Shown: positions 1 to 64,000 of the stretch, piece by piece
Numbering within the stretch: position 1 is the first letter of the stretch
Layout of the letters: each line of letters begins with the position of its first letter
Made by a program: the position numbers and the translations under genes
Notes under the pieces: generated by a model
What the model saw: only the letters and a program-made list of their open reading frames with translations
What the model was told of the DNA's origin: nothing
The model's database searches: none
Source of the DNA: Methanolinea sp.
GTDB taxonomy: Archaea; Halobacteriota; Methanomicrobia; Methanomicrobiales; Methanospirillaceae
Reading direction: 5' to 3'
Length of the DNA: 64,000 nt
Assembly (NCBI GenBank): GCA_018262855.1
Contig: JADFDO010000004.1
Location: forward strand, 124,001-188,000

Positions 1-1
1 C

Positions 2-280
2 GTTGCTGGCGTTCACGAGGCTGACAGATCATTCTCGGTCGATGACCGGTGCACCTCCTGCGGAACCTGTGCAGAGGTCTGTCCCGTGGGGAACATCCGG
101 ATGGAAGGCGGCCACCCCACCTGGCTCCACCACTGCGAGCAGTGCTTGGCCTGCATCCATCTCTGCCCGACAGAGGCTATCCAGGCGGGTAAGAAAACCG
201 AAGGGCGGACACGATACCATCACCCCGGAATCGGAATTGAGGACCTCAAGGGACAATCAGGAAAACCTCCCTCAAAGTGA
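2..280 (+). CDS. C-terminal part of a 2x[4Fe-4S] ferredoxin-domain protein (partial)
   Basis: The reading frame is already open at the first bases and ends at 280, so only the last 92 residues are seen. Two ferredoxin cysteine motifs lie one after the other: CTSCGTCAEVCP and CEQCLACIHLCP, the signature of a protein carrying two [4Fe-4S] clusters for electron transfer. The tail after the second motif is short and basic. The arrangement fits the C-terminal ferredoxin half of EFR1-type flavodoxin-ferredoxin fusions common in methanogens, but the flavodoxin half would lie outside the window, so that identity is inference. A simple two-cluster ferredoxin is the alternative. Confidence 0.8.
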   Translation, partial: VAGVHEADRSFSVDDRCTSCGTCAEVCPVGNIRMEGGHPTWLHHCEQCLACIHLCPTEAIQAGKKTEGRTRYHHPGIGIEDLKGQSGKPPSK

Positions 281-380
281 CTGTCCGAGGGAGGTATTTT
301 TCCATGTACTTAGGATAGTACCTGCGAGTTGGTAGAACAAGGTTTAACAGAGAACAACAAGAATACGTCACTGTGACAGA

Positions 381-608
381 ATGGAGAGAAAAAAACCCGA
401 ATACTGGAAAAATCTGGGCAACGAATTCTTCCAGAAAGGGAGGTATCCTGTCGCAATGCGGTGTTTTATGAAAGCAATACACCTGAATCCCGGGTATGTG
501 GAGGCCTGGAATAACCTGGGTTTCACCTTGAAAAAATTGGGAAGAGATGAAGAGGCCATGCGGTGCAATGAAAAGGTGAAGGAATTAAAAAGGTCCTGGG
601 AACATTGA
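381..608 (+). CDS. small TPR-repeat protein
   Basis: This 75-residue protein consists of about two tetratricopeptide repeats. The first helix pair carries WKNLGNEFFQKGRYPVAMRCF and the second WNNLGFTLKKLGRDEEAM, with the usual W-LG-Y-A-F-A-P spacing and the helix-breaking NPG turn between them. TPR units bind peptides or partner proteins; nothing here shows which. There is no signal peptide, so it should be cytoplasmic. It stands alone between the ferredoxin gene and a convergent QueG-like gene. TPR-only mini-proteins are frequent in methanogens. Family call is firm, function unknown. Confidence 0.75.
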   Translation: MERKKPEYWKNLGNEFFQKGRYPVAMRCFMKAIHLNPGYVEAWNNLGFTLKKLGRDEEAMRCNEKVKELKRSWEH

Positions 609-652
609 TCGCCGGACCACCGCGTGATTTTTCTTCTCTTTTTTGCCAGTGA

Positions 653-1363
653 TTATCTCCTTTTTCCATGCGGGCATGCATACAGGCAAAGACCGCAGAC
701 CGCTACACCCTTCTCCTTCTCCATATCCCTGAAGTAACGGTCGCACAGTGAGGCATCGAAGCGGGCTTCCCGGGGCTCGTCCGGATCAAACATCCTGCCG
801 GAAAACGCTTCTTTGGGGCAGATATCGACGCATGCCATGCAGTCCCCGCAGCGTGGCTCCATCGGTACTCCGGTTGGTTCGAGCGGGGCATCGGTGAGCA
901 CGGTCACCCACCTGGCACGCGGACCATGATCCGGTGTCACCAGGAGGCAGCTCTTCCCGATCCATCCGAGCCCTGCAAGATGTGCAGCAAGCTTATGCGA
1001 GAAGACCGAGCGGATCTCCGGGTCATTCGTTCGTCTCGAGGCAGGGATCGGAAACGCATGATAGCTTCTCCTCTGGAGTTCTTGAGCAACACGGACCGCA
1101 ATCTGGTCGAGCATCTGGTTGAGGACCTCGTAGCCGTTATGCCGGTAGATGATGGCCCCCTCGGCATCGCCATCAGGTATAAGATCAACGAGGTCGTCAA
1201 GGATTCGCATGCCTATCGAAATAGCAAGGGGATACCGGGCGATCCGCTCTCCCCCCTGGCGTAGGATGAAATCCCGGGCAGTGCCGAGATCTGCCACTCC
1301 ATAGTAATCGGCGCCAAGGGAACGAGAGAGAGAACGGATGCGGATGTCGAGTTCCGGAGACAT
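653..1363 (-). CDS. QueG-like 4Fe-4S double-cluster protein
   Basis: The protein (236 aa) resembles the core of epoxyqueuosine reductase (COG1600). Visible landmarks are GWIGKSCLLVTPDHGPR near residue 135, the segment that in QueG lines the cobalamin site, then CGDCMACVDICP and, near the end, CGLCLYACP, the two [4Fe-4S] cluster motifs. QueG proteins are usually 310-380 aa and carry a HEAT-repeat tail for tRNA binding; this one stops right after the second cluster, so tRNA binding is doubtful. Archaea make archaeosine, not queuosine, hence the substrate is unknown. A corrinoid-dependent reductase of another compound is possible. ATG at 1363. Confidence 0.7.
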   Translation of the reverse strand: MSPELDIRIRSLSRSLGADYYGVADLGTARDFILRQGGERIARYPLAISIGMRILDDLVDLIPDGDAEGAIIYRHNGYEVLNQMLDQIAVRVAQELQRRSYHAFPIPASRRTNDPEIRSVFSHKLAAHLAGLGWIGKSCLLVTPDHGPRARWVTVLTDAPLEPTGVPMEPRCGDCMACVDICPKEAFSGRMFDPDEPREARFDASLCDRYFRDMEKEKGVAVCGLCLYACPHGKRR

Positions 1364-1516
1364 GATAGTGGAATGTAACCTGGCAGGGATTTGTCAGTAT
1401 CGGAGTGTCCTTCGATTCAGGGACATGAACACCACACATCACATCCATCGTGCCCCGTTGATCCCGGTTAAATATAATGGAGCCCATATTTCCGTGCACG
1501 GCATACGGAATGGCTT

Positions 1517-1780
1517 ATGATGAAAACAAGGGATATTGTGAAAAAACTCTGGGACGAAACAGGACGTGGGAACCTCGCGATCTGGGACGATGGCACCATC
1601 ACGGTGGTGCCGAAAGACTATCCTGGAGAATCCGGCGGGAAAAAACCGGTGGCTATCCTCAAGCCCATCGTCCTTGTGAACAAGTACGATTTTCTCGACT
1701 TTGCGCTCGCTGATGAAGAACTGCTCACCACAATCGAGGATGCCATCCGTGCGGGCGGTGGCCAGGTGACAAGGGACTGA
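1517..1780 (+). CDS. conserved-looking small protein of unknown function
   Basis: An 87-residue soluble protein beginning MMKTRDIVKKLWDETGRGNL, with a predicted alpha/beta pattern: a helix, a short strand pair around ITVVPKDYPG and a C-terminal helix (EELLTTIEDAIRAGGG). Two ATGs (1517 and 1520) are possible. It is the only sensible open frame here; the 179-codon frame on the opposite strand looks like its shadow. I recognise no family, and neighbours (QueG-like protein, permease) do not form an operon with it. Confidence 0.5.
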   Translation: MMKTRDIVKKLWDETGRGNLAIWDDGTITVVPKDYPGESGGKKPVAILKPIVLVNKYDFLDFALADEELLTTIEDAIRAGGGQVTRD

Positions 1781-2126
1781 AGAATTAACGCTATAAGAAA
1801 TCCTTTTCTTCCATGCCTTCTTCAATACGGTTTCTCCCACCCGGTCATACCTGGCTCCTTTGAGGGGTGTGTGCAGGTACTTCTGCAGGCTCAACGGTGT
1901 GACCGAACGATCACCAGAGTCTCCCGCGGAATAATCCCCTGTGCGAATCCGCTCACCTTTTTTATATGAAATTTGCATCCGCGATTTTCATTATGAATTT
2001 CTTATTTCTCGATGGGGATTATGTGATTTTAATACGGCGTTATTTCCGGATTCCTAACAACATCGGGCGACCTTTCACAACGGTTATGTGGGAGGATAGG
2101 GAACTAATAAGGAGGCAGGCTTTCAA
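1781..2126. other. 346-bp gene-free stretch upstream of the permease gene
   Basis: No credible open frame was found. It holds a TATA-like element on the plus strand (TTTTTATATG near 1957-1966) and ends in a strong ribosome site, AAGGAGG at about 2109-2115, which serves the TTG start at 2127. The first half is T/C-rich and may end transcription of the upstream small gene. No tRNA or obvious RNA fold was recognised. Confidence 0.4.
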
Positions 2127-3725
2127 TTGCATTCCACATTCCTGTTTTTCCTGGCGGTATTGCCTATATTGGTCATATTTACCGGAATCGTGTTCCTGAA
2201 ACGATCGGGTATCCTGATGGCAGTGACCGGGTGGATCATCACCATGATAATGGCGATTGCATTCTTCAACACCTCGCCTGCAATTGCGCTGTATGCAACG
2301 CTCGCCGGGATCCTCGCATCCTTTGGAATCTCCCTGATGGTCCTCTTCACGATCCTGCAGGTTACAATGATGGACCTTACAGGAGCAATACAGATCATCT
2401 CGAACAAAATCAGGTCAATTGCCGCGGAGCGGTACGAACAGATCATGATTCTGAACGTCGGGTTTGGGTCCTTCCTCGTCTCGATCGGGGCAACCCCGGT
2501 TACGATGCTTCCCCCTATCATGATGGCACTAGGGTTCTCCCCCCTTGCATCCGTGGCACTCCCTTGTCTCGGGTATGATCCACTCACCTCCTTCTCTCTC
2601 CTTGCGGTCCCGATCACGCTCCCTGCCGCGGTATTCGGGTTTGATGCAGTCATCATGGGGACCCAGGTGGCACTCTTTCTCCCCATTATCTCCACAGGTC
2701 TCTCGCTCGGGATGCTTTGGGTTGCAGATGGCATCAGTGGTATACAAAAGGGCTGGATCCCTGCAGTCCTCGCAGGAACCTCCCTTGGTATCTCCTCCAT
2801 TGCATTCGTGAATATTCTCCCCTCATCCGCAATCGGGCTTGTGGGTGTATTCTCCGGGCTCGTAACGATAATTATCCTCTTCCTGTACCGGATGCTGAAG
2901 GGAGACCGGGTTAGGCGGGAGATCGGTGAGACAGAAAAGTCCCGGCCGAACGCTCCCAATCCCTCTCTGATGCCGCTCTGGAAGGCTGTTCTGCCCTGGG
3001 TTCTTCTCGTGATCCTTGTCGTGATCATCAGCATCCCGCATATCCAGTCAGGTCTCTACAACCTGCTCGGGGAGTTGCAGGTCATTCACATCGTCGCAAA
3101 CAAGGTTGTTGACCTGAAACTCATGAACCAGGCGTATTTCTGGGTTGTAGTGAGCACCCTTCTTGCTGCGCCTTTCCTGGTCAGGTCAAGGGACGAGGGA
3201 ACAAAGATCCTCCGTCTCTGGATGAAACGTGCCTGGGCCCCGACGATTGCAACCGCATTCTTCTTCGCAATCGCGTATGTGATGGACTGGTCAGGCCAGA
3301 CAGTCATCAACAACACCCTTATGCTGGGTCCGGGTGCTGCCGAACTTAACATGAATGCTGTCATTGGGCTGACCCTTGCAATGACCTTCGGGATCGCATT
3401 CCCTGTAATTAGCCCACTCCTCGGCGTATTCGGAGCTTTTGTCTCTGGGAGCGAGACATCATCGAATGTAATGTTTTATGGGATTCTTCAGAAAGCAACC
3501 GCCGCCCTTTCGCTCGACTTCACGAAAGTGTATGCAGCTCACATGGTGGCAGGGGGGATTGCATCAGGGATAGCCCCGGCCAAGATCATCAATGCAGCTG
3601 CGGTCATAGACCATTCCGCGATCGAAGGGGATGTGATAAAGAAATCAGCCGTGGTAGTGATATCTCTCGCCCTCCTGACGTCAGCTCTCCTCATCTTGTT
3701 CCTGGTCCTGAATCTCTCCGGGTGA
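2127..3725 (+). CDS. L-lactate permease (LctP) family transporter
   Basis: A 532-residue polytopic membrane protein with about twelve to fourteen hydrophobic segments. The N-terminal block (LAVLPILVIFTGIVFL), the segment VGFGSFLVSIGATPVTMLPP and the later WSGQTVINNTLMLG and FGAFVSGSETSSNVMF are laid out as in LctP/GlcA proton-coupled lactate or glycolate permeases (usual length about 530-560 aa). A TTG start at 2127 is chosen because AAGGAGG lies about ten bases upstream and no ATG/GTG is better placed. It is transcribed alone; no lactate dehydrogenase lies nearby, so the physiological substrate is inferred only from the family. Confidence 0.85.
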   Translation: MHSTFLFFLAVLPILVIFTGIVFLKRSGILMAVTGWIITMIMAIAFFNTSPAIALYATLAGILASFGISLMVLFTILQVTMMDLTGAIQIISNKIRSIAAERYEQIMILNVGFGSFLVSIGATPVTMLPPIMMALGFSPLASVALPCLGYDPLTSFSLLAVPITLPAAVFGFDAVIMGTQVALFLPIISTGLSLGMLWVADGISGIQKGWIPAVLAGTSLGISSIAFVNILPSSAIGLVGVFSGLVTIIILFLYRMLKGDRVRREIGETEKSRPNAPNPSLMPLWKAVLPWVLLVILVVIISIPHIQSGLYNLLGELQVIHIVANKVVDLKLMNQAYFWVVVSTLLAAPFLVRSRDEGTKILRLWMKRAWAPTIATAFFFAIAYVMDWSGQTVINNTLMLGPGAAELNMNAVIGLTLAMTFGIAFPVISPLLGVFGAFVSGSETSSNVMFYGILQKATAALSLDFTKVYAAHMVAGGIASGIAPAKIINAAAVIDHSAIEGDVIKKSAVVVISLALLTSALLILFLVLNLSG

Positions 3726-3758
3726 TACGGGGAGATCCACTGTCCGGCAAGTCTTTTT

Positions 3759-4517
3759 CTAATCGTTGTATTTTGCATAGAGCCGGTGGGCAACGAACTG
3801 GAAGATACTAAAGAAGACCACGAGCATCACCACATCAAAAAGAGGGAAAAAGAATGCCGTATGCCCGTAGGCCGCCTGGATCAGGTCATTGCCATACGTG
3901 AGCGGGGAGAGGTACGCAATCCACGCTCCTAGAGGCGGCATGGCATCGAGGGGTATGAATGTCCCGGAGACGAAGATGAGCGGAAGGCGAACGAGGTTGA
4001 GCATTGACATGATATCCCCGGGGCTCTCGGTCGGATACGCAGCAAAAAGGGTCCCCATTGTCGAGAACACTATTGCTGTAAGGAGCATTCCGACTATCAA
4101 GGCGAGTGGGAAGACGATGGTCGTTTTGAATGCAATGATTCCAACGATGAGCGGAACAAGTGCGATCCCGATACTGTAGAGAAAACCACTCAGGCTCTCA
4201 CCTATAACGATTGCATGGAGAGAGACCGGGGCCGAGAGCAACCGCTCAAAGGTCTTCGTTCTCCTCTCGATGGGGATGGAGACCGGCTCGATTGTTGAAG
4301 AAGAGAAGAGGAGTGTCACTGAGATGAGACCGGGGATCAGGTAGCCGAGCGGAACGTTCTTTCCCGCTGCAAACGCGAGGAACATGAAGAGGGGGAAGAG
4401 GAGACCAGAGACGATGATATTCGGCTTTAAGTAGTAGATAATCATGTCCTTCTTTGCGATCGCCCACGCTGCGACCGCTTCGGCGGTGAGCTGGTCTTTG
4501 TCGAACTCGGCATTCAT
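3759..4517 (-). CDS. ABC-2 type exporter, membrane subunit
   Basis: The 252-residue protein has a cytoplasmic N-terminal stretch and six hydrophobic segments, with the ABC-2 family hallmark around LVRLPLIFVSGTFIPLDAMP followed by LSPLTYGNDLIQAAY. ABC-2 permeases form the transmembrane half of drug, lipid or polysaccharide exporters. The start ATG overlaps the stop of the upstream ATPase gene by 4 bp (ATGA), so both are translated together and probably form one complex. The substrate cannot be read from sequence. Confidence 0.9.
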   Translation of the reverse strand: MNAEFDKDQLTAEAVAAWAIAKKDMIIYYLKPNIIVSGLLFPLFMFLAFAAGKNVPLGYLIPGLISVTLLFSSSTIEPVSIPIERRTKTFERLLSAPVSLHAIVIGESLSGFLYSIGIALVPLIVGIIAFKTTIVFPLALIVGMLLTAIVFSTMGTLFAAYPTESPGDIMSMLNLVRLPLIFVSGTFIPLDAMPPLGAWIAYLSPLTYGNDLIQAAYGHTAFFFPLFDVVMLVVFFSIFQFVAHRLYAKYND

Positions 4518-5467
4518 GGGAATCCGCCTTCCCTGTTCCGCCGCTCGATTCCGGTAAGCCGGATGAAGACATCCTCGAGCGTCGGCCCGAGGGTGGTCGC
4601 GCTGACCACACGGTTCTGGTGGGAATCCGCATACAACATGATTTCCCTTAAGAGCGCCCCGGGATCCTCTGTGTAGAGCCTGACCTTATCTCCGACCTTC
4701 CGGACTTCACTCACCATGGGGAGATTCTCCATGTCATCGAGTATCTTTGCGCTACCCTGCTCGAATGCCACCTCAACCGACTGGACGCTCTGGATGGTCT
4801 TTTTCAAACGCTCCGGTGAATCGATGGCGGCAATCCGGCCTCTGTTGATGATGGCAACGCGGTCACAGGCCAGGTTTGCTTCCTCGATATTATGAGTGGT
4901 CAGAAACACCGTCACCCCCTTCTCGGTCAGGGTCTGGAGCACATCCCTGATGATCAGGTTGCTCTGGACATCGAGGCCCGATGTCGGTTCGTCAAGGAAG
5001 AGGAGGCGTGGATCGTTGATCAGCCCCATCGCAAGGGTAAGACGGCGTTTCATCCCCTTCGAAAATCCCTTGACCCGGCTTGCACGCCGGTCCCAGAGGC
5101 CGAAGATCTCGAGAAGTTCTTTTCCGCGTTCCTCGCGATCTTGCTTCCCGACATGATAGAGCTCCCCGGCGAACATCATGTTCTGCCATGCGGTGATGTC
5201 ATCGTAGATGTTCGAGGTCTCATACACGATGCCCATCTGCTTCCGGGCCCTGATGGTATCCCTGACGATATCTCTCCCGAAGATGGAGGCAGATCCTCCT
5301 GTCGGGGTCGTAATTCCGGTCAGGATACGGATTGTGGTGGTCTTGCCGGCGCCGTTCGGCCCGAGGTAACCGAAGACTTCGCCTGTTTCAACGGAAAAAC
5401 TGACGTGGTCGAGAGCGAGGATCTCACCAAACCTCTTCTCTAAATCGGTCACCTCGATGGCATGCAT
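4514..5467 (-). CDS. ABC-2 type exporter, ATP-binding subunit
   Basis: A 317-residue ABC ATPase. Walker A is GPNGAGKTTT near residue 38, the signature motif is a degenerate variant (KGFSKGMKRR in place of LSGGQ) and Walker B is LLFLDEPTSGLD, followed by the switch His in TTHNIEEA. The C-terminal 90 residues after the ATPase core match the DrrA/CcmA type extension that docks on ABC-2 permeases. KGFSKG-type signatures are normal for this daunorubicin-resistance-like subfamily. First gene of a two-gene operon with the permease at 3759-4517. Confidence 0.92.
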   Translation of the reverse strand: MHAIEVTDLEKRFGEILALDHVSFSVETGEVFGYLGPNGAGKTTTIRILTGITTPTGGSASIFGRDIVRDTIRARKQMGIVYETSNIYDDITAWQNMMFAGELYHVGKQDREERGKELLEIFGLWDRRASRVKGFSKGMKRRLTLAMGLINDPRLLFLDEPTSGLDVQSNLIIRDVLQTLTEKGVTVFLTTHNIEEANLACDRVAIINRGRIAAIDSPERLKKTIQSVQSVEVAFEQGSAKILDDMENLPMVSEVRKVGDKVRLYTEDPGALLREIMLYADSHQNRVVSATTLGPTLEDVFIRLTGIERRNREGGFP

Positions 5468-5627
5468 GGAACAATCTCTTATGAAATACTTCCCAGTGTC
5501 AGTGATAAGAGAATGGACAAGATAAGAGTTTCACAGCGGGGATACTAGGAAGAGGAACATGCCGTAGATGAAGAGACCCCAATTTAAATCAAAAGGGATG
5601 AGAAATGAATTCTGGATCAGGCCTCTC

Positions 5628-6515
5628 TCACCCGACCACAGGGAGGCCCGGGCAATTGCAGTCGCTCACAAGGCCCGCGTCCATTCCCCTTTTAAACCAC
5701 GAGACTCGCTGAGCCGAGGACCCATGGGTGAAGCTGTCCGGCACGACGTATCCCTGGTACTGCATCTGGAGCGTGTCATCACCGACAGCACTTGCCGCGT
5801 TCATGGCTTCCTCGAGATCGCCTGATTCAAGGATCAGGTCATTGTACATGGCCTGCTTGGCCCATACACCGGCATAGCAGTCGGCCTGGAGCTCGAGTGC
5901 CACAGAGAGCTCGTTTGCATCTGCCTCGGAGAGGGAGCGTGTTTTCCTGTCAACGTACTCAATGGTCCCGAGGAGATTCTGAACGTGGTGCCCGATCTCG
6001 TGGGATATCACATAAGCCTGGGCGAAATCGCCGGGTGCGTGGTACTCTTGCTGCAGTGCATAAAAGAAATCGAGGTCGAGGTAAACCTTCTCATCAGCGG
6101 GGCAGTAGAATGGCCCCACTGCTGCGCTTGCCTGTCCACATGCTGAATCAACGTATCCAGTGTAGAGGACAAGTTTTGGTTCACGGTAGGTCTTCCCAAG
6201 TTGGTCCTCGAAGATCGTGGCCCAAGTGGTCTCCGTATCGCCAAGTACGAGTGCCACGTTGTCCGCAAGCTCATCCTGTTGTACGCTGGTGAGCTGGGAC
6301 TGGTATCCGGACGAATCCGAGGTATAGTCAGTTCCACCGATGATCTGTCCAGGGTCGACACCCATGGCCACCGCAAGGACAAGGACCAGGATGAGTCCGA
6401 GTCCCCCGATTCCAGTCGCTTTGCCCCCTGGAATCCCCGAAGATCTCCCCATGGAAATTCCCGAGGATCTCCGGTCCTCAATATTGGTACTCCGTCGCTC
6501 TGTCCGCCACCTCAT
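5628..6515 (-). CDS. YpfJ/KPN_02809-type neutral zinc metallopeptidase
   Basis: The protein (295 aa) has a basic N terminus, one membrane segment (residues about 38-52, GLGLILVLVLAVAMGV) and a large outer domain. The zinc protease motif HEIGHHVQN is present near residue 169, with the downstream glutamate region LQADCYAGVWA, where the Glu-Leu-Gln-Ala-Asp-Cys stretch is typical of this family. It contains the family's opening RRSxNIEDRR-like sequence. Expected to be a membrane-anchored peptidase facing outward. Monocistronic. Physiological substrate unknown. Confidence 0.88.
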   Translation of the reverse strand: MRWRTERRSTNIEDRRSSGISMGRSSGIPGGKATGIGGLGLILVLVLAVAMGVDPGQIIGGTDYTSDSSGYQSQLTSVQQDELADNVALVLGDTETTWATIFEDQLGKTYREPKLVLYTGYVDSACGQASAAVGPFYCPADEKVYLDLDFFYALQQEYHAPGDFAQAYVISHEIGHHVQNLLGTIEYVDRKTRSLSEADANELSVALELQADCYAGVWAKQAMYNDLILESGDLEEAMNAASAVGDDTLQMQYQGYVVPDSFTHGSSAQRVSWFKRGMDAGLVSDCNCPGLPVVG

Positions 6516-6798
6516 ATCTCAAGAACCCCCAATGAAATCACTGTCATGAATCCTGTAACTTCCTTCATGTTCCTGTCATGCTGGAAAGTCCCGTATTCGT
6601 TGCTGAAATTCTCCCCAGAATCCATCACACATGATCCCGTACCTTTCGAATGTGGAGGGTTCGGAAAAATACTTTCCGGAACAGTCATGGTGATCCTGAT
6701 CATGGTATTGGTCAGACGCAGCCAGAACCTGTGAAAGACTACATGCCGGGGATATCAACGTTGATGGTGGCAAAAAACAATGCATGTGTGGAAAAACC

Positions 6799-7512
6799 TC
6801 ACCAGTCCTTCTTCATCGCCTCTGCTTTCAATTTCTTCGGCATCAGTTCGATTGCATACCGGAGCGCTGTCCGGGGCATCTCCTTCTTGTGCGCAAGGAC
6901 AAACGAGAATACATCATCAGTATGTTTCCGGCTTGCTTCCTTGAGGAGCCACCCGTATCCTTTCTGAACCATATCGTCGCTGTCGGTCAGCAGAAGGGTG
7001 GCGATCTCCAGTGATTCATCGAGGAACCTGCCGTGTTTTGCCGGGATGATGAGGGAGACCGCGGCTGCCCTCCTCATCCAGCGGTTCTCCGACTTCGTCC
7101 ATCGTTTCAGCTCATCTATATATTCTGGATACGTATCGATGAAGTCGCCCATAGTATGGTTGCAGAATCCGTCGCAGGATGCCCAGTTGGTAATGTAAGT
7201 ATCGATCCACTGCCGGAACACTGCAATATCCTCTCGTTCATACCGTCCTGAGAGGCGGTAAGTCCACTCAGACACGATGAAGGACTCCTCCATGTATCCA
7301 GAGCGGTAGAGTTCCTCGCAGAGTGCGAAGATCTCCTGTTTGTCACGCAACTTGATCTCCTTCCAGTAGGTCTTTGCTATTGCAATGACCGTTGCCGTTC
7401 TCATCCCGTAGCATGAAATAGGCTCCTTGAAAAATCGCTGCGAGGTCTTTTGAATCTCGGGGTCGGCGTGGTTGTTGAGTTCCTGGCGGATGCTCTCGAT
7501 GACAGGATCCAT
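6799..7512 (-). CDS. AlkD-type DNA alkylation repair protein
   Basis: A 237-residue all-helical protein of the HEAT-like AlkC/AlkD DNA glycosylase superfamily, which removes positively charged alkylated bases. Visible marks are YGMRTATVIAIAKTYWKEIK near residue 35, the NWASCDGFCNHTMGDF block near residue 110 and the WMRRAAAVSLIIPAKHGR repeat near residue 145, ending with MVQKGYGWLLKEASRK. The Asp in the ASCDGF segment corresponds to the region of the catalytic-site Asp of AlkD. Length matches the family (220-240 aa). Stand-alone gene. Confidence 0.88.
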   Translation of the reverse strand: MDPVIESIRQELNNHADPEIQKTSQRFFKEPISCYGMRTATVIAIAKTYWKEIKLRDKQEIFALCEELYRSGYMEESFIVSEWTYRLSGRYEREDIAVFRQWIDTYITNWASCDGFCNHTMGDFIDTYPEYIDELKRWTKSENRWMRRAAAVSLIIPAKHGRFLDESLEIATLLLTDSDDMVQKGYGWLLKEASRKHTDDVFSFVLAHKKEMPRTALRYAIELMPKKLKAEAMKKDW

Positions 7513-7697
7513 GCCTCAACTATGAATCGGGATGAGGAATAAGGAATGTGGCATGCAGGGGGCGAATATATATGTAGGGGATATGTTGGTGATCTCAAAC
7601 CACAGACCGGTCTCTAGATTCGGGAAAATATGGAAAATGCCAAGAAACTGGCAGGGAGCCAATCCGGGTCCAGTCAGGGACGCTGGGGCCCTCTGCT

Positions 7698-9434
7698 TCA
7701 GGATAACCCCTTTGCAGGGAATCTGTACATACCTTCGGGAACGATAATCTCGAACCGTGCACCTTTTCCGGTCTCGCCGGTCTCCCTTATGGAAATCCCG
7801 GTAATGGAGAGGATCTCCCGCACGAGGAACAATCCAAATCCTTCCTTATTCAAGAATTGCCGTTCGAATATCCTTTCTTTGTCTTCCGGAGGAATGCCAG
7901 GACCGTTATCCTCCACAAAAACAGTGATGCCGTCACTCTCTTTACGATATTTCAGGGTGACCATGTCAGCCCCGCCACCGTGCTGGATGACGTTTTTCAT
8001 CAGCTCGTAAAAAACATTTTCGAGCAGAGGATCCGCATATATCTCAAGGCCATCGAGTTTCACCGTTCGTGAAATTCTGGTGAAATCCAGGTGGGAGATC
8101 GCATAAAGAAATACCGAATTTACATCCTGCCATTTTGGCTCGTTGATCCCAAGCTGCTGGTAATTTTTCGCAAACCGGAGCGAATTCTCGATCGAATCCA
8201 GGGTTTCCTGTCCTTTTTGTAGATATGCATGCCCAGTCTCGCTGCATCCTGCATCTTTCGCAAGATCAAGTAATCCATTCAATGAAAAGATACCGTTCTG
8301 GAGTTCCTGGAACGTAAGGGTATTCAGGAGGGTCAGCTTTTTCCTTGCCTGGGTAAGAGTCTGCTGGGTCTTCCCGAGCTCATCATAATTCGATCGAAGC
8401 TCTTCTCCAATGGCTGCCATCTCCTCGTACGCTGCCTGAAGCTCCTCGTTCTTTCGTACCAGTTCCTTCTCAGCCTGCGCCCGGCTGGCTATCTCAGAAC
8501 GCAGGTCTTCATTCTGCCGGGAGATCTCGGCGGTTTTCTTCTGGACTTCTCTCTTCAGCACCACACTCATAACCACAAAAAGGATGATCAGGACGATTGC
8601 AAGCCCGAGGCCCCACCAGAGATAATACGGCATGGTCCAGTGTGCTTCCATGCCAAACCATTTCTGCATTGTCTGGCTGTAATACGAAGAGGGATCGCTC
8701 TTACCGGCGGCCAGATAGCGATCGGTTGCCGCCAGGATATCCTGGTTCTTTCCTTTCGAAACCGCAAATCCGAGTGCGGTGGGATTGAAGAGAATATTTG
8801 TTTCCACGAGGTTGTATTTATTTGCAGATTCCTTGCCTGCAATATTAAATGCCACAACGGCATCTGCGTGTTCCGCGGAAGCACCGGCAAAAAGCTCGTC
8901 AAGCGTATTGAATTCGACATACAGGGGATTGATATCGAATTTTCTCGCATAATCCCGGAATGCGATTGCATTGATATCACCTTTGAGTACTGCAACGCGT
9001 TTGCCGTCGAGGTCAAGAATTGTATTCATCCCTGATTCGGGAGGTGCATAGACCTGCGACCATACCGAGATCGCCGGTTCATGACTGAAATCATAGAAGT
9101 TCTCGCGTTCTGGTGTCGAAGTCACCGACATCAGGAGATCGACCTGGCCTGAGGAGAGGCGTTCCCAGCTCTCCGAAAGTGTGCCGGGAACCCATATGAG
9201 GTTCCACCCCTCCTTTGAGGCGACATCCTGAATCAGATCAACAAAGAGCCCTGCTGGTTTTCCCTGAGAATCAGTGTAGACCGAAGGAGGAATTTGCTGG
9301 AGTGCCACCCTGACATCTCGTCCGGCAGCCGCAGGCTGTAAGAGTGAGAGCGCAAGAAATGCAAGAAATGCTAGCAGAATGATTCTTCTAGCGCTAGGAG
9401 ATGTTTTTCCAGAAAGAACTGAAGGAATCTTCAT
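7698..9434 (-). CDS. sensor histidine kinase-like protein with periplasmic-type SBP domain, phospho-acceptor His missing
   Basis: The 578-residue protein has a signal/anchor segment (residues 17-37), an extracellular bacterial-type solute-binding domain of the SBP_bac_3 family (about 40-265), one membrane helix (about 275-295), a coiled coil (about 300-365), a dimerisation region and a HATPase_c domain (about 445-570). The ATPase has its N box (ELMKNVIQHG), G1 (DNGPGIP) and G2 (GFGLFLVREI). In the dimerisation helix the expected His-Asp is replaced: LTFQELQNG stands where the kinase at 26010-28193 has ITRHDIINQ. It therefore seems able to bind ATP and a small ligand such as an amino acid, but probably cannot autophosphorylate normally. 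No response regulator adjoins it. Confidence 0.85.
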   Translation of the reverse strand: MKIPSVLSGKTSPSARRIILLAFLAFLALSLLQPAAAGRDVRVALQQIPPSVYTDSQGKPAGLFVDLIQDVASKEGWNLIWVPGTLSESWERLSSGQVDLLMSVTSTPERENFYDFSHEPAISVWSQVYAPPESGMNTILDLDGKRVAVLKGDINAIAFRDYARKFDINPLYVEFNTLDELFAGASAEHADAVVAFNIAGKESANKYNLVETNILFNPTALGFAVSKGKNQDILAATDRYLAAGKSDPSSYYSQTMQKWFGMEAHWTMPYYLWWGLGLAIVLIILFVVMSVVLKREVQKKTAEISRQNEDLRSEIASRAQAEKELVRKNEELQAAYEEMAAIGEELRSNYDELGKTQQTLTQARKKLTLLNTLTFQELQNGIFSLNGLLDLAKDAGCSETGHAYLQKGQETLDSIENSLRFAKNYQQLGINEPKWQDVNSVFLYAISHLDFTRISRTVKLDGLEIYADPLLENVFYELMKNVIQHGGGADMVTLKYRKESDGITVFVEDNGPGIPPEDKERIFERQFLNKEGFGLFLVREILSITGISIRETGETGKGARFEIIVPEGMYRFPAKGLS

Positions 9435-9739
9435 AACCAGACCATGCCATCCATGAACGTATCCTCATGAACGGATTTTAGCATGCTCCCCTAATTTTCC
9501 CCATCTTTGGCGGTAAAGATATTATACATATCTTTTAAGGAACCGTCCAGGAAATTTTTCGCGTTAAGATCGTATAGTGAAAGATCCCTGTTCCAGGAGA
9601 TTCTGTGTCGTAATATCTTCCCTATATACTGTCTGATAGGGAAAAACGGACCGGGCGATGACATCCAGCGATCGATAACTCTGAAATCCTGGCAAGGTAC
9701 TTTCTGGGACGAGGAGAAACTACGAAATGATCCTTTTGG
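9435..9739. other. 305-bp gene-free stretch
   Basis: Lies between the start of the SBP-kinase gene and the stop of the HxlR gene. A long plus-strand frame across it is an artefact that runs antisense into the HxlR gene. The part next to 9434 is AT-rich and may hold the kinase promoter. No repeat or RNA gene was recognised. Confidence 0.35.
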
Positions 9740-10129
9740 TCATTTCTTCTTTTTCTTCTTCTTTTTTTCCGGCTTCGCAGGGCATTCCGATATGGATTCC
9801 CCTTCAGCCCCTAGATATTGTGCCCCCCAGGTGCAGAGCGCCTCAAGTATAGGGATCAGGGTCTTTCCAAAGCCCGTGATTGCATACTCCACGCGGGGTG
9901 GTACCTCTGGATACACAGTCCGCTGGATCACTCCGTCCTCTTCAAGTTCCCGAAGCTGCTTGGTGAGCATCTTCGTGTTCACACCGGGAAGCTCTTTCAG
10001 CAGCTCGTTGAACCGCAGCACCCTGTCACCGAGTGCCCAGAGGATGAGTGGTTTCCATTTTCCCCCAATCACTTCGAGTGCCGCTTCGACAGGGCAGTGG
10101 AAGGTTTTCCCGTTCTTGGTGTAGTCCAT
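9740..10129 (-). CDS. HxlR-family transcriptional regulator
   Basis: A 129-residue winged-helix DNA-binding protein. The diagnostic HxlR opening CPVEAALEVIGGKWKPLIL is complete, followed by FNELLKELPGVNTKMLTKQL (recognition helix) and the wing EVPPRVEYAITGFG. The cysteine before PVEA is the residue that senses quinones or thiol stress in YodB-type relatives. ATG at 10129 is preferred over an in-frame TTG at 10138 because the latter falls inside the operator. The C terminus is unusual: a run of about nine lysines encoded by a purine-only tract. Divergent from the flavoredoxin gene it likely controls. Confidence 0.92.
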   Translation of the reverse strand: MDYTKNGKTFHCPVEAALEVIGGKWKPLILWALGDRVLRFNELLKELPGVNTKMLTKQLRELEEDGVIQRTVYPEVPPRVEYAITGFGKTLIPILEALCTWGAQYLGAEGESISECPAKPEKKKKKKKK

Positions 10130-10136
10130 AGTAACC

Positions 10137-10159
10137 AAAAGGAAAGTATATTTCCTTTT
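10137..10159. promoter_or_regulatory. perfect palindromic operator in the HxlR/flavoredoxin divergent region
   Basis: The arms AAAAGGAAA and TTTCCTTTT are exact inverted copies separated by five bases (GTATA). The site sits just upstream of the HxlR start. A TATA-like element CTATATATT at 10172-10180 can serve both directions, placing the operator over the HxlR transcription start and directly upstream of the promoter of the plus-strand operon. HxlR dimers bind such palindromes, so autoregulation plus control of 10301-11713 is inferred. Confidence 0.7.
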
Positions 10160-10300
10160 TGACTGTATTATCTATATATTCAGTTAGTGAAGATTTAATA
10201 CTAATGGTTCAAATCCCCCTTGCAGGTGGATAGAATCTATTTGCCTGGAAAGGGTTTTGCGTCAGAGTACCCTGCGTATGCAGTATTCGAGGAACATCGT

Positions 10301-10891
10301 ATGGAGAAACAACAGATCGGACAGAACTTCTTCATTCCCATGCCTGTCGTACTGGTTGGGACTCAGATTGACAAGAAAGCCAACTTCATGGCCGTCGGAT
10401 GGTGCACGCGGGCAAATGCGAATCCCCCAATGATTGCCTGCGGCATAGGAAGCTACCATCATACCCCGAAAGGAATAGAAAAAACCGGCACCTTCTCGGT
10501 GAATATTCCATCCTCTGATATGGTTGAAAAAACGGATTACTGCGGCCTTGTTTCTGGTAAGAACACCGACAAGTCCCGTGTCTTTGATGTCTTTTACGGA
10601 TCGCTCAACACGGCACCGATGATCAGGGAATGCCCGGTGACAATCGAATGCCGGCTCGTGAAGACTGTCCCGCTCCCGACCAATATCCTGTTCATAGGGG
10701 AGATCGCGGGAGTCTATGCGGATGGCAGGGTTGTAAAGGATGGAAAACCCGATTTCCAGGCGATCGATCCCCTGTTCCTGACAATGCCAGACAACCGGTA
10801 CTGGATGCTCGGGAGGCATGCAGGGGACGCGTGGAGTGCCGGCAAGAAACTGGTTGAACAATCGCGAACTTCCGGACCAGAGGGGCATTGA
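10301..10891 (+). CDS. flavoredoxin / flavin reductase-like FMN protein
   Basis: A 196-residue protein of the flavin reductase-like domain family. Key features are the opening PMPVVLVGTQIDKKANFMAVGW, the FMN-binding FSVNIPSSDMVEKTDYCGL segment with its Cys, and YWMLGRHAGDAWSAGKKL at the end. These proteins pass electrons between ferredoxin and other acceptors via FMN. ATG at 10301 has GAGG six bases upstream; a longer frame from TTG at 10220 is less likely. Its gene is followed after three bases by the nitroreductase, so both form an operon, probably under the divergent HxlR regulator. Confidence 0.88.
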   Translation: MEKQQIGQNFFIPMPVVLVGTQIDKKANFMAVGWCTRANANPPMIACGIGSYHHTPKGIEKTGTFSVNIPSSDMVEKTDYCGLVSGKNTDKSRVFDVFYGSLNTAPMIRECPVTIECRLVKTVPLPTNILFIGEIAGVYADGRVVKDGKPDFQAIDPLFLTMPDNRYWMLGRHAGDAWSAGKKLVEQSRTSGPEGH

Positions 10892-10894
10892 GCG

Positions 10895-11713
10895 ATGGCG
10901 ATCATCCTTGTTGACCAGGACCTCTGCACCCGGTGCGGGATATGCTCGAACATCTGCCCCAGCAGGATCATTGATCCTGCGGATGAAAACACCCTGCCAG
11001 CGGTGAACGATGTAAAGGCAGGAATGTGTATGCAGTGCGGCCATTGCGAAGCGTTCTGCCCTTCGCAGGCGCTCCTCCTGAACATCCGTCCGGATGAGAG
11101 GATCGCTATCCCGGCCGGTGCAGGTGCCATCTCCCCCGGAGATCTTGGATACTACCTGAAAAAACGCCGTTCCATCCGGCATTACAAGGCAGATCCCGTG
11201 CCAGGGGAGATAATTGGAGAAGTGCTTGATATCGCAAGGTACGCAGCCTCAGGGGGAAACGGGCAGCCGGTGGAATGGATCGTCGTCCATGATCCAAAGA
11301 AGGTCAGACGGATCGCGGGACTCACCATAGACTGGATGAGGTCGCTTGTGAACTCAAGTCACCCGATGAGCGGATACTTTCCCGGGTTGATCGGGGCCTG
11401 GGATGCCGGGCATGACGTCATCTGCCGGGGTGCCCCGCATCTGGTAATCGCCCATATCCCGGATTCTCACCCGGTTGCCTCCATCGATGCCATCATAGCG
11501 CTCACTCACTTCGATATCGTGGCTCCCGCATTCGGGATAGGCACCTGCTGGGCGGGATTTGTGGCGGGTGCGGCATCGGAGTATGCACCGCTCCTGGGCG
11601 AGATGGGAATTCCAAAAGGCCGAAAAGTTGCATATGCGATGATGTTCGGCTATCCCCAGTATACAATCCATGGCATTCCCAGGCGGAAACCTCTCGCGGT
11701 CACCTGGCAGTGA
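10895..11713 (+). CDS. ferredoxin-nitroreductase fusion protein
   Basis: The 272-residue protein has an N-terminal 2x[4Fe-4S] ferredoxin domain (CTRCGICSNICP at about 10-21 and CMQCGHCEAFCP at about 45-56) fused to an FMN-dependent nitroreductase domain (from about 85, RRSIRHYKADPVP, then AASGGNGQPVEWIV). The fused ferredoxin lets reduced ferredoxin feed the flavin directly, a form typical of anaerobes. Typical substrates of the family are nitro-compounds, quinones or enoates; the true one is unknown. Second gene of the flavoredoxin operon. Confidence 0.9.
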   Translation: MAIILVDQDLCTRCGICSNICPSRIIDPADENTLPAVNDVKAGMCMQCGHCEAFCPSQALLLNIRPDERIAIPAGAGAISPGDLGYYLKKRRSIRHYKADPVPGEIIGEVLDIARYAASGGNGQPVEWIVVHDPKKVRRIAGLTIDWMRSLVNSSHPMSGYFPGLIGAWDAGHDVICRGAPHLVIAHIPDSHPVASIDAIIALTHFDIVAPAFGIGTCWAGFVAGAASEYAPLLGEMGIPKGRKVAYAMMFGYPQYTIHGIPRRKPLAVTWQ

Positions 11714-11954
11714 TCCCTTCAAAATCCCATTTTTTTAAACCCAACGCTCTGCATCGTACAATCGGATTCGCTGGAAACGGTAGGGAAATAACATTTCTGA
11801 ATGGGATATTTCCTTCACAAATTGTGACCTTGTCCCCGGAAATCCAGACTTTTATTTTATTGGAATTGAATGCCCCGGGGCATGATATTTAATCATGGTG
11901 CTTGGTGGGAGACAGACCACATAGGAATAAATCCCAGCCCCCATAATTACACTC

Positions 11955-12755
11955 ATGCACAAAAAAGTGATGGGATTCATCGTCCTTTCATGTATATTCA
12001 TCCTCTCGGCCGGGTGTGTATCTGCACCACAGGAATCTCCCTCTTCTCAGGCAGCAGTCACCCATAAGGCGGTCACACCACACTACATCGTTGGAGTGGA
12101 TGCCAATTTTCCCCCCTTTGCCAGTCAGGACCGGAATGGTAATATTACCGGTTTTGATATCGACGCTCTCCGCTGGATAGCAGGGAAGGAGGGATTCGAG
12201 GTTGAATTCGTGTCCGTTCCCTGGGATCAGGCTATCCCGCTCCTCGAAGCAGGAAATATCGATCTCATCGCATCGGGAATGATGGTGAACAACGAACGGC
12301 GGGAGCGTGTGAATTTTTCGCAGCCATACTACACCGTGAGTCTGGGTGTCGCGATAAGGACTGGATCAGGAATTGTCATTCAGGACATCTATGACGGCAG
12401 GATCAGGGTAGGTGCACAGGCCGGATCGACCGATGCCGCCTGGGTCGTCGAGAACCTGATAAAGACCGGGAAGATGCCGGCATCGAATCTTTCTCTGTAT
12501 CCGGATATTACAAACCTGACCAGAAACCTTGAAGAAGGAAATGTCGATGCTGCCATCATCCAGTCACCAACCCTTCAACAGGATATCGCAGGGAGACCGC
12601 TTGTGGTCATCGGGACGATCCTGTCAGACCAGAAGATTGCGTATGCCGTAAGAAAGTCCGATCCGGAACTGCTTGCCAGAATTGATGAAGGACTCTCGCA
12701 GTTGATGAAGGATCCCCTCTGGGATCAGCTGAAACAACAATATGGCCTGGAATAA
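11955..12755 (+). CDS. extracellular solute-binding lipoprotein (amino-acid type, SBP_bac_3)
   Basis: A 266-residue lipoprotein: signal peptide with lipobox-like ILSAGC (Cys near residue 21), a short Ser/Gln-rich linker, then a complete family 3 binding domain (VGVDANFPPFASQDRNGNIT, FDIDALRWIAGKEGF, GNIDLIASGMMVNNERRERV). Such proteins capture amino acids or similar ligands for an ABC importer, but no permease or ATPase gene lies next to it. It may serve a transporter elsewhere or present ligand to a sensor; the kinase at 7698-9434 carries the same domain type. Gene is followed by a T-rich stretch near 12766-12778, a likely archaeal terminator. Confidence 0.9.
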   Translation: MHKKVMGFIVLSCIFILSAGCVSAPQESPSSQAAVTHKAVTPHYIVGVDANFPPFASQDRNGNITGFDIDALRWIAGKEGFEVEFVSVPWDQAIPLLEAGNIDLIASGMMVNNERRERVNFSQPYYTVSLGVAIRTGSGIVIQDIYDGRIRVGAQAGSTDAAWVVENLIKTGKMPASNLSLYPDITNLTRNLEEGNVDAAIIQSPTLQQDIAGRPLVVIGTILSDQKIAYAVRKSDPELLARIDEGLSQLMKDPLWDQLKQQYGLE

Positions 12756-12935
12756 AAGCCTGTCATTCTCTTTTTTTGGAATCCTAAGGGAAGAACGTTG
12801 TACGAAAGCCCTTATGATATCGATATCGTGGATATCGGTGGCACGGAACGTAATTCCAGACATGTTCCATGGATTGTAGGATTTGAGAAGAGAAAAAAGG
12901 GGGACTGAAAGGTACCTAAGCCTCTTACTTTTTCT

Positions 12936-13361
12936 TCATGCGTAACCCTTCTCGGCCAGATCTCTGACCTTGGCATTCGTTTCTTCGAATCTTTGCCTTG
13001 TCTGTTCAATCGTCCGCGAGAGGAACGGTACAAGGATGCCGGAAAAATTCTCGCACTGTTGAAGCAGGGAAGAACGTGGTGAATTTTCACTGATCTCAAC
13101 ACTGTGTTCGCCATCGAACAGTCCCGGGAGAAGGAGATACCCTTTCCATCGTATCGTGCGAGGGGATTCTGCTGTGAGGAGTTTTATAGTCAGGGAGACG
13201 CTTCTCCCGCCACTGCTCATTTTGACTCTGAAGGGTTCATCGATCCTCTGTTCGCGTATGGCATTCCTGATTTCCTGGGGGATTGCTCCCGAAGCCATCA
13301 GGGCTGCCCATACATGTGCAGGTGATGCGTCGATGAAAATCCTCGTGTGAATGCTTCGCAT
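12936..13361 (-). CDS. SRPBCC (START/Bet v1-fold) family protein
   Basis: A 141-residue soluble protein beginning MRSIHTRIFIDASPAHVWAA, the characteristic first strand of the SRPBCC fold where the family motif is I-I-A-P-VW. A later strand set (TIRWKGYLLLPGLFDGEHSVEI) and a long C-terminal amphipathic helix (SRTIEQTRQRFEETNAKVRDLAE) complete the helix-grip fold that encloses hydrophobic ligands. No catalytic residues or ligand can be named. Monocistronic. Confidence 0.8.
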   Translation of the reverse strand: MRSIHTRIFIDASPAHVWAALMASGAIPQEIRNAIREQRIDEPFRVKMSSGGRSVSLTIKLLTAESPRTIRWKGYLLLPGLFDGEHSVEISENSPRSSLLQQCENFSGILVPFLSRTIEQTRQRFEETNAKVRDLAEKGYA

Positions 13362-13740
13362 GGAATGTGTTCCTGTATCGGGTTTGCACCAGAGAGTAAA
13401 AAATGCCCTCCTGGATTCTACCGGAAAAATTCTTCATTTTCTCAGATAACAAATGGATGTGAGGTTGGATTCATATCCGTCGCAGAATTTTTAGGCCATT
13501 ATCCTGGCACCTGACCAAACCCCCCACCCCGTGAAGGAGAATTATCACAGGTAATTCACAAAAGGTGGCTGAAATGGCATGGGGGAAGCTCATTTCTACC
13601 CGTATCCCAGAAAAAAATATGAATCTTAAAAATCTTTTATAATCCAATCTTTTCAAAATTTATTTTAATAAAGTAGGTTTTTATTTTTCCGATCGCGGAA
13701 TGTCACCTCCATCAAAACCCAATTCACCATATTTAAATAT
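13362..13740. other. 379-bp gene-free, AT-rich stretch with an inverted-repeat element
   Basis: Small frames here lack ribosome sites and do not look like genes. At 13524-13568 nested inverted repeats occur: CCACC (13524-13528) with GGTGG (13564-13568), and inside them GAATTATC-ACA-GGTAATTC (13539-13557) pairs with one G-T. This could be a structured RNA or a bidirectional terminator. From 13600 the sequence becomes strongly AT-rich, with ATATTTAAATAT at 13729-13740 as a probable TATA element for the next gene. Confidence 0.4.
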
Positions 13741-14700
13741 GTGCATAGGGATAAGAATGAAGGAAGGGGTGATGCAATTATTTATCGATTTAGGATTTTC
13801 GTAGTTTTACTGCTGGCGCTGATGGTGTGTTCCATTGTGCTTGCAGATCATGCACCGACACAAACACCTGAGACCCAAGGGCTGGACACATTTACGAATG
13901 TTGTTGTGGCAGGTATCTCGACCGAGAGCGAAGAGATTGTCTGGCAGGAATCAAGCCGGGCGTTGAACGACCCGCCACTCTCAATGCCTGACACAGTTCA
14001 TATAACTGGAGCTTTCATCACATGGACCCACTTTCCAGGATTCCTCGCAGCCAGACCCGGTGAAACCCAGTATACCGTAAGCTATTCAGAAGAGACATTG
14101 GCTGAACAGGGTTTTACAAACTATCTCAAACAAAATTCTCTGGATACCAGAAATCAGCCAGCCAATCAGGATAACCTTGAAACTGATAAGGTGGTCGCGT
14201 TTGAAGGATCAATAACCGGAAGAATGACTTCTTCAGAGAGCATACTCGTTGATGGTGCAGGTCAGGTTGATATTTCAGAAGACAAATTCCTCTGTCCTTT
14301 TGCATCTGGTGACCAGCATCTGATAGCCCCCTACTGTAATATTGTCCAGATGGGATCGTCAGTGAATATTCAGGATGGACTCCTGCATACCTCATCAGGT
14401 GAGAGATCAATTACATCGACTGCCGATGTGCCCGTAGAAGCCGAATACCACATACAGCTTTCCGGGATTGGCCAATCGGCTGCAACAGGAAGTGCGAATG
14501 CCTACATGCAATCGCATTTCCAGGAAGGTCGGATGATTCTCACTGACCATGAAGACCTAGGGCCGGGATTCTATCTTGAAATCTACAGGCTTGGCCAGGC
14601 AGTTGACATCATCTATAACGAGGAGACCCGGGCAACGGGGGAGATCTCCTATTTCAAAAAGGATATGCAGTATGAATCAGGGATAAGGAGGACATCGTAA
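13741..14700 (+). CDS. exported protein of unknown function
   Basis: A protein of up to 319 residues with a hydrophobic signal segment (VVLLLALMVCSIVLADHA, about residues 20-38) and a polar, Ser/Thr/Glu-rich outer domain without membrane helices. The start is uncertain: GTG at 13741 is the only standard in-frame start before the signal peptide, but it overlaps a TATA-like element, so an unusual start further in cannot be excluded. It shares the phrase VVVAGI and a later SANAY-x-EG-I/M-D pattern with the next gene, which suggests a distant paralogue pair. Function not recognised. Confidence 0.7.
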   Translation: MHRDKNEGRGDAIIYRFRIFVVLLLALMVCSIVLADHAPTQTPETQGLDTFTNVVVAGISTESEEIVWQESSRALNDPPLSMPDTVHITGAFITWTHFPGFLAARPGETQYTVSYSEETLAEQGFTNYLKQNSLDTRNQPANQDNLETDKVVAFEGSITGRMTSSESILVDGAGQVDISEDKFLCPFASGDQHLIAPYCNIVQMGSSVNIQDGLLHTSSGERSITSTADVPVEAEYHIQLSGIGQSAATGSANAYMQSHFQEGRMILTDHEDLGPGFYLEIYRLGQAVDIIYNEETRATGEISYFKKDMQYESGIRRTS

Positions 14701-14747
14701 AAGATGCCTATTCTTATTCAGTTCCGACGAATGAATCAGGGGATTGG

Positions 14748-16127
14748 ATGAAGATTATTCGAAATTTGGGGGAAAAACCAATGAGTGTTCCAAGAATGGC
14801 ATTCTTATCGGCCATCTGTGTCATATGCATCTTCACTGGCACGGTTTCAGCCGAAGTTTATGATTTTGGATACAATTATGACAACGGGCAATACATAGGC
14901 CAGATCTCGCTGAATGAAGACGGTACCGTGAATAGCGTTGTAGTTGCCGGGATTGCCAACGGGGGCATGGAGGTCTGTCAAGGTACCTACGAATCTGAGG
15001 AGGGTGTCATCACCGGGCAGATGGGAGATATGGGGGGGGATTCCGGTTTCGCTGCCACGAAAGTGAATGACGGGAACGGAAATTCTGCTGGTAGTTTTGC
15101 ATCATTTACCGAAGGCTCGATGTACTTTGGCCAGGTTAGCGGTTTCGGTGATGCTGGTGTAGGTTCTACTGAGTCATTTGCGGTTGAGGGCGTTCCTACA
15201 GAGGTGGAAGAGTCAATGGTCTTTTCCGGACAAGTGGTCGGATCCTCTGATTTCTCAACCATTAATGCGTTATCCTATTCACATCTTGCAGATGGATCGT
15301 CCGCCGCGGTATATGCCCAGGCCCAGGGGACTGGCCAGCAGTATAACCTTGCCTCACAGGAAGCTTTTTCAGGATCTGATGAAGGCATAGGAAGCCTCTT
15401 TGGAGTTCTACAGGTTGCCTATGCACCATTTCATACCGGGTTCAAATCATATGGTGAGACAGAATCACCTTCACCCATATTCGCGGACTGGAGCTTCGCA
15501 ATTGCACGGGAATGGGTAGCAATGGTCAATGTCGAATCCGGCTCAGCAAGTGCATATGCTGTCGATCCTAATGGAAATTCTGCCACGCTGGAAACGTATG
15601 TCCAGGAAGGGACCATTATTGCGAATGATATCGAGGGCAGAGCAGGCCAGAGATCAATGTACCTTCCTACATACGAGGATATTCCTGAATATGGGGAAAT
15701 CGACATTGAAGAAAACGGTCTTACATCAAAAGCGGTCGCAAAGCACGACTGGATATTTGTCTACGGAGAGTCAGGAGGAATTCTCCTTGATACCGAGAAT
15801 TCTATCGGGAGCAGTGCATTCGTACATGCTGAATTTTCCAGCGATGAAGGAGGATACATACGTTCAGGATATGATTTCCCATCAAAGGCTGTTGCCGGGC
15901 AGTCTGAAAATTATTACAAAGTTCTGGCAAAGGATAATCCATATGCGAGCCTAAATGGCGATGGAAGTTATCTTCTTGAAACAGGTACTTCAGATGCATC
16001 TGGTATGAATTCAGATTATGCATCGAGAATAGATAAAACGGATAAACGTTTTATTGCCAAATCGGTTGGGATTACAGAAACAGATCCACCATATGACGAT
16101 TATCGGAGCAGAATTTGGAAACCATGA
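14748..16127 (+). CDS. exported acidic protein of unknown function, distant paralogue of the previous gene
   Basis: A 459-residue secreted protein: signal peptide (AFLSAICVICIFTGTVSA, about 17-35) then a Gly/Ser/Glu-rich region with many short beta-type motifs (YVQEGTIIANDIEG, YLPTYEDIPEYGEIDIEENG). No membrane anchor or sorting signal at the end. ATG 14748 is used; ATG 14781 directly before the hydrophobic core is an alternative. It follows the preceding exported protein by 47 bp on the same strand, so both may be cotranscribed and work together at the cell surface. I do not recognise the family. Confidence 0.72.
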   Translation: MKIIRNLGEKPMSVPRMAFLSAICVICIFTGTVSAEVYDFGYNYDNGQYIGQISLNEDGTVNSVVVAGIANGGMEVCQGTYESEEGVITGQMGDMGGDSGFAATKVNDGNGNSAGSFASFTEGSMYFGQVSGFGDAGVGSTESFAVEGVPTEVEESMVFSGQVVGSSDFSTINALSYSHLADGSSAAVYAQAQGTGQQYNLASQEAFSGSDEGIGSLFGVLQVAYAPFHTGFKSYGETESPSPIFADWSFAIAREWVAMVNVESGSASAYAVDPNGNSATLETYVQEGTIIANDIEGRAGQRSMYLPTYEDIPEYGEIDIEENGLTSKAVAKHDWIFVYGESGGILLDTENSIGSSAFVHAEFSSDEGGYIRSGYDFPSKAVAGQSENYYKVLAKDNPYASLNGDGSYLLETGTSDASGMNSDYASRIDKTDKRFIAKSVGITETDPPYDDYRSRIWKP

Positions 16128-16246
16128 AATAGTGAAAATGAATTTTTACTTTTTTTTATACAACTCGAATAATGGAAAAAATTGAGAAAAATTTTACCCA
16201 CGAACGTATTTCTTCATAACCATAAAACATTATCTTTAGTATACTC

Positions 16247-16729
16247 ATGCTAGAATGTACGAGTCGCTGGCTCCTGGTGCTCGTGTTTGTATGCGGACTC
16301 CTGGCAGGATTCGGCCTTTATTCTCTGGTGGTTCCTGGCCAGTATACATCCGGAAAAGTGATCATCGAGACAAACGGTGCTCCGAAACCCATCGGGCCGT
16401 ATCACCAGGCGGTTCGAGATGGAGACCTTGTGTTCCTCTCAGGCCAGATCGGGCTTGATCCCGCAACCGGAAACCTTTCCGCGACCGTCGAGGAGCAGAC
16501 AAGAAGGGTGATGGAAAACCAGAAAGCAGTCCTCAAAGAGGCCGGTCTCGATTTTTCAGATGTGGTCCAGGCACGGATCTACCTTACCAACATGTCAGAC
16601 TGGAATACGATCAATGGGATATACGGTGAGTACTTTCATCAAACGTACCCTGCCCGGGCAACCGTGATGGTTGCAGGTCTGCCAAAGGATGCGAAGGTCG
16701 AGATCGAGATGATCGCAATTGCCCGCTGA
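16247..16729 (+). CDS. membrane-anchored RidA family protein
   Basis: The 160-residue protein begins with a hydrophobic helix (residues about 8-29, WLLVLVFVCGLLAGFGLYSLV) followed by a full RidA domain (about 35-160). Family marks are GAPKPIGPYHQAV, LVFLSGQIGLDPATGNL, the catalytic Arg in QARIYLTNM and the closing PARATVMVAGLPKDAKVEIE with the conserved Glu. RidA enzymes hydrolyse reactive enamines/imines from amino-acid metabolism and are normally cytosolic proteins of about 128 aa. An N-terminal anchor or signal peptide that would place the domain outside is unusual. Convergent with the GWCPN operon. Confidence 0.88.
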   Translation: MLECTSRWLLVLVFVCGLLAGFGLYSLVVPGQYTSGKVIIETNGAPKPIGPYHQAVRDGDLVFLSGQIGLDPATGNLSATVEEQTRRVMENQKAVLKEAGLDFSDVVQARIYLTNMSDWNTINGIYGEYFHQTYPARATVMVAGLPKDAKVEIEMIAIAR

Positions 16730-16775
16730 TGGCAAAGAAGAGCGGGAGTTGAGGTAAGTTGGAAATAAATATTGT

Positions 16776-17390
16776 TCATCGAGGTTTTTTCCCGTACCGA
16801 GCCTGCTCGATCGCCCGCTTCAGTTCCTCCGCCTCATCGGTGCCGATACGGAACATCTTCCCGGAGAAGAGCGTGATCTCGACTGCCTTGAGGCCGGCAA
16901 TGTTATAGAGCGGACCAGTGGGTGTCCACCGGATACCCCAGCCATAGTACCAATGGTTGGTGACCGTTGTGACCGATGCGATCTCTGAGATCGGCCAGCT
17001 CTTCCTGATCAGGCGGATTGGCCCAAACCATAACCGCAGAGCATCCTGCTGCACCGATACTGTCAGGGTGGAGAACATCGCAAGCGCGAGGATCATAATC
17101 CCGGCCACAATGACCGTGATCCAGACGGGACCGAAGACGATCATGGATGCAATGATGATCAGGATCACAGCGGTGACCGCCGCGATGATAAGGGTCCCTC
17201 GCTGGGTATGCTCATACTCCCATCCCCATGGTTTTCCTGACCGGTCGGATCCCGCAGGTCCCTGGTTCTTCACCAGTCGATCACTCGCACCAAAAGCAGA
17301 CTGGGCATTGGCACGGGTCTTGATCGCCATCCGATTTTCATTCGGACACCACCCAATCTGCTTTCTTATAAAATCGAGAAGGAGTGTCAT
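16776..17390 (-). CDS. GWCPN-tag membrane protein E (2 TM + PH-like domain)
   Basis: A 204-residue protein. The N terminus is an amphipathic helix ending in the shared tag (FIRKQIGWCPN, residues 7-17), followed by a polar linker, two adjacent membrane helices (about 68-108, IIAAVTAVILIIIASMIVFG and VWITVIVAGIMILALAMF) and a C-terminal beta-rich domain resembling a bacterial PH-like module (WGIRWTPTGPLYNIAG, then KMFRIGTDEAEELKRAIEQA). It is a paralogue of protein C. Its ATG overlaps the stop of gene D by 4 bp. It is last in the operon. The tag recalls archaeal DUF1673 proteins from memory; unverified. Confidence 0.82.
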   Translation of the reverse strand: MTLLLDFIRKQIGWCPNENRMAIKTRANAQSAFGASDRLVKNQGPAGSDRSGKPWGWEYEHTQRGTLIIAAVTAVILIIIASMIVFGPVWITVIVAGIMILALAMFSTLTVSVQQDALRLWFGPIRLIRKSWPISEIASVTTVTNHWYYGWGIRWTPTGPLYNIAGLKAVEITLFSGKMFRIGTDEAEELKRAIEQARYGKKPR

Positions 17391-18130
17391 ACAGATCTCC
17401 CCAGCATTCCTGCTATCTCTTCAGGATTTTCTGTGTACATAACTACAACTTTCCTCGTTCCTGTCGTGATGAAGAGATAGCGGGGATAGCGGGATCGGAT
17501 GCGGGAACGGTAGTAGCTCACGAGGAATAACAGGACAATGCAAAGATAAAAACCAAGGGATGTTATGAACGAGGAAGAGGCGATCTCGCCCGACACGAAC
17601 TGCATGTATTCATACGAGAGGATATATGCTGTAGAGACCGGGATCAGGAATAAGAACAGTATCCCCTGGAGCCAGGCAGGCATGGGAGGCCTATTGTCCC
17701 TTATCTCCACTGAATCAATCTCCTCTTTTTGAATCACGACCGGCCAGGACAGAGCCCTGCGGATCACGAGGGTGCCCCGGGTAATTTCCAGTCTTGCTCC
17801 CCTGAGGTCCCTGGCGAGGATCACAAGTACGACCGGGAGAAGGAGACCGCACATCAGGATGCCGGACGTAACACGAAACGTCGCGAACGGGAGAATGAGA
17901 GAGAAGATCACTACGATGCTGATGGCTCCGGCGACCAGGCCAACAAAAATCGGCAGGGAAATCCCGGTCCTGCCGTAATCGATGAGAATCCCGTCATTTA
18001 TAAATGTATCTTCTGTCGGCAGAGGATTGAATTCAAGACCGTCCCATGGAGTACGGTTCCTTACGTGGGCCATCCTGTAACCGTTCGGGCACCACCCCAT
18101 ATACTTCCTGAATGAATCAATAAAGGGCAT
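17387..18130 (-). CDS. GWCPN-tag membrane protein D (4 TM)
   Basis: A 247-residue protein that opens MPFIDSFRKYMGWCPN. After a 40-residue linker come two membrane helices (FVGLVAGAISIVVIFSLILP, GILMCGLLLPVVLVIL), a PH-like strand block (ARLEITRGTLVIRRALSWPVVIQ), two further helices and a closing strand-helix segment (YLFITTGTRKVVVMYTENPEE). The start at 18130 is preferred over an upstream ATG at 18148 because GGAGG lies nine bases before it and because it aligns with its paralogues. It overlaps gene C by 14 bp, the same overlap as seen at two other junctions. Confidence 0.82.
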   Translation of the reverse strand: MPFIDSFRKYMGWCPNGYRMAHVRNRTPWDGLEFNPLPTEDTFINDGILIDYGRTGISLPIFVGLVAGAISIVVIFSLILPFATFRVTSGILMCGLLLPVVLVILARDLRGARLEITRGTLVIRRALSWPVVIQKEEIDSVEIRDNRPPMPAWLQGILFLFLIPVSTAYILSYEYMQFVSGEIASSSFITSLGFYLCIVLLFLVSYYRSRIRSRYPRYLFITTGTRKVVVMYTENPEEIAGMLGRSV

Positions 18131-18716
18131 GGTTGATTGCCTCCGCAAGTGTTACCGGTTCATCGGTACCGATCCGGATCTTCTTCCCGTTCATGAACAC
18201 GATCTCCACCGCATTAGGCCCGGCCACATTATACAGCCACCCGTGCGGTGTCCATCGTATTCCCCACCCGTACCACCATAAATTTTTCACCACTTGACAC
18301 CCCACAATCTTTGCGAGCAGGAATTTCCTGTGCCAGACCTTCATCCCGAACCAGAACTCAAGCAGATCACCGGAGATTGCGACGGTGAGTGATGAGAAGA
18401 GTGCATTGACGAGTGCAAGGAGGGCGAGAATCATGAAAACCGGTATGAGTAGTACGGGCACCACTCCAATCATGACCGCAGAGAAGATAACGAGAGCATA
18501 TATGGCAAGAAGGTAGGTTGTCTTTCTCCCACCTGCGAGATTCGGCTGGGTGTGATAATACCGGTATTGAATGGTACCAACCCCGGGAACCGGTACCTGA
18601 TTGCCTGGAATAGACAAGTTTGATACGTGTATCTCTCCAGGAGGGTATACGCGGTTCATAGGGTGAACGTTCGGGCACCAACCAAGGTGTTCTCTCAATA
18701 CATCAACGAGGTGAAT
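18117..18716 (-). CDS. GWCPN-tag membrane protein C (2 TM + PH-like domain), probable ATT start
   Basis: A 199-residue protein, paralogue of E: tag LGWCPN, a linker, two membrane helices (TYLLAIYALVIFSAVMIGVV, LLIPVFMILALLALVNALF) and the PH-like end (YGWGIRWTPHGWLYNVAG, KKIRIGTDEPVTLAEAI). The frame has no ATG or GTG before the tag. A TTG at 18698 exists, but the strong AAGGAGGG site lies five bases before an ATT at 18714-18716, exactly where the paralogous gene B has ATG. Using ATT also restores the FID-like opening (IHLVDVLREHLGWCPN) and the 14-bp overlap with the upstream gene. I therefore place the start at ATT. Confidence 0.78.
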   Translation of the reverse strand: MHLVDVLREHLGWCPNVHPMNRVYPPGEIHVSNLSIPGNQVPVPGVGTIQYRYYHTQPNLAGGRKTTYLLAIYALVIFSAVMIGVVPVLLIPVFMILALLALVNALFSSLTVAISGDLLEFWFGMKVWHRKFLLAKIVGCQVVKNLWWYGWGIRWTPHGWLYNVAGPNAVEIVFMNGKKIRIGTDEPVTLAEAINHALY

Positions 18717-19314
18717 GATTACCCTCCTTCTCTAAACCTAGAATCTGGCCGTCGTAGTGTAATTTTCGATGTGTCCCGGATTCCCATTTCCAGATGCTGA
18801 CAAGCATCCCGATGAACGATATGGAAATGAATCCACCAAAGAACGCGGTTATCATCTCCAGGCTGACGCCTGGAATCCTGCCAATGAGGACGAGTGCCCA
18901 TATACACAGAGATGCGGCAACAGTGACTCCCGTGATTATCCACCAGGTTTTGTCAAAGCGGTTCCAGAGCACCACAGGGCCGACAGACAGGATCTCATTG
19001 AAAATTCTCCAGTACAAGAACCCGACAGCCGCGGATAAGGGCATTCCTGCGAGGATGCCAGCCAGAAAAAGAATCGAGTGGGATACACCCCCAAGACCGG
19101 CATAGATGAAAACGCCTGCACACACTGTCCCGATGGTTTGCAGGAGGATCTGATTTTGGAACAGGCCGATCCAGTGAAGTGCACGATCTTGAAACGATCC
19201 GCTTCCAGGTGGGACAACGGCATCCCTCACTCTATCTATTTCGGCCAGGCGTATCTGTGCTTCTACATTCGGGCACCAGCCCAGATATTTCCTGCATGCA
19301 TCAATAAAGTGCAT
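18703..19314 (-). CDS. GWCPN-tag membrane protein B (4 TM)
   Basis: A 203-residue protein opening MHFIDACRKYLGWCPN. A polar linker follows, then four membrane helices (FQNQILLQTIGTVCAGVFIY onward, the last around FFGGFISISFIGMLVSIWKW), and a short cytoplasmic tail ending KEGNHSPR. It is a clear paralogue of A, sharing the NQIL-QTIGT, ILAG-P-SA--GF-YWRIFNE and GGFIS-SF-GM-VS-WKWE blocks. The ATG at 19314 with AAGGAGGG is used; the longer frame upstream overlaps gene A deeply and is rejected. It overlaps A by 14 bp, with the ribosome site encoded by the last codons of A. Confidence 0.84.
   Translation of the reverse strand: MHFIDACRKYLGWCPNVEAQIRLAEIDRVRDAVVPPGSGSFQDRALHWIGLFQNQILLQTIGTVCAGVFIYAGLGGVSHSILFLAGILAGMPLSAAVGFLYWRIFNEILSVGPVVLWNRFDKTWWIITGVTVAASLCIWALVLIGRIPGVSLEMITAFFGGFISISFIGMLVSIWKWESGTHRKLHYDGQILGLEKEGNHSPR
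18714..18729 (-). promoter_or_regulatory. ribosome-binding site that decides an ATT start
   Basis: On the minus strand AAGGAGGG (18722-18729) is followed by TAATC and then ATT (18714-18716). The start of gene B reads AAGGAGGG (19320-19327), TAATC, ATG (19312-19314), identical over 13 bases up to the start codon. The nearest standard start, TTG at 18698, would be 23 bases from the ribosome site. Confidence 0.65.
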
Positions 19315-19918
19315 GATTACCCTCCTTCCCCAATTCGAGTACAAGACCGTCATAATGCAACTGGCGTTGAGTATCCGCCTCCCATTTCCATACACTGACG
19401 AACATCCCCATGAACGACACCGAAATGAATCCTCCCATGAATGCGTTGGTAATAGTCGCATCAAACCAGGGGGTCAGGCCGGTCAGAAAATAGACCTGTG
19501 CATACATGATTACCAAAACACTTACAACCACAAGGATTGATGATGCGATAGAGAACTGATACCTGAGTACCACAGGGCCTTTGTGAAAAACCTCGTTGAA
19601 TATCCTCCAGTACCAGAATCCGTAAATCGCCGAGAATGGCAGACCTGTAAGAATGCCGAAAAGGAAAAGATCCGGGTGAATTACCCCTCCAAGACTGAAA
19701 AAAAGATACAAGCCTAAACATAGCGTTCCTATGGTCTGTACTAATATCTGGTTGTGGAAAAGCCATAGCCATTGAGCAATCCGGGATTTATACAATCCAC
19801 CCTCCGGGGGGATAACGCTATTCTCCTCTCTGCATAGTCCGATTCGATGAGATTCTGCATGTACATTCGGGCACCAGCCAAGCCATCTGCCGATGGTGTC
19901 AGATACCTGTCCCGTCAT
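19301..19918 (-). CDS. GWCPN-tag membrane protein A (4 TM)
   Basis: A 205-residue protein opening MTGQVSDTIGRWLGWCPN, followed by a linker, four membrane helices (first FHNQILVQTIGTLCLGLYLF, last AFMGGFISVSFMGMFVSVWKW) and a tail ending KEGNHALY. Closest relative in the window is B. The ATG at 19918 overlaps the regulator stop as ATGA, so the first membrane gene is translationally coupled to its regulator. The longer frame beginning at 20056 lies inside the regulator gene and is rejected. Role unknown; the common tag suggests that A to E meet one partner or assemble together. Confidence 0.84.
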   Translation of the reverse strand: MTGQVSDTIGRWLGWCPNVHAESHRIGLCREENSVIPPEGGLYKSRIAQWLWLFHNQILVQTIGTLCLGLYLFFSLGGVIHPDLFLFGILTGLPFSAIYGFWYWRIFNEVFHKGPVVLRYQFSIASSILVVVSVLVIMYAQVYFLTGLTPWFDATITNAFMGGFISVSFMGMFVSVWKWEADTQRQLHYDGLVLELGKEGNHALY

Positions 19919-20361
19919 GCCATCCCCTTCACTTTTGTAAACAGTTCGTCTGCCATCTTTGTCGGGTCTGCGGTCTTCTCGATTTTTATCCCCATCTCGT
20001 TCGCGTAATCCCAGAGGAGCTCGATACATTCGATATATCGCGGGCATATCCCGCAATTGCCTTCATGTTCGTACCAGACCTGCATGCCGTGCTTCTCTGA
20101 TACGAAGATGATTGCAGCAGTCTGGAACGGGATCGACCTGCCGAGGAGGATTCCCCGTTCGGTATTGACCCGCTCGATCGCGATCTGGTTCGCGTTCGCC
20201 ATCTCCCGGAGTGCCGCGCCAACCTTCTCGTCCATTGCAAGAAGTGCCCGCGAAACTGCCTGACGGGAGATGCCGAGTTCCTGGGCTATGGTGATATTGG
20301 GTAACCCCTTCCGGCGCATCGCCCAGAACCCGAACTGCTTCTCATGGGTTGGCAGGAGCAT
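19915..20361 (-). CDS. HTH transcriptional regulator with C-terminal cysteine motif, first gene of the GWCPN operon
   Basis: A 148-residue protein. Residues about 6-45 form a helix-turn-helix (FGFWAMRRKGLPNITIAQEL, GISRQAVSRALLAMDEKV). A middle alpha/beta part contains TERGILLGRSIPFQTAAIIF, and the end holds CGICPRYIEC, three cysteines (C-x2-C-x5-C) that could bind a metal or sense redox state. A perfect palindrome overlaps the region between the TATA element and the start codon, so the protein probably represses its own operon. Similar regulators precede GWCPN-type genes in other methanogens as far as I recall; this should be checked. Confidence 0.82.
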   Translation of the reverse strand: MLLPTHEKQFGFWAMRRKGLPNITIAQELGISRQAVSRALLAMDEKVGAALREMANANQIAIERVNTERGILLGRSIPFQTAAIIFVSEKHGMQVWYEHEGNCGICPRYIECIELLWDYANEMGIKIEKTADPTKMADELFTKVKGMA

Positions 20362-20363
20362 GT

Positions 20364-20391
20364 GTCAACATTTGCATGTTGACTATAAAAG
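20364..20391 (-). promoter_or_regulatory. leaderless promoter with perfect palindromic operator for the GWCPN operon
   Basis: GTCAACAT (20364-20371) and ATGTTGAC (20376-20383) are exact inverted copies separated by TTGC. On the minus strand TTTTATAG (20384-20391) lies immediately upstream and its centre is about 26 bases from the A of the start codon at 20361, so transcription should begin at or next to the ATG. A protein on the palindrome would block the transcription start. Confidence 0.7.
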
Positions 20392-20674
20392 CTATTGGGT
20401 CGTTCTAGATGAATACCACCTTTGAACGCGGGAAAGATATGTCATTAAACCACGTTCGAAAGATACATCATACAATATGTCGGGCATTACGTTGGCCTTC
20501 CGGTCTGTTCACAGAATGCTGTCAGGGGAAGAGAGGAGGAATAGACTCTGCAACTGAAACGATCCTGGTATAGTGACCAGCTGAGGGCTGGAACTCTGAG
20601 TCTTTTCAAATTCCGTGGCGATGAAAGGTGTTGGGTGTTCTGGTCAGGCTCCAGGCCACCGGTCGCCGGATCAT
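20392..20674. other. 283-bp gene-free stretch with a second inverted repeat
   Basis: No credible gene. At about 20422-20462 the near-inverted copies CTTTGAACG and CGTTCGAAAG (one-base bulge) flank about 24 bases. It could be an additional binding site upstream of the GWCPN promoter. The remainder separates two minus-strand genes and probably ends the transcript from 21565. Confidence 0.35.
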
Positions 20675-21565
20675 TCACAGATGAGGCGATTTTTCCAGGA
20701 GGTTTTTCCGACCCTTCTCCTTCAGGTTCGCAGCAAGAGTTCTGGCAAGAAGGGGACCTGCGGCCTGGGGTGGCAGGCCGAGGGCGGCAGCGGTTTTCCG
20801 GGTGAGTTCCATGATATCAGTAGTACCATCCTCCGTGCTGGCAAGAACCGCTTCGTGAACCGCCTGGAGATACGAGAGTGCTCTGTCCATCTGTTGGTAT
20901 GCCTCATCATCTCTTCCCGGTTCGTCCCATGCCGGGAGCAGAATTCGTATACCCGCAACGTTCCGCAGCCTCCGGATCGATTCAACTGAAGCAGCGAGAT
21001 CGTCATACACCGGAATTGTTCCCGGAACAGGTATTGTATCACCTGAAAAAAGGACTCCTTCTTCCGGCATGAACAGCGAGAGGGACCCCAGCGAATGCCC
21101 GGGGGTATGGATCACCTGCATATCCCCCTGAATCCCGGTCTCCTCCGGTGTGAGGAGTTCCCCATCGGAGAGTTCGCGATCGACCTTCACCGAACCCCCG
21201 ACCAGCATGAAAAAGCCAGGTACCGGTCTTTCGCGATTCTGGAGATCCACCTCTTCGATCCACGCCTTTTCACCGCGATGAGCAGCGATGCTGCACCCGG
21301 TGGCCTGCCGGATTGCCCGTGCTGCACCGATATGGTCAGGGTGCGAATGGGTCAGGATGATGAGAGCAATATCCGACGGGACGCAGCCGATAGACCGGAT
21401 ATAGTCAAAGATTCCCGCCTCGCTGCCAGCAACACCTGTATCGATCAGGGTGATCGTCTCGCCAACGATCAGGTATGAGTAGACGAACCGGTTCAGTATT
21501 GCGCCTGGTGCGACGGGAATACTGAATGTGTGCCTGATTGCGTGGATTCCCGGGATAATTTCCAT
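20675..21565 (-). CDS. metallo-beta-lactamase-fold hydrolase
   Basis: A 296-residue enzyme of the glyoxalase II-like branch. Metal ligands are visible: THSHPDHIGAA (HxHxDH, near residue 60), the later His in HTPGHSLGSLSLF and Asp in VLFSGDTI. The usual roles are hydrolysis of thioesters, lactones or phosphodiesters; the helical tail of about 90 residues (YQQMDRALSYLQAVHEAVLA) gives no further hint. ATG at 21565 with a GGGAGGA ribosome site is preferred over an upstream ATG at 21664. Stand-alone gene. Confidence 0.88.
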   Translation of the reverse strand: MEIIPGIHAIRHTFSIPVAPGAILNRFVYSYLIVGETITLIDTGVAGSEAGIFDYIRSIGCVPSDIALIILTHSHPDHIGAARAIRQATGCSIAAHRGEKAWIEEVDLQNRERPVPGFFMLVGGSVKVDRELSDGELLTPEETGIQGDMQVIHTPGHSLGSLSLFMPEEGVLFSGDTIPVPGTIPVYDDLAASVESIRRLRNVAGIRILLPAWDEPGRDDEAYQQMDRALSYLQAVHEAVLASTEDGTTDIMELTRKTAAALGLPPQAAGPLLARTLAANLKEKGRKNLLEKSPHL

Positions 21566-21594
21566 GGATTCCTCCCGGGGGGAGTAATAAATAT

Positions 21595-21906
21595 TCACGT
21601 ATCGGGCCTCCCTTTCTGCTGTGTCAGGGAAAGTATCCACGTCAGAAGAATGATGACAGCGCACCCGATGATACCTATCATGAATTGAAACGTGAGGATC
21701 GTATAGAGAAGAATCACTATGATGATGACTGATATAACCCAGTATTTATACTCCATGTAATTCCAGCATATCTGCCCTGAATGGAGCAATGCCAGGAAAA
21801 GAACAAGAAGGCATGCAGAAGCTCCAATGATGAACTGGCTGGTAATGATCGCGTATAGTATGATGGCGATAAGGACGAAGAAGACAATCCAATATGTGCG
21901 ATCCAT
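21595..21906 (-). CDS. small membrane protein with an internal duplication
   Basis: A 103-residue protein consisting of two similar hydrophobic halves. The first begins YWIVFFVLIAIILYAIITSQF, the second YWVISVIIIVILLYTILTFQF, each followed by IIG/MIG and a second hydrophobic stretch, so four membrane helices arose by duplication of a two-helix unit. The start at ATG 21906 (MDRTYWIV) is inferred from the repeat pattern; an ATG at 21942 is possible. No family recognised. The gene precedes the hydrolase at 20675-21565 by 29 bp on the same strand. Confidence 0.65.
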   Translation of the reverse strand: MDRTYWIVFFVLIAIILYAIITSQFIIGASACLLVLFLALLHSGQICWNYMEYKYWVISVIIIVILLYTILTFQFMIGIIGCAVIILLTWILSLTQQKGRPDT

Positions 21907-22065
21907 ACAGGCGCCAGGTATTCCATTCTTTCCAGAACCCACATAAGCCTTCCCGCTTCATTTCCCGGTTCAGGCATGAAGACCCGATGATACCGTGGTT
22001 CTCATACCAGGGACCAGTACCTTCACACAACCATTTCCTCCAATTATCAGAGGGATATAGACCCC

Positions 22066-22656
22066 TCACTTTCCCGGGATGATCCCTCTCCTCATCCATT
22101 CCTTTCCATACACGAACCGTTTCCTCGCCGCAGGCTCGAGGACCAACCAGAAAAGGACCGTGCCGGCCGTCATTGCCCAGAAGATGTTGTTCCCGAAGTA
22201 GCTGATGAACTTGCTCTCAAAGGGGCGCCCGAAGAAGACAGTGCCGCACGTAGCAAGGAGAACCATGCAGGCAAGGATGGCAACGAACGAGACCAGCAGG
22301 AAAATGCCGGTACTCTTCTTGTCCACCCTTGCATCACGGCTTTTCATCAGCCTGTGCCAGAGAAGGTATGAGAGATACGGCAAGAGAAAGTTCGTGAGAG
22401 CCCCGAAGATGCTCATCAGTGACCAGGAACCATAGAAGTCACCGGCGATATTGCCGAGCGCAAGCCCCCAGGCAGCTGCAGGGCCGAAGAGGATGCCAAG
22501 GATCACGGGAAGCGATGCTGCCGGCCGGATCGAGATCCCGGCAACACTCAAGGACAGCATGTTGAAGGGGATCAGGACAGCAGCATAGATAAGCGCAGTG
22601 ACTCCGATCCATACAAGACCCTTTTTCTCGGTCCAGACCGCTGCGAGCTCGTGCAT
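22066..22656 (-). CDS. QueT-like / ECF-type substrate-binding membrane protein
   Basis: A 196-residue protein with about five to six membrane helices. The segment IRPAASLPVILGILFGPAAA followed by WGLALGNIAGDFYGSWSLMS is the pattern of QueT and related vitamin or nucleobase-precursor uptake proteins (S components of ECF transporters). No ECF ATPase or T component is adjacent, so it would rely on a shared module elsewhere or act alone. Substrate is inferred only from the family. Confidence 0.72.
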   Translation of the reverse strand: MHELAAVWTEKKGLVWIGVTALIYAAVLIPFNMLSLSVAGISIRPAASLPVILGILFGPAAAWGLALGNIAGDFYGSWSLMSIFGALTNFLLPYLSYLLWHRLMKSRDARVDKKSTGIFLLVSFVAILACMVLLATCGTVFFGRPFESKFISYFGNNIFWAMTAGTVLFWLVLEPAARKRFVYGKEWMRRGIIPGK

Positions 22657-22764
22657 ACATTTCGTTTCTCCTCACGAGAGAAAAAAGACACCACATCAGG
22701 AATTGGGTGGATTCCCCCCAATGCCTTGGACATTCCAGGAATCCTTGATGCCGGCTATAATGTC

Positions 22765-23043
22765 CTATAAGCTGAACCCGGGGACAGAATCGAAAAGTGC
22801 CCTGTATAACTGGTTGAAGAGGGCGAGGTATTCTGAAGCATTGTCAGTGGACCTGTAGACTGTTGTACCCTCTTCATCTGCCTCTGAAAGGTATCGCCTC
22901 GATAGAAGAAATCCGATGTAGTCCTGTCCTGTCTTCGAGTTCAGGTTGCACCGGTGGATAATTGATGTGAATGATCTGGAGGTCTTGCAGAACACGAGGA
23001 TCTCCCAGTAGATCTCGTACTGGGTTCTTCGTTCACTCTTCAT
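22765..23043 (-). CDS. winged-helix DNA-binding protein (archaeal ArnR1/COG3432-like)
   Basis: A 92-residue one-domain protein. YEIYWEILVFCKTSRSFTSI forms helix 1, IIHRCNLNSKTGQDYIGFLLSR (21 residues, the recognition part) helices 2-3, and RYLSEADEEGTTVYRSTDNA the wing, the layout of the small archaeal winged-helix family whose members sense signals through partner membrane proteins. Its ATG overlaps the stop of the membrane gene 23040-23681 by 4 bp, so both are produced together. This suggests a membrane protein plus regulator pair. Confidence 0.78.
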   Translation of the reverse strand: MKSERRTQYEIYWEILVFCKTSRSFTSIIHRCNLNSKTGQDYIGFLLSRRYLSEADEEGTTVYRSTDNASEYLALFNQLYRALFDSVPGFSL

Positions 23044-23681
23044 TGAGAACCTCTACCAAGCGCGTTCGCAAGTGCCTGCTCGGAGAGGGAGATCTCCCCC
23101 TGGCGCAGGTCCCAGTCCTTTGAGAATTTCGAGAAATACCAGGAACTCGCAAGGCTGACCATTGCGATCGCGAGTGTGAGGAGTGCGGATGGAATGAGGA
23201 GTGCACTATTCAGCGTGATTGTTCCCGTAGTAAGGCTGAACGAGAAAAACTCGATGCTGCTCATGATTCCAAGCGCCAGAAAACAGAATCCGCCAAGGGT
23301 ACAGACGAGGATCATGGTCTGGATAGTCTTCCTGTGCTCGCGGTAATGGGCAATCATCCTGACGATTGCCCCGGTCAGGATCTCATCCAGGAGCGGGGCT
23401 TTCCGGTCTTTCACGATGGTCCGGATATCAGAAAGCCCATTCATGATCTTTACACTCGATAAGAGCCACGAAAGCCCGAGGCCGAATCCTGCCATCGATA
23501 CAGCCGCGGTGAGAATCCGGAACAATGAGAAAGGCTCCCCTCCTGTCATGCCGAGCACCGAGGATACCATGTACTGGATACCGAATGCTATTGCCAGTGC
23601 ACCAAATACCACGTTCAGAAGTGTGATTATGTAGAAACTGTCGAGTTCGCGTAAAACCCGGGAATGTATCGTATCAGTCAT
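23040..23681 (-). CDS. membrane protein of unknown function, coupled to a winged-helix gene
   Basis: A 213-residue protein with two pairs of membrane helices (about 18-70: FYIITLLNVVFGALAIAFGI and the next; about 115-180: TIQTMILVCTLGGFCFLALG and the next), separated by a cytoplasmic stretch (NGLSDIRTIVKDRKAPLLDE) and ending in a charged tail (SKDWDLRQGEISLSEQALAN). No family recognised. It is first in a two-gene unit with the winged-helix protein, so it may signal to it or be controlled by it. Confidence 0.7.
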   Translation of the reverse strand: MTDTIHSRVLRELDSFYIITLLNVVFGALAIAFGIQYMVSSVLGMTGGEPFSLFRILTAAVSMAGFGLGLSWLLSSVKIMNGLSDIRTIVKDRKAPLLDEILTGAIVRMIAHYREHRKTIQTMILVCTLGGFCFLALGIMSSIEFFSFSLTTGTITLNSALLIPSALLTLAIAMVSLASSWYFSKFSKDWDLRQGEISLSEQALANALGRGSQ

Positions 23682-23813
23682 GTGTGCGTTCCCGATCCAA
23701 TGATATGTGGCATCGGGTGATGAATACCCATGAATCTGTGATACATAACAAAAATATCAGTGGCATACGGGGAACGGATTGAACAGGCCAGGGCCTTGAG
23801 AGTCCCCCCTGTG

Positions 23814-24557
23814 TCACACCTCTATAGTAAGGCCATCGATTGCTGCAAGAAGCCCGGGGCATTCTTCCTGGTAGATCCTCTCTATCTCGAACCGCTCTTC
23901 GAGGGTCGTGTAAGTATGGGCGGCAAAATGAGTGAGCGCGAGCCTTCTTGCACGGGCTTTCTTCGCAATGTGGATCGCATCCCCGGGGTTCAGGTGCGGC
24001 CATTCGGGGCTCTTCTCCCCGGGTTTCAGACCGCATTCGGTGATCAGGAGATCTGCATCCCCTGCCAGCAGGATCGCATTCTCGCAGGGACCCGTATCCA
24101 CGCAGTAGGTGATCTTCTTCCCTTCGAGAACGAGGGAGTATCCAAAACACGGGGCTGTGTGGACGAGGGAGCGGCATTCGACTGGGAACGGGATGGTATG
24201 GGTCCCCTCCGCCAGCTCAATGAACCGGGTTCTGAAGGGGAGCTGGTCAAAGGGTACCGTGAAGGGTTCCCTGACGAGTGAACTGATCTCTGTCTGGATC
24301 CCTGGCTGGCCGCAGATATGCAGGGGCGTGGTAAATCGGAACTTGTTGAGGGTATGGAGCCCTGCAATATGGTCAAGGTGCGAGTGGCTGATGAAGAGGT
24401 ACGTCGGCACGCCCTGGTCGAGATATCGATCTGTCTTTGCAATGCCGTTGCCAGCATCGAATAGAATGTTGTATTCATCTGACCGGACCAGTGTCGAGCA
24501 GGTATTACCTGTGAGAGTATCGTACCACCCGTTGGTCCCGAGAAATGTGACCTGCAT
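23814..24557 (-). CDS. metallo-beta-lactamase-fold hydrolase, RNase Z-like
   Basis: A 247-residue enzyme beginning MQVTFLGTNGWYDTLTGNTC, the N-terminal strand of RNase Z/ElaC-type and PhnP-like hydrolases. The metal motif is SHSHLDHIAG near residue 60, followed by the His of the AAHTY region (LTHFAAHTYTT) and the Asp in YCVDTGPCENA. It lacks the long exosite arm of true RNase Z, so a phosphodiesterase role on small molecules is more likely. Start at ATG 24557 by alignment with the family; the longer frame to 24656 has no support. Confidence 0.86.
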   Translation of the reverse strand: MQVTFLGTNGWYDTLTGNTCSTLVRSDEYNILFDAGNGIAKTDRYLDQGVPTYLFISHSHLDHIAGLHTLNKFRFTTPLHICGQPGIQTEISSLVREPFTVPFDQLPFRTRFIELAEGTHTIPFPVECRSLVHTAPCFGYSLVLEGKKITYCVDTGPCENAILLAGDADLLITECGLKPGEKSPEWPHLNPGDAIHIAKKARARRLALTHFAAHTYTTLEERFEIERIYQEECPGLLAAIDGLTIEV

Positions 24558-24775
24558 TATCTTCCAAGTGGTGCACGAAAGGAGAAAAAACAGGGAGTCT
24601 TCACTGCCATAGTGACAAAGAAGGATGATACCCCGACCGGTACACTGCAGGATCACCCGGGATCATCATACGCTGGAGCAATCCTGATACAATGGGAAAG
24701 CGGAATCAGGGAGAGTGTCAGTGTATACTCACAGGTAGCAATATCTCCTGGTAATGCAATCGGATATTCAAAGGA

Positions 24776-25999
24776 GTGGGGATCCTGGCAGCAGAGAGAA
24801 AACCAGGGAATATCTACGAAGAGTCCCTTGAACTTCATGAGAAGTATCACGGGAAGATTGAAGTATTCTCAAAGGTTCCCCTGGCGACCCGGCATGACCT
24901 TGCTCTTGCATATACCCCAGGTGTCGCAGAGGTCTGCAGAAAGATCGCGAAAAACAGGGATTGTGCGTATAAATACACGCTGAAGGCGAACACCATCGCC
25001 ATTGTCACCGACGGGTCACGGGTGCTCTCGCTCGGGAATATCGGGGGAGTATCTGCCATTCCTGTGATGGAGGGGAAGGCGCTCCTTTTCAAGAAACTCG
25101 CCGGGATCGATGCGTTTCCCATCTGCTTCGAAGGCATCCACAGGGATTTTGCCGATGATATCAGGAATATTGCACCGGTCTTTGGGGGAATTGCACTGGA
25201 GGATATCGCAGCACCAAAATGTTTCGACCTTGAAGAGAAACTCCAGGATATCGGGATTCCCGTGATGCACGACGACCAGCACGGGACTGCAGTGGTTGTC
25301 CTTGCCGCGCTCCATAATGCATGCAGGGTGACGGGAAAACGGTTTGAAGACCTAAATATCGTGATATGCGGTGCAGGTGCTGCAGGAATTGCAATTACCC
25401 GGATGCTGAAATGCATCGGGTATAACCCAAGGATCTTCCGGAGCGTGCATGATATCCGTGTCTGCGATTCACAGGGTATCATCACCCGGCACCGTGAAGG
25501 GCTCTACAGGAACAAGTACAAGTTTATTATCGCCGAGGAGACGAACCAGTCCGGAAGGGAAGGGACGCTCGCAGATGCCATGGAAGGTGCGGATGTCTGC
25601 ATCGGGGTATCGATCCCTGGAATCATCACACCGGGAATGGTCCGTGCCATGAATCCCGATCCCATCATCTTTGCACTTGCTCACCCGATGCCTGAGATCA
25701 TGCCTGCCGACGCGTTCCGGGCAGGGGCGGCAATTGTCGGGACCGGGAGGAACGACTTCCCCAACCAGATCAACTACGTCCTTGCATTCCCCGGGATTTT
25801 CCGGGGGGCACTCGATGTCCATGCGACCGGTATCTCGGACGAGATGAAAGTTGCCGCCGCCCATGCACTCGCCAGCTTCGTCAGATTTCCAAGAAAAGAC
25901 CGGCTCCTCCCCCAGATTCTCAACCGCAAGGTGGTAAAAATTGTGGCTGCTGCGGTGAGCAGTGCCGCGGTTGAAAGTGGCTGCGCCCGGACTCTCTGA
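24776..25999 (+). CDS. malic enzyme (oxaloacetate-decarboxylating malate dehydrogenase)
   Basis: A 407-residue enzyme that converts malate and NAD(P)+ to pyruvate and CO2. Diagnostic blocks are IYEESLELHEKYHGKIEV, LALAYTPGVAEVC (active-site Tyr), IALEDIAAPKCFDLEEKL and HDDQHGTAVVVLAALHNA (metal and cofactor site), and the Rossmann glycines GAGAAGIAITRML. Length equals the short prokaryotic form without a phosphotransacetylase tail. Start GTG at 24776 lies inside GGAGTGGGG, so the usual spacing is missing; initiation may be leaderless. Convergent with the PAS kinase gene. Confidence 0.93.
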   Translation: MGILAAERKPGNIYEESLELHEKYHGKIEVFSKVPLATRHDLALAYTPGVAEVCRKIAKNRDCAYKYTLKANTIAIVTDGSRVLSLGNIGGVSAIPVMEGKALLFKKLAGIDAFPICFEGIHRDFADDIRNIAPVFGGIALEDIAAPKCFDLEEKLQDIGIPVMHDDQHGTAVVVLAALHNACRVTGKRFEDLNIVICGAGAAGIAITRMLKCIGYNPRIFRSVHDIRVCDSQGIITRHREGLYRNKYKFIIAEETNQSGREGTLADAMEGADVCIGVSIPGIITPGMVRAMNPDPIIFALAHPMPEIMPADAFRAGAAIVGTGRNDFPNQINYVLAFPGIFRGALDVHATGISDEMKVAAAHALASFVRFPRKDRLLPQILNRKVVKIVAAAVSSAAVESGCARTL

Positions 26000-26009
26000 C
26001 CTGCCAGAA

Positions 26010-28193
26010 TCAATGCAACGTACCCAGCCTGAACCCGCCGTTCGGGACAGTGATCTCGAACCGGGCGCCCACCCCGGACTCACCATTCTCTGTAATGGAG
26101 ATACCGGTAATCGCGAGGATCTCCTTTGAGAGGAAGAGCCCAAACCCGGTATGCTTCCCGAATCCCCGTTCGAAAAGCCGGGGCTTATCCTTGGGAGTAA
26201 CCCCAACGCCGTCATCCTCGACTACGAGAACAAGGGTATTTTCCCGTGTTTCGCCGGAGCAGCGGATCTTCGTGATCTTCTCCCCATACCGGAGGGCATT
26301 GTCGAACAGGTTGTAGAACACCTTCTCGAGCAGGGGATCGGCCAGGATAAATACATCAGTTTCGGTCTCTTCCACCCTGACATCGCCCATGTTCAGCGAC
26401 TGGGAAACCTGCCCGATAATCATGTGGATATTCTGCCAGGTTGGCTCAATGACGCCAATGTCCTGGTACACGCGGGTGAATTCGACCTGTTTCTGGATCA
26501 CCGTTGAGACAGTCTTCATCCGTTCGAGATACGTCCTGAGTGTGGGATCGACCTGGAAGTCCTCCGAGAGCTCAAGATACCCCATAAGGGCGGCAAGCTG
26601 GTTGATGATGTCGTGGCGGGTGATGCTGGAAAGCAGGTTGAGTTTCTTGTTTGCCATCCGGAGGGCATCCTCGATCTGTTTCCGGGCACTGATGTCGAGG
26701 TGCGTTCCGGTCATCCTGACAGGTCGACCGTCCCCGTCCCATTCGACCACCTTGCCCCGGTCCAGGACCCAGATCCACCGGCCGTCCTTGTGACGAATCC
26801 GCACCTCGCACTCATACATGGGAGATCGCTTCTCGAAATGCTCTTTTATAAGGGCATCCGACTGCGGCAGGTCATCGGGATGGCAGAGCCCGATCCATGT
26901 TTTAATCGAGACCGGAGCCAATTCTGCCAGGGTATACCCTCCAATCTCCGCCCATCGCTCGTTATAATCCACCTCCCCTGTCTTAACATACCAGTCCCAG
27001 AGACCGACACCTGATCCCTCGATGGCAAGCGCAAGCTGCTCCTCGCTCTTCCTGAGTGCGTTCTCTGCCCATTTGCGTTCGGTGATGTTCTCGAAGATTG
27101 CGACAAAATAACCTTTCTCAGGGCTGTACACCGAGATAGAAAGCTGCATCTCGAGGGGCGTGAAGTCGATCTCGAACTGTTCGGGATTCCCGGTCTCCAC
27201 AACCCGGGCTAACGTGTCCAGGAGGTCGGGATTACTCTCCCTGATCCCGGGTATCACCTCGGTTACCCGTCTTCCCGGCACGTCTTGTAAGCCGGTCAGC
27301 CTTTCAAATGCTTTATTCACACTGATACAGAGAAAATCGTCGAACCTGCCATCCTTATACAGCATCTGGCAGTAGGCAACACCGTTCAGCATGTTCTCGA
27401 AGAGGCGTCGGTACCGCTCCTCGTTCTTCCGGATCTTCTCTTCAGCCTGCGAGGATGCGGTGACATCGATACCGATCGCGATGAACCGTTCGGGAGAATC
27501 CCCTTCCTGCGGGAGTTTCCTGGTATTCCAGAGAATTACCTTTTGCGATTTATCCCTGCAGGTGATTCGCGTCTTAAGGTTCTCGAGGAAATGATCTTTC
27601 TCGATGATATCCTTGATATGGGATGTTATCTCCCTCCGATATTCCTTGTCGGGGTACAGAGACTTCCAGATCTCATTTTTCCCCATCACCTGACCTGCCA
27701 TATACCCGCTGATTGATTCCGCTGCGGTGTTCCATTCAAGAACCCTGCCGGAGCCATCAAGCACCATAAGCCAGACGTTCGCATTCTGGATAATACTCTT
27801 CTGAACCTGCAGGCTTTCGTGCAGCGCCTCACGGATCCGCACAAGGTTCTCTGAGAGGTAGATGACGAGTACGCCGATTGCGATGAAGACAAAAGCCCGG
27901 GTGACTGCCCCCGCAAGAACCATCCAGTCTCCCCACTCAAAAATGCTGACCAGTGCCAGGTATGCAAGTGCAAGAACGAGAATGCCGAGAAGTCCCCGCC
28001 TCCGGTAACGGTACGCAAGGAGGATGATCGGGATGTAATAAAAGTGCATGAAGATGACAGTAATTCCCTGATAGAGGCAGAATACCGTGAGGAGCAGTGC
28101 TATGCATGAAAATCCCCCAATGAGAAGCCTCCACCGGTTCTCTGTCATCGGGATTGTGGGAAAACGGGTGTCAGGCATACCGGGTACACCCAT
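26010..28193 (-). CDS. membrane sensor histidine kinase with three PAS domains
   Basis: A 727-residue kinase: four membrane helices (about 22-120), PAS 1 (about 130-250, SIIQNANVWLMVLDGSGRVL), PAS 2 (about 260-380), PAS 3 with PAC motif (about 385-510, GVGLWDWYVKTGEVDYNERW), a dimerisation helix with phospho-acceptor His in SSITRHDIINQLAALMGYLE, and HATPase (N box YNLFDNALRYG, G1 EDDGVGV, G2 GFGLFLSKE). The short membrane block without an extracellular domain suggests it senses within the membrane or cytoplasm. Start 28193 may be leaderless, with TATTTTAAG about 20-25 bases upstream. No response regulator adjoins it. Confidence 0.9.
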   Translation of the reverse strand: MGVPGMPDTRFPTIPMTENRWRLLIGGFSCIALLLTVFCLYQGITVIFMHFYYIPIILLAYRYRRRGLLGILVLALAYLALVSIFEWGDWMVLAGAVTRAFVFIAIGVLVIYLSENLVRIREALHESLQVQKSIIQNANVWLMVLDGSGRVLEWNTAAESISGYMAGQVMGKNEIWKSLYPDKEYRREITSHIKDIIEKDHFLENLKTRITCRDKSQKVILWNTRKLPQEGDSPERFIAIGIDVTASSQAEEKIRKNEERYRRLFENMLNGVAYCQMLYKDGRFDDFLCISVNKAFERLTGLQDVPGRRVTEVIPGIRESNPDLLDTLARVVETGNPEQFEIDFTPLEMQLSISVYSPEKGYFVAIFENITERKWAENALRKSEEQLALAIEGSGVGLWDWYVKTGEVDYNERWAEIGGYTLAELAPVSIKTWIGLCHPDDLPQSDALIKEHFEKRSPMYECEVRIRHKDGRWIWVLDRGKVVEWDGDGRPVRMTGTHLDISARKQIEDALRMANKKLNLLSSITRHDIINQLAALMGYLELSEDFQVDPTLRTYLERMKTVSTVIQKQVEFTRVYQDIGVIEPTWQNIHMIIGQVSQSLNMGDVRVEETETDVFILADPLLEKVFYNLFDNALRYGEKITKIRCSGETRENTLVLVVEDDGVGVTPKDKPRLFERGFGKHTGFGLFLSKEILAITGISITENGESGVGARFEITVPNGGFRLGTLH

Positions 28194-28374
28194 GGAATAC
28201 CATCACACTTAAAATACTATCTATACTTCTTATCAATATACTGGCAGAGAAGAAGAATATCATGGAAAAGAGGTTCCCCAGAACAAAACGCAGATATTTT
28301 GCATACTTAACCATTCTGAATGACTAGGAAATAAATATTGAGGCCTGGAAATGAGTGTGCAATAGTATGTTTTT

Positions 28375-28408
28375 TAAAAAAATTTGAAAATCAGGATCAC
28401 CTGATTTT
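28375..28408 (-). terminator. hairpin plus T-run at the end of the beta-helix gene
   Basis: AAAATCAGG (28387-28395) and CCTGATTTT (28400-28408) are perfect inverted copies with a four-base loop. Read on the minus strand the stem is followed by CAAATTTTTTT. The loop overlaps the stop codon of the 2315-residue gene. The look is that of an intrinsic terminator; archaea mostly need only the T-run. Confidence 0.65.
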
Positions 28409-31400
28409 GATTATCTCCTGTCGGTTGAACATTTTTTCTTTTACCTCCTCTGTTATTTCTCCAACATGGAGTGCCGACATATTCCGCATCTGTATACCGG
28501 GAGATCTTTCTATATATATGTGTTCACGGAATTCGGCTACGATGGCAGCGGATGGTTTCGGCGGGTCGATTGCAGAGACAATTATCCTGTCAATATCCTG
28601 GATCTGCCGGATGCTTTTTGGATTGGTTATTGTGTTACCCTTGGTTGCCCCTGTGCATTGTTCAACCACAATTGTCACCTCAAGTATCGCCCCAAAATAG
28701 GTGGACTCCCCGTGCACCATGGAATACTGGAGCGTATAGGTCCCAGGGATATCTGGTACCCGGAGATCGAAAGTGAGTGTCTCCACATGGTCGGGACCCA
28801 CATATTCACCATCATCGAGTGAGACTCGCACCGGGCTGAACTGTTTCGCCGCATCGTTATGGGCTGCGAACCCGATATATGGTCCAATCCATCCTCCCGA
28901 CCCAGTATTGTTGACTGTCACGGAAACCGGGATGCTCGCACCGGCAGACGTTGAAGCAGGTATGGAATATGAGACGAACCTTGAATCATAGAGCAACCGG
29001 TGAGGCCTCGTGACATCCGATGAATATTCATATTGGGGTTCCGGATAGTAATTGCCAAGCGGAAGATAATCGATATTTCCCGGCGCAAGGAAGAGCGGGG
29101 CAGTAAACCCGAATTCATTCGCGGGCATCACCTGAGACCATCCGGTGCCGTCAGGCTTTGCCCAGTAATTTCCACCCAGGTATGCACCCCCGATGATATT
29201 CTGGCCAGCGGTCTGCGGGACATTCCAGGAGTTGGGAAGGACGGTTGTCCCGAATTCCGCATTCTCCCAGTTATTAAAGTAATTGTTGTAGATGAGATTC
29301 TCCCCGGAATTTTCGAGTCGGATCCCGGCACCATTATTCACGGTAATGGTATTTCCTGTGAGGGTATTCTGGGACGCATCATCGAGTCGTATGCCGACAT
29401 GATTGCCGGAGACTACATTCCTGGTCACATCGTTTGATGAGGCTCCCTCAAGCAAGATCCCATTCTGGCCGTTCTCTGAACCGATATTCCTCGTCAGGAC
29501 ATTTTCCCGTGATTCATGTATGATAAAACCGCTCCAGGCGTTCTGTATCGCAGTGTTGTAAGAGAGATTGTTGGTATTCGAAGCTTCAAGGGCAAACCCC
29601 ACCAGATTCCCGGATGCTGAATTCGAGGAGATGATGTTATTAGACGAATTTTCCAGTGCAAATCCTGCAATATTCCCAGTAGCATAATTTGAAGTGAGAT
29701 TGTTTTCGTTCGAAGAGTTCAGCCCGAATCCTACGGTATTTCCTGATGCAGAATTTGAAAGGAGATTGTTATTGTTCGAAAGGGACAGGAAGAACCCCGC
29801 CCAGCTGTTCCCGGAAGCGGTGTTCGCGAACAGATTATTGGTGTTCGAGTCGGATAAAAAGAGCCCGTGCTCCACGTTCACGGTCGCTCTATTCGCTGTC
29901 AGGTTGTTCTGTGTGGATCCATCCAGATAGAATCCGTTCCGATGATTCAGCTCGGCAGTGTTGTTGAACAGGATATTGTTATTGGAGGTGGAGAGACCGA
30001 ATCCGTTCCACTCGTTCTGGTTCGCAATGTTATCCTGAAGCGTGTTCCCATCGGACTCGGTCAGGTTATACCCATCCTGCAGGTTTCCGGTCGCAACGTT
30101 GGCGGTGATACTGTTATGGTCAGATCGGGCGATTGAGATCCCATCAATACCATTAACGCTGAAATTACCGCCAATAATGGTAGTATAGTCTGAGAGGATG
30201 GCAAAAACACCATGCCCGAGGTTGTTGTTACCCTCCGAATTCTGGATTGTCGTGTGCGGAGAATTTATAATCGAGTATCCGTGTTGATGGTTTTCGCTGG
30301 AATGGGTCCCGGTCACTATGGAGAAGTCTGAACTAAAGAGCGAGATCCCGTTCCTGTAATTCCCGGTTGCCTGGAGTCCTGTGATGATTGTGTTATCAGA
30401 ATTCTCGAGGTATGTACCGTTCAAGGAATTCCCCAAAACGATATCCCCGTTCAAGGCACCATTGTTCGAGGATTGGATAAAGATCCCTTCTAACATGTTG
30501 AAGCTCGCATTATTCCCTGAAAGAGAGAAGGAAGGCGATCCCCGGATAAATATACCATGCTGGCTATTTGAGAGCGCCACATTGCCGGTCAGATTTTTGC
30601 CTGTTCCTCCGCTGACAACAATTCCGCTATTCCCATTGTAACTCGCGTTATTGTAGGAGATACTCATCCCGGTCTGACCCAGCACAATAATCCCGGACAG
30701 GGTATTGTGGCTGGCATTGTTCCAGAGGATAGTGTTACCCGGATTGTTCCCGACCACCGAAATACCATACAGGTTACCCAGGAGCGTATTTCCCTCAATG
30801 GTGTTCGAACCGGAATTGAGAATGCTGGTACCATTCTGCCCGTTCCCGGTCGCTCTGTTTCCTGCAAGTGTATTGTAATGCGATCCAGAGAGGTAGAATC
30901 CATTCCGGGCATTATTGTCAGCCTCGTTTTCATTCAAGGTGTTATTGTGCGAACCGGTGAGATAGAATCCGTCATACTGGAGTGTGTTGTTCGCTATGTT
31001 CGATACGAGGTTATTGTTATTCGAACCGGTGAGATAGAAACCATATTGCGTATTATTTGATGCAATATTCGAGTCAAGCGTGTTATTATGGGAACCTGAC
31101 AGTGAATACCCATGGGTATTGTTGAATGCGGTGTTTGAAATGAGGGTGTTATTCTGGGCGGTGGATCGGAGATAATATCCATACAGGGTATTATTCGCTG
31201 CGATATTCGACAGGAGCGTATTATAGAGAGAACTCGTGTATAGGTAAAACCCGTACTGCCTGTTCGAATCCGCACTATTCGAGTCCAGGGTATTATTCTG
31301 GGATCGAGAGATGTAGTATCCAATCTGATTGGCCACCGCGTTATTCGAGGTGAGTATGTTGTTGTTCGCGTTCGTATCGAGGAAAAATCCATATCTTGTA

Positions 31401-34400
31401 TTATTCTCGGCAATATTCGAATTAAGAGTGTTATATCGCGAATTAGTAAGGTAGAACCCATCATTCACGATTGTGTTGTTTGCAATATTCGACGTCAGAA
31501 TATTGTTGTTCGAACCAGTCAGGAAGAACCCGTATTGCCTGTTATTCGAGGCGACGTTTGAATCAAGTGTGTTGTTATGGGAACCCGTGAGGTAGAGGCC
31601 ATACTGGGTATTATTCGTCGCAGTGTTTTCGCTAAAAGTATTGTTATGCGAACCTGTGCTGTAATACCCTGACCTGGTGTTATTGTCGGCAATATTCGAA
31701 ATCAGAGTATTGTATCGTGATCCGGTAAGATAGACCCCATCATACAGGACAGTATTGTTTGCAATATTTGAGTCAAGGGTATTGTTGTTTGAACCTGTCA
31801 GGAAGAATCCGTATTGCCTATTATTCGACGCAATATTTTCGCTAAAAGTGTTATTGTGCGAGTTAGTATTCAGGTAGAAGCCTGACCTGGTGTTATTCTC
31901 GGCAATATTCGAATTAAGAGTGTTATATCGCGAATTAGTAAGGTAGAACCCATCATACAAGACAGTATTGTTGGCAATATTTGACGTCAGGGTATTGTTA
32001 TTTGAACCAGTCAGGAAGAACCCGTATTGCCTGTTATTCGAGGCGATGTTTGAATCAAGTGTATTGTTCTGGGAACCTGTGAGGTAGAAACCATACTGTG
32101 AATTATTCGTCGCGATGTTTTCGGAAAACGTGTTGTTATTTGAGTTCGAATTTAGGTAAAATCCCGACCTGGTGTTTTTTTCAGCAATATTTGAATTCAG
32201 AGTGTTATCTCGCGAACCCGTGAAGTAGAATCCATCATACAGGATTGTATTGTTCGCACTATTCGAGTCAAGGATATTGTAGTGTGAGTTTGAAAGGAAG
32301 AACCCATATTGCCAATTATTGAATACAAAGTTTGAGGCCAGGGTATTGTTCGATGACCCCAGGAGATAAATGCCATATAATCGATTCGTGAGACCTGGAG
32401 CATTCCCTGCATAATTGTCGAGAAGGGTATTATTATCTGAATATTGAAGGTTAATCCCTGAGTTGGTATTGTTCAGCGCAATATTTGATTCGATGGTATT
32501 ATTATTGGAACTGACCAGCCGAATCCCGTTGTCCTGGTTAGTGCTGTGAATATTACCTGCGTTGTTGAGTGAAAGCGTGTTATTATTGGAGGATTGTACA
32601 TAGATACCATCATTTCTGTTGTCATTTGCTGAATTATTAGTAAAATGTGAATTATTGGATGATATGACCTGAATCCCATAATCCTGTAAAGTCGATCCGG
32701 GCTTATTCCCTGCGGTATTGTCAGTCACCGTCGCATTGTTCGAACCCGTGATGTAGATCCCAGCATCATTGTTGTTCATCACCTTGTTCAGGGATATGAC
32801 CGTATCATTTGAGGTTATTATACGTATCCCATGATCCTGTAAATTTGACGGGAGTGTATTGTCAGCAGAATTTTCTTGCAGGGTCGTGAAGGGGGATCGA
32901 CTGACATTGATACCCGCGTAATAATTATCATTCACAATATTCCGGGCAATCGTGGAATTACCCGATGTGAGTACCTGAATTCCGTAATCCTGTTGACTCG
33001 ATCCAAGGTTGTTGCCTGCGGTATTGTCAGTCACTGAAATGTTTTCCGAACCGGTGATGTGGATCCCCGTGTTGGTATTGTTCATCACCGAATTCCAGGA
33101 TATCACAGAATCACTTGATGACAGGAACCTGATCCCATACTGCTGTTGACTGGTTCCAGGGTAATTTCCGGCTTCGTTATTTGTGACGGTGATATTGTCC
33201 GAACCGGTCACGTAGATTCCCGTATTCGTATTATTCATGACGGAATTCAAGGATATAACTGAATCATTGGATGAAAGGAGTTGAATCCCGTAATCCTGGA
33301 CATTTGAACCGAGGGTGTTATTTGCGATATTATTCAGGACCGTAATGTTATCCGAACCAGAAATGTAGATCCCGCTGATGGTATTGTTGCTTGCAGTATT
33401 GTGCTCAACCAATGTATGATTGGATGCAATCAACCGAATTCCATAATCCTGTCGCTTCGCTGAAAATAAATTACCTGCAATGCTATCGGCAATTGTGATA
33501 TTGAACGCGCCTGTAATGTTAATTCCCGCGTCATAATTATCATTGACGATATTTCGTAAAAGGGTAGAATTGGTGGAAGAAATTATCTGTATTCCATAAT
33601 TCTGCGCAGATGATCCAAGAATGTTGCTCGCAGTACTGTCAATCACAGCAATGTTGTCCGAACCGGTGACGTAGATCCCGGTATTGCTGTTATTCACAGC
33701 CTCGACATCACTGATTGTGACATCTTCGGAGTCTTTTACATAGATACCATACGTGGTATCAAAGACCTGGATACCGCATATCTCATTGGGAACAGGACTG
33801 GCCGGGAGTTCTCCTCCACCATCGGTGTTCTCGAGATCGAATGTGACTGCATCATAATAGACCCCGTATACCCAGTCGGTGATGGAGAAATTGGAGACCT
33901 GGACGTTTTCGCTCCCCCCGTCCACACGAATCGCTGCCCTTCCGTTGGTCTGGCCGGACCCCTGGAGGATGAGTCCCATCCCATCTAGAACGACATTGGA
34001 TGCTCTTATCAGAACAGCATACAGATTCGATGTGGTCAACGTACCACCCGGAAAATTCGCTGCATCATTGAACCAGTCGATGGGATAATACCCGGGTGCA
34101 GTGATATTCCAGTAATGGGAACCGGCTGACCCATCCCAGTTTGTCCCGTTCAGGGGGGGATCGTGGAGCCCGTAGGGGGACGAACCCTGGGTCGCATTCA
34201 CGTCCATGCAGGAGAGTATTGTCTCATTTGACACTTGTGCAATGAGTGTACTATTGATAGACTGCCCTTCTGTTCCCGCAACCAGAGAGAATGTTGTATT
34301 CTCTGTTCCTTGAACGAGGGATTCATTTGAAAGAGATACCAGACCGTTACTTGTGAGTTCCGGTGTTACGTTGCCCTGTTCAACCGTAAGATTGGATACT

Positions 34401-35344
34401 CCATTATCCTGGAAAAATCCGGGTGTTTCTAATACTGTGAAGTTCGTGGTCTCCTGCCCAGCGAGTGATACCAGTCCACCTGATTCGGGTGTAAGTGTCT
34501 GATTTATGACTGAGTCCTGAAGGGTTGTGACTTCATCAGTCGCGGTGATGTTGGACCCCTCGCTGCTCACTATCATTCCCGATGTTTCTACCATTGTGAA
34601 GTTTGTGATCTCCTGGACTCCAAGTGATACCTGCCCCACGGTGTCTCCCAAAACTTCCTTGTTTTCCTGAGCGTTCTGGATGGAGGTGTCCTCTTCCTGG
34701 ACCGTTGTGTTGTCTACCGGATCAGAGAGATCCTGGGGAACGGAGTTTCCTGTATTCTCTTCCTCTACCACTACCGGTGCTTCTTCGACTGCTGGTCCTC
34801 CTTCCTCTACCACTACCGGTGTTTCCTCGACTGCCGGTCCTCCTTCCTCTACCACTACCGGTGTTTCTTCGACTGCCGGTCCTCCTTCCTCTACCACTAC
34901 CGGTGTTTCTTCGACTGCCGGTCCTCCTTCCTCTACCACTACCGGTGTTTCTTCGACTGCCGGTCCTCCTTCCTCTACCACTACCGGTGCTTCTTCGACT
35001 GCCGGTCCTCCTTCCTCTACCACTACCGGTGTTTCTTCGACTGCCGGTCCTCCTTCCTCTACCACTACCGGTGCTTCTTCGACTGCCGGTCCTCCTTCCT
35101 CTACCACTACCGGTGTTTCTTCGAGAACTGGATCCATTTCTATGACTAATACCGGATCTTCTAAAATGACCGGTTCCTCATCCAAAGGAACGAACACCTG
35201 CTCTGGGGTGTATGTGATGGATTCTTCAACAGGGGTTGAATTCTCAGCAATAGAAACGCCAGGAACCGCCAGGATCAGAAAAATAGTCAAGACTATGTAG
35301 ATGAAAGATCGGCTTCTTGGTACTGCTTCCTCTCCGGTTCTCAT
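28397..35344 (-). CDS. giant secreted NosD-type parallel beta-helix protein with acidic N-terminal repeats
   Basis: A 2315-residue surface or secreted protein. Residues 13-33 form a signal peptide (FIYIVLTIFLILAVPGVSIA). Residues 82-193 hold eight acidic 14-residue repeats (EEGGPAVEETPVVV type). About 200-440 is a Thr/Asn-rich region; about 440-2030 is a very long right-handed beta-helix built of roughly 23-residue turns such as NNTLDSNIASNNRQYGFFLT, usual for NosD/PbH1 proteins. It closes with the typical NYWAKPDGTGWS end. A C-terminal Ig-like domain (about 2115-2230, PASTSAGASIPVSVTVNNTG) resembles NBR1-type folds. No C-terminal membrane helix or archaeosortase signal is present. Probable adhesin or glycan-binding surface protein. 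Confidence 0.88.
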   Translation of the reverse strand: MRTGEEAVPRSRSFIYIVLTIFLILAVPGVSIAENSTPVEESITYTPEQVFVPLDEEPVILEDPVLVIEMDPVLEETPVVVEEGGPAVEEAPVVVEEGGPAVEETPVVVEEGGPAVEEAPVVVEEGGPAVEETPVVVEEGGPAVEETPVVVEEGGPAVEETPVVVEEGGPAVEETPVVVEEGGPAVEEAPVVVEEENTGNSVPQDLSDPVDNTTVQEEDTSIQNAQENKEVLGDTVGQVSLGVQEITNFTMVETSGMIVSSEGSNITATDEVTTLQDSVINQTLTPESGGLVSLAGQETTNFTVLETPGFFQDNGVSNLTVEQGNVTPELTSNGLVSLSNESLVQGTENTTFSLVAGTEGQSINSTLIAQVSNETILSCMDVNATQGSSPYGLHDPPLNGTNWDGSAGSHYWNITAPGYYPIDWFNDAANFPGGTLTTSNLYAVLIRASNVVLDGMGLILQGSGQTNGRAAIRVDGGSENVQVSNFSITDWVYGVYYDAVTFDLENTDGGGELPASPVPNEICGIQVFDTTYGIYVKDSEDVTISDVEAVNNSNTGIYVTGSDNIAVIDSTASNILGSSAQNYGIQIISSTNSTLLRNIVNDNYDAGINITGAFNITIADSIAGNLFSAKRQDYGIRLIASNHTLVEHNTASNNTISGIYISGSDNITVLNNIANNTLGSNVQDYGIQLLSSNDSVISLNSVMNNTNTGIYVTGSDNITVTNNEAGNYPGTSQQQYGIRFLSSSDSVISWNSVMNNTNTGIHITGSENISVTDNTAGNNLGSSQQDYGIQVLTSGNSTIARNIVNDNYYAGINVSRSPFTTLQENSADNTLPSNLQDHGIRIITSNDTVISLNKVMNNNDAGIYITGSNNATVTDNTAGNKPGSTLQDYGIQVISSNNSHFTNNSANDNRNDGIYVQSSNNNTLSLNNAGNIHSTNQDNGIRLVSSNNNTIESNIALNNTNSGINLQYSDNNTLLDNYAGNAPGLTNRLYGIYLLGSSNNTLASNFVFNNWQYGFFLSNSHYNILDSNSANNTILYDGFYFTGSRDNTLNSNIAEKNTRSGFYLNSNSNNNTFSENIATNNSQYGFYLTGSQNNTLDSNIASNNRQYGFFLTGSNNNTLTSNIANNTVLYDGFYLTNSRYNTLNSNIAENNTRSGFYLNTNSHNNTFSENIASNNRQYGFFLTGSNNNTLDSNIANNTVLYDGVYLTGSRYNTLISNIADNNTRSGYYSTGSHNNTFSENTATNNTQYGLYLTGSHNNTLDSNVASNNRQYGFFLTGSNNNILTSNIANNTIVNDGFYLTNSRYNTLNSNIAENNTRYGFFLDTNANNNILTSNNAVANQIGYYISRSQNNTLDSNSADSNRQYGFYLYTSSLYNTLLSNIAANNTLYGYYLRSTAQNNTLISNTAFNNTHGYSLSGSHNNTLDSNIASNNTQYGFYLTGSNNNNLVSNIANNTLQYDGFYLTGSHNNTLNENEADNNARNGFYLSGSHYNTLAGNRATGNGQNGTSILNSGSNTIEGNTLLGNLYGISVVGNNPGNTILWNNASHNTLSGIIVLGQTGMSISYNNASYNGNSGIVVSGGTGKNLTGNVALSNSQHGIFIRGSPSFSLSGNNASFNMLEGIFIQSSNNGALNGDIVLGNSLNGTYLENSDNTIITGLQATGNYRNGISLFSSDFSIVTGTHSSENHQHGYSIINSPHTTIQNSEGNNNLGHGVFAILSDYTTIIGGNFSVNGIDGISIARSDHNSITANVATGNLQDGYNLTESDGNTLQDNIANQNEWNGFGLSTSNNNILFNNTAELNHRNGFYLDGSTQNNLTANRATVNVEHGLFLSDSNTNNLFANTASGNSWAGFFLSLSNNNNLLSNSASGNTVGFGLNSSNENNLTSNYATGNIAGFALENSSNNIISSNSASGNLVGFALEASNTNNLSYNTAIQNAWSGFIIHESRENVLTRNIGSENGQNGILLEGASSNDVTRNVVSGNHVGIRLDDASQNTLTGNTITVNNGAGIRLENSGENLIYNNYFNNWENAEFGTTVLPNSWNVPQTAGQNIIGGAYLGGNYWAKPDGTGWSQVMPANEFGFTAPLFLAPGNIDYLPLGNYYPEPQYEYSSDVTRPHRLLYDSRFVSYSIPASTSAGASIPVSVTVNNTGSGGWIGPYIGFAAHNDAAKQFSPVRVSLDDGEYVGPDHVETLTFDLRVPDIPGTYTLQYSMVHGESTYFGAILEVTIVVEQCTGATKGNTITNPKSIRQIQDIDRIIVSAIDPPKPSAAIVAEFREHIYIERSPGIQMRNMSALHVGEITEEVKEKMFNRQEIIKIR
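34766..35101 (-). repeat. eight in-frame 42-bp tandem repeats in the beta-helix gene
   Basis: Each unit encodes EEGGPAVEE-A/T-PVVV. The copies are nearly identical; the main change is one codon (Ala GCT-type or Thr ACC-type) giving the order A,T,A,T,T,T,T,A. The repeats make an acidic, proline-spaced stalk after the signal peptide. Copy number should vary easily by recombination or slippage. Confidence 0.95.
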
Positions 35345-35660
35345 CTCATACTCATGAACCGATCAGGCAATGGAAGAGAGAGAAATCCTGGATAATCTTA
35401 AAAAAATCAGGAATGCTATCACACACTATTCTTTTGCCACCTTGTGATATGCTGATGTTCTGAGTCTTCCATGTAATAATGTAATTTATATAAATTAAAC
35501 TTTGCTTCAAATTGCTGTTTAATCTCCCTATTCTTTCGCTGAATCAATAAAAATGAGCAATATCAGGATTCAAGATTCATGACCTGGAGGATTCGATCCC
35601 GTCATGGTATCGTCTATTGGGTGGCAATATTCATCTCCCACTGTAGCAAATCCAGATGGC
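35345..35660. promoter_or_regulatory. 316-bp intergenic region with a symmetric TATA element
   Basis: The region separates the divergent beta-helix and DUF6159-like genes. AATTTATATAAATT (35483-35496) is a perfect 14-bp palindrome containing a TATA box that could work in either direction; for the minus strand a second AT-rich element near 35396-35410 is closer to the start. No gene was found. Confidence 0.45.
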
Positions 35661-36515
35661 ATGTTTGAACGCATTCGCCGAAGTATCGACCTTGTCAGGG
35701 CAAGCTGGAGGATCCTCATGAGCGAAAAGAAACTCCTTGTCTTTCCACTCCTTTCAGGGATCATCACACTTTTCGTGATAGCGACCTTCATCCTCCCGCT
35801 CATCTTTACAGGCGGTGCTTTCTCTCTCGCAACCAATTCGATCGAGGGCATCATCCTTCTCTTCCTGTTCTACCTCGTTACCTCCTTTGTCGTGATCTTC
35901 TTCAATGTCGGCCTCATCTCGTGTGTTTATGCCCGCCTGGAGGGAAAGGAGATGACCATCGGCGAAGGGCTTCACGCAGCATCACGCAATTTCCAGGCAA
36001 TCCTTGTATGGGCAGTTATTTCTGCGACGGTCGGACTGGTTCTCAGGATGATAGAGGATAGGGCGGGTGCCGCGGGCGGGATTGCAACTGCACTCGTCGG
36101 TGGAGCATGGAGTCTCGTGACCTTCTTCGTGGTCCCGGTCTTTGTCTTCGAAGGAAAGGGGGTGGTTGATGCGATCAGGGAGTCATGGACACTCTTCCGG
36201 AAAACCTGGGGGGAGAGTGTGGTGGGAACAGTCTCGATCACATTCGTGTTCGTGGCTATCGGGATTATCGCCTTCATACTCGTCTTTGCCACCCTGTTCC
36301 TGGGAAATCTTATCGTATTTATCTCGGCTCTTGCGCTTTTCATTCTCTTTATCGCAATTCTTGCAATCATGGCATCGGCGATGCAGGGGATTTTTATTGC
36401 GGTCCTCTACAGGTATGCCCGGACGGGTGATGTGCCCGGGGGGTTTGACCCAACCCTTCTCTCCGGTGCATTTACCCAGTCACAGTCACTGCAGTTCAGG
36501 CCGGGAAATATCTGA
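35661..36515 (+). CDS. DUF6159-like integral membrane protein
   Basis: A 284-residue protein with five to six membrane helices. The cytoplasmic N terminus MFERIRRSIDLVRASWRILM and the middle segments GEGLHAASRNFQAILVWAVI and VFEGKGVVDAIRESWTLFRK are the pattern of the DUF6159 family, polytopic proteins of unknown function. Start at ATG 35661 is favoured; an in-frame ATG at 35604 would add 19 polar residues. Monocistronic. No activity can be named. Confidence 0.75.
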   Translation: MFERIRRSIDLVRASWRILMSEKKLLVFPLLSGIITLFVIATFILPLIFTGGAFSLATNSIEGIILLFLFYLVTSFVVIFFNVGLISCVYARLEGKEMTIGEGLHAASRNFQAILVWAVISATVGLVLRMIEDRAGAAGGIATALVGGAWSLVTFFVVPVFVFEGKGVVDAIRESWTLFRKTWGESVVGTVSITFVFVAIGIIAFILVFATLFLGNLIVFISALALFILFIAILAIMASAMQGIFIAVLYRYARTGDVPGGFDPTLLSGAFTQSQSLQFRPGNI

Positions 36516-36612
36516 TTCATTCCTCTTTTCCGGATTAATGGGTCTGTGGAATTTCATTTTCCCGGAAACGGGGGATTCACCAGTACCGCAAACACACCAT
36601 TTATTACCTTGC

Positions 36613-37041
36613 ATGGCTCTCTCAACCGTGAAGACAACGGGGGAAATGATGACCACGCTCCGGTTCTTTCTCGCTCACTATATCAAGGTGAAGAAGATCA
36701 AGCTCGCAGTAGAGGGAAGGTGCGAGGTATGCAGGAAAGAGTGTGCACTTGATGACCTGGTGATCCACACGTTCATCAACGAAGATGAGGCAGAGAAGCA
36801 TCTCCTCGAGGACCTGGAGGAATTCCTGCTTGTCCTCTGTTCGAGATGTCATGGTGACATCCATGAATTCGATGCCCCGCTGGAAGAGCAGGGGGCTGTT
36901 GTGAGGCGAAGACCGGAAAAGATACGCACACAGATTCGTAAGATTCTCGCCTATGCACCGAAAACAGTGCAGCCCCCCGATTCTGACCTGGAAGACGCAT
37001 ACAGGGAAGCATGTTCCTCACGTTTCCGCTACGGGGCGTGA
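36613..37041 (+). CDS. HNH-like zinc-binding protein
   Basis: A protein of up to 142 residues. After a basic helix (LAHYIKVKKIKLAVEG) it carries CEVC-x4-C and, about 40 residues later, CSRCHGDIHEF, a treble-clef zinc site with an HNH-like His pair. A charged C-terminal helix follows. HNH domains usually cut DNA; the degenerate centre here makes nuclease activity uncertain. The start may be ATG 36613 or the pair at 36646/36649, which has GGGG just upstream. A longer frame reaching back into the previous gene is rejected. Confidence 0.6.
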   Translation: MALSTVKTTGEMMTTLRFFLAHYIKVKKIKLAVEGRCEVCRKECALDDLVIHTFINEDEAEKHLLEDLEEFLLVLCSRCHGDIHEFDAPLEEQGAVVRRRPEKIRTQIRKILAYAPKTVQPPDSDLEDAYREACSSRFRYGA

Positions 37042-37112
37042 AAATCAGGAAGTGACCTTTGAACCGGGAGGTGCCCCTGGATCTCTCGTTGTATCCTTCC
37101 TCGGCTTATGGA

Positions 37113-37796
37113 CTACTGGAGACTCTGCTTCTGTGCAAGATATGCACGGGCAGGAAACCTTGCCTTCCGCTTCCTGTCCATCCATACTGAAAATTCGAGG
37201 GAGTCGATGGGGTGAAAACCATTGTGTTCCAGCCATCCGGTGATCTGCCGCGTGGAGTGGCGGTACATGGTGACAGAAGTGCCTGTTCCTGTATGCTCTG
37301 GCCCGACGACCACTTCGGCATCCTCTTCCTCGGTCCGGTCACCAGTCACGAATACAAAGATCCCGCCTTCCTTCACAACCCGTCCGATTTCCCTGAATAC
37401 CCGGTCGAGGTCCGGAAAGAACTGGAACACGCCGGTCGAGACCGCATGGTCGAATGATCCATCATCAAACGGGTATGGTGCAACAGTCAGGTCATGTTTG
37501 ACGAGACGGTCAGCCCATCCCTTCTTCCGGCAGGCATCAAGCATCTCGTCCGAGATATCCATTCCGGTTACCGAAAGGCCTGCTTTGTTGAAGAATGCGG
37601 AGCCAAGGCCCGTTCCGATCCCTATATCGAGTATCTGCTGGCCTGGTTTCGTGTATGAAAATGCAAGTCCGAAGACGACCGCAGGACCGTACCATCCGGT
37701 CGATTTCGCCTCATCATCGTAATGATTTGCATTCTCATTGTCCCGTGTTGTCAAAGAGTGGCTCCCGGAAGAAGGGTGCTGGAAAGTTTTCCTCAC
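37113..37796 (-). CDS. class I SAM-dependent methyltransferase
   Basis: A 227-residue enzyme with the class I methyltransferase core: motif I ILDIGIGTGLGSAFF (residues about 65-78), motif II VTGMDISDEMLDACR, motif IV HAVSTGVFQFFPDLDRV and post motif VVKEGGIFVFVTG. The opening with NHYDDEAKSTGWYGPAVVF resembles methyltransferases acting on small organic substrates. GTG at 37796 is the only start before motif I. Next to the CGGC-domain gene on the same strand, 63 bp apart. Substrate unknown. Confidence 0.85.
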   Translation of the reverse strand: MRKTFQHPSSGSHSLTTRDNENANHYDDEAKSTGWYGPAVVFGLAFSYTKPGQQILDIGIGTGLGSAFFNKAGLSVTGMDISDEMLDACRKKGWADRLVKHDLTVAPYPFDDGSFDHAVSTGVFQFFPDLDRVFREIGRVVKEGGIFVFVTGDRTEEEDAEVVVGPEHTGTGTSVTMYRHSTRQITGWLEHNGFHPIDSLEFSVWMDRKRKARFPARAYLAQKQSLQ

Positions 37797-37859
37797 AGAA
37801 AGATCAGCCTGGCAATCCTTGGTTGAATTGTACGATTGCTATCCTGCCGCAGCCCTGCT

Positions 37860-38306
37860 TCAGTCATACGCAAGCCGGGTTTTCTTATCGGTGAGCGCCG
37901 GTGCAATCAATTCCTTCCAGGCCGCCGAGTCCCATGTGCCGAGATTCGCATGGGTTGTGTAGTATTTCTCAGGGATAGGGTGTGTCCCGATCACAACCTC
38001 CATCCCGTATTTCTCCCGGATGAACTTTGGGAAATAGGCTATCCTTGGGCAGGGCGGGTACCCGACAATCATCCCGGTGGCAAGGTGGATGACCTCCGCA
38101 CCGTTCTTTTTCATCTCTTCAGGCACGTATTCGACATTTCCCCCGGGGCACCCGTTGCAGGTCGCAAAACCGACCAGTTCCACGTCTTTTCCCCTGTACC
38201 TCTCGAATGCCCCCTCCCGGTTGCGCAACGCACGGAAACACTTGCCGCCGGCGCATGTCCGGTAACGGTCGCAGATGATAATACCGATTCGTATCGGATC
38301 TCCCAT
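37860..38306 (-). CDS. CGGC-domain protein
   Basis: A 148-residue protein of the CGGC domain family (PF08821): RIGIIICDRYRTCAGGKCFRAL at the start, where C-x3-G-x-C gives the name, GFATCNGCPGGNVEYVPEEM in the middle and IVGYPPCPRI later. The conserved cysteines suggest metal or cluster binding; the biochemical role is not known. Frequently found in anaerobes. Divergent from the DUF5320/DUF134 pair. Confidence 0.85.
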   Translation of the reverse strand: MGDPIRIGIIICDRYRTCAGGKCFRALRNREGAFERYRGKDVELVGFATCNGCPGGNVEYVPEEMKKNGAEVIHLATGMIVGYPPCPRIAYFPKFIREKYGMEVVIGTHPIPEKYYTTHANLGTWDSAAWKELIAPALTDKKTRLAYD

Positions 38307-38435
38307 ATTTTCTATCTCCCTTGATATCGTTTGCTGATTGTACTACATCGGGTTCACTGGAGAAATACACTGTGTTGCCGTTTCCATCACGTTTATGCTT
38401 TTGTGAATATATATTCATTGATCGAGGCGAAACAT

Positions 38436-38738
38436 ATGCCTGGATATGATGGAACTGGCCCGGGTGGGTATGGTCCCGCAACGGGAAGAGGACTTGGTCC
38501 CTGCGGAAGGGGCCTTGCGTTTGGAAGAGCGTTTGCGTATGGATGTGGCCGCGGTTTCGGACGAGGCCGCGGTTTTGGGCGGGGTTACAGGATGGGATAC
38601 CCTCCCACCTATTACGGGAACTACTTTGAACCCGAACCGTTGAGCACAGAAGCACAGAAACAGCTCCTTGAAGCAGAACTCAAGCGCATTGACGCAGAAA
38701 AAACTGAAATAGAACGCCGGCTCACTACTCTTGAGTAA
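38436..38738 (+). CDS. DUF5320 glycine-rich small protein
   Basis: A 100-residue protein opening MPGYDGTGPGGYGPATGRGL with the family mark GPGG-GP-TGRG-G-C, then an Arg/Gly-rich stretch (CGRGFGRGRGFGRGYRMGY) and a C-terminal coiled coil (EAQKQLLEAELKRIDAEKTE). DUF5320 proteins accompany DUF134 and NifX/NafY-type FeMo-cofactor proteins in many anaerobes. The TAATG junction (one-base overlap) couples it to the DUF134 gene. Function unknown; no NifX-like gene lies here. Confidence 0.85.
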   Translation: MPGYDGTGPGGYGPATGRGLGPCGRGLAFGRAFAYGCGRGFGRGRGFGRGYRMGYPPTYYGNYFEPEPLSTEAQKQLLEAELKRIDAEKTEIERRLTTLE

Positions 38739-39031
38739 TGCCGGGAAGAAGAAGACGCTGCAGGAGGGTTGGCGTCCAACCCGCCTTCACGTCGTTTGGG
38801 CCCGGGACAACCGGACCGGATCAACCAGAAGCGACGATCCTCACCGTGGAAGAATTCGAAGCGGTGAGGCTCAAGGACCTGGAAGGTCACGACCAGGTAA
38901 CCTGTGCACAGATGATGGATATCTCTCAGCCGACCTTCCACAGGCTCGTGATATCTGCCCGGCGCAAGATCGCTGATGCGCTGACGCATGGGAAGACTAT
39001 TCGAATCGAGGGCGGGCATTACCGGTTCTGA
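38738..39031 (+). CDS. DUF134 helix-turn-helix protein
   Basis: A 97-residue protein: MPGRRRRCRRV opening, a short beta part, then EEFEAVRLKDLEGHDQVTCA and MDISQPTFHRLVISARRKIA, an HTH of the sigma-70 region 4-like type used by the DUF134 family (PF02001). It probably binds DNA and controls the neighbouring small glycine-rich protein or related iron-sulfur genes. Second gene of the pair. Confidence 0.9.
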   Translation: MPGRRRRCRRVGVQPAFTSFGPGTTGPDQPEATILTVEEFEAVRLKDLEGHDQVTCAQMMDISQPTFHRLVISARRKIADALTHGKTIRIEGGHYRF

Positions 39032-39159
39032 GACGGACACGGCCACGCATTTACCCAATATTGGGAACTCCCTCTCTGAACATTTGAGATTTCCCAAGAG
39101 CAACGATCATGATTCGACCCTTTTCCTCTCATTCAATCTCTCAGCGATCTGAAACCACG

Positions 39160-39576
39160 CTATTTTTCCAAAAACCCGTGGCTTCCCATTACGATCCCTC
39201 TAATACCGCCGGGAGGGTTGTCTGACATTTTCTCATAGCGGGGAATCAGGTGCACGTGGCAGTGCATCACCTTCTGGTCCGCCGCTTCGCCAATGTTGAT
39301 GACGATATTATATCCCGCCGGGGAATATTGTGCATCAACGATCTTTCTGCATGCGATGAGCATCTCCGGCAGCGCCGCCAGTTCATCCACACTGGCGTCA
39401 AAATACCCGGCGAAGTGTCGGAACGGGATGATGAGGAGATGCCCCCGGGTGACCGGGAACGCATCCCACCGGGCATACCACCAGGTATTGCGATGAAGGA
39501 TATGCTGTTCGGCAGGAGAACAGAAAGGGCAGGGGATCTGATTCACGTGCAACCGCCGCCTGGTTGAATACGACAA
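39160..39576 (-). CDS. HIT family nucleotide hydrolase/transferase
   Basis: A 138-residue histidine-triad protein. The catalytic triad is HCHVHLI near residue 114 (H-x-H-x-H), preceded by GYNIVINIGEAADQKVMHCH; the N-terminal CPFC (residues 16-19) is the half of a zinc site common in this branch. Family members cleave dinucleotide polyphosphates or nucleoside phosphoramidates. Stand-alone gene, convergent with DUF134. Confidence 0.92.
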   Translation of the reverse strand: MSYSTRRRLHVNQIPCPFCSPAEQHILHRNTWWYARWDAFPVTRGHLLIIPFRHFAGYFDASVDELAALPEMLIACRKIVDAQYSPAGYNIVINIGEAADQKVMHCHVHLIPRYEKMSDNPPGGIRGIVMGSHGFLEK

Positions 39577-39757
39577 TTATTTTCTCCCAAGGATGTCCGG
39601 GTTCCGGAAACTCCAAAAGGAGAAAATTCTCCCGGGGAGATTCGTGCGTATCGGTAATAATCTCCCCTGTTTGAACCACATGGTGGGTGCTGCGCGAAAA
39701 TCAACCAGGTGTCTGGCGGTTGCGATTTTTTTCGATCTTTCTGGCACGATCACATTA

Positions 39758-39796
39758 ATATTTATACAGGAAACGAAAAATGTTAGGTATACCTAA
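39758..39796 (+). promoter_or_regulatory. feo promoter with palindromic DtxR-type operator
   Basis: TATA element AATATTTATA ends at about 39766. The perfect 14-bp palindrome TTAGGTATACCTAA (39783-39796) lies 20-30 bases downstream, over the expected transcription start, and resembles the TTAGGT-AGCCTAA half-sites of DtxR/IdeR regulators. A ribosome site GAGG precedes the feoA ATG at 39809. Repression by the DtxR-like product of 41767-42183 when iron is ample is inferred. Confidence 0.78.
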
Positions 39797-39808
39797 AAAA
39801 GAGGTTTC

Positions 39809-40042
39809 ATGATACAGCCAGTATCCCACCTTGAAACGGGACAGTCTGCGGTTATCTGCCGGTTTGAGGGCGGATTTCACTTCAGGAAAAAGATGTGGGC
39901 AATGGGGATCCACGAGAAAAAGACCATACGCCTCGTGGCAAAACACCCTTTCCACGGTCCTGTGGTGATCGAGGTCGACGGAAGAGAGATCACTCTCGGC
40001 AGGAGAATGGCAGAGCACATCATCGTCGGGGACCCTGAATGA
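39809..40042 (+). CDS. feoA: FeoA family protein
   Basis: A 77-residue SH3-like protein with the FeoA features: an N-terminal strand set (HLETGQSAVICRFEGG), the helix FHFRKKMWAMGIHEKKTIRL with the M-x-M-G-I/L signature, and GPVVIEVDGREITLGRRMAEHI. FeoA works with FeoB in ferrous iron uptake. Stop overlaps the feoB start (ATGA, 4 bp), and a DtxR-type operator lies upstream, so the gene is clearly first in an iron-controlled operon. Confidence 0.93.
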   Translation: MIQPVSHLETGQSAVICRFEGGFHFRKKMWAMGIHEKKTIRLVAKHPFHGPVVIEVDGREITLGRRMAEHIIVGDPE

Positions 40043-41754
40043 AGAAGGTTGTCCTGATGGGAAACCCGAATGTCGGGAAGAGTGTCTTTTTTTCACGCCT
40101 GACCGGGGCAAATGTCATCACCTCGAATTATCCGGGAACAACTGTCGACTTCTCGAAGGGGAGGTTGTGCCGGGGGAAGGATGGCCACGAGATCATTGAT
40201 GCCCCGGGAACCTATTCACTTGAGCCATCCAACCGGGCAGAAGAAGTTGCGTTTGAGTTGCTGGAGGGAGCTGATCTCGTCATCAATGTTGCTGATGCCA
40301 CGAATCTCGAGAGGAACCTGTATCTCACGCTCCAGATCCTTGAGCGGAAAAAACCTGTCATACTTGCTCTGAATATGTGGGATGAGGCAGGTCACGTGGG
40401 GATCTCCATCAACCGGGAGAGACTGGAGACCGAACTTGGAATACCCGTCGTTCCAACAATCGCTCTGAGTGGTGAAGGATTCCACGAACTCATGCAACGG
40501 ATTGGGGACGCCTGCCCTTCAGAGACGATCAGACCGATGAATGAAGAAGAGCGTTGGATCAGAATCGGTGAGATAGTAAAAAATGTTCAGCAGATAACCC
40601 ACCGCCACCACACACTGCGTGACTGGCTGTCTGAAGCATCGATCCGGCCACTCACCGGGTTCCCCATCGCAATCGGAGTGATGCTTGCAGCATTCTGGTG
40701 TGTCAGCATCATTGGGGAGAGCCTGATTGACTACGTGTTCGATCCGCTTTTTGCCATGTATACTCCGGTTGCCATGAGTCTCAGTGCATGGCTCGGGCCC
40801 GGCTTTTTACATGATCTGCTCATCGGGACGCTTATCGACGGTCAGATCGACTACGTGCAGTCGATGGGGCTTCTCACAACAGGTATCTATGTACCTTTTG
40901 CCATGGTGCTGCCCTACATCGTTGCATTCTATACCGTCCTTGCAGTCTTCGAGGATTCGGGCTACCTGCCACGCCTCGCAACCCTTACCGACACGATATT
41001 CCACAGGTTCGGCATGCACGGGTTCGGGATTATCCCGGTGTTCCTGAGTCTCGGATGCAACGTTACGGGGATCCTGGCCACAAGGAACCTCGAGACGAAG
41101 AAGCAGCGGTTCATTGCAGCGGCGCTTCTCGCAATATCAGTCCCCTGCATGGCAAAGAATGCCATGGTATTCGGTATCCTCGGGCCATACGGTGCAGAGT
41201 ACGTGATGCTCGTCTTTGCCACGCTCTTTCTTGTCTTTATCATATCGGGCCTCATACTCAACCGTCTCATAAAGGGCGACAGCCCTGAGATCTGCCTGGA
41301 GATTCCACCATACAGGCGACCCGATCCCGCGACCGTGCTCAAGAAGACCCTGATGAGGATCCGATGGTTCCTTCAGGAGGCAATTCCTTTCCTCTTCCTT
41401 GGTGTGCTCATCATTAACGTTCTCTACACCATTGGTTTCGTCGAATGGCTTGGAGGGGTCTTTGCCCCGGTTATCCAGGGCTGGTTCGGCCTTCCCGCGG
41501 AGGCCACAACTGCTCTCCTTGTAGGGTTCCTCCGGAAAGACCTTGCGGTAGGGATGCTCCTTCCCCTCGGCATGTCCCCGATGCAGCTCGTGATTGCAAC
41601 AACGCTTCTTACAATCTATTTCCCCTGCGTGGGAACATTCAGCATCATGTTTCGCGAACTGGGCGCCAGGGATATGATCAAGGCTACCGCGTTCATGGCG
41701 GCAATGGCTCTCCTCGTAGGGGGCACGATGCGGTTGCTGCTGCTGGGGCTGTGA
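40039..41754 (+). CDS. feoB: ferrous iron transporter FeoB
   Basis: A 571-residue membrane protein with a cytoplasmic GTPase domain and a polytopic transport domain. G1 is GNPNVGKS (residues 7-14), G3 DAPGTYSL (about 54), G4 NMWD (about 114). From about 215 come eight to nine membrane helices including YLPRLATLTDTIFHRFGMHG and PVFLSLGCNVTGILATRNLE, the Gate motif with its Cys. Shorter than the bacterial form (about 770 aa) because the linker and tail are small. Imports Fe2+ across the membrane using GTP-binding control. Confidence 0.95.
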   Translation: MKKVVLMGNPNVGKSVFFSRLTGANVITSNYPGTTVDFSKGRLCRGKDGHEIIDAPGTYSLEPSNRAEEVAFELLEGADLVINVADATNLERNLYLTLQILERKKPVILALNMWDEAGHVGISINRERLETELGIPVVPTIALSGEGFHELMQRIGDACPSETIRPMNEEERWIRIGEIVKNVQQITHRHHTLRDWLSEASIRPLTGFPIAIGVMLAAFWCVSIIGESLIDYVFDPLFAMYTPVAMSLSAWLGPGFLHDLLIGTLIDGQIDYVQSMGLLTTGIYVPFAMVLPYIVAFYTVLAVFEDSGYLPRLATLTDTIFHRFGMHGFGIIPVFLSLGCNVTGILATRNLETKKQRFIAAALLAISVPCMAKNAMVFGILGPYGAEYVMLVFATLFLVFIISGLILNRLIKGDSPEICLEIPPYRRPDPATVLKKTLMRIRWFLQEAIPFLFLGVLIINVLYTIGFVEWLGGVFAPVIQGWFGLPAEATTALLVGFLRKDLAVGMLLPLGMSPMQLVIATTLLTIYFPCVGTFSIMFRELGARDMIKATAFMAAMALLVGGTMRLLLLGL

Positions 41755-41766
41755 GATGGAGGGTAT

Positions 41767-42183
41767 ATGAGGTACAAGACGATCGAAGAATACATCGAGA
41801 CCATTTATGTCCTCGAGCTGAAGCACGGGCGTGCCCAGACAGGGATGATCGCGGCGAGGATGGGAGTCAAACCGCCCTCAATCACCGAGATGCTTGGGAA
41901 ACTTGAGCGCGAAGGCCTCATCCGGTACGAGTCCTATACAGGTGCAACTCTCACGGTCGCGGGAAAAAAGATGGCCCGGGAACTGATGCACACCCACAAG
42001 GTCATCGCGGACCTGCTCGAGATTCTGGGAATCGATCGAACATTGGCAGAGGCCGATGCCTGCCAGATCGAGCACCATGTCAGCAGAGAGACGGTCGCAC
42101 GACTGGAAGAGTTCGTAAAGTTTGCCAGGGAGGACGAGGAGATGACAGACTCAATACGCCGGTTCAGGGTGGGGATGCCGTAA
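41767..42183 (+). CDS. DtxR/MntR-type metal-dependent regulator
   Basis: A 138-residue protein with an N-terminal winged helix (IEEYIETIYVLELKHGRAQT, then RMGVKPPSITEMLGKLEREG) and a dimerisation and metal domain (GITLTVAGKKMAREL-like LTVAGKKMARELMHTHKVIA, DACQIEHHVSRETVARLEEF with His and Glu/Asp ligands). It lacks the SH3 domain of long DtxR forms, as in MntR; FeoA may serve as a stand-alone counterpart. It lies 12 bp after feoB in the same operon and likely represses it through the site at 39783-39796. Confidence 0.92.
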   Translation: MRYKTIEEYIETIYVLELKHGRAQTGMIAARMGVKPPSITEMLGKLEREGLIRYESYTGATLTVAGKKMARELMHTHKVIADLLEILGIDRTLAEADACQIEHHVSRETVARLEEFVKFAREDEEMTDSIRRFRVGMP

Positions 42184-42197
42184 GAGAATGGCCCAGG

Positions 42198-42992
42198 TCA
42201 TCCGTGGGAATGCGGCTCTTCGTGTTCGAATGCCTGGTCACTCCCGGGTATGACATACGGCATCCCGTTTACCTTCACGACAGTGACAGGGAGACCGTAG
42301 ACTTCCCCTATTATCTCAGGCGTGATGATCTCTCTCGTCCCGGCAGCGAAGACCATCCTGTCCTTAAGAAAGAGGAACCGATCCGCGAACCTGATCGCCT
42401 GGTTGATGTCGTGCATGGTGAGGATCGCTGTCAGGGAATGACCTCTCACGATCATGCGGAGGAACGCGAGGATATCGACCTGGTTCTTCAGGTCAAGACT
42501 GCTTGTGGGTTCGTCGAGAAGGAGAAGCCCGGGCTCCTGTACAAGCGCCCGTGCAATCAGCACTTTCTGGAGTTCCCCGCCGCTCATCGAGTTAATTGGT
42601 CGCAGGGCAAGGTCCCCGAGGTGAAGTTTCTCGATGATAGCGTGGACTTTCAGGATATCCTCCCTCCTGACATCCCATCCTATATGCGGGCGCCGTCCGA
42701 GGAGGATTGCATCGAATGCCTTGATGGGTCCCGTCTCGCTTCGCTGCGGGACATAGGCGAGCAGGCGGGCAACCTCATCCCGTCTCATCGCGAGGAGATC
42801 GCGGTCTTCAAGGAGTATCGTTCCTGAATGCGGCCGGACAAGTGTATTGATGCACCGGAGAAGTGTGGTCTTTCCGACTCCATTCGGGCCAAGGATCGCG
42901 AGGATCTCGTGCCGGTTCACCCGGAACTCGACATTTTCGAGTACAGACCTGCCATTGTACCGGAACGAAAGCCCTGCGACATCGAGGATCAT
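42198..42992 (-). CDS. ABC importer ATP-binding subunit (iron/corrinoid type)
   Basis: A 264-residue FecE/BtuD-type ATPase: Walker A GPNGVGKTTLL (about 33-43), Q-loop YVPQRSE, signature MSGGELQKV, Walker B LLLLDEPTSSLD and switch His in TMHDINQA. It ends with a His-containing tail (FEHEEPHSHG). The ATG overlaps the stop of the permease gene by 4 bp. Together with the permease and binding protein it forms a type II importer for iron chelates, haem or cobamides. Confidence 0.93.
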   Translation of the reverse strand: MILDVAGLSFRYNGRSVLENVEFRVNRHEILAILGPNGVGKTTLLRCINTLVRPHSGTILLEDRDLLAMRRDEVARLLAYVPQRSETGPIKAFDAILLGRRPHIGWDVRREDILKVHAIIEKLHLGDLALRPINSMSGGELQKVLIARALVQEPGLLLLDEPTSSLDLKNQVDILAFLRMIVRGHSLTAILTMHDINQAIRFADRFLFLKDRMVFAAGTREIITPEIIGEVYGLPVTVVKVNGMPYVIPGSDQAFEHEEPHSHG

Positions 42993-44062
42993 GTGACGTT
43001 CCTCCCGATCAGGAGATAGATGAAGAGAGGTGCACCCAGGAACGCGGTCAGGACGCCTACAGGGAGGACCGCCGGAGCGATGATGAGCCTTGCGACCATG
43101 TCCGCCCCGAGAAGAAGGATTGCACCCGCGATGCAGGACGCGGGCAGAAGGTACCGCTGATCGCTTCCGATCACCCTCCTCATCATGTGCGGGCTGACGA
43201 GCCCTATGAACCCGATGATTCCAAGAAATGAGACCACCACAGCGGTGATGAGTGACGAGAGGAGCATCGCGAAAGAACGAATACGCTCAACATTTACGCC
43301 AAGGCTGTGTGCGGTCTCGTCCCCGGCATCGATTGCATTGTAGTCCCACCGTCTGAAGAGGAAGTATCCGAGAGAGGGGAGGACAATTGCAGTGATAAGA
43401 ATGAGATCGCTCCAGGTGGAACGGCCAACATCTCCGAAGGTCCAGAACACGATGGCGGCGATCTGGTCTGCTGATGAGAAGTACTGGAGGAACGTGGTCC
43501 CCGCGGTGAAAAGCGCTGCAAGGGCTACCCCGACAAGGATCATCACCTCAGGCTGCGAACTCCGGTATTTCGCCACGACGAGGAGCGCGGTAGTCGCACA
43601 CATTGCACCGGCGAATGCACATATGGTGACGATATAGGGATTCCTGACGACCACAGAATCCGAGATTAAGTGGGAGAGCGAGCCGGCACCCAGTACCGTG
43701 ATCGCAAACGCTGCCCCAAATGCTGCCGCGTGCGATACCCCGAGCGTGTAGGGAGAACTGAGCGGATTCCTGAGCACCGACTGCATGACAACGCCTGCTG
43801 CCGCAAGCCCGGCGCCCGCGATCACCGCTGAGAGCACCCTCGGAAGCCGGACATTCATGACGATATTCGATACCCCGCCCCCTGATGGTGAAAGGAATGC
43901 CGCTGCGATCTCGGGAATCGGGATGAACGAGCTCCCGACCGCAATCGCAACCAGGAACAGCAGGATGAGACAGAGTCCGGTACCCGCAATGAAGAGGCCT
44001 TTTTGTCTTATATAGTGCAGGTATCCGTCTGGTTCTGGGGAGGTATTCACTTCTAGGTGCAT
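42989..44062 (-). CDS. ABC importer permease (FecCD/BtuC family)
   Basis: A 357-residue protein with about ten membrane helices. Family marks are VRLPRVLSAVIAGAGLAAAG near residue 75, NPLSSPYTLGVSHAAAFGAA, and GFIGLVSPHMMRRVIGSDQR before the end. It forms the channel of the importer. Its gene follows the methyltransferase gene after 19 bp, so the operon is binding protein, methyltransferase, permease, ATPase. Confidence 0.93.
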   Translation of the reverse strand: MHLEVNTSPEPDGYLHYIRQKGLFIAGTGLCLILLFLVAIAVGSSFIPIPEIAAAFLSPSGGGVSNIVMNVRLPRVLSAVIAGAGLAAAGVVMQSVLRNPLSSPYTLGVSHAAAFGAAFAITVLGAGSLSHLISDSVVVRNPYIVTICAFAGAMCATTALLVVAKYRSSQPEVMILVGVALAALFTAGTTFLQYFSSADQIAAIVFWTFGDVGRSTWSDLILITAIVLPSLGYFLFRRWDYNAIDAGDETAHSLGVNVERIRSFAMLLSSLITAVVVSFLGIIGFIGLVSPHMMRRVIGSDQRYLLPASCIAGAILLLGADMVARLIIAPAVLPVGVLTAFLGAPLFIYLLIGRNVT

Positions 44063-44081
44063 GGGACGTCTCTCATCACGG

Positions 44082-45143
44082 TCACTCTTTCTGGGCGATG
44101 GTCATCACAGAGCGGGCGTCGACCGGGACAGTATCCCGGACAATAAATCCCGATTCCCGCAGCCTCCGGTTATATTCCTCAAGGGGGACACTCCCTTCGA
44201 ACCGGAACCTGCGGTCCTGCTTCTGCATCCCTTCGAATACCCAGAGGTTCCATTCGAGGTCGGAGAAGGGATCCTGTTCGGCGTTGTCGATCACCTGCTT
44301 GTTGAGATAGAGGCCCCCAATTTTCAGGGCATCCCTGATCTTCGGGATAAGCGCCGGCATCTTCCCTGAGGGGTTCGATGATGAGAAGACGATATCATAT
44401 CCCGAGCCAAGCGGATCGCGGAAAAAGTCTCCTGCATGGGTGGATACTCTTCCGGGAGCCCCATACTGCCTGATGAACTCGCGGGTTGCATCGGTCACAT
44501 CAGGGAGATCGAAGATCACCGCATGAAGATCAGGGTTCTTCCCGATCAAAGCAAGAGAATACAGGCCATGTCCCCCGCCAAGGTCGAGCATCTTCCTCGC
44601 GGCCGGAAATTCGGGGATGTGGCTTACAATTCCCGCAACACGCTGGACGAGGCCACACCGGCATTGTTCCGCCATCGCCGGGATGATCTTCTCCCGGAAC
44701 TGCTTCTCACGGGGATATACGACCGGGCCCCTGGTGAGGAGAACATGGAGTTTTAAAAATAACGACGCGTACTCCCTCATCTGGGCGAGCGCTGCCTTCT
44801 GGCTGAAGGGAGAATCGCGAAGGAAGAAATCCCGGGTATATTCGGTGACCGTAAAACTCCCTTCCTTATCCTTCGACAGGAATCCTGTACGCACGAGACC
44901 TTCACAGAGAGGTCCTGCAATCCCCGGGGTGCATCCTGTAGCCGCAGCAACCGTCTCAAGAGTGGCCGGTTCTTTGCAGGTATCGAAGATCCCCATATCG
45001 TACGCCGCGAAAAATGCCTGGAAGCAGCGAAGCCCGCCGAGTGCCTGGTCGAGGAACGCGAGCGGGTTCTCTTTCCCAGATGCAGGGGTATGGTCGAGCG
45101 TCGGGACGCGGGAGGGTTCAGGGATCATGGATATCTCACTCAC
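44082..45143 (-). CDS. O-methyltransferase-like protein inside the iron importer operon
   Basis: A 353-residue SAM-dependent methyltransferase with the plant/bacterial OMT (Methyltransf_2) layout: an N-terminal helical dimerisation domain (LAFLDQALGGLRCFQAFFAA, a winged-helix part around residues 55-110), then motif I MLDLGGGHGLYSLAL (about 188) and VIFDLPDVTDATREF. The conserved catalytic His of true OMTs is not obvious (KIGGLYLNKQVIDNAEQDP occupies that area). Its ATG overlaps the stop of the binding-protein gene by 4 bp. Location between transporter genes suggests it acts on the imported ligand or on a metal carrier. Confidence 0.85.
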   Translation of the reverse strand: MSEISMIPEPSRVPTLDHTPASGKENPLAFLDQALGGLRCFQAFFAAYDMGIFDTCKEPATLETVAAATGCTPGIAGPLCEGLVRTGFLSKDKEGSFTVTEYTRDFFLRDSPFSQKAALAQMREYASLFLKLHVLLTRGPVVYPREKQFREKIIPAMAEQCRCGLVQRVAGIVSHIPEFPAARKMLDLGGGHGLYSLALIGKNPDLHAVIFDLPDVTDATREFIRQYGAPGRVSTHAGDFFRDPLGSGYDIVFSSSNPSGKMPALIPKIRDALKIGGLYLNKQVIDNAEQDPFSDLEWNLWVFEGMQKQDRRFRFEGSVPLEEYNRRLRESGFIVRDTVPVDARSVMTIAQKE

Positions 45144-46270
45144 ACAGGTATCTCATCAACAGGGGCAAAACCCCCGAAGATCTCTTTCATCTCGGCATAC
45201 ACCGGTTTTCCATCGAGCATCGTGTAGATCTCGTCTGCCTTCTTTGCCGGATCAATATCTGCGAACTGCTCGGGGTAGAGAATTTTTCCGACGTAATATG
45301 CATCGGCAAGCACCGTGTCATAGTTGTTCGCATACCAGTTGTAAGGCATCACGCCGTACACCCTTCCTTCCCTTACGGCATCGAGCGACTGGTAGATTGG
45401 GTCTTTCAGGTCCTCGCGTACCAGGAACAAACTGGCCTCATCGACGAAGATCACATCAGGGTTCCAGGAGAGCAGTTTCTCCTTGTCAATCATGATCTGG
45501 CCACCGGTGCCTGCACCGCCTGCAACATTATTCCCGTTCACCATGGCGAGAGGTGCGTAGGCGGGCTCGGTGGAGAGGAACCCGTGGGCCCCGTTGAATG
45601 CGATACCGCCGACATACACCGATGGCTTCTCCCCGGCCGGAACGTCTTTTGTCCTCGCATTGAGATCGGCAAGGGTCGCATTGATGAACGCGACCACCTC
45701 ATCTGCACGCTGCTCCCTGTTGAGCGCTTTTGCCATGGTACGGAGCGATCCATAGAATGAATTCCGGTTCTTCCCCAGATCACCTGATATAAGTGAGACC
45801 ACCGGGACCCCGCTCTTCTCCTGGAGTGCATCAGCATCCTTGCCCGTCACGAATGTCACGAATACGACATCGGGGTCCTGGCGTGCGATGAGTTCGGGAT
45901 CACCGGTGATCGCTCCGACAAAGGGGCGGCCGGCGAGTTCCGGGTGGGCAATATTGTAAGGCCTGTCAATGCCGGACGGCATGCCTGCAACGGATCCGTT
46001 CGCGGCATCCTGTTCCCTGAGATCAACGCCCACCACCCTGTCCTCCGCCTGGAGATACACGATCATGCGGAGCGCCCCTGCACCTATCCCGATGATCCGC
46101 CCAGGATTCTCGCTGAGACTTACCGTGCGGTTCATCATATCGACAACCGTCCGGGTCTCCTTTGCGACATGGACCGCTCCTGCCGGCGCCTGCGTCGAAC
46201 ACCCTGCACAAAGAAGCCCTGCGACGAGGATCCCTGCGAGTACCAGGAGCACTTGCAAAGAAGATTTCAT
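45140..46270 (-). CDS. ABC importer substrate-binding lipoprotein (iron/corrinoid type)
   Basis: A 376-residue lipoprotein: signal with lipobox LLCAGC (Cys 24), then a periplasmic binding fold of the FepB/BtuF class with the marks TRTVVDMMNRTVSLSENPGR, IGIGAGALRMIVYL, DPDVVFVTF and SWNPDVIFVDEASLFL. It catches the ligand outside the cell for the permease at 42989-44062. The ligand class (ferric chelate, haem, molybdate-like or corrinoid) is not decided by sequence. First gene of the operon; probably leaderless. Confidence 0.92.
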   Translation of the reverse strand: MKSSLQVLLVLAGILVAGLLCAGCSTQAPAGAVHVAKETRTVVDMMNRTVSLSENPGRIIGIGAGALRMIVYLQAEDRVVGVDLREQDAANGSVAGMPSGIDRPYNIAHPELAGRPFVGAITGDPELIARQDPDVVFVTFVTGKDADALQEKSGVPVVSLISGDLGKNRNSFYGSLRTMAKALNREQRADEVVAFINATLADLNARTKDVPAGEKPSVYVGGIAFNGAHGFLSTEPAYAPLAMVNGNNVAGGAGTGGQIMIDKEKLLSWNPDVIFVDEASLFLVREDLKDPIYQSLDAVREGRVYGVMPYNWYANNYDTVLADAYYVGKILYPEQFADIDPAKKADEIYTMLDGKPVYAEMKEIFGGFAPVDEIPV

Positions 46271-46304
46271 ACTTTATTACATTATAGTATGAGTTATTAA
46301 ATAA
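46268..46304 (-). promoter_or_regulatory. leaderless promoter with inverted repeat for the iron importer operon
   Basis: CATACT (46268-46273) and AGTATG (46286-46291) are inverted copies separated by twelve bases, and the first arm contains the start codon. A TATA element TTATTTAATAA (minus strand, 46294-46304) is centred 29 bases from the ATG, so the mRNA should start at the gene. The repeat differs from the feo palindrome, so it may bind a different regulator. Confidence 0.5.
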
Positions 46305-46425
46305 TCTGTTTTTTTCAGACGTAACAAATCGATATAATCTGAATATTACACTGACAAAATAGTTACAATTTGAGAAAAATACTACGGATTCATACGGTTT
46401 TTGCCGGGTGACCCCTCCACGGTAC

Positions 46426-47016
46426 TCACGCTATATCCTGCCGTGGATCTTTTCGGGTGAGCATGGTGCAGAATCCGAGACGGCAGTCCATGCACTCGAT
46501 CGAAAAACCTGCCCTTTCAAGGTATTCTGTGATCTCAAGCCTCGAATAAAAACGCGCCCGGGAAAGGAATCTCCCCTTTCCGCCATCCTGTAGGTATCTC
46601 CGGTGAATATCACCCCCGCGTTCGATGAATGCTACGAAAAGTGGCCCTCCGGGTTGAAGAACCCGGTTGAGCTCAGAAAATGAAGATGCCGGGTCGTCAA
46701 GGAAACAGACGACGGTGACAGAGAGCACCGATGAGCACGAACTATCCTTGAAAGGGAGTGATTCGGCCCGGCCCCGGATGATCTCAATCCCGCGGTCCCG
46801 GGCCATCCTGCCCAATCGTCCCGAAGGTTCTATTCCGATCTTGATCCCGAGCGGTCCCGCAAACCTCCCGGACCCGGCCCCTACTTCGATCGATCGGGAG
46901 TCTGGAACGGGAAAGATATTCCTGATCCGGGCAAGTTCCGCAAGGTATTCTTCGCGGTGCTCGTCAAACCAACGGTCGTAATCTTCTGCGAATTCCTCGA
47001 ATATATTGATCGGCAT
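46426..47016 (-). CDS. class I SAM-dependent methyltransferase
   Basis: A 196-residue Methyltransf_11-type enzyme: SIEVGAGSGRFAGPLG (motif I), a GRAESLPFKDSSCSSVLSVT block typical of this branch, and the motif after it NRVLQPGGPLFVAFIERGGD. Such enzymes methylate small molecules, but no substrate can be named. ATG at 47016 has a G-rich ribosome site; ATG at 47043, inside the end of the upstream gene, is an alternative. Last gene of a possible three-gene run from 48542. Confidence 0.87.
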   Translation of the reverse strand: MPINIFEEFAEDYDRWFDEHREEYLAELARIRNIFPVPDSRSIEVGAGSGRFAGPLGIKIGIEPSGRLGRMARDRGIEIIRGRAESLPFKDSSCSSVLSVTVVCFLDDPASSFSELNRVLQPGGPLFVAFIERGGDIHRRYLQDGGKGRFLSRARFYSRLEITEYLERAGFSIECMDCRLGFCTMLTRKDPRQDIA

Positions 47017-47032
47017 GAACCCGCCCCCCACC

Positions 47033-47401
47033 TCAAGTTCCATAGAGGTGCTTTCGGACCTTCACCCCGATAGCCTCCTCCCTCCGTTTCAGCACGGATG
47101 AGTCGATCTTCCCCTCGTGATAGGTGGAGAAGAGTGAATAGACAAAATCCACCGTCAGGTCCATCACCTCCTTCTTGAACCTGACCTCGACGGTAGTATC
47201 TCCGGCAAACCCCTTGATAGAGAACCAGTCGGGCTTCTCGAACTTGTAGAACCCTTCTCCGAGGTTGGGCAGGGCTTCTACCTGCCCGAATGCCCCAAGG
47301 TAGGCGAAGAACTCCTTCGTGACCGGTGTGTCGAGGAGAAATTCCTTCATGAAGGAACCATCCGCACAGAGTTTATGCCGGACTGACCTGACTATCCGCA
47401 T
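47033..47401 (-). CDS. protein of unknown function between cysteine desulfurase-like and methyltransferase genes
   Basis: A 122-residue soluble protein, alpha/beta, with no signal peptide. Noticeable phrases are TKEFFAYLGAFGQVEALPNL and WFSIKGFAGDTTVEVRFKKE. The ATG at 47401 has AAGGAG ten bases upstream and overlaps the previous gene by 29 bp; the internal ATG at 47350 has a weaker site. Overlapping organisation with both neighbours points to an operon with the aminotransferase class V enzyme. I recognise no family. Confidence 0.65.
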   Translation of the reverse strand: MRIVRSVRHKLCADGSFMKEFLLDTPVTKEFFAYLGAFGQVEALPNLGEGFYKFEKPDWFSIKGFAGDTTVEVRFKKEVMDLTVDFVYSLFSTYHEGKIDSSVLKRREEAIGVKVRKHLYGT

Positions 47402-48542
47402 GGTTGGCGATCTCCTTTATCGCATCCGCCGCTATGCCGCACTCCTGATCGGTAGTGAACCACGAAAGGCTGAGCCGTATGCATCCCATCCCCCCATCAA
47501 TTGCCCTGTGCAGGAGGGGGGCACAATGGAGCCCTGTCCGGGCAATGATGCCATATCTCCTTGCCAGCATGAATCCCACGTCATCATTCTGAAGGCCCTT
47601 AATGTTGAACGGGATGATCGGAAGCCCTGGGTTGTCCTGATAGATGGTGATATTCGGCTCCTCTCTTAATTCCCGGATGAGGCAGGACACCTGCCTCGCT
47701 GCCTTGTTCTCAATGGTGGCAATCCCGGTCTCTTCGATGAACTTTACTCCAGCTGCAAGACCCGCAAGTCCGGGATAGTTGTGGGTCCCTGCCTCGAACC
47801 GCTCAGGCATCCCGCGTGGATGGAGAAGCGAGAAGGAATCGGTCCCCGTCCCCCCGAACCTGACCGGTGCGATCGATTCCGGGTCCCTCACATAAAATCC
47901 CCCGGTGCCCTGCAGGCCGAGGAGACCCTTGTGCCCGGTGAAGACATAGGCATCAACGGGAAGCGTTGAAAGGTCTATGGGGATGTGTCCTGCAGTCTGT
48001 GCTCCATCGACGATAAAGTATACTCCATTGTCGTGCAGGATCCCCCCTATGGTGCGGATATCCTGGACGGACCCGAGCACGTTGCTCCCGTGGGTCATGA
48101 CCATCAGCCGTGTATCCGGCCCAATCGCTGATGCAATGGCATCAGGGTCGACATAGCCCTTCGAGAACGGAAGGACTGTTAACCGGATCCGGTGCTGCTG
48201 TTCGTACTCGGTGAGGGGTCGCAGCACCGAGTTGTGGTCGAGTGCTGTTGTGAGCACGTGGCATCCATGCTCCTTCCCGGTCAGAAATCCCTGGATAAGG
48301 ATATTCAGGGAATCGGTCGCATTCTGGGTGAAGACGAGATGCTCGGGTGGATCTGCTCCGAGGATCCGGGAGACCGCCTCGCGTGCCAGGAGCACATAGT
48401 CCTCGCCCTGGCTGCCGGTGGTTCTTCCTGATCCGAAGACGGGGAGGGAAAGGAACTCCCGAACCGCATCCAGGACAGCACCTGGTTTTGGCCAGCTTGT
48501 CGCAGCGTTGTTCAGGTAGATGAGTGGCGGTGTTCCGGTCAT
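47373..48542 (-). CDS. class V aminotransferase, cysteine desulfurase-like
   Basis: A 389-residue PLP enzyme: YLNNAATSWPKPGAVLDAVR at the start, the PLP Lys in VFTGHKGLLGLQGTGG (about residue 197), HDNGVYFIVDGAQTAGHIPI, and RTGLHCAPLLHRAI with the Cys that carries persulfide in SufS/CsdA-type desulfurases. It should release sulfur from cysteine for Fe-S clusters or thio-compounds, or act as a related lyase. No SufU, IscU or SufE gene is adjacent. First gene of a compact minus-strand run. Confidence 0.9.
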   Translation of the reverse strand: MTGTPPLIYLNNAATSWPKPGAVLDAVREFLSLPVFGSGRTTGSQGEDYVLLAREAVSRILGADPPEHLVFTQNATDSLNILIQGFLTGKEHGCHVLTTALDHNSVLRPLTEYEQQHRIRLTVLPFSKGYVDPDAIASAIGPDTRLMVMTHGSNVLGSVQDIRTIGGILHDNGVYFIVDGAQTAGHIPIDLSTLPVDAYVFTGHKGLLGLQGTGGFYVRDPESIAPVRFGGTGTDSFSLLHPRGMPERFEAGTHNYPGLAGLAAGVKFIEETGIATIENKAARQVSCLIRELREEPNITIYQDNPGLPIIPFNIKGLQNDDVGFMLARRYGIIARTGLHCAPLLHRAIDGGMGCIRLSLSWFTTDQECGIAADAIKEIANHADSQVSPA

Positions 48543-48704
48543 AGATCTCTTGTGCCATAACCTCCCAATACATGCCCGCCTCTTCTGAAGACTGAGGTGA
48601 CCCGCATCGGAAGGTTTTCAGATGATCTGTTGAACGGGGCCAAAAAGAGATCGTTTTTGGTATTTGAAAAATGTTTATCGGGCTGGCGACGGTAACACTA
48701 TCTC

Positions 48705-49016
48705 ATGTCGGAGATCACCGCGGAGGCTTTAAGAGATGCTGCCGGTCTGCTGGGAATACACGACCGGGCAAGCCTGAATGAGATCAGGATCCGGTACCGC
48801 GAGTGCATCAAGGAATGGCATCCTGACGTCTCAAAGAACGATGCCGAAAGTTCCCACGAGATGACGATTCAGCTGAAGAAGGCCTACGATCTCCTCGTTG
48901 AGTATTGCATGAACCATCCATTCTCATTCCGGACCGAGGATCTCTCAAAAGACCTGGCGCAGTCTCCCGCAGATTTCTGGATGGAGCGGTTCGGTGACGA
49001 CCCGATATGGGGGTAA
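48705..49016 (+). CDS. short J-domain protein
   Basis: A 103-residue protein consisting mainly of a J domain: DAAGLLGIHDRASLNEIRIR, YRECIKEWHPDVSKN with the HPD tripeptide that triggers Hsp70 ATPase, and EMTIQLKKAYDLLVEYCMNH. A short polar tail follows. It lacks the G/F, zinc and client-binding domains of DnaJ, so it is a specialised co-chaperone; no DnaK gene is near. A TATA-like GTTTATCG lies about 30 bases upstream of the start. Confidence 0.87.
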   Translation: MSEITAEALRDAAGLLGIHDRASLNEIRIRYRECIKEWHPDVSKNDAESSHEMTIQLKKAYDLLVEYCMNHPFSFRTEDLSKDLAQSPADFWMERFGDDPIWG

Positions 49017-49206
49017 TCACACTCTTTCTTTCGTGATGGGACGATTCGAAAGAACTGCGTGTGAAGTTGGAATTTCGCTTCAGGGGATCCCATATACACG
49101 AACCTGGATACATTCATAATCAGAGCAGGTGGAGCGTCCAGGCCTTTCGCAGGACCGGGCTGTTGTGTATCGCTCCCGCGGGAAGATGAGAGCCGCCACA
49201 GGGGCA

Positions 49207-51744
49207 TCAGGCTTTTCCAGGGGTATCGCCTGTATACCGGTAATACGACAGCTTTACCAGTTCTGCAGTCACGAAAAATGCCGCGACAAGCCCGAGGATA
49301 ATCCCAAGTGAGGAGAGGGGGGGAGGTGCAAAGGAGAAAACCTCCTGTCCAAACGAAGTATAGGGGAGTATGATTGTGACGGCAGCGGCAACCGCGGTCA
49401 GTATCATCAGGGACCACGATGGACGGCTCGCCTTGAAGAAGGGAAGCCTGGTTCTGATAGAGAAGAGAAACACGAGTTCGGTCAGGATGCTCCCAACGAA
49501 CCAGCTGGTTTGGAGGACCTGGGCACCCTGGCCAACGAAGATCGCAAAGAATGCGAAGTCATCGACCGTGCTTATCACGCCGAGGAGAGTTGCAATAAGC
49601 ACGATCTCCTTCAAATCGTACCTTCCCGGCATTTCCAGCTCCAATTCGTCCACGGTGTCGGTGGCAATCGAGATCATGGGAAAATCTGACAGAAGATTCA
49701 CGAGCAGTATCTGGAGCGGCAGCATGGGAAGGAACGGGATGAAGAGTGAGACAATCGCAATGGCATAAAAATTCCCGAAGTTCGAAGCCAGGGTCGCCTT
49801 CAGGTACTTAACACTGTTGGCAAACACGCCCCTCCCACTCCTTATCCCGTCGATAATCACTTCTAGATTTTTCTGCAGGAGTATGATGTCAGCCGCCTCT
49901 CTCGCAATCTCAGCAGCGCTGTCCACGACAAGCGAGACGCCTGCAAGCTTGAGTGCCGGTGCATCGTTGATTCCTTCGCCGAGGAATCCCACCGTGCAGG
50001 TTCTCTGGAGCGACTGGATGATCTCGTATTTCTGCTCGGGTGTAATGCGGGCGAAGACCGCATAGTCAAGAATCGCCTGATCACGCTCGGCAGGGGACAT
50101 CGCCATCAATGCAGAGCCCCTGATCACGCGGGTCGGGTCATCAAGGAGGCCTATCTTGACTCCCACCGCACTGGCAACTTCGGGGCTGTCTCCGGTTATT
50201 ATTTTAATCGCAACGCCAAGCTCCTTCGCCTTCTCCATTGCACGGTATGTCGAAGGTTTGATGGGATCGGTGAATGCAATAGCCCCGTGAAACTCGAGAT
50301 CCCAGAGATCTTCAGGTGAAACGCCAGACGTGTCAGGTAAGACAGCTTTTGTGGCGATTGCTATTGTCCGTTCACCGGCATGCCCCCTTCCGGCAAGCCA
50401 TGAGAGGAGGGTGTCGCGTTCTTCTGCAGGCATTGAGGGGCACACTTTGAGGATCTCCTCGGGTGCTCCCCGGACAATGATCTCAGGCCCTGCAGGAGTG
50501 CGGGCCAGCACTGCGTTCATCCGGATCCGGGGATCGAACGGGAGTTCTGCCAGGCGCTCCGAATGCGGGATTGCTCCACGGTAAAGCCGGGAAGCCCCCT
50601 CGACAAGTGCAATATCAAATGGCTCGGTCTTCTCCTCGGTCTCTGCAACGGTCTGAAGGGCATAAGAAAAGAGGTCCTGGTCCGCTCCCGGAGATACTTC
50701 CGTGACAGAAAGGGTGTTCTCGGTGAGCGTTCCGGTCTTGTCCGAGCAAAGAACCTCGATACTGCCGATATCCTCGATGGCCGTCAGCCGCTTGACCACC
50801 ACGTCCTGTTTTGCCAGATCGAGTGCACCGCGGGAGAGCGAGACCGTGGTGACAACAGGAAGCGCCTCCGGCACCACGCTGACCACGAGCGCAATGGAAA
50901 ATACCACCAGTTCGATGAGATTGATCGAATCTCCCTTAAGCAGAAGGTTCGCCACGAACACGAACACCAGGGTGACCAGGATCATCCGGAGGATGAACCG
51001 GGAAAATCTCCCGATCCCCCTGGAGAATTCACTCTCCTTGGTAGTCTCCACCGTGAGGCGTGCAAGGGCTCCCATCGTGGTGCGGGCACCCGTCTCCACA
51101 ACGACTGCAACCGCCTCTCCACCGACCACCGATGTCCCGGAGAAACAGAGGTTGTGGCAGTCGTAGAGGGTCGGGGGATCTGCCGGAAGGGTGTCAGGGT
51201 TCTTCGCGACCGGGATGGATTCACCGGTCAGCACGGTCTCATTAACGACAAAGTTTTGCGTGCTGAGAACCCGGATATCGGCCGGAACCACATCCCCGGT
51301 GCCGAGTTTTATGATGTCGCCCGGCACCAGATCCCGCGATTCTATGGGGCGCCAGGATGAATCCCGCCTCACCCTGCTCTTTGGCTTGATGAACTGCTGC
51401 AATGCCCTGAGCGACTGCTCGGACCTGTATTCCTGGTAGAACCCGAGTGCCGCGTTGATCAGCACGAACACAAGGATGACGGCGCCATCGATGTATTCAC
51501 CAATCACAAAGACGATAGATGAGGCGACCAGGAGCAGGTATATGAACGCGGATTTAAACTGCCGGATGAGGATCTCCCACCACTGGACCTTGTTGGCAGT
51601 GATCTCATTATATCCTGATCCAACAAGCCTTTGTGATGCTTCGGCTGAAGATAATCCCTGGTCGGCCGAAGTCCTGAAATGCGCCAGGATCTCACCGGTG
51701 GAGAATGTGGAAAAATGTTTCGTGTCCTTTCTTATTGGAGTCAT
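49207..51744 (-). CDS. P-type cation-transporting ATPase
   Basis: An 845-residue pump: N-terminal cation-ATPase domain (STFSTGEILAHFRTSADQGL), membrane pairs, actuator motif VLTGESIPV, the phosphorylation site CSDKTGTLTEN (Asp in DKTGT), a nucleotide domain, and the hinge GEGINDAPALKLAGV. The hinge normally reads GDGxNDAP; here Glu replaces the first Asp. The membrane motif after phosphorylation and the long C-terminal set of six helices resemble Mg2+ (MgtA-like) or H+/Ca2+ pumps; the ion is undecided. ATG at 51744 is used; the 51789 frame adds 15 residues. Confidence 0.9.
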   Translation of the reverse strand: MTPIRKDTKHFSTFSTGEILAHFRTSADQGLSSAEASQRLVGSGYNEITANKVQWWEILIRQFKSAFIYLLLVASSIVFVIGEYIDGAVILVFVLINAALGFYQEYRSEQSLRALQQFIKPKSRVRRDSSWRPIESRDLVPGDIIKLGTGDVVPADIRVLSTQNFVVNETVLTGESIPVAKNPDTLPADPPTLYDCHNLCFSGTSVVGGEAVAVVVETGARTTMGALARLTVETTKESEFSRGIGRFSRFILRMILVTLVFVFVANLLLKGDSINLIELVVFSIALVVSVVPEALPVVTTVSLSRGALDLAKQDVVVKRLTAIEDIGSIEVLCSDKTGTLTENTLSVTEVSPGADQDLFSYALQTVAETEEKTEPFDIALVEGASRLYRGAIPHSERLAELPFDPRIRMNAVLARTPAGPEIIVRGAPEEILKVCPSMPAEERDTLLSWLAGRGHAGERTIAIATKAVLPDTSGVSPEDLWDLEFHGAIAFTDPIKPSTYRAMEKAKELGVAIKIITGDSPEVASAVGVKIGLLDDPTRVIRGSALMAMSPAERDQAILDYAVFARITPEQKYEIIQSLQRTCTVGFLGEGINDAPALKLAGVSLVVDSAAEIAREAADIILLQKNLEVIIDGIRSGRGVFANSVKYLKATLASNFGNFYAIAIVSLFIPFLPMLPLQILLVNLLSDFPMISIATDTVDELELEMPGRYDLKEIVLIATLLGVISTVDDFAFFAIFVGQGAQVLQTSWFVGSILTELVFLFSIRTRLPFFKASRPSWSLMILTAVAAAVTIILPYTSFGQEVFSFAPPPLSSLGIILGLVAAFFVTAELVKLSYYRYTGDTPGKA

Positions 51745-51941
51745 CGTGCGAGGGCCCACCGCTTCGCTATGAGACGTCAGTATTCTCACACAGTTATAAG
51801 TTCGTATTATCCCACAATCCGGCAGGTGGAGATATCCGGGACACCGGCTGTTCCACTCCGGGGGTTGCTCCGGGAGACCCCAAAAAAAATGACCTTTCAG
51901 GAAACCTGGTGAAGGGAGGACAATTCAAAAGGGAGGTGTGG

Positions 51942-52148
51942 TCAGGCAGATTTTGCCGCGAGCACCACATCCTCTTCCTTGATGGTTTTACGCCCGGCGT
52001 GTATCGCGAGCTTGTTCGCCTCTTTTACCAGGTTTGCAATGTAGTCTTCTGACTTTGCGACAAGAGCAGCAGCGGCGTCGCTGCCGACACGCTCTGCTCC
52101 ACTCTGCTTGGCAATCCTAACGACTGCCGCAATAGGTAAATCTGCCAC
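51942..52148 (-). CDS. archaeal histone
   Basis: A 68-residue histone-fold protein: LPIAAVVRIAKQSGAERVGS (alpha1 and loop), DAAAALVAKSEDYIANLVKE (alpha2) and the end AGRKTIKEEDVVLAAKSA (alpha3). It wraps DNA as dimers or extended fibres in the nucleoid. The gene has a strong TATA element (52182-52194) and an AAGGTGG ribosome site. Together these indicate an archaeal chromosome. Confidence 0.96.
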   Translation of the reverse strand: MADLPIAAVVRIAKQSGAERVGSDAAAALVAKSEDYIANLVKEANKLAIHAGRKTIKEEDVVLAAKSA

Positions 52149-52181
52149 CTTGATTACCTCAAATCAATAAACGCTTAAATA

Positions 52182-52194
52182 GTATATATAAATT
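52182..52194 (-). promoter_or_regulatory. TATA element of the histone gene
   Basis: Minus strand reads AATTTATATATAC, a near-consensus archaeal TATA box about 38-46 bases upstream of the histone ATG at 52148, leaving a short leader with the ribosome site AAGGTGG. Confidence 0.7.
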
Positions 52195-52281
52195 ACCCCT
52201 GATTTGCCCAAAATTGCCATGAAATTGCATCCCAACCATTGTGTGGGGTGTATACGAAAAAAGAGCATAAAACTGCCATCC

Positions 52282-52310
52282 AAAAAAATCCCGGTAACAG
52301 GAGCCGGGAT
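52282..52310 (-). terminator. hairpin plus T-run terminator
   Basis: ATCCCGG (52288-52294) and CCGGGAT (52304-52310) pair around a nine-base loop; read on the minus strand the stem is followed directly by seven T (52282-52288 are A on the plus strand). It lies about 90 bases downstream of the zinc-ribbon gene. Confidence 0.6.
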
Positions 52311-52401
52311 AAATCTCTTTTTTCGGGCCTTATTTTTGGTTTTTATCGTGAAAAACAGAACAAATCACTTTTTGAAATGCGTACGCAAATCTCTTTTCTC
52401 T

Positions 52402-52593
52402 TCACTTCCCGGAGAGATAGAAACCCCCGTCTTCCTGGACGAGCGGCACCTGATCGCGGGCACCGCGGGCGTATACTGCAAAGACAGCCCTGCAGAGGTG
52501 ATACCGGCATTCCCAGAGATCCCCATCATTTATCGGCGCCACGAGTTCGGACTTGCAAGCAGGGCACCTTATGCGTGGACGCGTACCGTGCAT
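52402..52593 (-). CDS. small zinc-ribbon-like protein
   Basis: A 63-residue protein starting MHGTRPRIRCPACKSELVAP, with a CPAC pair and, 18 residues later, C-x4-C in WECRYHLCRAVFAVY; the second half is a slightly altered zinc ribbon. The ATG at 52593 was chosen by domain position, as a 111-codon frame adds a non-homologous front. No ribosome site is evident. A probable terminator follows. Role unknown; zinc ribbons often bind nucleic acids or partner proteins. Confidence 0.5.
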   Translation of the reverse strand: MHGTRPRIRCPACKSELVAPINDGDLWECRYHLCRAVFAVYARGARDQVPLVQEDGGFYLSGK

Positions 52594-53048
52594 GTACAGG
52601 AAGGAAGGCCTTGGTATCAACAGGCCCTGCCATATGGGGAGCGAAAGTGGAGTCGAACGGTTCACTCCGGTAAAAATGTGAGTTTGCCAGGAAATAACCA
52701 TCGAGGGGTTTTGCAGCGAAATTCTCAAAAGCCACAATTCTTTGAAATCACCTGGTGGTGTGCTGCTCCTGTGTCAAGCCTTGTGCATATTCATGGTCCG
52801 GATGGTTCCCAGCAGTAAGTTTATCCGGTATGTGAATCAGTATAAAAAGAGGGATATTGGGGGTCTGGAAACGGGGGGGAGTATTATCCAGGCAGTCACG
52901 TGGATGAACAAATCCATCCTTGACAGGAAGATGAGACTGCCGGGCAAGCATAGTGAGATTGCGTTCGTTCCATACCTTCTCTGTCGTGGTGACAGCCCTG
53001 TCCTTCTCATAAGGTTCGCAAATCCCTTGGTGGGTGGAGTCTGCTAAA
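52594..53048. other. 455-bp gene-free stretch upstream of a sensor kinase
   Basis: A 101-codon frame on the plus strand spans part of this stretch but has neither ribosome site nor domain character. A TATA element GTATAAAAAG lies at about 52840-52849, plausible for the kinase gene, whose ribosome site GGTGGAG is at 53033-53039. No RNA gene seen. Confidence 0.4.
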
Positions 53049-55709
53049 ATGGCTGGAAATGGGGGGAAGCGGAAGGAGAAACAACAACCACTCTTTTCAT
53101 TCTCAAACTATCTTCTCATCTCCATGATCTTCCTCATCCTCGTGCTTGCGGCGGGTATCACCTATTTTGATTACCGCCAGGCAGAGGAGATGTACCAGAA
53201 AAGTGCCCGTGTAATGCAGGAACAGACTGAGCAGGACATTACCCAGACGGTCAAGATAGTGGATGACTCATACGCAATGTATGATAATTCGCTCAATTTC
53301 CAGATGCAAAAAGATTTTTCTCTCTTTCTCCAGGAGTACGAACTCGCTGGCCGGGATCCTTCGAGAATGGATCTGCAAGGGCTCAAGAAGGTGATGAACG
53401 ATACCATGGACCTCTATATCATCAACGAGTCGGTCATGGTGGAGTTCACCACCTATGAACCTGACCAGAACCTCGACTTCAGCCAGTGGCCATATTCCTA
53501 CAATTTCCTGAAAGACCTCTTTACAAAGGAGGGTTTTTATCCTGACCGGGTGGTCTACGAGGTAGCAACGGGACACCTCAGAAAATATGCCTACATGCCC
53601 ACTCCGGACCACCGGTATATCCTCGAACTCGGTATGACTGAAAAGGGGATCGGGGAGCGGCCGGCCATCCAGTTCCAGGAACCCCTGCGCAAGATGGCCT
53701 CCAATAATCCCAACATCATCAGTTATACTTCGTTTGATACTGTTGGCAGAGAGATTGGAAAGATGGCCGAGAACCGGAGAACTGCTCCCCCGCAAGTCCA
53801 GACCGTTATCAATGAGAAGAGAACAATTGAAGTGGTTGATTCGACGAACGACACGATCATCAGGTATCTTCTCGTTGATCTTTCTGGTGAAGGGTATGCC
53901 TCGGACACGAGCTGGATCATCGAGCTCGTCTACGACCAGTCTGAAATGAAAGCCCAGTTGAACAACCTTATCTTTTACCACTCACTTGTTGGACTGCTTG
54001 CAGTGCTTTTGAGTGCGGGTATTGCAATTGTCCTTTCCAGGATCCTCACAAAACCCATTACCCAAATGGTCAACGACATTGACACCATTTCAAAAGGGGA
54101 CCTTGACCACGCGATCTCAAGGACCGATATCGTCGAATTCACACAGATCGAGAAAAGCACCACCTCGCTCGTGAACACTCTGAAGGGGATGATCGAACGG
54201 CTCCAGCTGAGCGAGGAAGATCTCAGGAAGAGCGAAGAGAATTACAGGACAGTCGTAGAGAACCAGACCGAGCTGATTGCCCGGTTCCTCCCTGACGGGA
54301 CGCACGTGTTTGTGAATGATGCATACTGCAATTATTTCGACGTCCCGTGCAGTGAACTGATTGGAAGGGTGATGTGGCCAAGAATCGCTGAAGAGGACAG
54401 GGCCCGTGTAAGAGTTCATTACCAGTCACTCACCCCAGAAAATCCGACCGCGTCTATAGAGTACCGGATACTATTGCCCAGCAGTGAAGTGCGCTGGCTC
54501 CAGTGGAATGACAGGGCGATCTTTTCACCCGACGGGGTTATCATCGAGTACCAGACTGTCGGGAGGGATGTCACAGAGAGAAAGAGGATCGAAGAGGATC
54601 TCATCGAGAGCGAGAGAAAGTTCCGCGATCTTGCGAGCCTGCTGCCTCAGGTAATCTTTGAGACAGACCTCGACGGCCGGATAACCTACGTGAATCAGTC
54701 AGCATACGGAGAATTCGGCTACAGCCATGAGGACGTCGAAGAGGGTGTCAATTTCATCCAGGTGATAGTTCCCGAAGACCGAATCACTGCAATCCGGAAT
54801 TTTACAAGCATTATCGAGGGTCATATAGTACCTAATGCCGAGTATCGTATGATAAGGAAAGACGGATCAATGCTTGACGGTTTAGTATACTCCTCTGCAA
54901 TCGTGAAGGATGGGAAAACCATGGGAATCCGCGGGATTCTTGTAGACATCACCAAGCTAAAACAGGTCGAGGGTGAGCTCCGCAGGCTCAATGAGGAACT
55001 GGAAACCCGCGTTGCAGTAAGAACCGCAGATCTCGAGGTTGCGAACCGCGAACTGGAGGCGTTCTCATACTCGGTCTCACACGACCTCCGGGCACCGTTG
55101 CGTGCCATCGACGGTTTCTCCTCCATTCTCATCACCGAGCATGGATCAACGCTCGATCCGAAGATCAGGGATCTCCTCGAGAGGATCAGGATGAATGCCC
55201 AGAAGATGGGGCAGCTCATTGATTCTATCCTGAACTTCTCGCGGATGTCCCGCCAGCCCCTTAAAAAGGAGAGGTTGTACCCTGGGCAGATCGTAAACGA
55301 TGTGCTCGAGGAGTTGAAGCCCCAGCGGGAACGACGGAAGGTAGAGATTCGGGTAGGGACGCTCCCCGCGTGTGACGGCGATCCTGCACTCATCAAGCAG
55401 GTATTCATGAACCTTATCTCGAATGCCCTGAAGTTCACCAGGAAAAGAGAACATGCCCTCATCGAGGTCTTCTCTTTAGAAAAGGAAGGTACCACCTTAT
55501 TTGTCATCAGGGACAACGGAGTCGGGTTTGACATGAAATACGCAAGCAAGCTCTTCGCAGTGTTCCAGCGGCTCCACGAAGAGAAAGAGTACGAAGGGAC
55601 CGGGATTGGCCTTGCGATCGTGCACCGGATCATCCAGCGGCACGGAGGAAAAGTGTGGATCGAGAGCGAGGTTGAGAAAGGGACCACCGTGTATTTCACG
55701 CTGGGATGA
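53049..55709 (+). CDS. Cache-HAMP-PAS-PAS sensor histidine kinase
   Basis: An 886-residue kinase: membrane helix (about 22-40), extracellular double Cache-like domain (about 45-305), second helix (about 310-330, LVGLLAVLLSAGIAIVLSRI), HAMP (about 330-385, LTKPITQMVNDIDTISKGDL), two PAS domains (about 400-515 and 525-640), coiled coil, HisKA with phospho-acceptor in YSVSHDLRAPLRAIDGF, and HATPase (NLISNALKFT, DNGVGFD, GTGIGLAIV). It senses an external ligand. ATG at 53049 has GGTGGAG nine bases upstream and is preferred to GTG at 53034. No response regulator adjoins it; two Cache-type lipoproteins lie downstream. Confidence 0.93.
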   Translation: MAGNGGKRKEKQQPLFSFSNYLLISMIFLILVLAAGITYFDYRQAEEMYQKSARVMQEQTEQDITQTVKIVDDSYAMYDNSLNFQMQKDFSLFLQEYELAGRDPSRMDLQGLKKVMNDTMDLYIINESVMVEFTTYEPDQNLDFSQWPYSYNFLKDLFTKEGFYPDRVVYEVATGHLRKYAYMPTPDHRYILELGMTEKGIGERPAIQFQEPLRKMASNNPNIISYTSFDTVGREIGKMAENRRTAPPQVQTVINEKRTIEVVDSTNDTIIRYLLVDLSGEGYASDTSWIIELVYDQSEMKAQLNNLIFYHSLVGLLAVLLSAGIAIVLSRILTKPITQMVNDIDTISKGDLDHAISRTDIVEFTQIEKSTTSLVNTLKGMIERLQLSEEDLRKSEENYRTVVENQTELIARFLPDGTHVFVNDAYCNYFDVPCSELIGRVMWPRIAEEDRARVRVHYQSLTPENPTASIEYRILLPSSEVRWLQWNDRAIFSPDGVIIEYQTVGRDVTERKRIEEDLIESERKFRDLASLLPQVIFETDLDGRITYVNQSAYGEFGYSHEDVEEGVNFIQVIVPEDRITAIRNFTSIIEGHIVPNAEYRMIRKDGSMLDGLVYSSAIVKDGKTMGIRGILVDITKLKQVEGELRRLNEELETRVAVRTADLEVANRELEAFSYSVSHDLRAPLRAIDGFSSILITEHGSTLDPKIRDLLERIRMNAQKMGQLIDSILNFSRMSRQPLKKERLYPGQIVNDVLEELKPQRERRKVEIRVGTLPACDGDPALIKQVFMNLISNALKFTRKREHALIEVFSLEKEGTTLFVIRDNGVGFDMKYASKLFAVFQRLHEEKEYEGTGIGLAIVHRIIQRHGGKVWIESEVEKGTTVYFTLG

Positions 55710-55822
55710 GATGGACGCCTCTTCACCTCTCACATCCCGGACGGTCTCCCGCGAGAGGGAACTCACAGCGATGAAGCGTGCAGGAATGAATCATTAATAA
55801 CTTCCAGATCCCACATTTTTCC

Positions 55823-56236
55823 ATGCGATGGAATATTCTCTATATTTCGATCCTTGTGGTCATTCTTACAGCGTGTACAGTGCCGGGGTGCCTCGATTCC
55901 TCCAGCGCAGGCATCGCGTCAATCACCACCGACAAGGACCTTTATCATTCACACGAGGTCATGAATATCACGGTCTCAATTTCTTCTCAGGGGAATATTG
56001 GCAACGCCACCCTCCGTCTACGGGGTATCCAGGATGATGATGGTCACTTCCAGCTCAACAAGGATATCCCTGTCATCCTCGCGCCCGGTCAAAATATTCA
56101 GGTCTACAGCCACCAGCTCCCTCACTGTTCCTCCTGTTCAGGGCTTCTTGAAGGGACGTACAGGATTGATGCAAGCCTTCTCCAGAACGGGGAAATCATA
56201 TCGAATATGACGCACACTTTCCAGCTGAAACAGTAA
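55823..56236 (+). CDS. small lipoprotein of unknown function
   Basis: A 137-residue exported protein: MRWNILYISILVVILTACTV with possible lipobox cysteines (TAC near residue 18 or PGC near 23), then a beta-sandwich-like domain (SITTDKDLYHSHEVMNITVS, NATLRLRGIQDD) resembling Ig-type bacterial surface folds, with a CSSC pair. It lies 113 bp after the Cache kinase. No family recognised beyond the fold impression. Confidence 0.65.
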   Translation: MRWNILYISILVVILTACTVPGCLDSSSAGIASITTDKDLYHSHEVMNITVSISSQGNIGNATLRLRGIQDDDGHFQLNKDIPVILAPGQNIQVYSHQLPHCSSCSGLLEGTYRIDASLLQNGEIISNMTHTFQLKQ

Positions 56237-56519
56237 TATTCATCATCCGATATCCACTTTTTTTAAGCGGTAAAAGATCAAGGAAACCTCGCCATCGTCA
56301 TCGATGGATTCGTATCATCGCGATACCTGGCAATACCGGTGACATCCTGCGAAGTCTCTGCGATATGGTCGATTATTCTGAACGCATCACCGGGACCATC
56401 ACCGAGTGATTCGCAACTCCGAACACCCTTGCAGGGTATATGCCCTGACATGAACATCGTCCTTTTTCCCCTACCCCGGACAAAAAAATAACCAGGAAGC
56501 ACCCCCAATACTTCAGTGA

Positions 56520-57365
56520 ATGAACAGGCATCCCTTTCTCCCTGTTATCCTGCTGATACTCGCCACTCTTGTCGGTGCTGGCTGCCTGCAGCAGGAGAGT
56601 CCCGGAAAGACCATCCCTACTCTGAATCCCCACCATCCAACCATGGAAGCACTCCTTGGAAACGTGACCAGTAGCATTCAGGAATCGCTCGTCAGCAGCG
56701 ATCTCGTGGTGTCCGATGTAGCAGCAGATCTCGGGAGAACCGGCATCTTGGGCCCCGGTGCTGAGACAGTGTTGAGAGAAGCCGTGGGATCCCATCCTCT
56801 CATCCTGACAATGATAACGTATGACAGGAACGGGACCGTTCAAACAGCAGAACCGGAGAGTGCGAAGGTCCTGGTCGGCCAGGACCTCTCCGACCAGGAG
56901 AATGTTCGAAAATCTCTTTCGACCGGAGAGCCCCTGATGAGCGATCTCTTCCCACTTTCACAGGGAGGATTTGGGATCTCGATCTCACACCCGGTGCACT
57001 CGCGGCATGGTGAATTTATCGGCGTGGTCAGCATGGTGTTCTTGCCATATGAACTGATCACCCCGCCTGTCGAACGTGAAGTGAACGGAATCCCCTATTC
57101 CTTCCAGGTCCTTGAGACCGATGCCCTTATCCTCTATGATCCCGATCCGGTCGAGGTTGGGAAAGAGACCTTCAACGAGACGTTTTATGCGGAATTTCCG
57201 GGGATTGAAAGGGTCGCCAGGCAGGTGGTTGCGAACCACTCCGGGTACGATACCTACTCTTTCTACAGTACGGGATATGGGAGGATTGTGGAGAAAGAGA
57301 CATTCTGGTCAACCGCCAGTCTACACGGGACCGAGTGGAGGGTGATGGTGATCGGGGAGGTATGA
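56520..57365 (+). CDS. Cache-domain lipoprotein without output domain
   Basis: A 281-residue lipoprotein: signal with lipobox VGAGC (Cys 22), then a single extracellular Cache-type sensor fold. Features are the long N-terminal helix (MEALLGNVTSSIQESLVSSD), YDRNGTVQTAEPESAKVLVG, and the PVHSRHGEFIGVVSMVFLPY strand pair usual for dCache ligand domains. There is no transmembrane helix after the domain and no signalling module, so it would act as an extracellular ligand catcher or co-receptor. Near the Cache kinase at 53049. Confidence 0.82.
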   Translation: MNRHPFLPVILLILATLVGAGCLQQESPGKTIPTLNPHHPTMEALLGNVTSSIQESLVSSDLVVSDVAADLGRTGILGPGAETVLREAVGSHPLILTMITYDRNGTVQTAEPESAKVLVGQDLSDQENVRKSLSTGEPLMSDLFPLSQGGFGISISHPVHSRHGEFIGVVSMVFLPYELITPPVEREVNGIPYSFQVLETDALILYDPDPVEVGKETFNETFYAEFPGIERVARQVVANHSGYDTYSFYSTGYGRIVEKETFWSTASLHGTEWRVMVIGEV

Positions 57366-57525
57366 ATGGAATACACCAGGCCGCCTGCTGGTGCCGAAAT
57401 CCCACGGCATTCACTCATCCGGCCTCCTAATGATTCGGGTGCCTGGATTCACTGATCGAGACCATACCAGGCCCACCTCACCGTAATTCACAATCCTTTT
57501 CCCCGCTGGCACAGACCTTTTCCGC

Positions 57526-58959
57526 ATGGTGCATAGGTGTATTCTCATGATTGCGGTAATGCTCGTTATGGCGATAATTGCTGCCGGTTGTACCACCACT
57601 CCCCCGGGACCGGCAACCCCCTCACCAACACCAGTCCAGACCGCGACTCTGTCAACCCGGTACAGTCAGCCTGAAGAGATCACGACCACCCCTGAACTGG
57701 TCGCATTTGTTGCCAATGCAGCGGCCTTCGCTCGTGAACAGGGGCGGGAGAACGCTGTTCCAGCCTTCAACGACCAGAACGGATCGTTTGTCATCGGCAA
57801 CGTGCAGGTGTTCGCAATAGGGTATGATGGAACCCTGATCGCAGATTCGGGTGAACCCGGGGCTGTCGGGACCAATATCCAGAACTTGACCGATTCATTC
57901 GGGATTCCCCTTGTCCGGAACATGGCAGAAACAGCCCGGTACGGGAGGGGCTACGTGAGTTATACTTACCCGAATCCTTCGGCAGACAATGCGTCCGAGT
58001 CCAGGATTGCGGTGGTTGAGGACATCGACGGAACCTATTATATCGGTGCCGGAATGTTTGCGTCCGAGGGGGAGATCTATCCCTCTACCAGGCTGAATAC
58101 CTCAGCGAACCCTCTCACGGTCGAAGACCTCGTTGTATATGTTCAGGATGCGGCCGCATACGCACGGGCACACGGAAGGGAGAATACTCTTTCATCTTTT
58201 AACGATCCAGAGGGCCGATTTGTCCGGGGAGAACTCGTCATCATGGCATTCGACTACAACGGCACGAACCTTGCAGCCCCTCCCTATTCACCTGAACTTA
58301 CGAACTACCATATCAACCTCATCAACTACCAGGATCCGGACGGTGTCGAAACAATCCGGGGGATGCGGGATCTCGCACGCGGGGGAGGCGGGTTCCTGTA
58401 CACCGTCGCGAAGATCAAGGCGAACGGGAAGACAATCTTTGTGCCAAAGATCGACTACGCTGAGCCTGTTGACAACGAATGGTGGATCTTCTCCGGAATC
58501 ATCGTGCCCGAATACACGAGAGCAGGCACCGGGAACATGGCAGGCATCCAGATCCGCAATCTCACCCGGGAGAACCTCTATCAGCGCGTGAATGAGGCAG
58601 TTGCTTTTGCCCATACAAACGGGAAGGAAAAGACCTTCAAGGAGATCAACGATCCGAAGGGAAGGTTTGTCACGGGAGACCTCTTTATCTGGGCATCATC
58701 ACGCGACGGGGTCCTCCTCGCAGACCCCTTCTGGAAATCCGGGATAGGTGAAAACCATTGGGAATATGCCGACCAGTATGGCATGAAAGTGACACAGGCC
58801 GGGGTTCAGGCAATGGAGAATGGCACAGGGTTCTCCAGGGCGCTCTTCCCTGATACCGCGATGAATGGAACCGAAAATATTGAAAAGCTCATTTACATGA
58901 AAGCCGTGGACGATATCTGGTGGATCGGGAGCGGGATCTACGGCATCCGGGTTGAATGA
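57526..58959 (+). CDS. lipoprotein with three tandem sCache-type domains
   Basis: A 477-residue lipoprotein: lipobox IAAGC (Cys 22), Thr/Pro linker, then three homologous units at about 56-182, 196-330 and 346-477. Each has the pattern V--A--FA---GRE-(T/A), FND--G-FV-G-(L/V)---A--Y-GT-(L/I)A (for example FNDPEGRFVRGELVIMAFDY), and a closing IWW/WWI-SG-(I/M) strand. Such domains bind small ligands in front of a kinase or chemoreceptor; here no membrane or output domain exists. Function inferred: ligand capture for a separate sensor. Confidence 0.85.
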   Translation: MVHRCILMIAVMLVMAIIAAGCTTTPPGPATPSPTPVQTATLSTRYSQPEEITTTPELVAFVANAAAFAREQGRENAVPAFNDQNGSFVIGNVQVFAIGYDGTLIADSGEPGAVGTNIQNLTDSFGIPLVRNMAETARYGRGYVSYTYPNPSADNASESRIAVVEDIDGTYYIGAGMFASEGEIYPSTRLNTSANPLTVEDLVVYVQDAAAYARAHGRENTLSSFNDPEGRFVRGELVIMAFDYNGTNLAAPPYSPELTNYHINLINYQDPDGVETIRGMRDLARGGGGFLYTVAKIKANGKTIFVPKIDYAEPVDNEWWIFSGIIVPEYTRAGTGNMAGIQIRNLTRENLYQRVNEAVAFAHTNGKEKTFKEINDPKGRFVTGDLFIWASSRDGVLLADPFWKSGIGENHWEYADQYGMKVTQAGVQAMENGTGFSRALFPDTAMNGTENIEKLIYMKAVDDIWWIGSGIYGIRVE

Positions 58960-59064
58960 GGGAACGAATATCATCTCTCATCCCCCGACGCAGACAGCCC
59001 GGAAGAAACCGCCCCTTTTTCTTCTTTCTCACCTCCGGTTCATCCAACACCTGTTAATACCCGG

Positions 59065-59934
59065 ATGCCGGAGTTCTCTATTGAAATGACCGGATCCCAG
59101 GAACTCGAACCAACCGCGGCGCTTGTGATGGGGTGGGCGAGGGACCTATACAAAACAGGGTGTGCCTCCCGTTTCTGTTCCCGCCTCGATCTCTCGGCGG
59201 GTTACCGGATGAAGCAGGAGTGTGATTCAATCTGCCCCTGGTATCCCGAAGTTATGATGAACAGGAAGTGGTTCATCCGGCACCTTGCCACCGAAATGCT
59301 GGCGGATTCTCACGATCTCTGCCAGGTGATCATTCTCGCTGCCGGCAAATCGCCACTGGCCCTCGAACTTCTTGAGATCCACCCGGAGAGGATCGCTTCG
59401 GTGATCGAGACAGATATCGCCTGGATGGAAGAGAAGCAGGAGATATACCGGTCCGTCGCCCCTGGTGCCGCAGAAAAGATCCGGTGTCTTCACGCTGATA
59501 TTTACCAGAGCAAGGAGACCGAACAGGCTCTATACGGGACCGGGATGTTCGATCCGGAAATCCCTTCAATCATCGTGTTTGAGGGTATCTCGTATTATCT
59601 TTCGCCGGCCATCTCGTCGAGGATACTATCCCTCTTTTCATCAGAATCGCGGCAGAACAGGATCATCCTCGATTCCCTCCTGCCATGTCGCCTCGTCAGG
59701 GATGACAGGCGTTATATCTCCCGTGGGATATGGAGGGTCATCCACAGGGACTGCAACTTCAGGCATACAATCACCTACAGCCCTGAAGAGATGGCTGCCA
59801 TGCTCTCCACTGCCGGGTGTGAGGAGATCCGGCATCATTCTATGGATGAGATGGAGCGGCTCAGGACCGGTAAGAGCAGGTATTTTCCCACTGGCCACGA
59901 CGGTTGGATTCGGATTACGACCGCCCGGATGTAG
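59065..59934 (+). CDS. LCM/Ppm1-type SAM-dependent methyltransferase
   Basis: A 289-residue enzyme of the leucine carboxyl methyltransferase/TcmP family: QVIILAAGKSPLALELLEIH (motif I region with A-G-x-S/D), VIETDIAWMEEKQEIYRSVA with the acidic residue that holds SAM ribose, and IIVFEGISYYLSPAISSRIL (FEG-YYL, the family mark). Substrates in the family range from polyketide acids to protein C termini; none can be named here. Stand-alone gene. Confidence 0.87.
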   Translation: MPEFSIEMTGSQELEPTAALVMGWARDLYKTGCASRFCSRLDLSAGYRMKQECDSICPWYPEVMMNRKWFIRHLATEMLADSHDLCQVIILAAGKSPLALELLEIHPERIASVIETDIAWMEEKQEIYRSVAPGAAEKIRCLHADIYQSKETEQALYGTGMFDPEIPSIIVFEGISYYLSPAISSRILSLFSSESRQNRIILDSLLPCRLVRDDRRYISRGIWRVIHRDCNFRHTITYSPEEMAAMLSTAGCEEIRHHSMDEMERLRTGKSRYFPTGHDGWIRITTARM

Positions 59935-60062
59935 GGGTGCTGGATATTGCAGGCGGGGGAATTCAGGAGAACTGTCGTTCCTGCATGTAGTCAATATATG
60001 GAGAAACCACCGGTTGCGAGGAAGCATTGTGGAGAATAGGGAATATTCGATATAACGCCTGA

Positions 60063-61544
60063 TTACCCCCCAGGAAGGGTAAAATAAAAGGTAGAACCCT
60101 TCCCTATCTCCGATTCCACCCAGATCCGTCCCCCGTGCCTCTCGATGATCCGTGTGCATAACGCGAGGCCAAGCCCTGTTCCGAAATAATCATCCCTGTG
60201 ATTCAGGCGTTCAAAAAGGACAAAGATTTTTTCGTAATACTGGTGCTGGATCCCGATGCCGTTGTCCTCAACCGCAAATTGCCACATGCCGTCTCCCGGA
60301 ACTGCTGAAATGTGGATGACAGGAGGGACCTCTTTTTTCCGGAACTTGATGGCATTCTCGATAAGGTTCTGGAAGACCTGGACAATCTGGGTCCCGTTCA
60401 CAGGGATGGTTGGGAGGGGATCGTGCGTGATGGAAGCTCCGGTCTCATGAATCGCGATCTGGAGGTTTTTTAATGCAAATTCAAGGACTCCCTCAAGGTC
60501 TGCCTGTTCACGGGATCTCTCCCGTGCCCGGACGTCGGAATATTTTCGCAGATCGCTGACGAGGTGGTGCATCCGGAGACCTGCGTGTTCGATATTCCGC
60601 AGGTACTTCTCTGCCTGTGGCGATATTCCATCCGCTTGTTCCGCAAGAAGCATCTGTGAGTATGCAACGATAGTCCTTATCGGTTCCTGGAGATCATGGG
60701 CAGCAACATGAGCGAAGAGTTCCAGGTCCTCGTTGCTCTTTTTAAGCTGCGCAATGGATTCCTCCAGCTGTCTTTCAGAACGTTTCCGATCAGTGATATC
60801 GCGCCCGGTAATTGCCAGGCGGACCACGTTTCCTTGTGCAGATTGAATGGGATTGATGCATACATCATACCACCTGTTATCCCTGCCCTCTTCATAACGT
60901 AAGGCTTCTTTCGACTGGATAACGCGCTCAATTTCTTCTCTATGTTCTGATAAGCCCTCAAGCGGGGTTTTATCCCAGATTGATGCGCCAATGAAATCCT
61001 GGTACGTTCCCCCGAGCATCCTTGCAAAATTATCATTGATATTCAGGATGGTGCCGTGAAGATCGATAAGGAACGCATAATCGGCCGGGGAGTTGATCAG
61101 AGCCCGTTCGGTCTCCACTTTCTCGGTGAGAATATCTTTCACAGATTTCTGGAGTGTCACATCTCGCATGTATACCCGTATCACACGGCGGTGCCCGAGA
61201 GTTATGAGTGTAAGGTGCACTTCGACCTCGATATCATCGCCATTTGCAAGAGTGAGAGGAGTAACAGCGGGGGGAACTTCTTCGCCGTCAAGTAATTTCA
61301 GGATAGCCTTTCGACCCATCTCGGCAATCCCGTGCGGAAGGTGATCGAAGACTTTCCTCTTCAGGGCATCTTCGGGATCTGTCTCCCTCGCAAGGGCAAT
61401 TGCCGCGGGATTCGCATACAGGATATTCCCTTCCAGGTCATGAACGATAATCGCATCGGATGAGCATTCAACGAGAGCCCGAAAATCGATAGTTTCTTCC
61501 TGGTGCGGCATGAATGGTCTTTCTGGGTGTCGGTGGATAGCCAT
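60063..61544 (-). CDS. soluble PAS-PAS histidine kinase
   Basis: A 493-residue cytoplasmic kinase: PAS 1 (about 20-140, RALVECSSDAIIVHDLEGNI), PAS 2 (about 148-260, YAFLIDLHGTILNINDNFAR), HisKA with His in ELFAHVAAHDLQEPIRTIVA and HATPase (NLIENAIKFR, DNGIGIQ, GTGLGLALCTR). No membrane segment. The ATG at 61544 is supported by a TATA element CTATAATA about 20 bases upstream, which implies a leaderless mRNA; the ORF continues to 61556. No response regulator adjoins it. Confidence 0.9.
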   Translation of the reverse strand: MAIHRHPERPFMPHQEETIDFRALVECSSDAIIVHDLEGNILYANPAAIALARETDPEDALKRKVFDHLPHGIAEMGRKAILKLLDGEEVPPAVTPLTLANGDDIEVEVHLTLITLGHRRVIRVYMRDVTLQKSVKDILTEKVETERALINSPADYAFLIDLHGTILNINDNFARMLGGTYQDFIGASIWDKTPLEGLSEHREEIERVIQSKEALRYEEGRDNRWYDVCINPIQSAQGNVVRLAITGRDITDRKRSERQLEESIAQLKKSNEDLELFAHVAAHDLQEPIRTIVAYSQMLLAEQADGISPQAEKYLRNIEHAGLRMHHLVSDLRKYSDVRARERSREQADLEGVLEFALKNLQIAIHETGASITHDPLPTIPVNGTQIVQVFQNLIENAIKFRKKEVPPVIHISAVPGDGMWQFAVEDNGIGIQHQYYEKIFVLFERLNHRDDYFGTGLGLALCTRIIERHGGRIWVESEIGKGSTFYFTLPGG

Positions 61545-61933
61545 TGAGAGTGTCAAATTATTATAGTATTCCCCGGATTCTGTGTGTCAGGAGGATAGCC
61601 GGATAAGGGAGATCGGGACACCAGCGCACTCGGAGATCAGGTATCCGGTCTGTGGCAACCGGTATCAATCGTCCAAAACAATCACATGATCCATGAGGGG
61701 ACACATGTATACAAAATGAAAAATGCCGAAAGGCACTTTCATATACCATTCACATGACTGATGAGAGACTTGGCAAAAAGCATGAGATTGACGGAGCCAT
61801 TTTCATATAAAAAGGTTATAAGTAAGGGATCCTCATAGGTGCCGGGAGTTCCTTGCCCTCTTCCAAATCAGTCCCCAAGAGACATGATCACTCATCTCTT
61901 TTAAAAGGAGAGTGGGGGTGGTATGTATGCTGG
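61545..61933. other. 389-bp gene-free stretch with a tetraloop hairpin
   Basis: At 61719-61740 TGCC and GGCA enclose a GAAA loop, with flanking GAAA/TTTC pairs extending the stem; read on the minus strand a T-rich run follows, so it may terminate the transcript of the small exported protein at 61934-62269, or belong to a small RNA. Near 61900 CTCTTTTAAAAGGAGAG is a near-palindrome. Confidence 0.4.
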
Positions 61934-62269
61934 TTATACGCACTTTCCTGCAGGACACCCAAACGGCGGGTTTGTGATGGCATTCCATCCATTATGGCTG
62001 GTGCGTGTCTTTGACGGCGTTACGGTCAGTCCCTTGAATGAAGAGATGAGCGTCATCTTGTCCTTGATGGATGCCGGGGTAGTCTTCTGGAAGGAAGACG
62101 ACTCCTGTGAACAGCTGGAACACTGGTTGCATGTGGTACAGGACGACTGCGTGTTCTTTGTGAACTTCTCCATGAAAGATAGTTTTGCGGGGAGCGCAAA
62201 GGCGACCGTTGATGCAAGCAGGAGCACCACGAGGATGCCGGCAATCAGGGTACGGGGCAACCTGGTCAT
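61934..62269 (-). CDS. small exported cysteine-rich protein
   Basis: A 111-residue protein with a clear signal peptide (MTRLPRTLIAGILVVLLLAS, cleavage likely after AFA) and a mature part with a cysteine cluster, SSCTTCNQCSSCSQ, plus CPAGKC at the end. C-x2-C-x2-C-x2-C spacing suggests metal or cluster binding, or disulfide shielding, outside the cell. The opposite-strand 191-codon frame has no such logic. An ATG at 62278 would add three residues. No family recognised. Confidence 0.62.
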   Translation of the reverse strand: MTRLPRTLIAGILVVLLLASTVAFALPAKLSFMEKFTKNTQSSCTTCNQCSSCSQESSSFQKTTPASIKDKMTLISSFKGLTVTPSKTRTSHNGWNAITNPPFGCPAGKCV

Positions 62270-62599
62270 GAATATCACTGGACCTATTACTCCAAAAGAG
62301 TTTAAATTCTTTTCCCATATCTCACAAATGTCCCGGAAAAATCTCCGAATGAAGAGTGAGGGAAGGATATGCTATGGGAGAATGGGTACATTTTGTTCCA
62401 TGAAAGACACTGCGAATGACCGGATTACCAAGTACGCTATGACTGTTACCGGGACCATTGAGAACAAATCATACCAAAAGACCATGCAGGGTGGCTGAGT
62501 TTTTCAGGTAAACAATGCCCCGTTTACTGATGAGCACAAGGTGGCATGGGTGTGAAAAGGGAAGATCCATTCTCACACCTAAAAAGAGGAATGAATGTC
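62270..62599. other. 330-bp gene-free stretch
   Basis: Between two small exported-protein genes on the minus strand. The opposite-strand frame reaching to 62498 looks like an artefact. No repeat, hairpin with T-run or RNA gene was recognised. Confidence 0.35.
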
Positions 62600-63019
62600 T
62601 TACCCGGAAAACCCTTCGCTGATCACCCTCCGGAATGTGTGCAGGAAATCTCTCCAGGCACTCCGGAGGCTGTCCTTCACAGCATGGAGTGCATCGCGGT
62701 CCTTCTCATCCAGGGCCTCTTGTAATCCGGGGCCCATGGCATCGATATCATCGAGTATCCGATTGAGTTCGGTGGTATTATACCCATATCTTCCGAGCGC
62801 TGAAACGACCTCTCCGCCCTCGGCCCGGTGAAGGGTGTAGGCGTGTACGTGGTATGTGCCGTGGATAGACCAGAGTTCATCTGTCAGGTTCTCGTCAATC
62901 TCGGCCTTATATCCCTTTATCTTCCCTGCATGGTACGGGTGTGCGGCCGCAGCGGGCAGGGTGAGCCCAGCAATAAGGAGGAGGAATCCAATAGCAGGCA
63001 GGAATTGTATCCATCTCAT
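62600..63019 (-). CDS. small exported helical protein of unknown function
   Basis: A 139-residue protein: signal peptide (WIQFLPAIGFLLLIAGLTLP, cleavage near AAA-HP), then HPYHAGKIKGYKAEIDENLT and a helical, charged domain (LNRILDDIDAMGPGLQEALD, KDSLRSAWRDFLHTFRRVIS). No membrane anchor afterwards, no cysteines. ATG at 63019 is used; 63031 is possible. I recognise no family. The His residues near the N terminus (HPYH, YHVHAY) could bind a metal, which is inference. Confidence 0.65.
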   Translation of the reverse strand: MRWIQFLPAIGFLLLIAGLTLPAAAAHPYHAGKIKGYKAEIDENLTDELWSIHGTYHVHAYTLHRAEGGEVVSALGRYGYNTTELNRILDDIDAMGPGLQEALDEKDRDALHAVKDSLRSAWRDFLHTFRRVISEGFSG

Positions 63020-63307
63020 GGTGTCGTTCACCCGGCTCGTCTCTCTGGAGGCACCTGTAGGTGTGTCCCCGGCAGAGCGATCAGATGGAGATGATATAAT
63101 ATCGGAGAGTCCTTCCAGTCCCCTGAAGGAAACTGCTCATCCCACGGTTGAACCTCGTGGTTCAATCATGAATTGTTCCGCGTTCAGTATTGTAAGAGGA
63201 AAAAGGTGAATGAGACTCTCCGGGAGGTATGGGTGCAGCCATCAATATCCCCCTGGACTCCTTCATCCCTGAATAGGCCTGCCGGAGGTCTCAATCCCGG
63301 TCCAGGA

Positions 63308-64000
63308 TTATCCCAGTCCTTCCGGGTATCCGGCTGGTCCTGGTGCGGGTGGCGCCTGCTCTATCTTCAGGATCTTCATGAAGGTGTGTTCGAAAAGGCT
63401 GGCCTTCGAGAGCGCCATTGAGATCTCCCGTGAGCAGTCAGACGAGGCAGACACAAGGAGCGTAATCCCGCCATCCGAACGTGTGCAGGCAAGCGAGGCG
63501 GCCTTCCCCCTGTGTGTTCCGTCAAGCCCGTCAGCCACCCTGAGGATCCCGGCAAGCATACGGATGGATTGCTGTTCATCCGTTGTCAGAAGCCTGTAAT
63601 ACCCCGACCGTTCGAAGGTGCCGCTGCCCCTGTGGGAATGTGCGAGCAAGCCAATCACCCCTCTCTCTTTGAGAGAAAAGGGGATCTGTTCATCGGTAGA
63701 GATCAGAAGGGCACTCCGCTTCGCATGCCCTTTCTTTCCTTCCTTGAATCCAATATCATGGAGGAGTGCGCCGAATTCGAGCCATCTGCGCTCCTTTTCA
63801 GAAAGGTGGTGAGATTCCATGAGTTGATCGAAGATCTGGAGGGAGAGCGAGGCGACATGAAGTGAATGGGCCGCACTCTCAGGACTGGTGTGCATGGCCC
63901 TCATAACACGCTCCTTCACCATGTTCTCCTGGATGACCGTTTTTGGCAGATACATCGCCCGGTGATTCCCAAGCACCTCGCAGGTGAGTGCATCCCAGAA
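63308..64000 (-). CDS. HD-domain phosphohydrolase, 5' end open at window edge
   Basis: At least 222 residues if GTG 63976 is the start, but the frame stays open to 64000. HD-domain residues are visible: HSLHVASLSLQIFDQLMESH, LEFGALLHDIGFKEGKKGHA (HD pair) and AGILRVADGLDGTHRGKAAS with the later Asp. The C-terminal part resembles the HD half of Ppx/GppA-type polyphosphatases. It may therefore be the tail of a longer Ppx/GppA protein, or an independent HD protein starting at ATG 63955. Acts on phosphomonoesters or nucleotides by family. Confidence 0.75.
   Translation of the reverse strand, partial: FWDALTCEVLGNHRAMYLPKTVIQENMVKERVMRAMHTSPESAAHSLHVASLSLQIFDQLMESHHLSEKERRWLEFGALLHDIGFKEGKKGHAKRSALLISTDEQIPFSLKERGVIGLLAHSHRGSGTFERSGYYRLLTTDEQQSIRMLAGILRVADGLDGTHRGKAASLACTRSDGGITLLVSASSDCSREISMALSKASLFEHTFMKILKIEQAPPAPGPAGYPEGLG

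Follow-up and report, generated by a model that had tools for sequence, protein, structure and literature searches.

Why should five membrane proteins of unlike architecture, encoded one behind the other under a single DNA-binding regulator, all begin with the same short peptide? The question arises from an operon in a 64,000-nucleotide stretch of Methanolinea sp. DNA (hereafter the window), and the answer to which we assign a probability of roughly 0.55 is that the regulator acts as an autorepressor dedicated to the operon and docks on the membrane proteins through the peptide, similar to SdpI and SdpR of Bacillus.

The window operon and its products

The six-gene overlapping operon reported in the preliminary description was recovered in full, with all six open reading frames (ORFs) on the minus strand. 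REG (19915-20361) encodes a 148-aa Tfx/EnfR-like helix-turn-helix (HTH) regulator and predicted autorepressor, and is followed by A (19301-19918), B (18703-19314), C (18117-18716), D (17387-18130) and E (16776-17390). The ORFs overlap by 4 bp at the REG/A and D/E junctions and by 14 bp at A/B, B/C and C/D. Gene C has no ATG at this start, its codon 1 being ATT (18714-18716), and the closest standard start codon is an internal TTG at 18696-18698. Scans for bacterial promoters and terminators returned nothing beyond chance, and PADLOC models of anti-phage defence systems matched none of the ten proteins tested.

All five membrane proteins carry an (M)GWCP motif near the N-terminus, the GWCPN tag falling within residues 12-18 of each and being encoded on the minus strand at 19865-19879 (A), 19267-19281 (B), 18669-18683 (C), 18083-18097 (D) and 17340-17354 (E). 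These are the only five GWCPN-coding 15-mers in the 2.29 Mb window genome. Judged by loop charges, the tag lies in the cytosol. The curated cut-off of PF07895 (DUF1673), 30.4 bits, was exceeded only by A, with four transmembrane (TM) helices behind the tag (36.0 bits), and by D, with four TM helices and PH-like strands (32.5 bits); B, a four-TM DUF1673-like protein with the same C-terminal group as A, scored 21.1 bits and E 28.6 bits, both below the cut-off, and C gave no PF07895 match in the Pfam search. DUF1673, named in the preliminary description as a possible match for the tag, was borne out by Pfam and by the published MGWCP motif of that family. E was modelled by AF2 as two TM helices and a PH/PTB-like domain (Foldseek probability 1.00), and C, which also has two TM helices and a PH-like domain, is homologous to E over its full length (38% identity, BLAST). 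When A was compared by BLAST with E and with D, the tag was the sole convincing similarity, confirming that one tag sits on unlike architectures in the window.

The AF2 model of REG comprises an HTH, a long stem helix and an alpha/beta head, and its top fold match was EnfR (8hno; Foldseek probability 0.87; VIA Z 7.8 over 61 residues only). In this model REG resembles Tfx/EnfR-type regulators, with a possible EnfR-like 'eighth note' fold, and probably acts as a dimer; its score with the tfx model TIGR00721 was 20.2 bits, below the curated cut-off of 60.25, which does not place it within Tfx. The HTH recognition region (residues 24-41) is encoded at 20239-20292 and the Cys module CGICPRYIEC at 20026-20055, both on the minus strand; the CxxCx5C pattern formed by C103, C106 and C112 of this module was invariant among 20 aligned relatives. 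No relative of REG was found in viral contigs.

Distribution of the tag, the regulator and the operator

DUF1673 was present in 55 of 393 genomes of a phylum sample and the regulator in 43 of 295 genomes of a sample overlapping it; a scan with the regulator alignment yielded 79 loci, in lineages including Methanolinea, Methanoregula, Methanospirillum, Methanoculleus, Methanosarcina, Methanoperedens and ANME-2. All loci combined contained 130 regulator ORFs (111 distinct sequences, some loci representing the same genome twice), and relatives of REG head 119 clusters in which tagged proteins were recognised (median three, maximum 12 per cluster); in 31 of the 119, some of them cut by contig ends, a single tagged protein was recognised. 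The same regulator heads tagged operons in Methanomicrobiales, Methanosarcina, Methanoperedens and ANME-2, so that the sharing of the tag by unlike membrane proteins beside one regulator, for which the preliminary description had proposed to search, is seen in many genera. The ORF overlaps from which stoichiometric synthesis was suggested there are real, but tagged genes number between 1 and 12 per locus and their families are freely swapped, which argues against a complex of fixed stoichiometry.

In 12 whole genomes, 48 of the 49 GWCPN-coding 15-mers lay in regulator-linked loci, 47 of them in known clusters and one, apparently an orphan, in a tagged polysaccharide flippase gene behind a second regulator copy; the remaining 15-mer was without a tagged ORF. 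Grouping the 394 tagged proteins (174 at 60% identity) by what follows the tag gave more than ten C-terminal groups, of which small ones may be over-split. The families assigned by Pfam were DUF1673, SdpI with DUF1648, DUF6159/GPDPase_memb, Yip1, AglB-core-like and polysaccharide flippase, and PH-like proteins occurred as well. DUF1673 matches were found in 60 of 115 members, some spanning the tag and TM regions. As these 115 tagged proteins had been chosen by the cysteine, they are circular with regard to that residue; of 400 linked members recovered with C-terminal profiles, which involve no selection on the tag, at least 359 had a Cys tag. About 10% of the linked family members had no detected Cys tag, many of them being fragments, frameshifted or with starts outside the scan, and a C-to-H variant, RWHP, occurs in L090 and L169. 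One protein (L170:9160-10158) bears two tags, the second of which is internal. Elsewhere in the window, at 35583-36515, lies an untagged DUF6159 homolog of the six-TM group.

Tag DNA can pass as a cassette from one gene to its neighbour. In some adjacent pairs whose domains differ, 40-41 of 42 nt of the tag DNA are identical, and the identity is lost abruptly past GWCP. In L081, two genes whose C-terminal parts are unlike match exactly over some 60 nt as far as the GWCP codons but show no relationship after them, and a similar pattern was found in L072. Because tags of one locus are on average no more alike in their codons than tags over all pairs, cassette transfer is demonstrated for particular pairs only.

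A palindrome (GTCAACAT-GCAA-ATGTTGAC, that is GTCAACATGCAAATGTTGAC) occupies positions 20364-20383 of the window, ending 2 nt before the start codon of REG, and is directly adjoined by a TATA-like element, TTTTATA (20384-20390, minus strand); the transcript is likely to be leaderless. Defined as GTMAAY-N8-RTTKAC with at most one mismatch (GTCAAC-N8-GTTGAC type), the palindrome was found in all 110 regulator promoters examined, ending 2-3 nt before the start codon, as compared with 0.3% of shuffled sequences, and in 105 of the 110 a TATA-like element lay directly upstream of it. The exact pattern occurs once in the window genome, at REG. Among 22 other genomes there were 18 exact sites, 15 of which abut a REG gene, while another lies 179 bp from such an abutting site; five congeners without REG had none. 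The placement of the operator between the TATA-like element and the start codon suggests autorepression.

Two classes of regulator, operator and tag

Some Methanoregulaceae contain a second, paralogous regulator clade (class 2; 15 sequences, support 100/99). Its recognition helix reads ITRQGVSQ, with the exchanges S32T, A35G and R38Q, and its operators are of the GTAAAT-N8-ATTTAC type; an alternative definition of these operators, TGTAAA-N8-TTTACA, proved too narrow and was discarded. In the Cys module of class 2, R108, L115 and L116 are replaced (R108E, L115F, L116I) and D or N stands at position 107 (C-x2-C-[DN]-E), and further differences are I84Y and F141L. The tags change together with these residues: those behind class-2 regulators were GLC(R/P), often GLCRKPP, in 28 of 28 cases, and those behind class-1 regulators had the tryptophan in 306 of 307, the sole exception being a GLCP tag in L094. 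Class 2 is one clade, however, so that on the side of the regulator this covariation amounts to a single switch, for which a P-value from a contingency table is not phylogenetically independent. The switch introduces basic residues into the tag and acidic ones beside the cysteines of the regulator. Within class-2 loci the GLC tag is found on three C-terminal groups, and in L118, L123, L134 and L137 both classes are located about 4 kb apart on single contigs.

Within class 1, the distance between tags was correlated with that between the C-terminal domains of REG when the HTH was controlled for (partial r 0.24, P = 0.001), and also, with the C-terminal domain controlled for, with that of the HTH (partial r 0.14, P = 0.003), the latter showing that shared ancestry is not fully removed. 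As a general machine would serve both of the adjacent classes, the partner of the tag should be locus-specific, and REG is the sole constant protein that is locus-specific. The covariation, as yet unreplicated, is therefore suggestive of REG as the partner of the tag. Of the shared docking, sorting or assembly step that the preliminary description had read from the common tag, docking is thus the part that we retain, the covariation pointing to the operon's own regulator rather than to a general sorting or assembly machine.

A candidate docking mechanism and its alternatives

According to the mechanism that we propose, REG would block its own leaderless operon by binding the one palindrome that lies between the operon's start and the TATA box. 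The operon would be self-contained and self-regulating, encoding unrelated membrane proteins in variable combination, each presenting a cytosolic helix and a G-W-C-P tag on which the Cys-containing module of REG would dock. With the membrane proteins in the right state, that is, with an extracellular agent bound or under envelope stress, the tags would keep REG membrane-bound, with derepression of the operon, as with SdpI and the autorepressor SdpR in Bacillus. The membrane proteins would then probably control their own production by binding the regulator of their operon, and any membrane protein acquiring the tag would join the circuit, which would explain the domain swapping. A more general form of the proposal, to which we give about even odds, is that the tag makes a receptor for one dedicated transcription factor out of any membrane protein and docks the repressor at the membrane, the tag cysteine perhaps serving as a fourth ligand beside the three of REG, should these hold a metal, and that operator, repressor and tag form orthogonal, insulated sets. 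Regarding function, we favour an operon for envelope protection whose repressor would be held at the membrane by the tags, because of the SdpI/SdpR precedent, the tagged SdpI-family proteins in related operons and the protection genes of Bacillus. No toxin or ligand gene was identified. When a regulator and a tag were co-folded by AF2, using the in-frame read-through fusion of L169 as a computational device, the tag had a pLDDT below 50 and no docking was obtained, an outcome that carries no information for or against contact.

The tag might instead be an element of assembly or oligomerization, with the N-terminal helices bundling the tagged proteins, their cysteines possibly sharing a metal, and REG acting merely as a switch. 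Such a role would be compatible with overlapping multi-gene operons, with the two-tag protein and with the co-evolution of tags within a locus, class-2 loci being all GLC; we nevertheless judge it unlikely, given the 31 clusters in which a single tagged protein was recognised (contig ends accounting for some), the free variation of families and copy number and the tracking of Cys-module residues of REG by the tag, which assembly alone does not predict. It is also conceivable that the three cysteines of REG sense metal or redox state directly and co-regulate an envelope operon, with the tag cysteine responding independently to the same stress. The invariant CxxCx5C, the near-invariant tag cysteine and the replacement of the latter by histidine in RWHP would all fit, yet neither the joint switch of the tag and the residues around the regulator cysteines nor the confinement of the tag to REG operons would be explained, and we regard this possibility as distinctly improbable.

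By its position, as a short N-terminal helix with one near-invariant cysteine, the tag resembles a signal for sorting, insertion or lipid modification by a general cell machine. A general sorting signal was, however, rejected on account of the two tag classes in neighbouring operons of one genome, and tags found almost exclusively behind REG, the internal second tag of one protein, the untagged DUF6159 homolog in the window and the several TM helices that tagged proteins already possess make any signal of this kind very improbable. Finally, the tag could reflect common ancestry, the C-terminal parts being one fast-evolving DUF1673 family, by now too divergent to be recognised, in which generic constraint or gene conversion preserves the tag. 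Although the DUF1673 matches that extend across tag and TM regions and the possible over-splitting of small C-terminal groups point in this direction, the SdpI, Yip1, polysaccharide flippase and PH-like folds each have matches of their own and represent independent families, and the DNA identity between some neighbours ends right after the tag; we accordingly give common ancestry hardly any weight. Docking of REG remains our preferred reading. If it is correct, archaea possess a modular form of transmembrane signalling in which unrelated membrane proteins are plugged into one repressor by a swappable peptide; DUF1673 and related 'dark matter' genes of methane-cycling archaea would acquire a first function, and natural orthogonal sets of repressor, operator and tag would become available for synthetic biology and for testing.

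The tag itself is already known as the MGWCP motif of DUF1673 (PF07895, arCOG06827), which was described in 2014 as a 'membrane protein expansion in Methanosarcina, MGWCP motif' (PMC4158269) and placed in supercluster SC.00027 (PMC4390880); in the literature collection searched by full text, DUF1673 occurred in these two papers and the motif was named in no further one. Tag and tandem expansion are the same in the window and the related loci, A and D being above the Pfam cut-off and B and E weak matches. DUF1673 was, however, treated as one membrane family of unknown function, and the passages on it in these two papers refer neither to a regulator linked to the genes nor to an operator, to tags on unrelated families, to classes of tag or to transfer of the tag as a cassette (PMC4158269, PMC4390880). 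The linked regulator, the unrelated tagged families, the operator palindrome and the covarying classes go beyond these descriptions.

EnfR recognises a pseudo-palindrome in the promoter of its target, and the REG model appears to share with Tfx/EnfR the HTH, the long stem helix and the alpha/beta head, differing by an extra strand and the CxxCx5C module (PMC10570040). In Bacillus, SdpI is both an immunity protein and a receptor that sequesters the autorepressor SdpR at the membrane (PMC1626106). The SdpI/SdpR system of Bacillus subtilis (PMC1626106, PMC6818787) resembles the operons studied here in that an autorepressor and a polytopic membrane protein are encoded in one operon, in the proposed membrane sequestration and in the tagged SdpI/DUF1648 proteins at the equivalent position of related operons. 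It differs in that the window operon is without an SdpI-family protein, REG is Tfx-like and not of the SdpR type, no cognate toxin was found and a portable tag is common to many unrelated membrane proteins. A further parallel is offered by the Sigma-W protection genes of Bacillus, among whose products the YdbST proteins are bPH proteins, and the tagged PH-like membrane proteins may be regarded as their analogue. To our knowledge, none of the Bacillus YfhL, YknWXYZ and YdbST proteins carries the tag. Bacillus is protected from antimicrobial peptides by YfhL, a paralog of SdpI, by YknWXYZ, whose component YknW belongs to the Yip1 family, and by YdbST (PMC8144471, PMC4887032); of these, the SdpI and Yip1 families recur among the tagged archaeal proteins, there under a different regulator.

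The start of gene C and other genes of the window

The first codon of gene C, one of the tagged membrane-protein genes, is ATT (18714-18716), whereas the equivalent place at the junction of genes A and B carries ATG (GGAGGGTAATCATT for C versus GGAGGGTAATCATG for A/B). This ATT could represent a rare start codon, a recent mutation or an assembly error. Convergent to the operon lies a gene for a RidA-like protein with a hydrophobic N-terminal segment (16247-16729, plus strand) and, beyond it, two adjacent proteins are encoded that are secreted-looking and similar in style (13741-16127, plus strand), both as judged by eye. The window also encodes a DUF6159 membrane protein (35583-36515, plus strand) which lacks the tag and is a homolog of the tagged 6-TM group from related operons.

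Tag variants in related loci

Two GWCP tags occur within a single protein of locus L170 (9160-10158), apparently a fusion of two tagged modules. An RWHP variant, with histidine replacing cysteine, was found in L090 (11732-12520) and L169 (15818-16435). In regulator-linked copies, GLVPE or GMVPM occupies the place of the tag (L080, 15343-16095; L084, 5912-6646); these are probably frameshifted copies in which the tag-coding DNA is translated with a one-base shift.

Regulator remnants and a second copy

Broken regulator remnants are present in genomes G169 (L052/L058) and G193 (L053/L059) and neither genome is among those listed with DUF1673 matches, a pattern that suggests whole-locus loss. In L179 (4384-6946), from a Methanosarcina-type genome, a second copy of the regulator precedes a gene for a tagged polysaccharide flippase.
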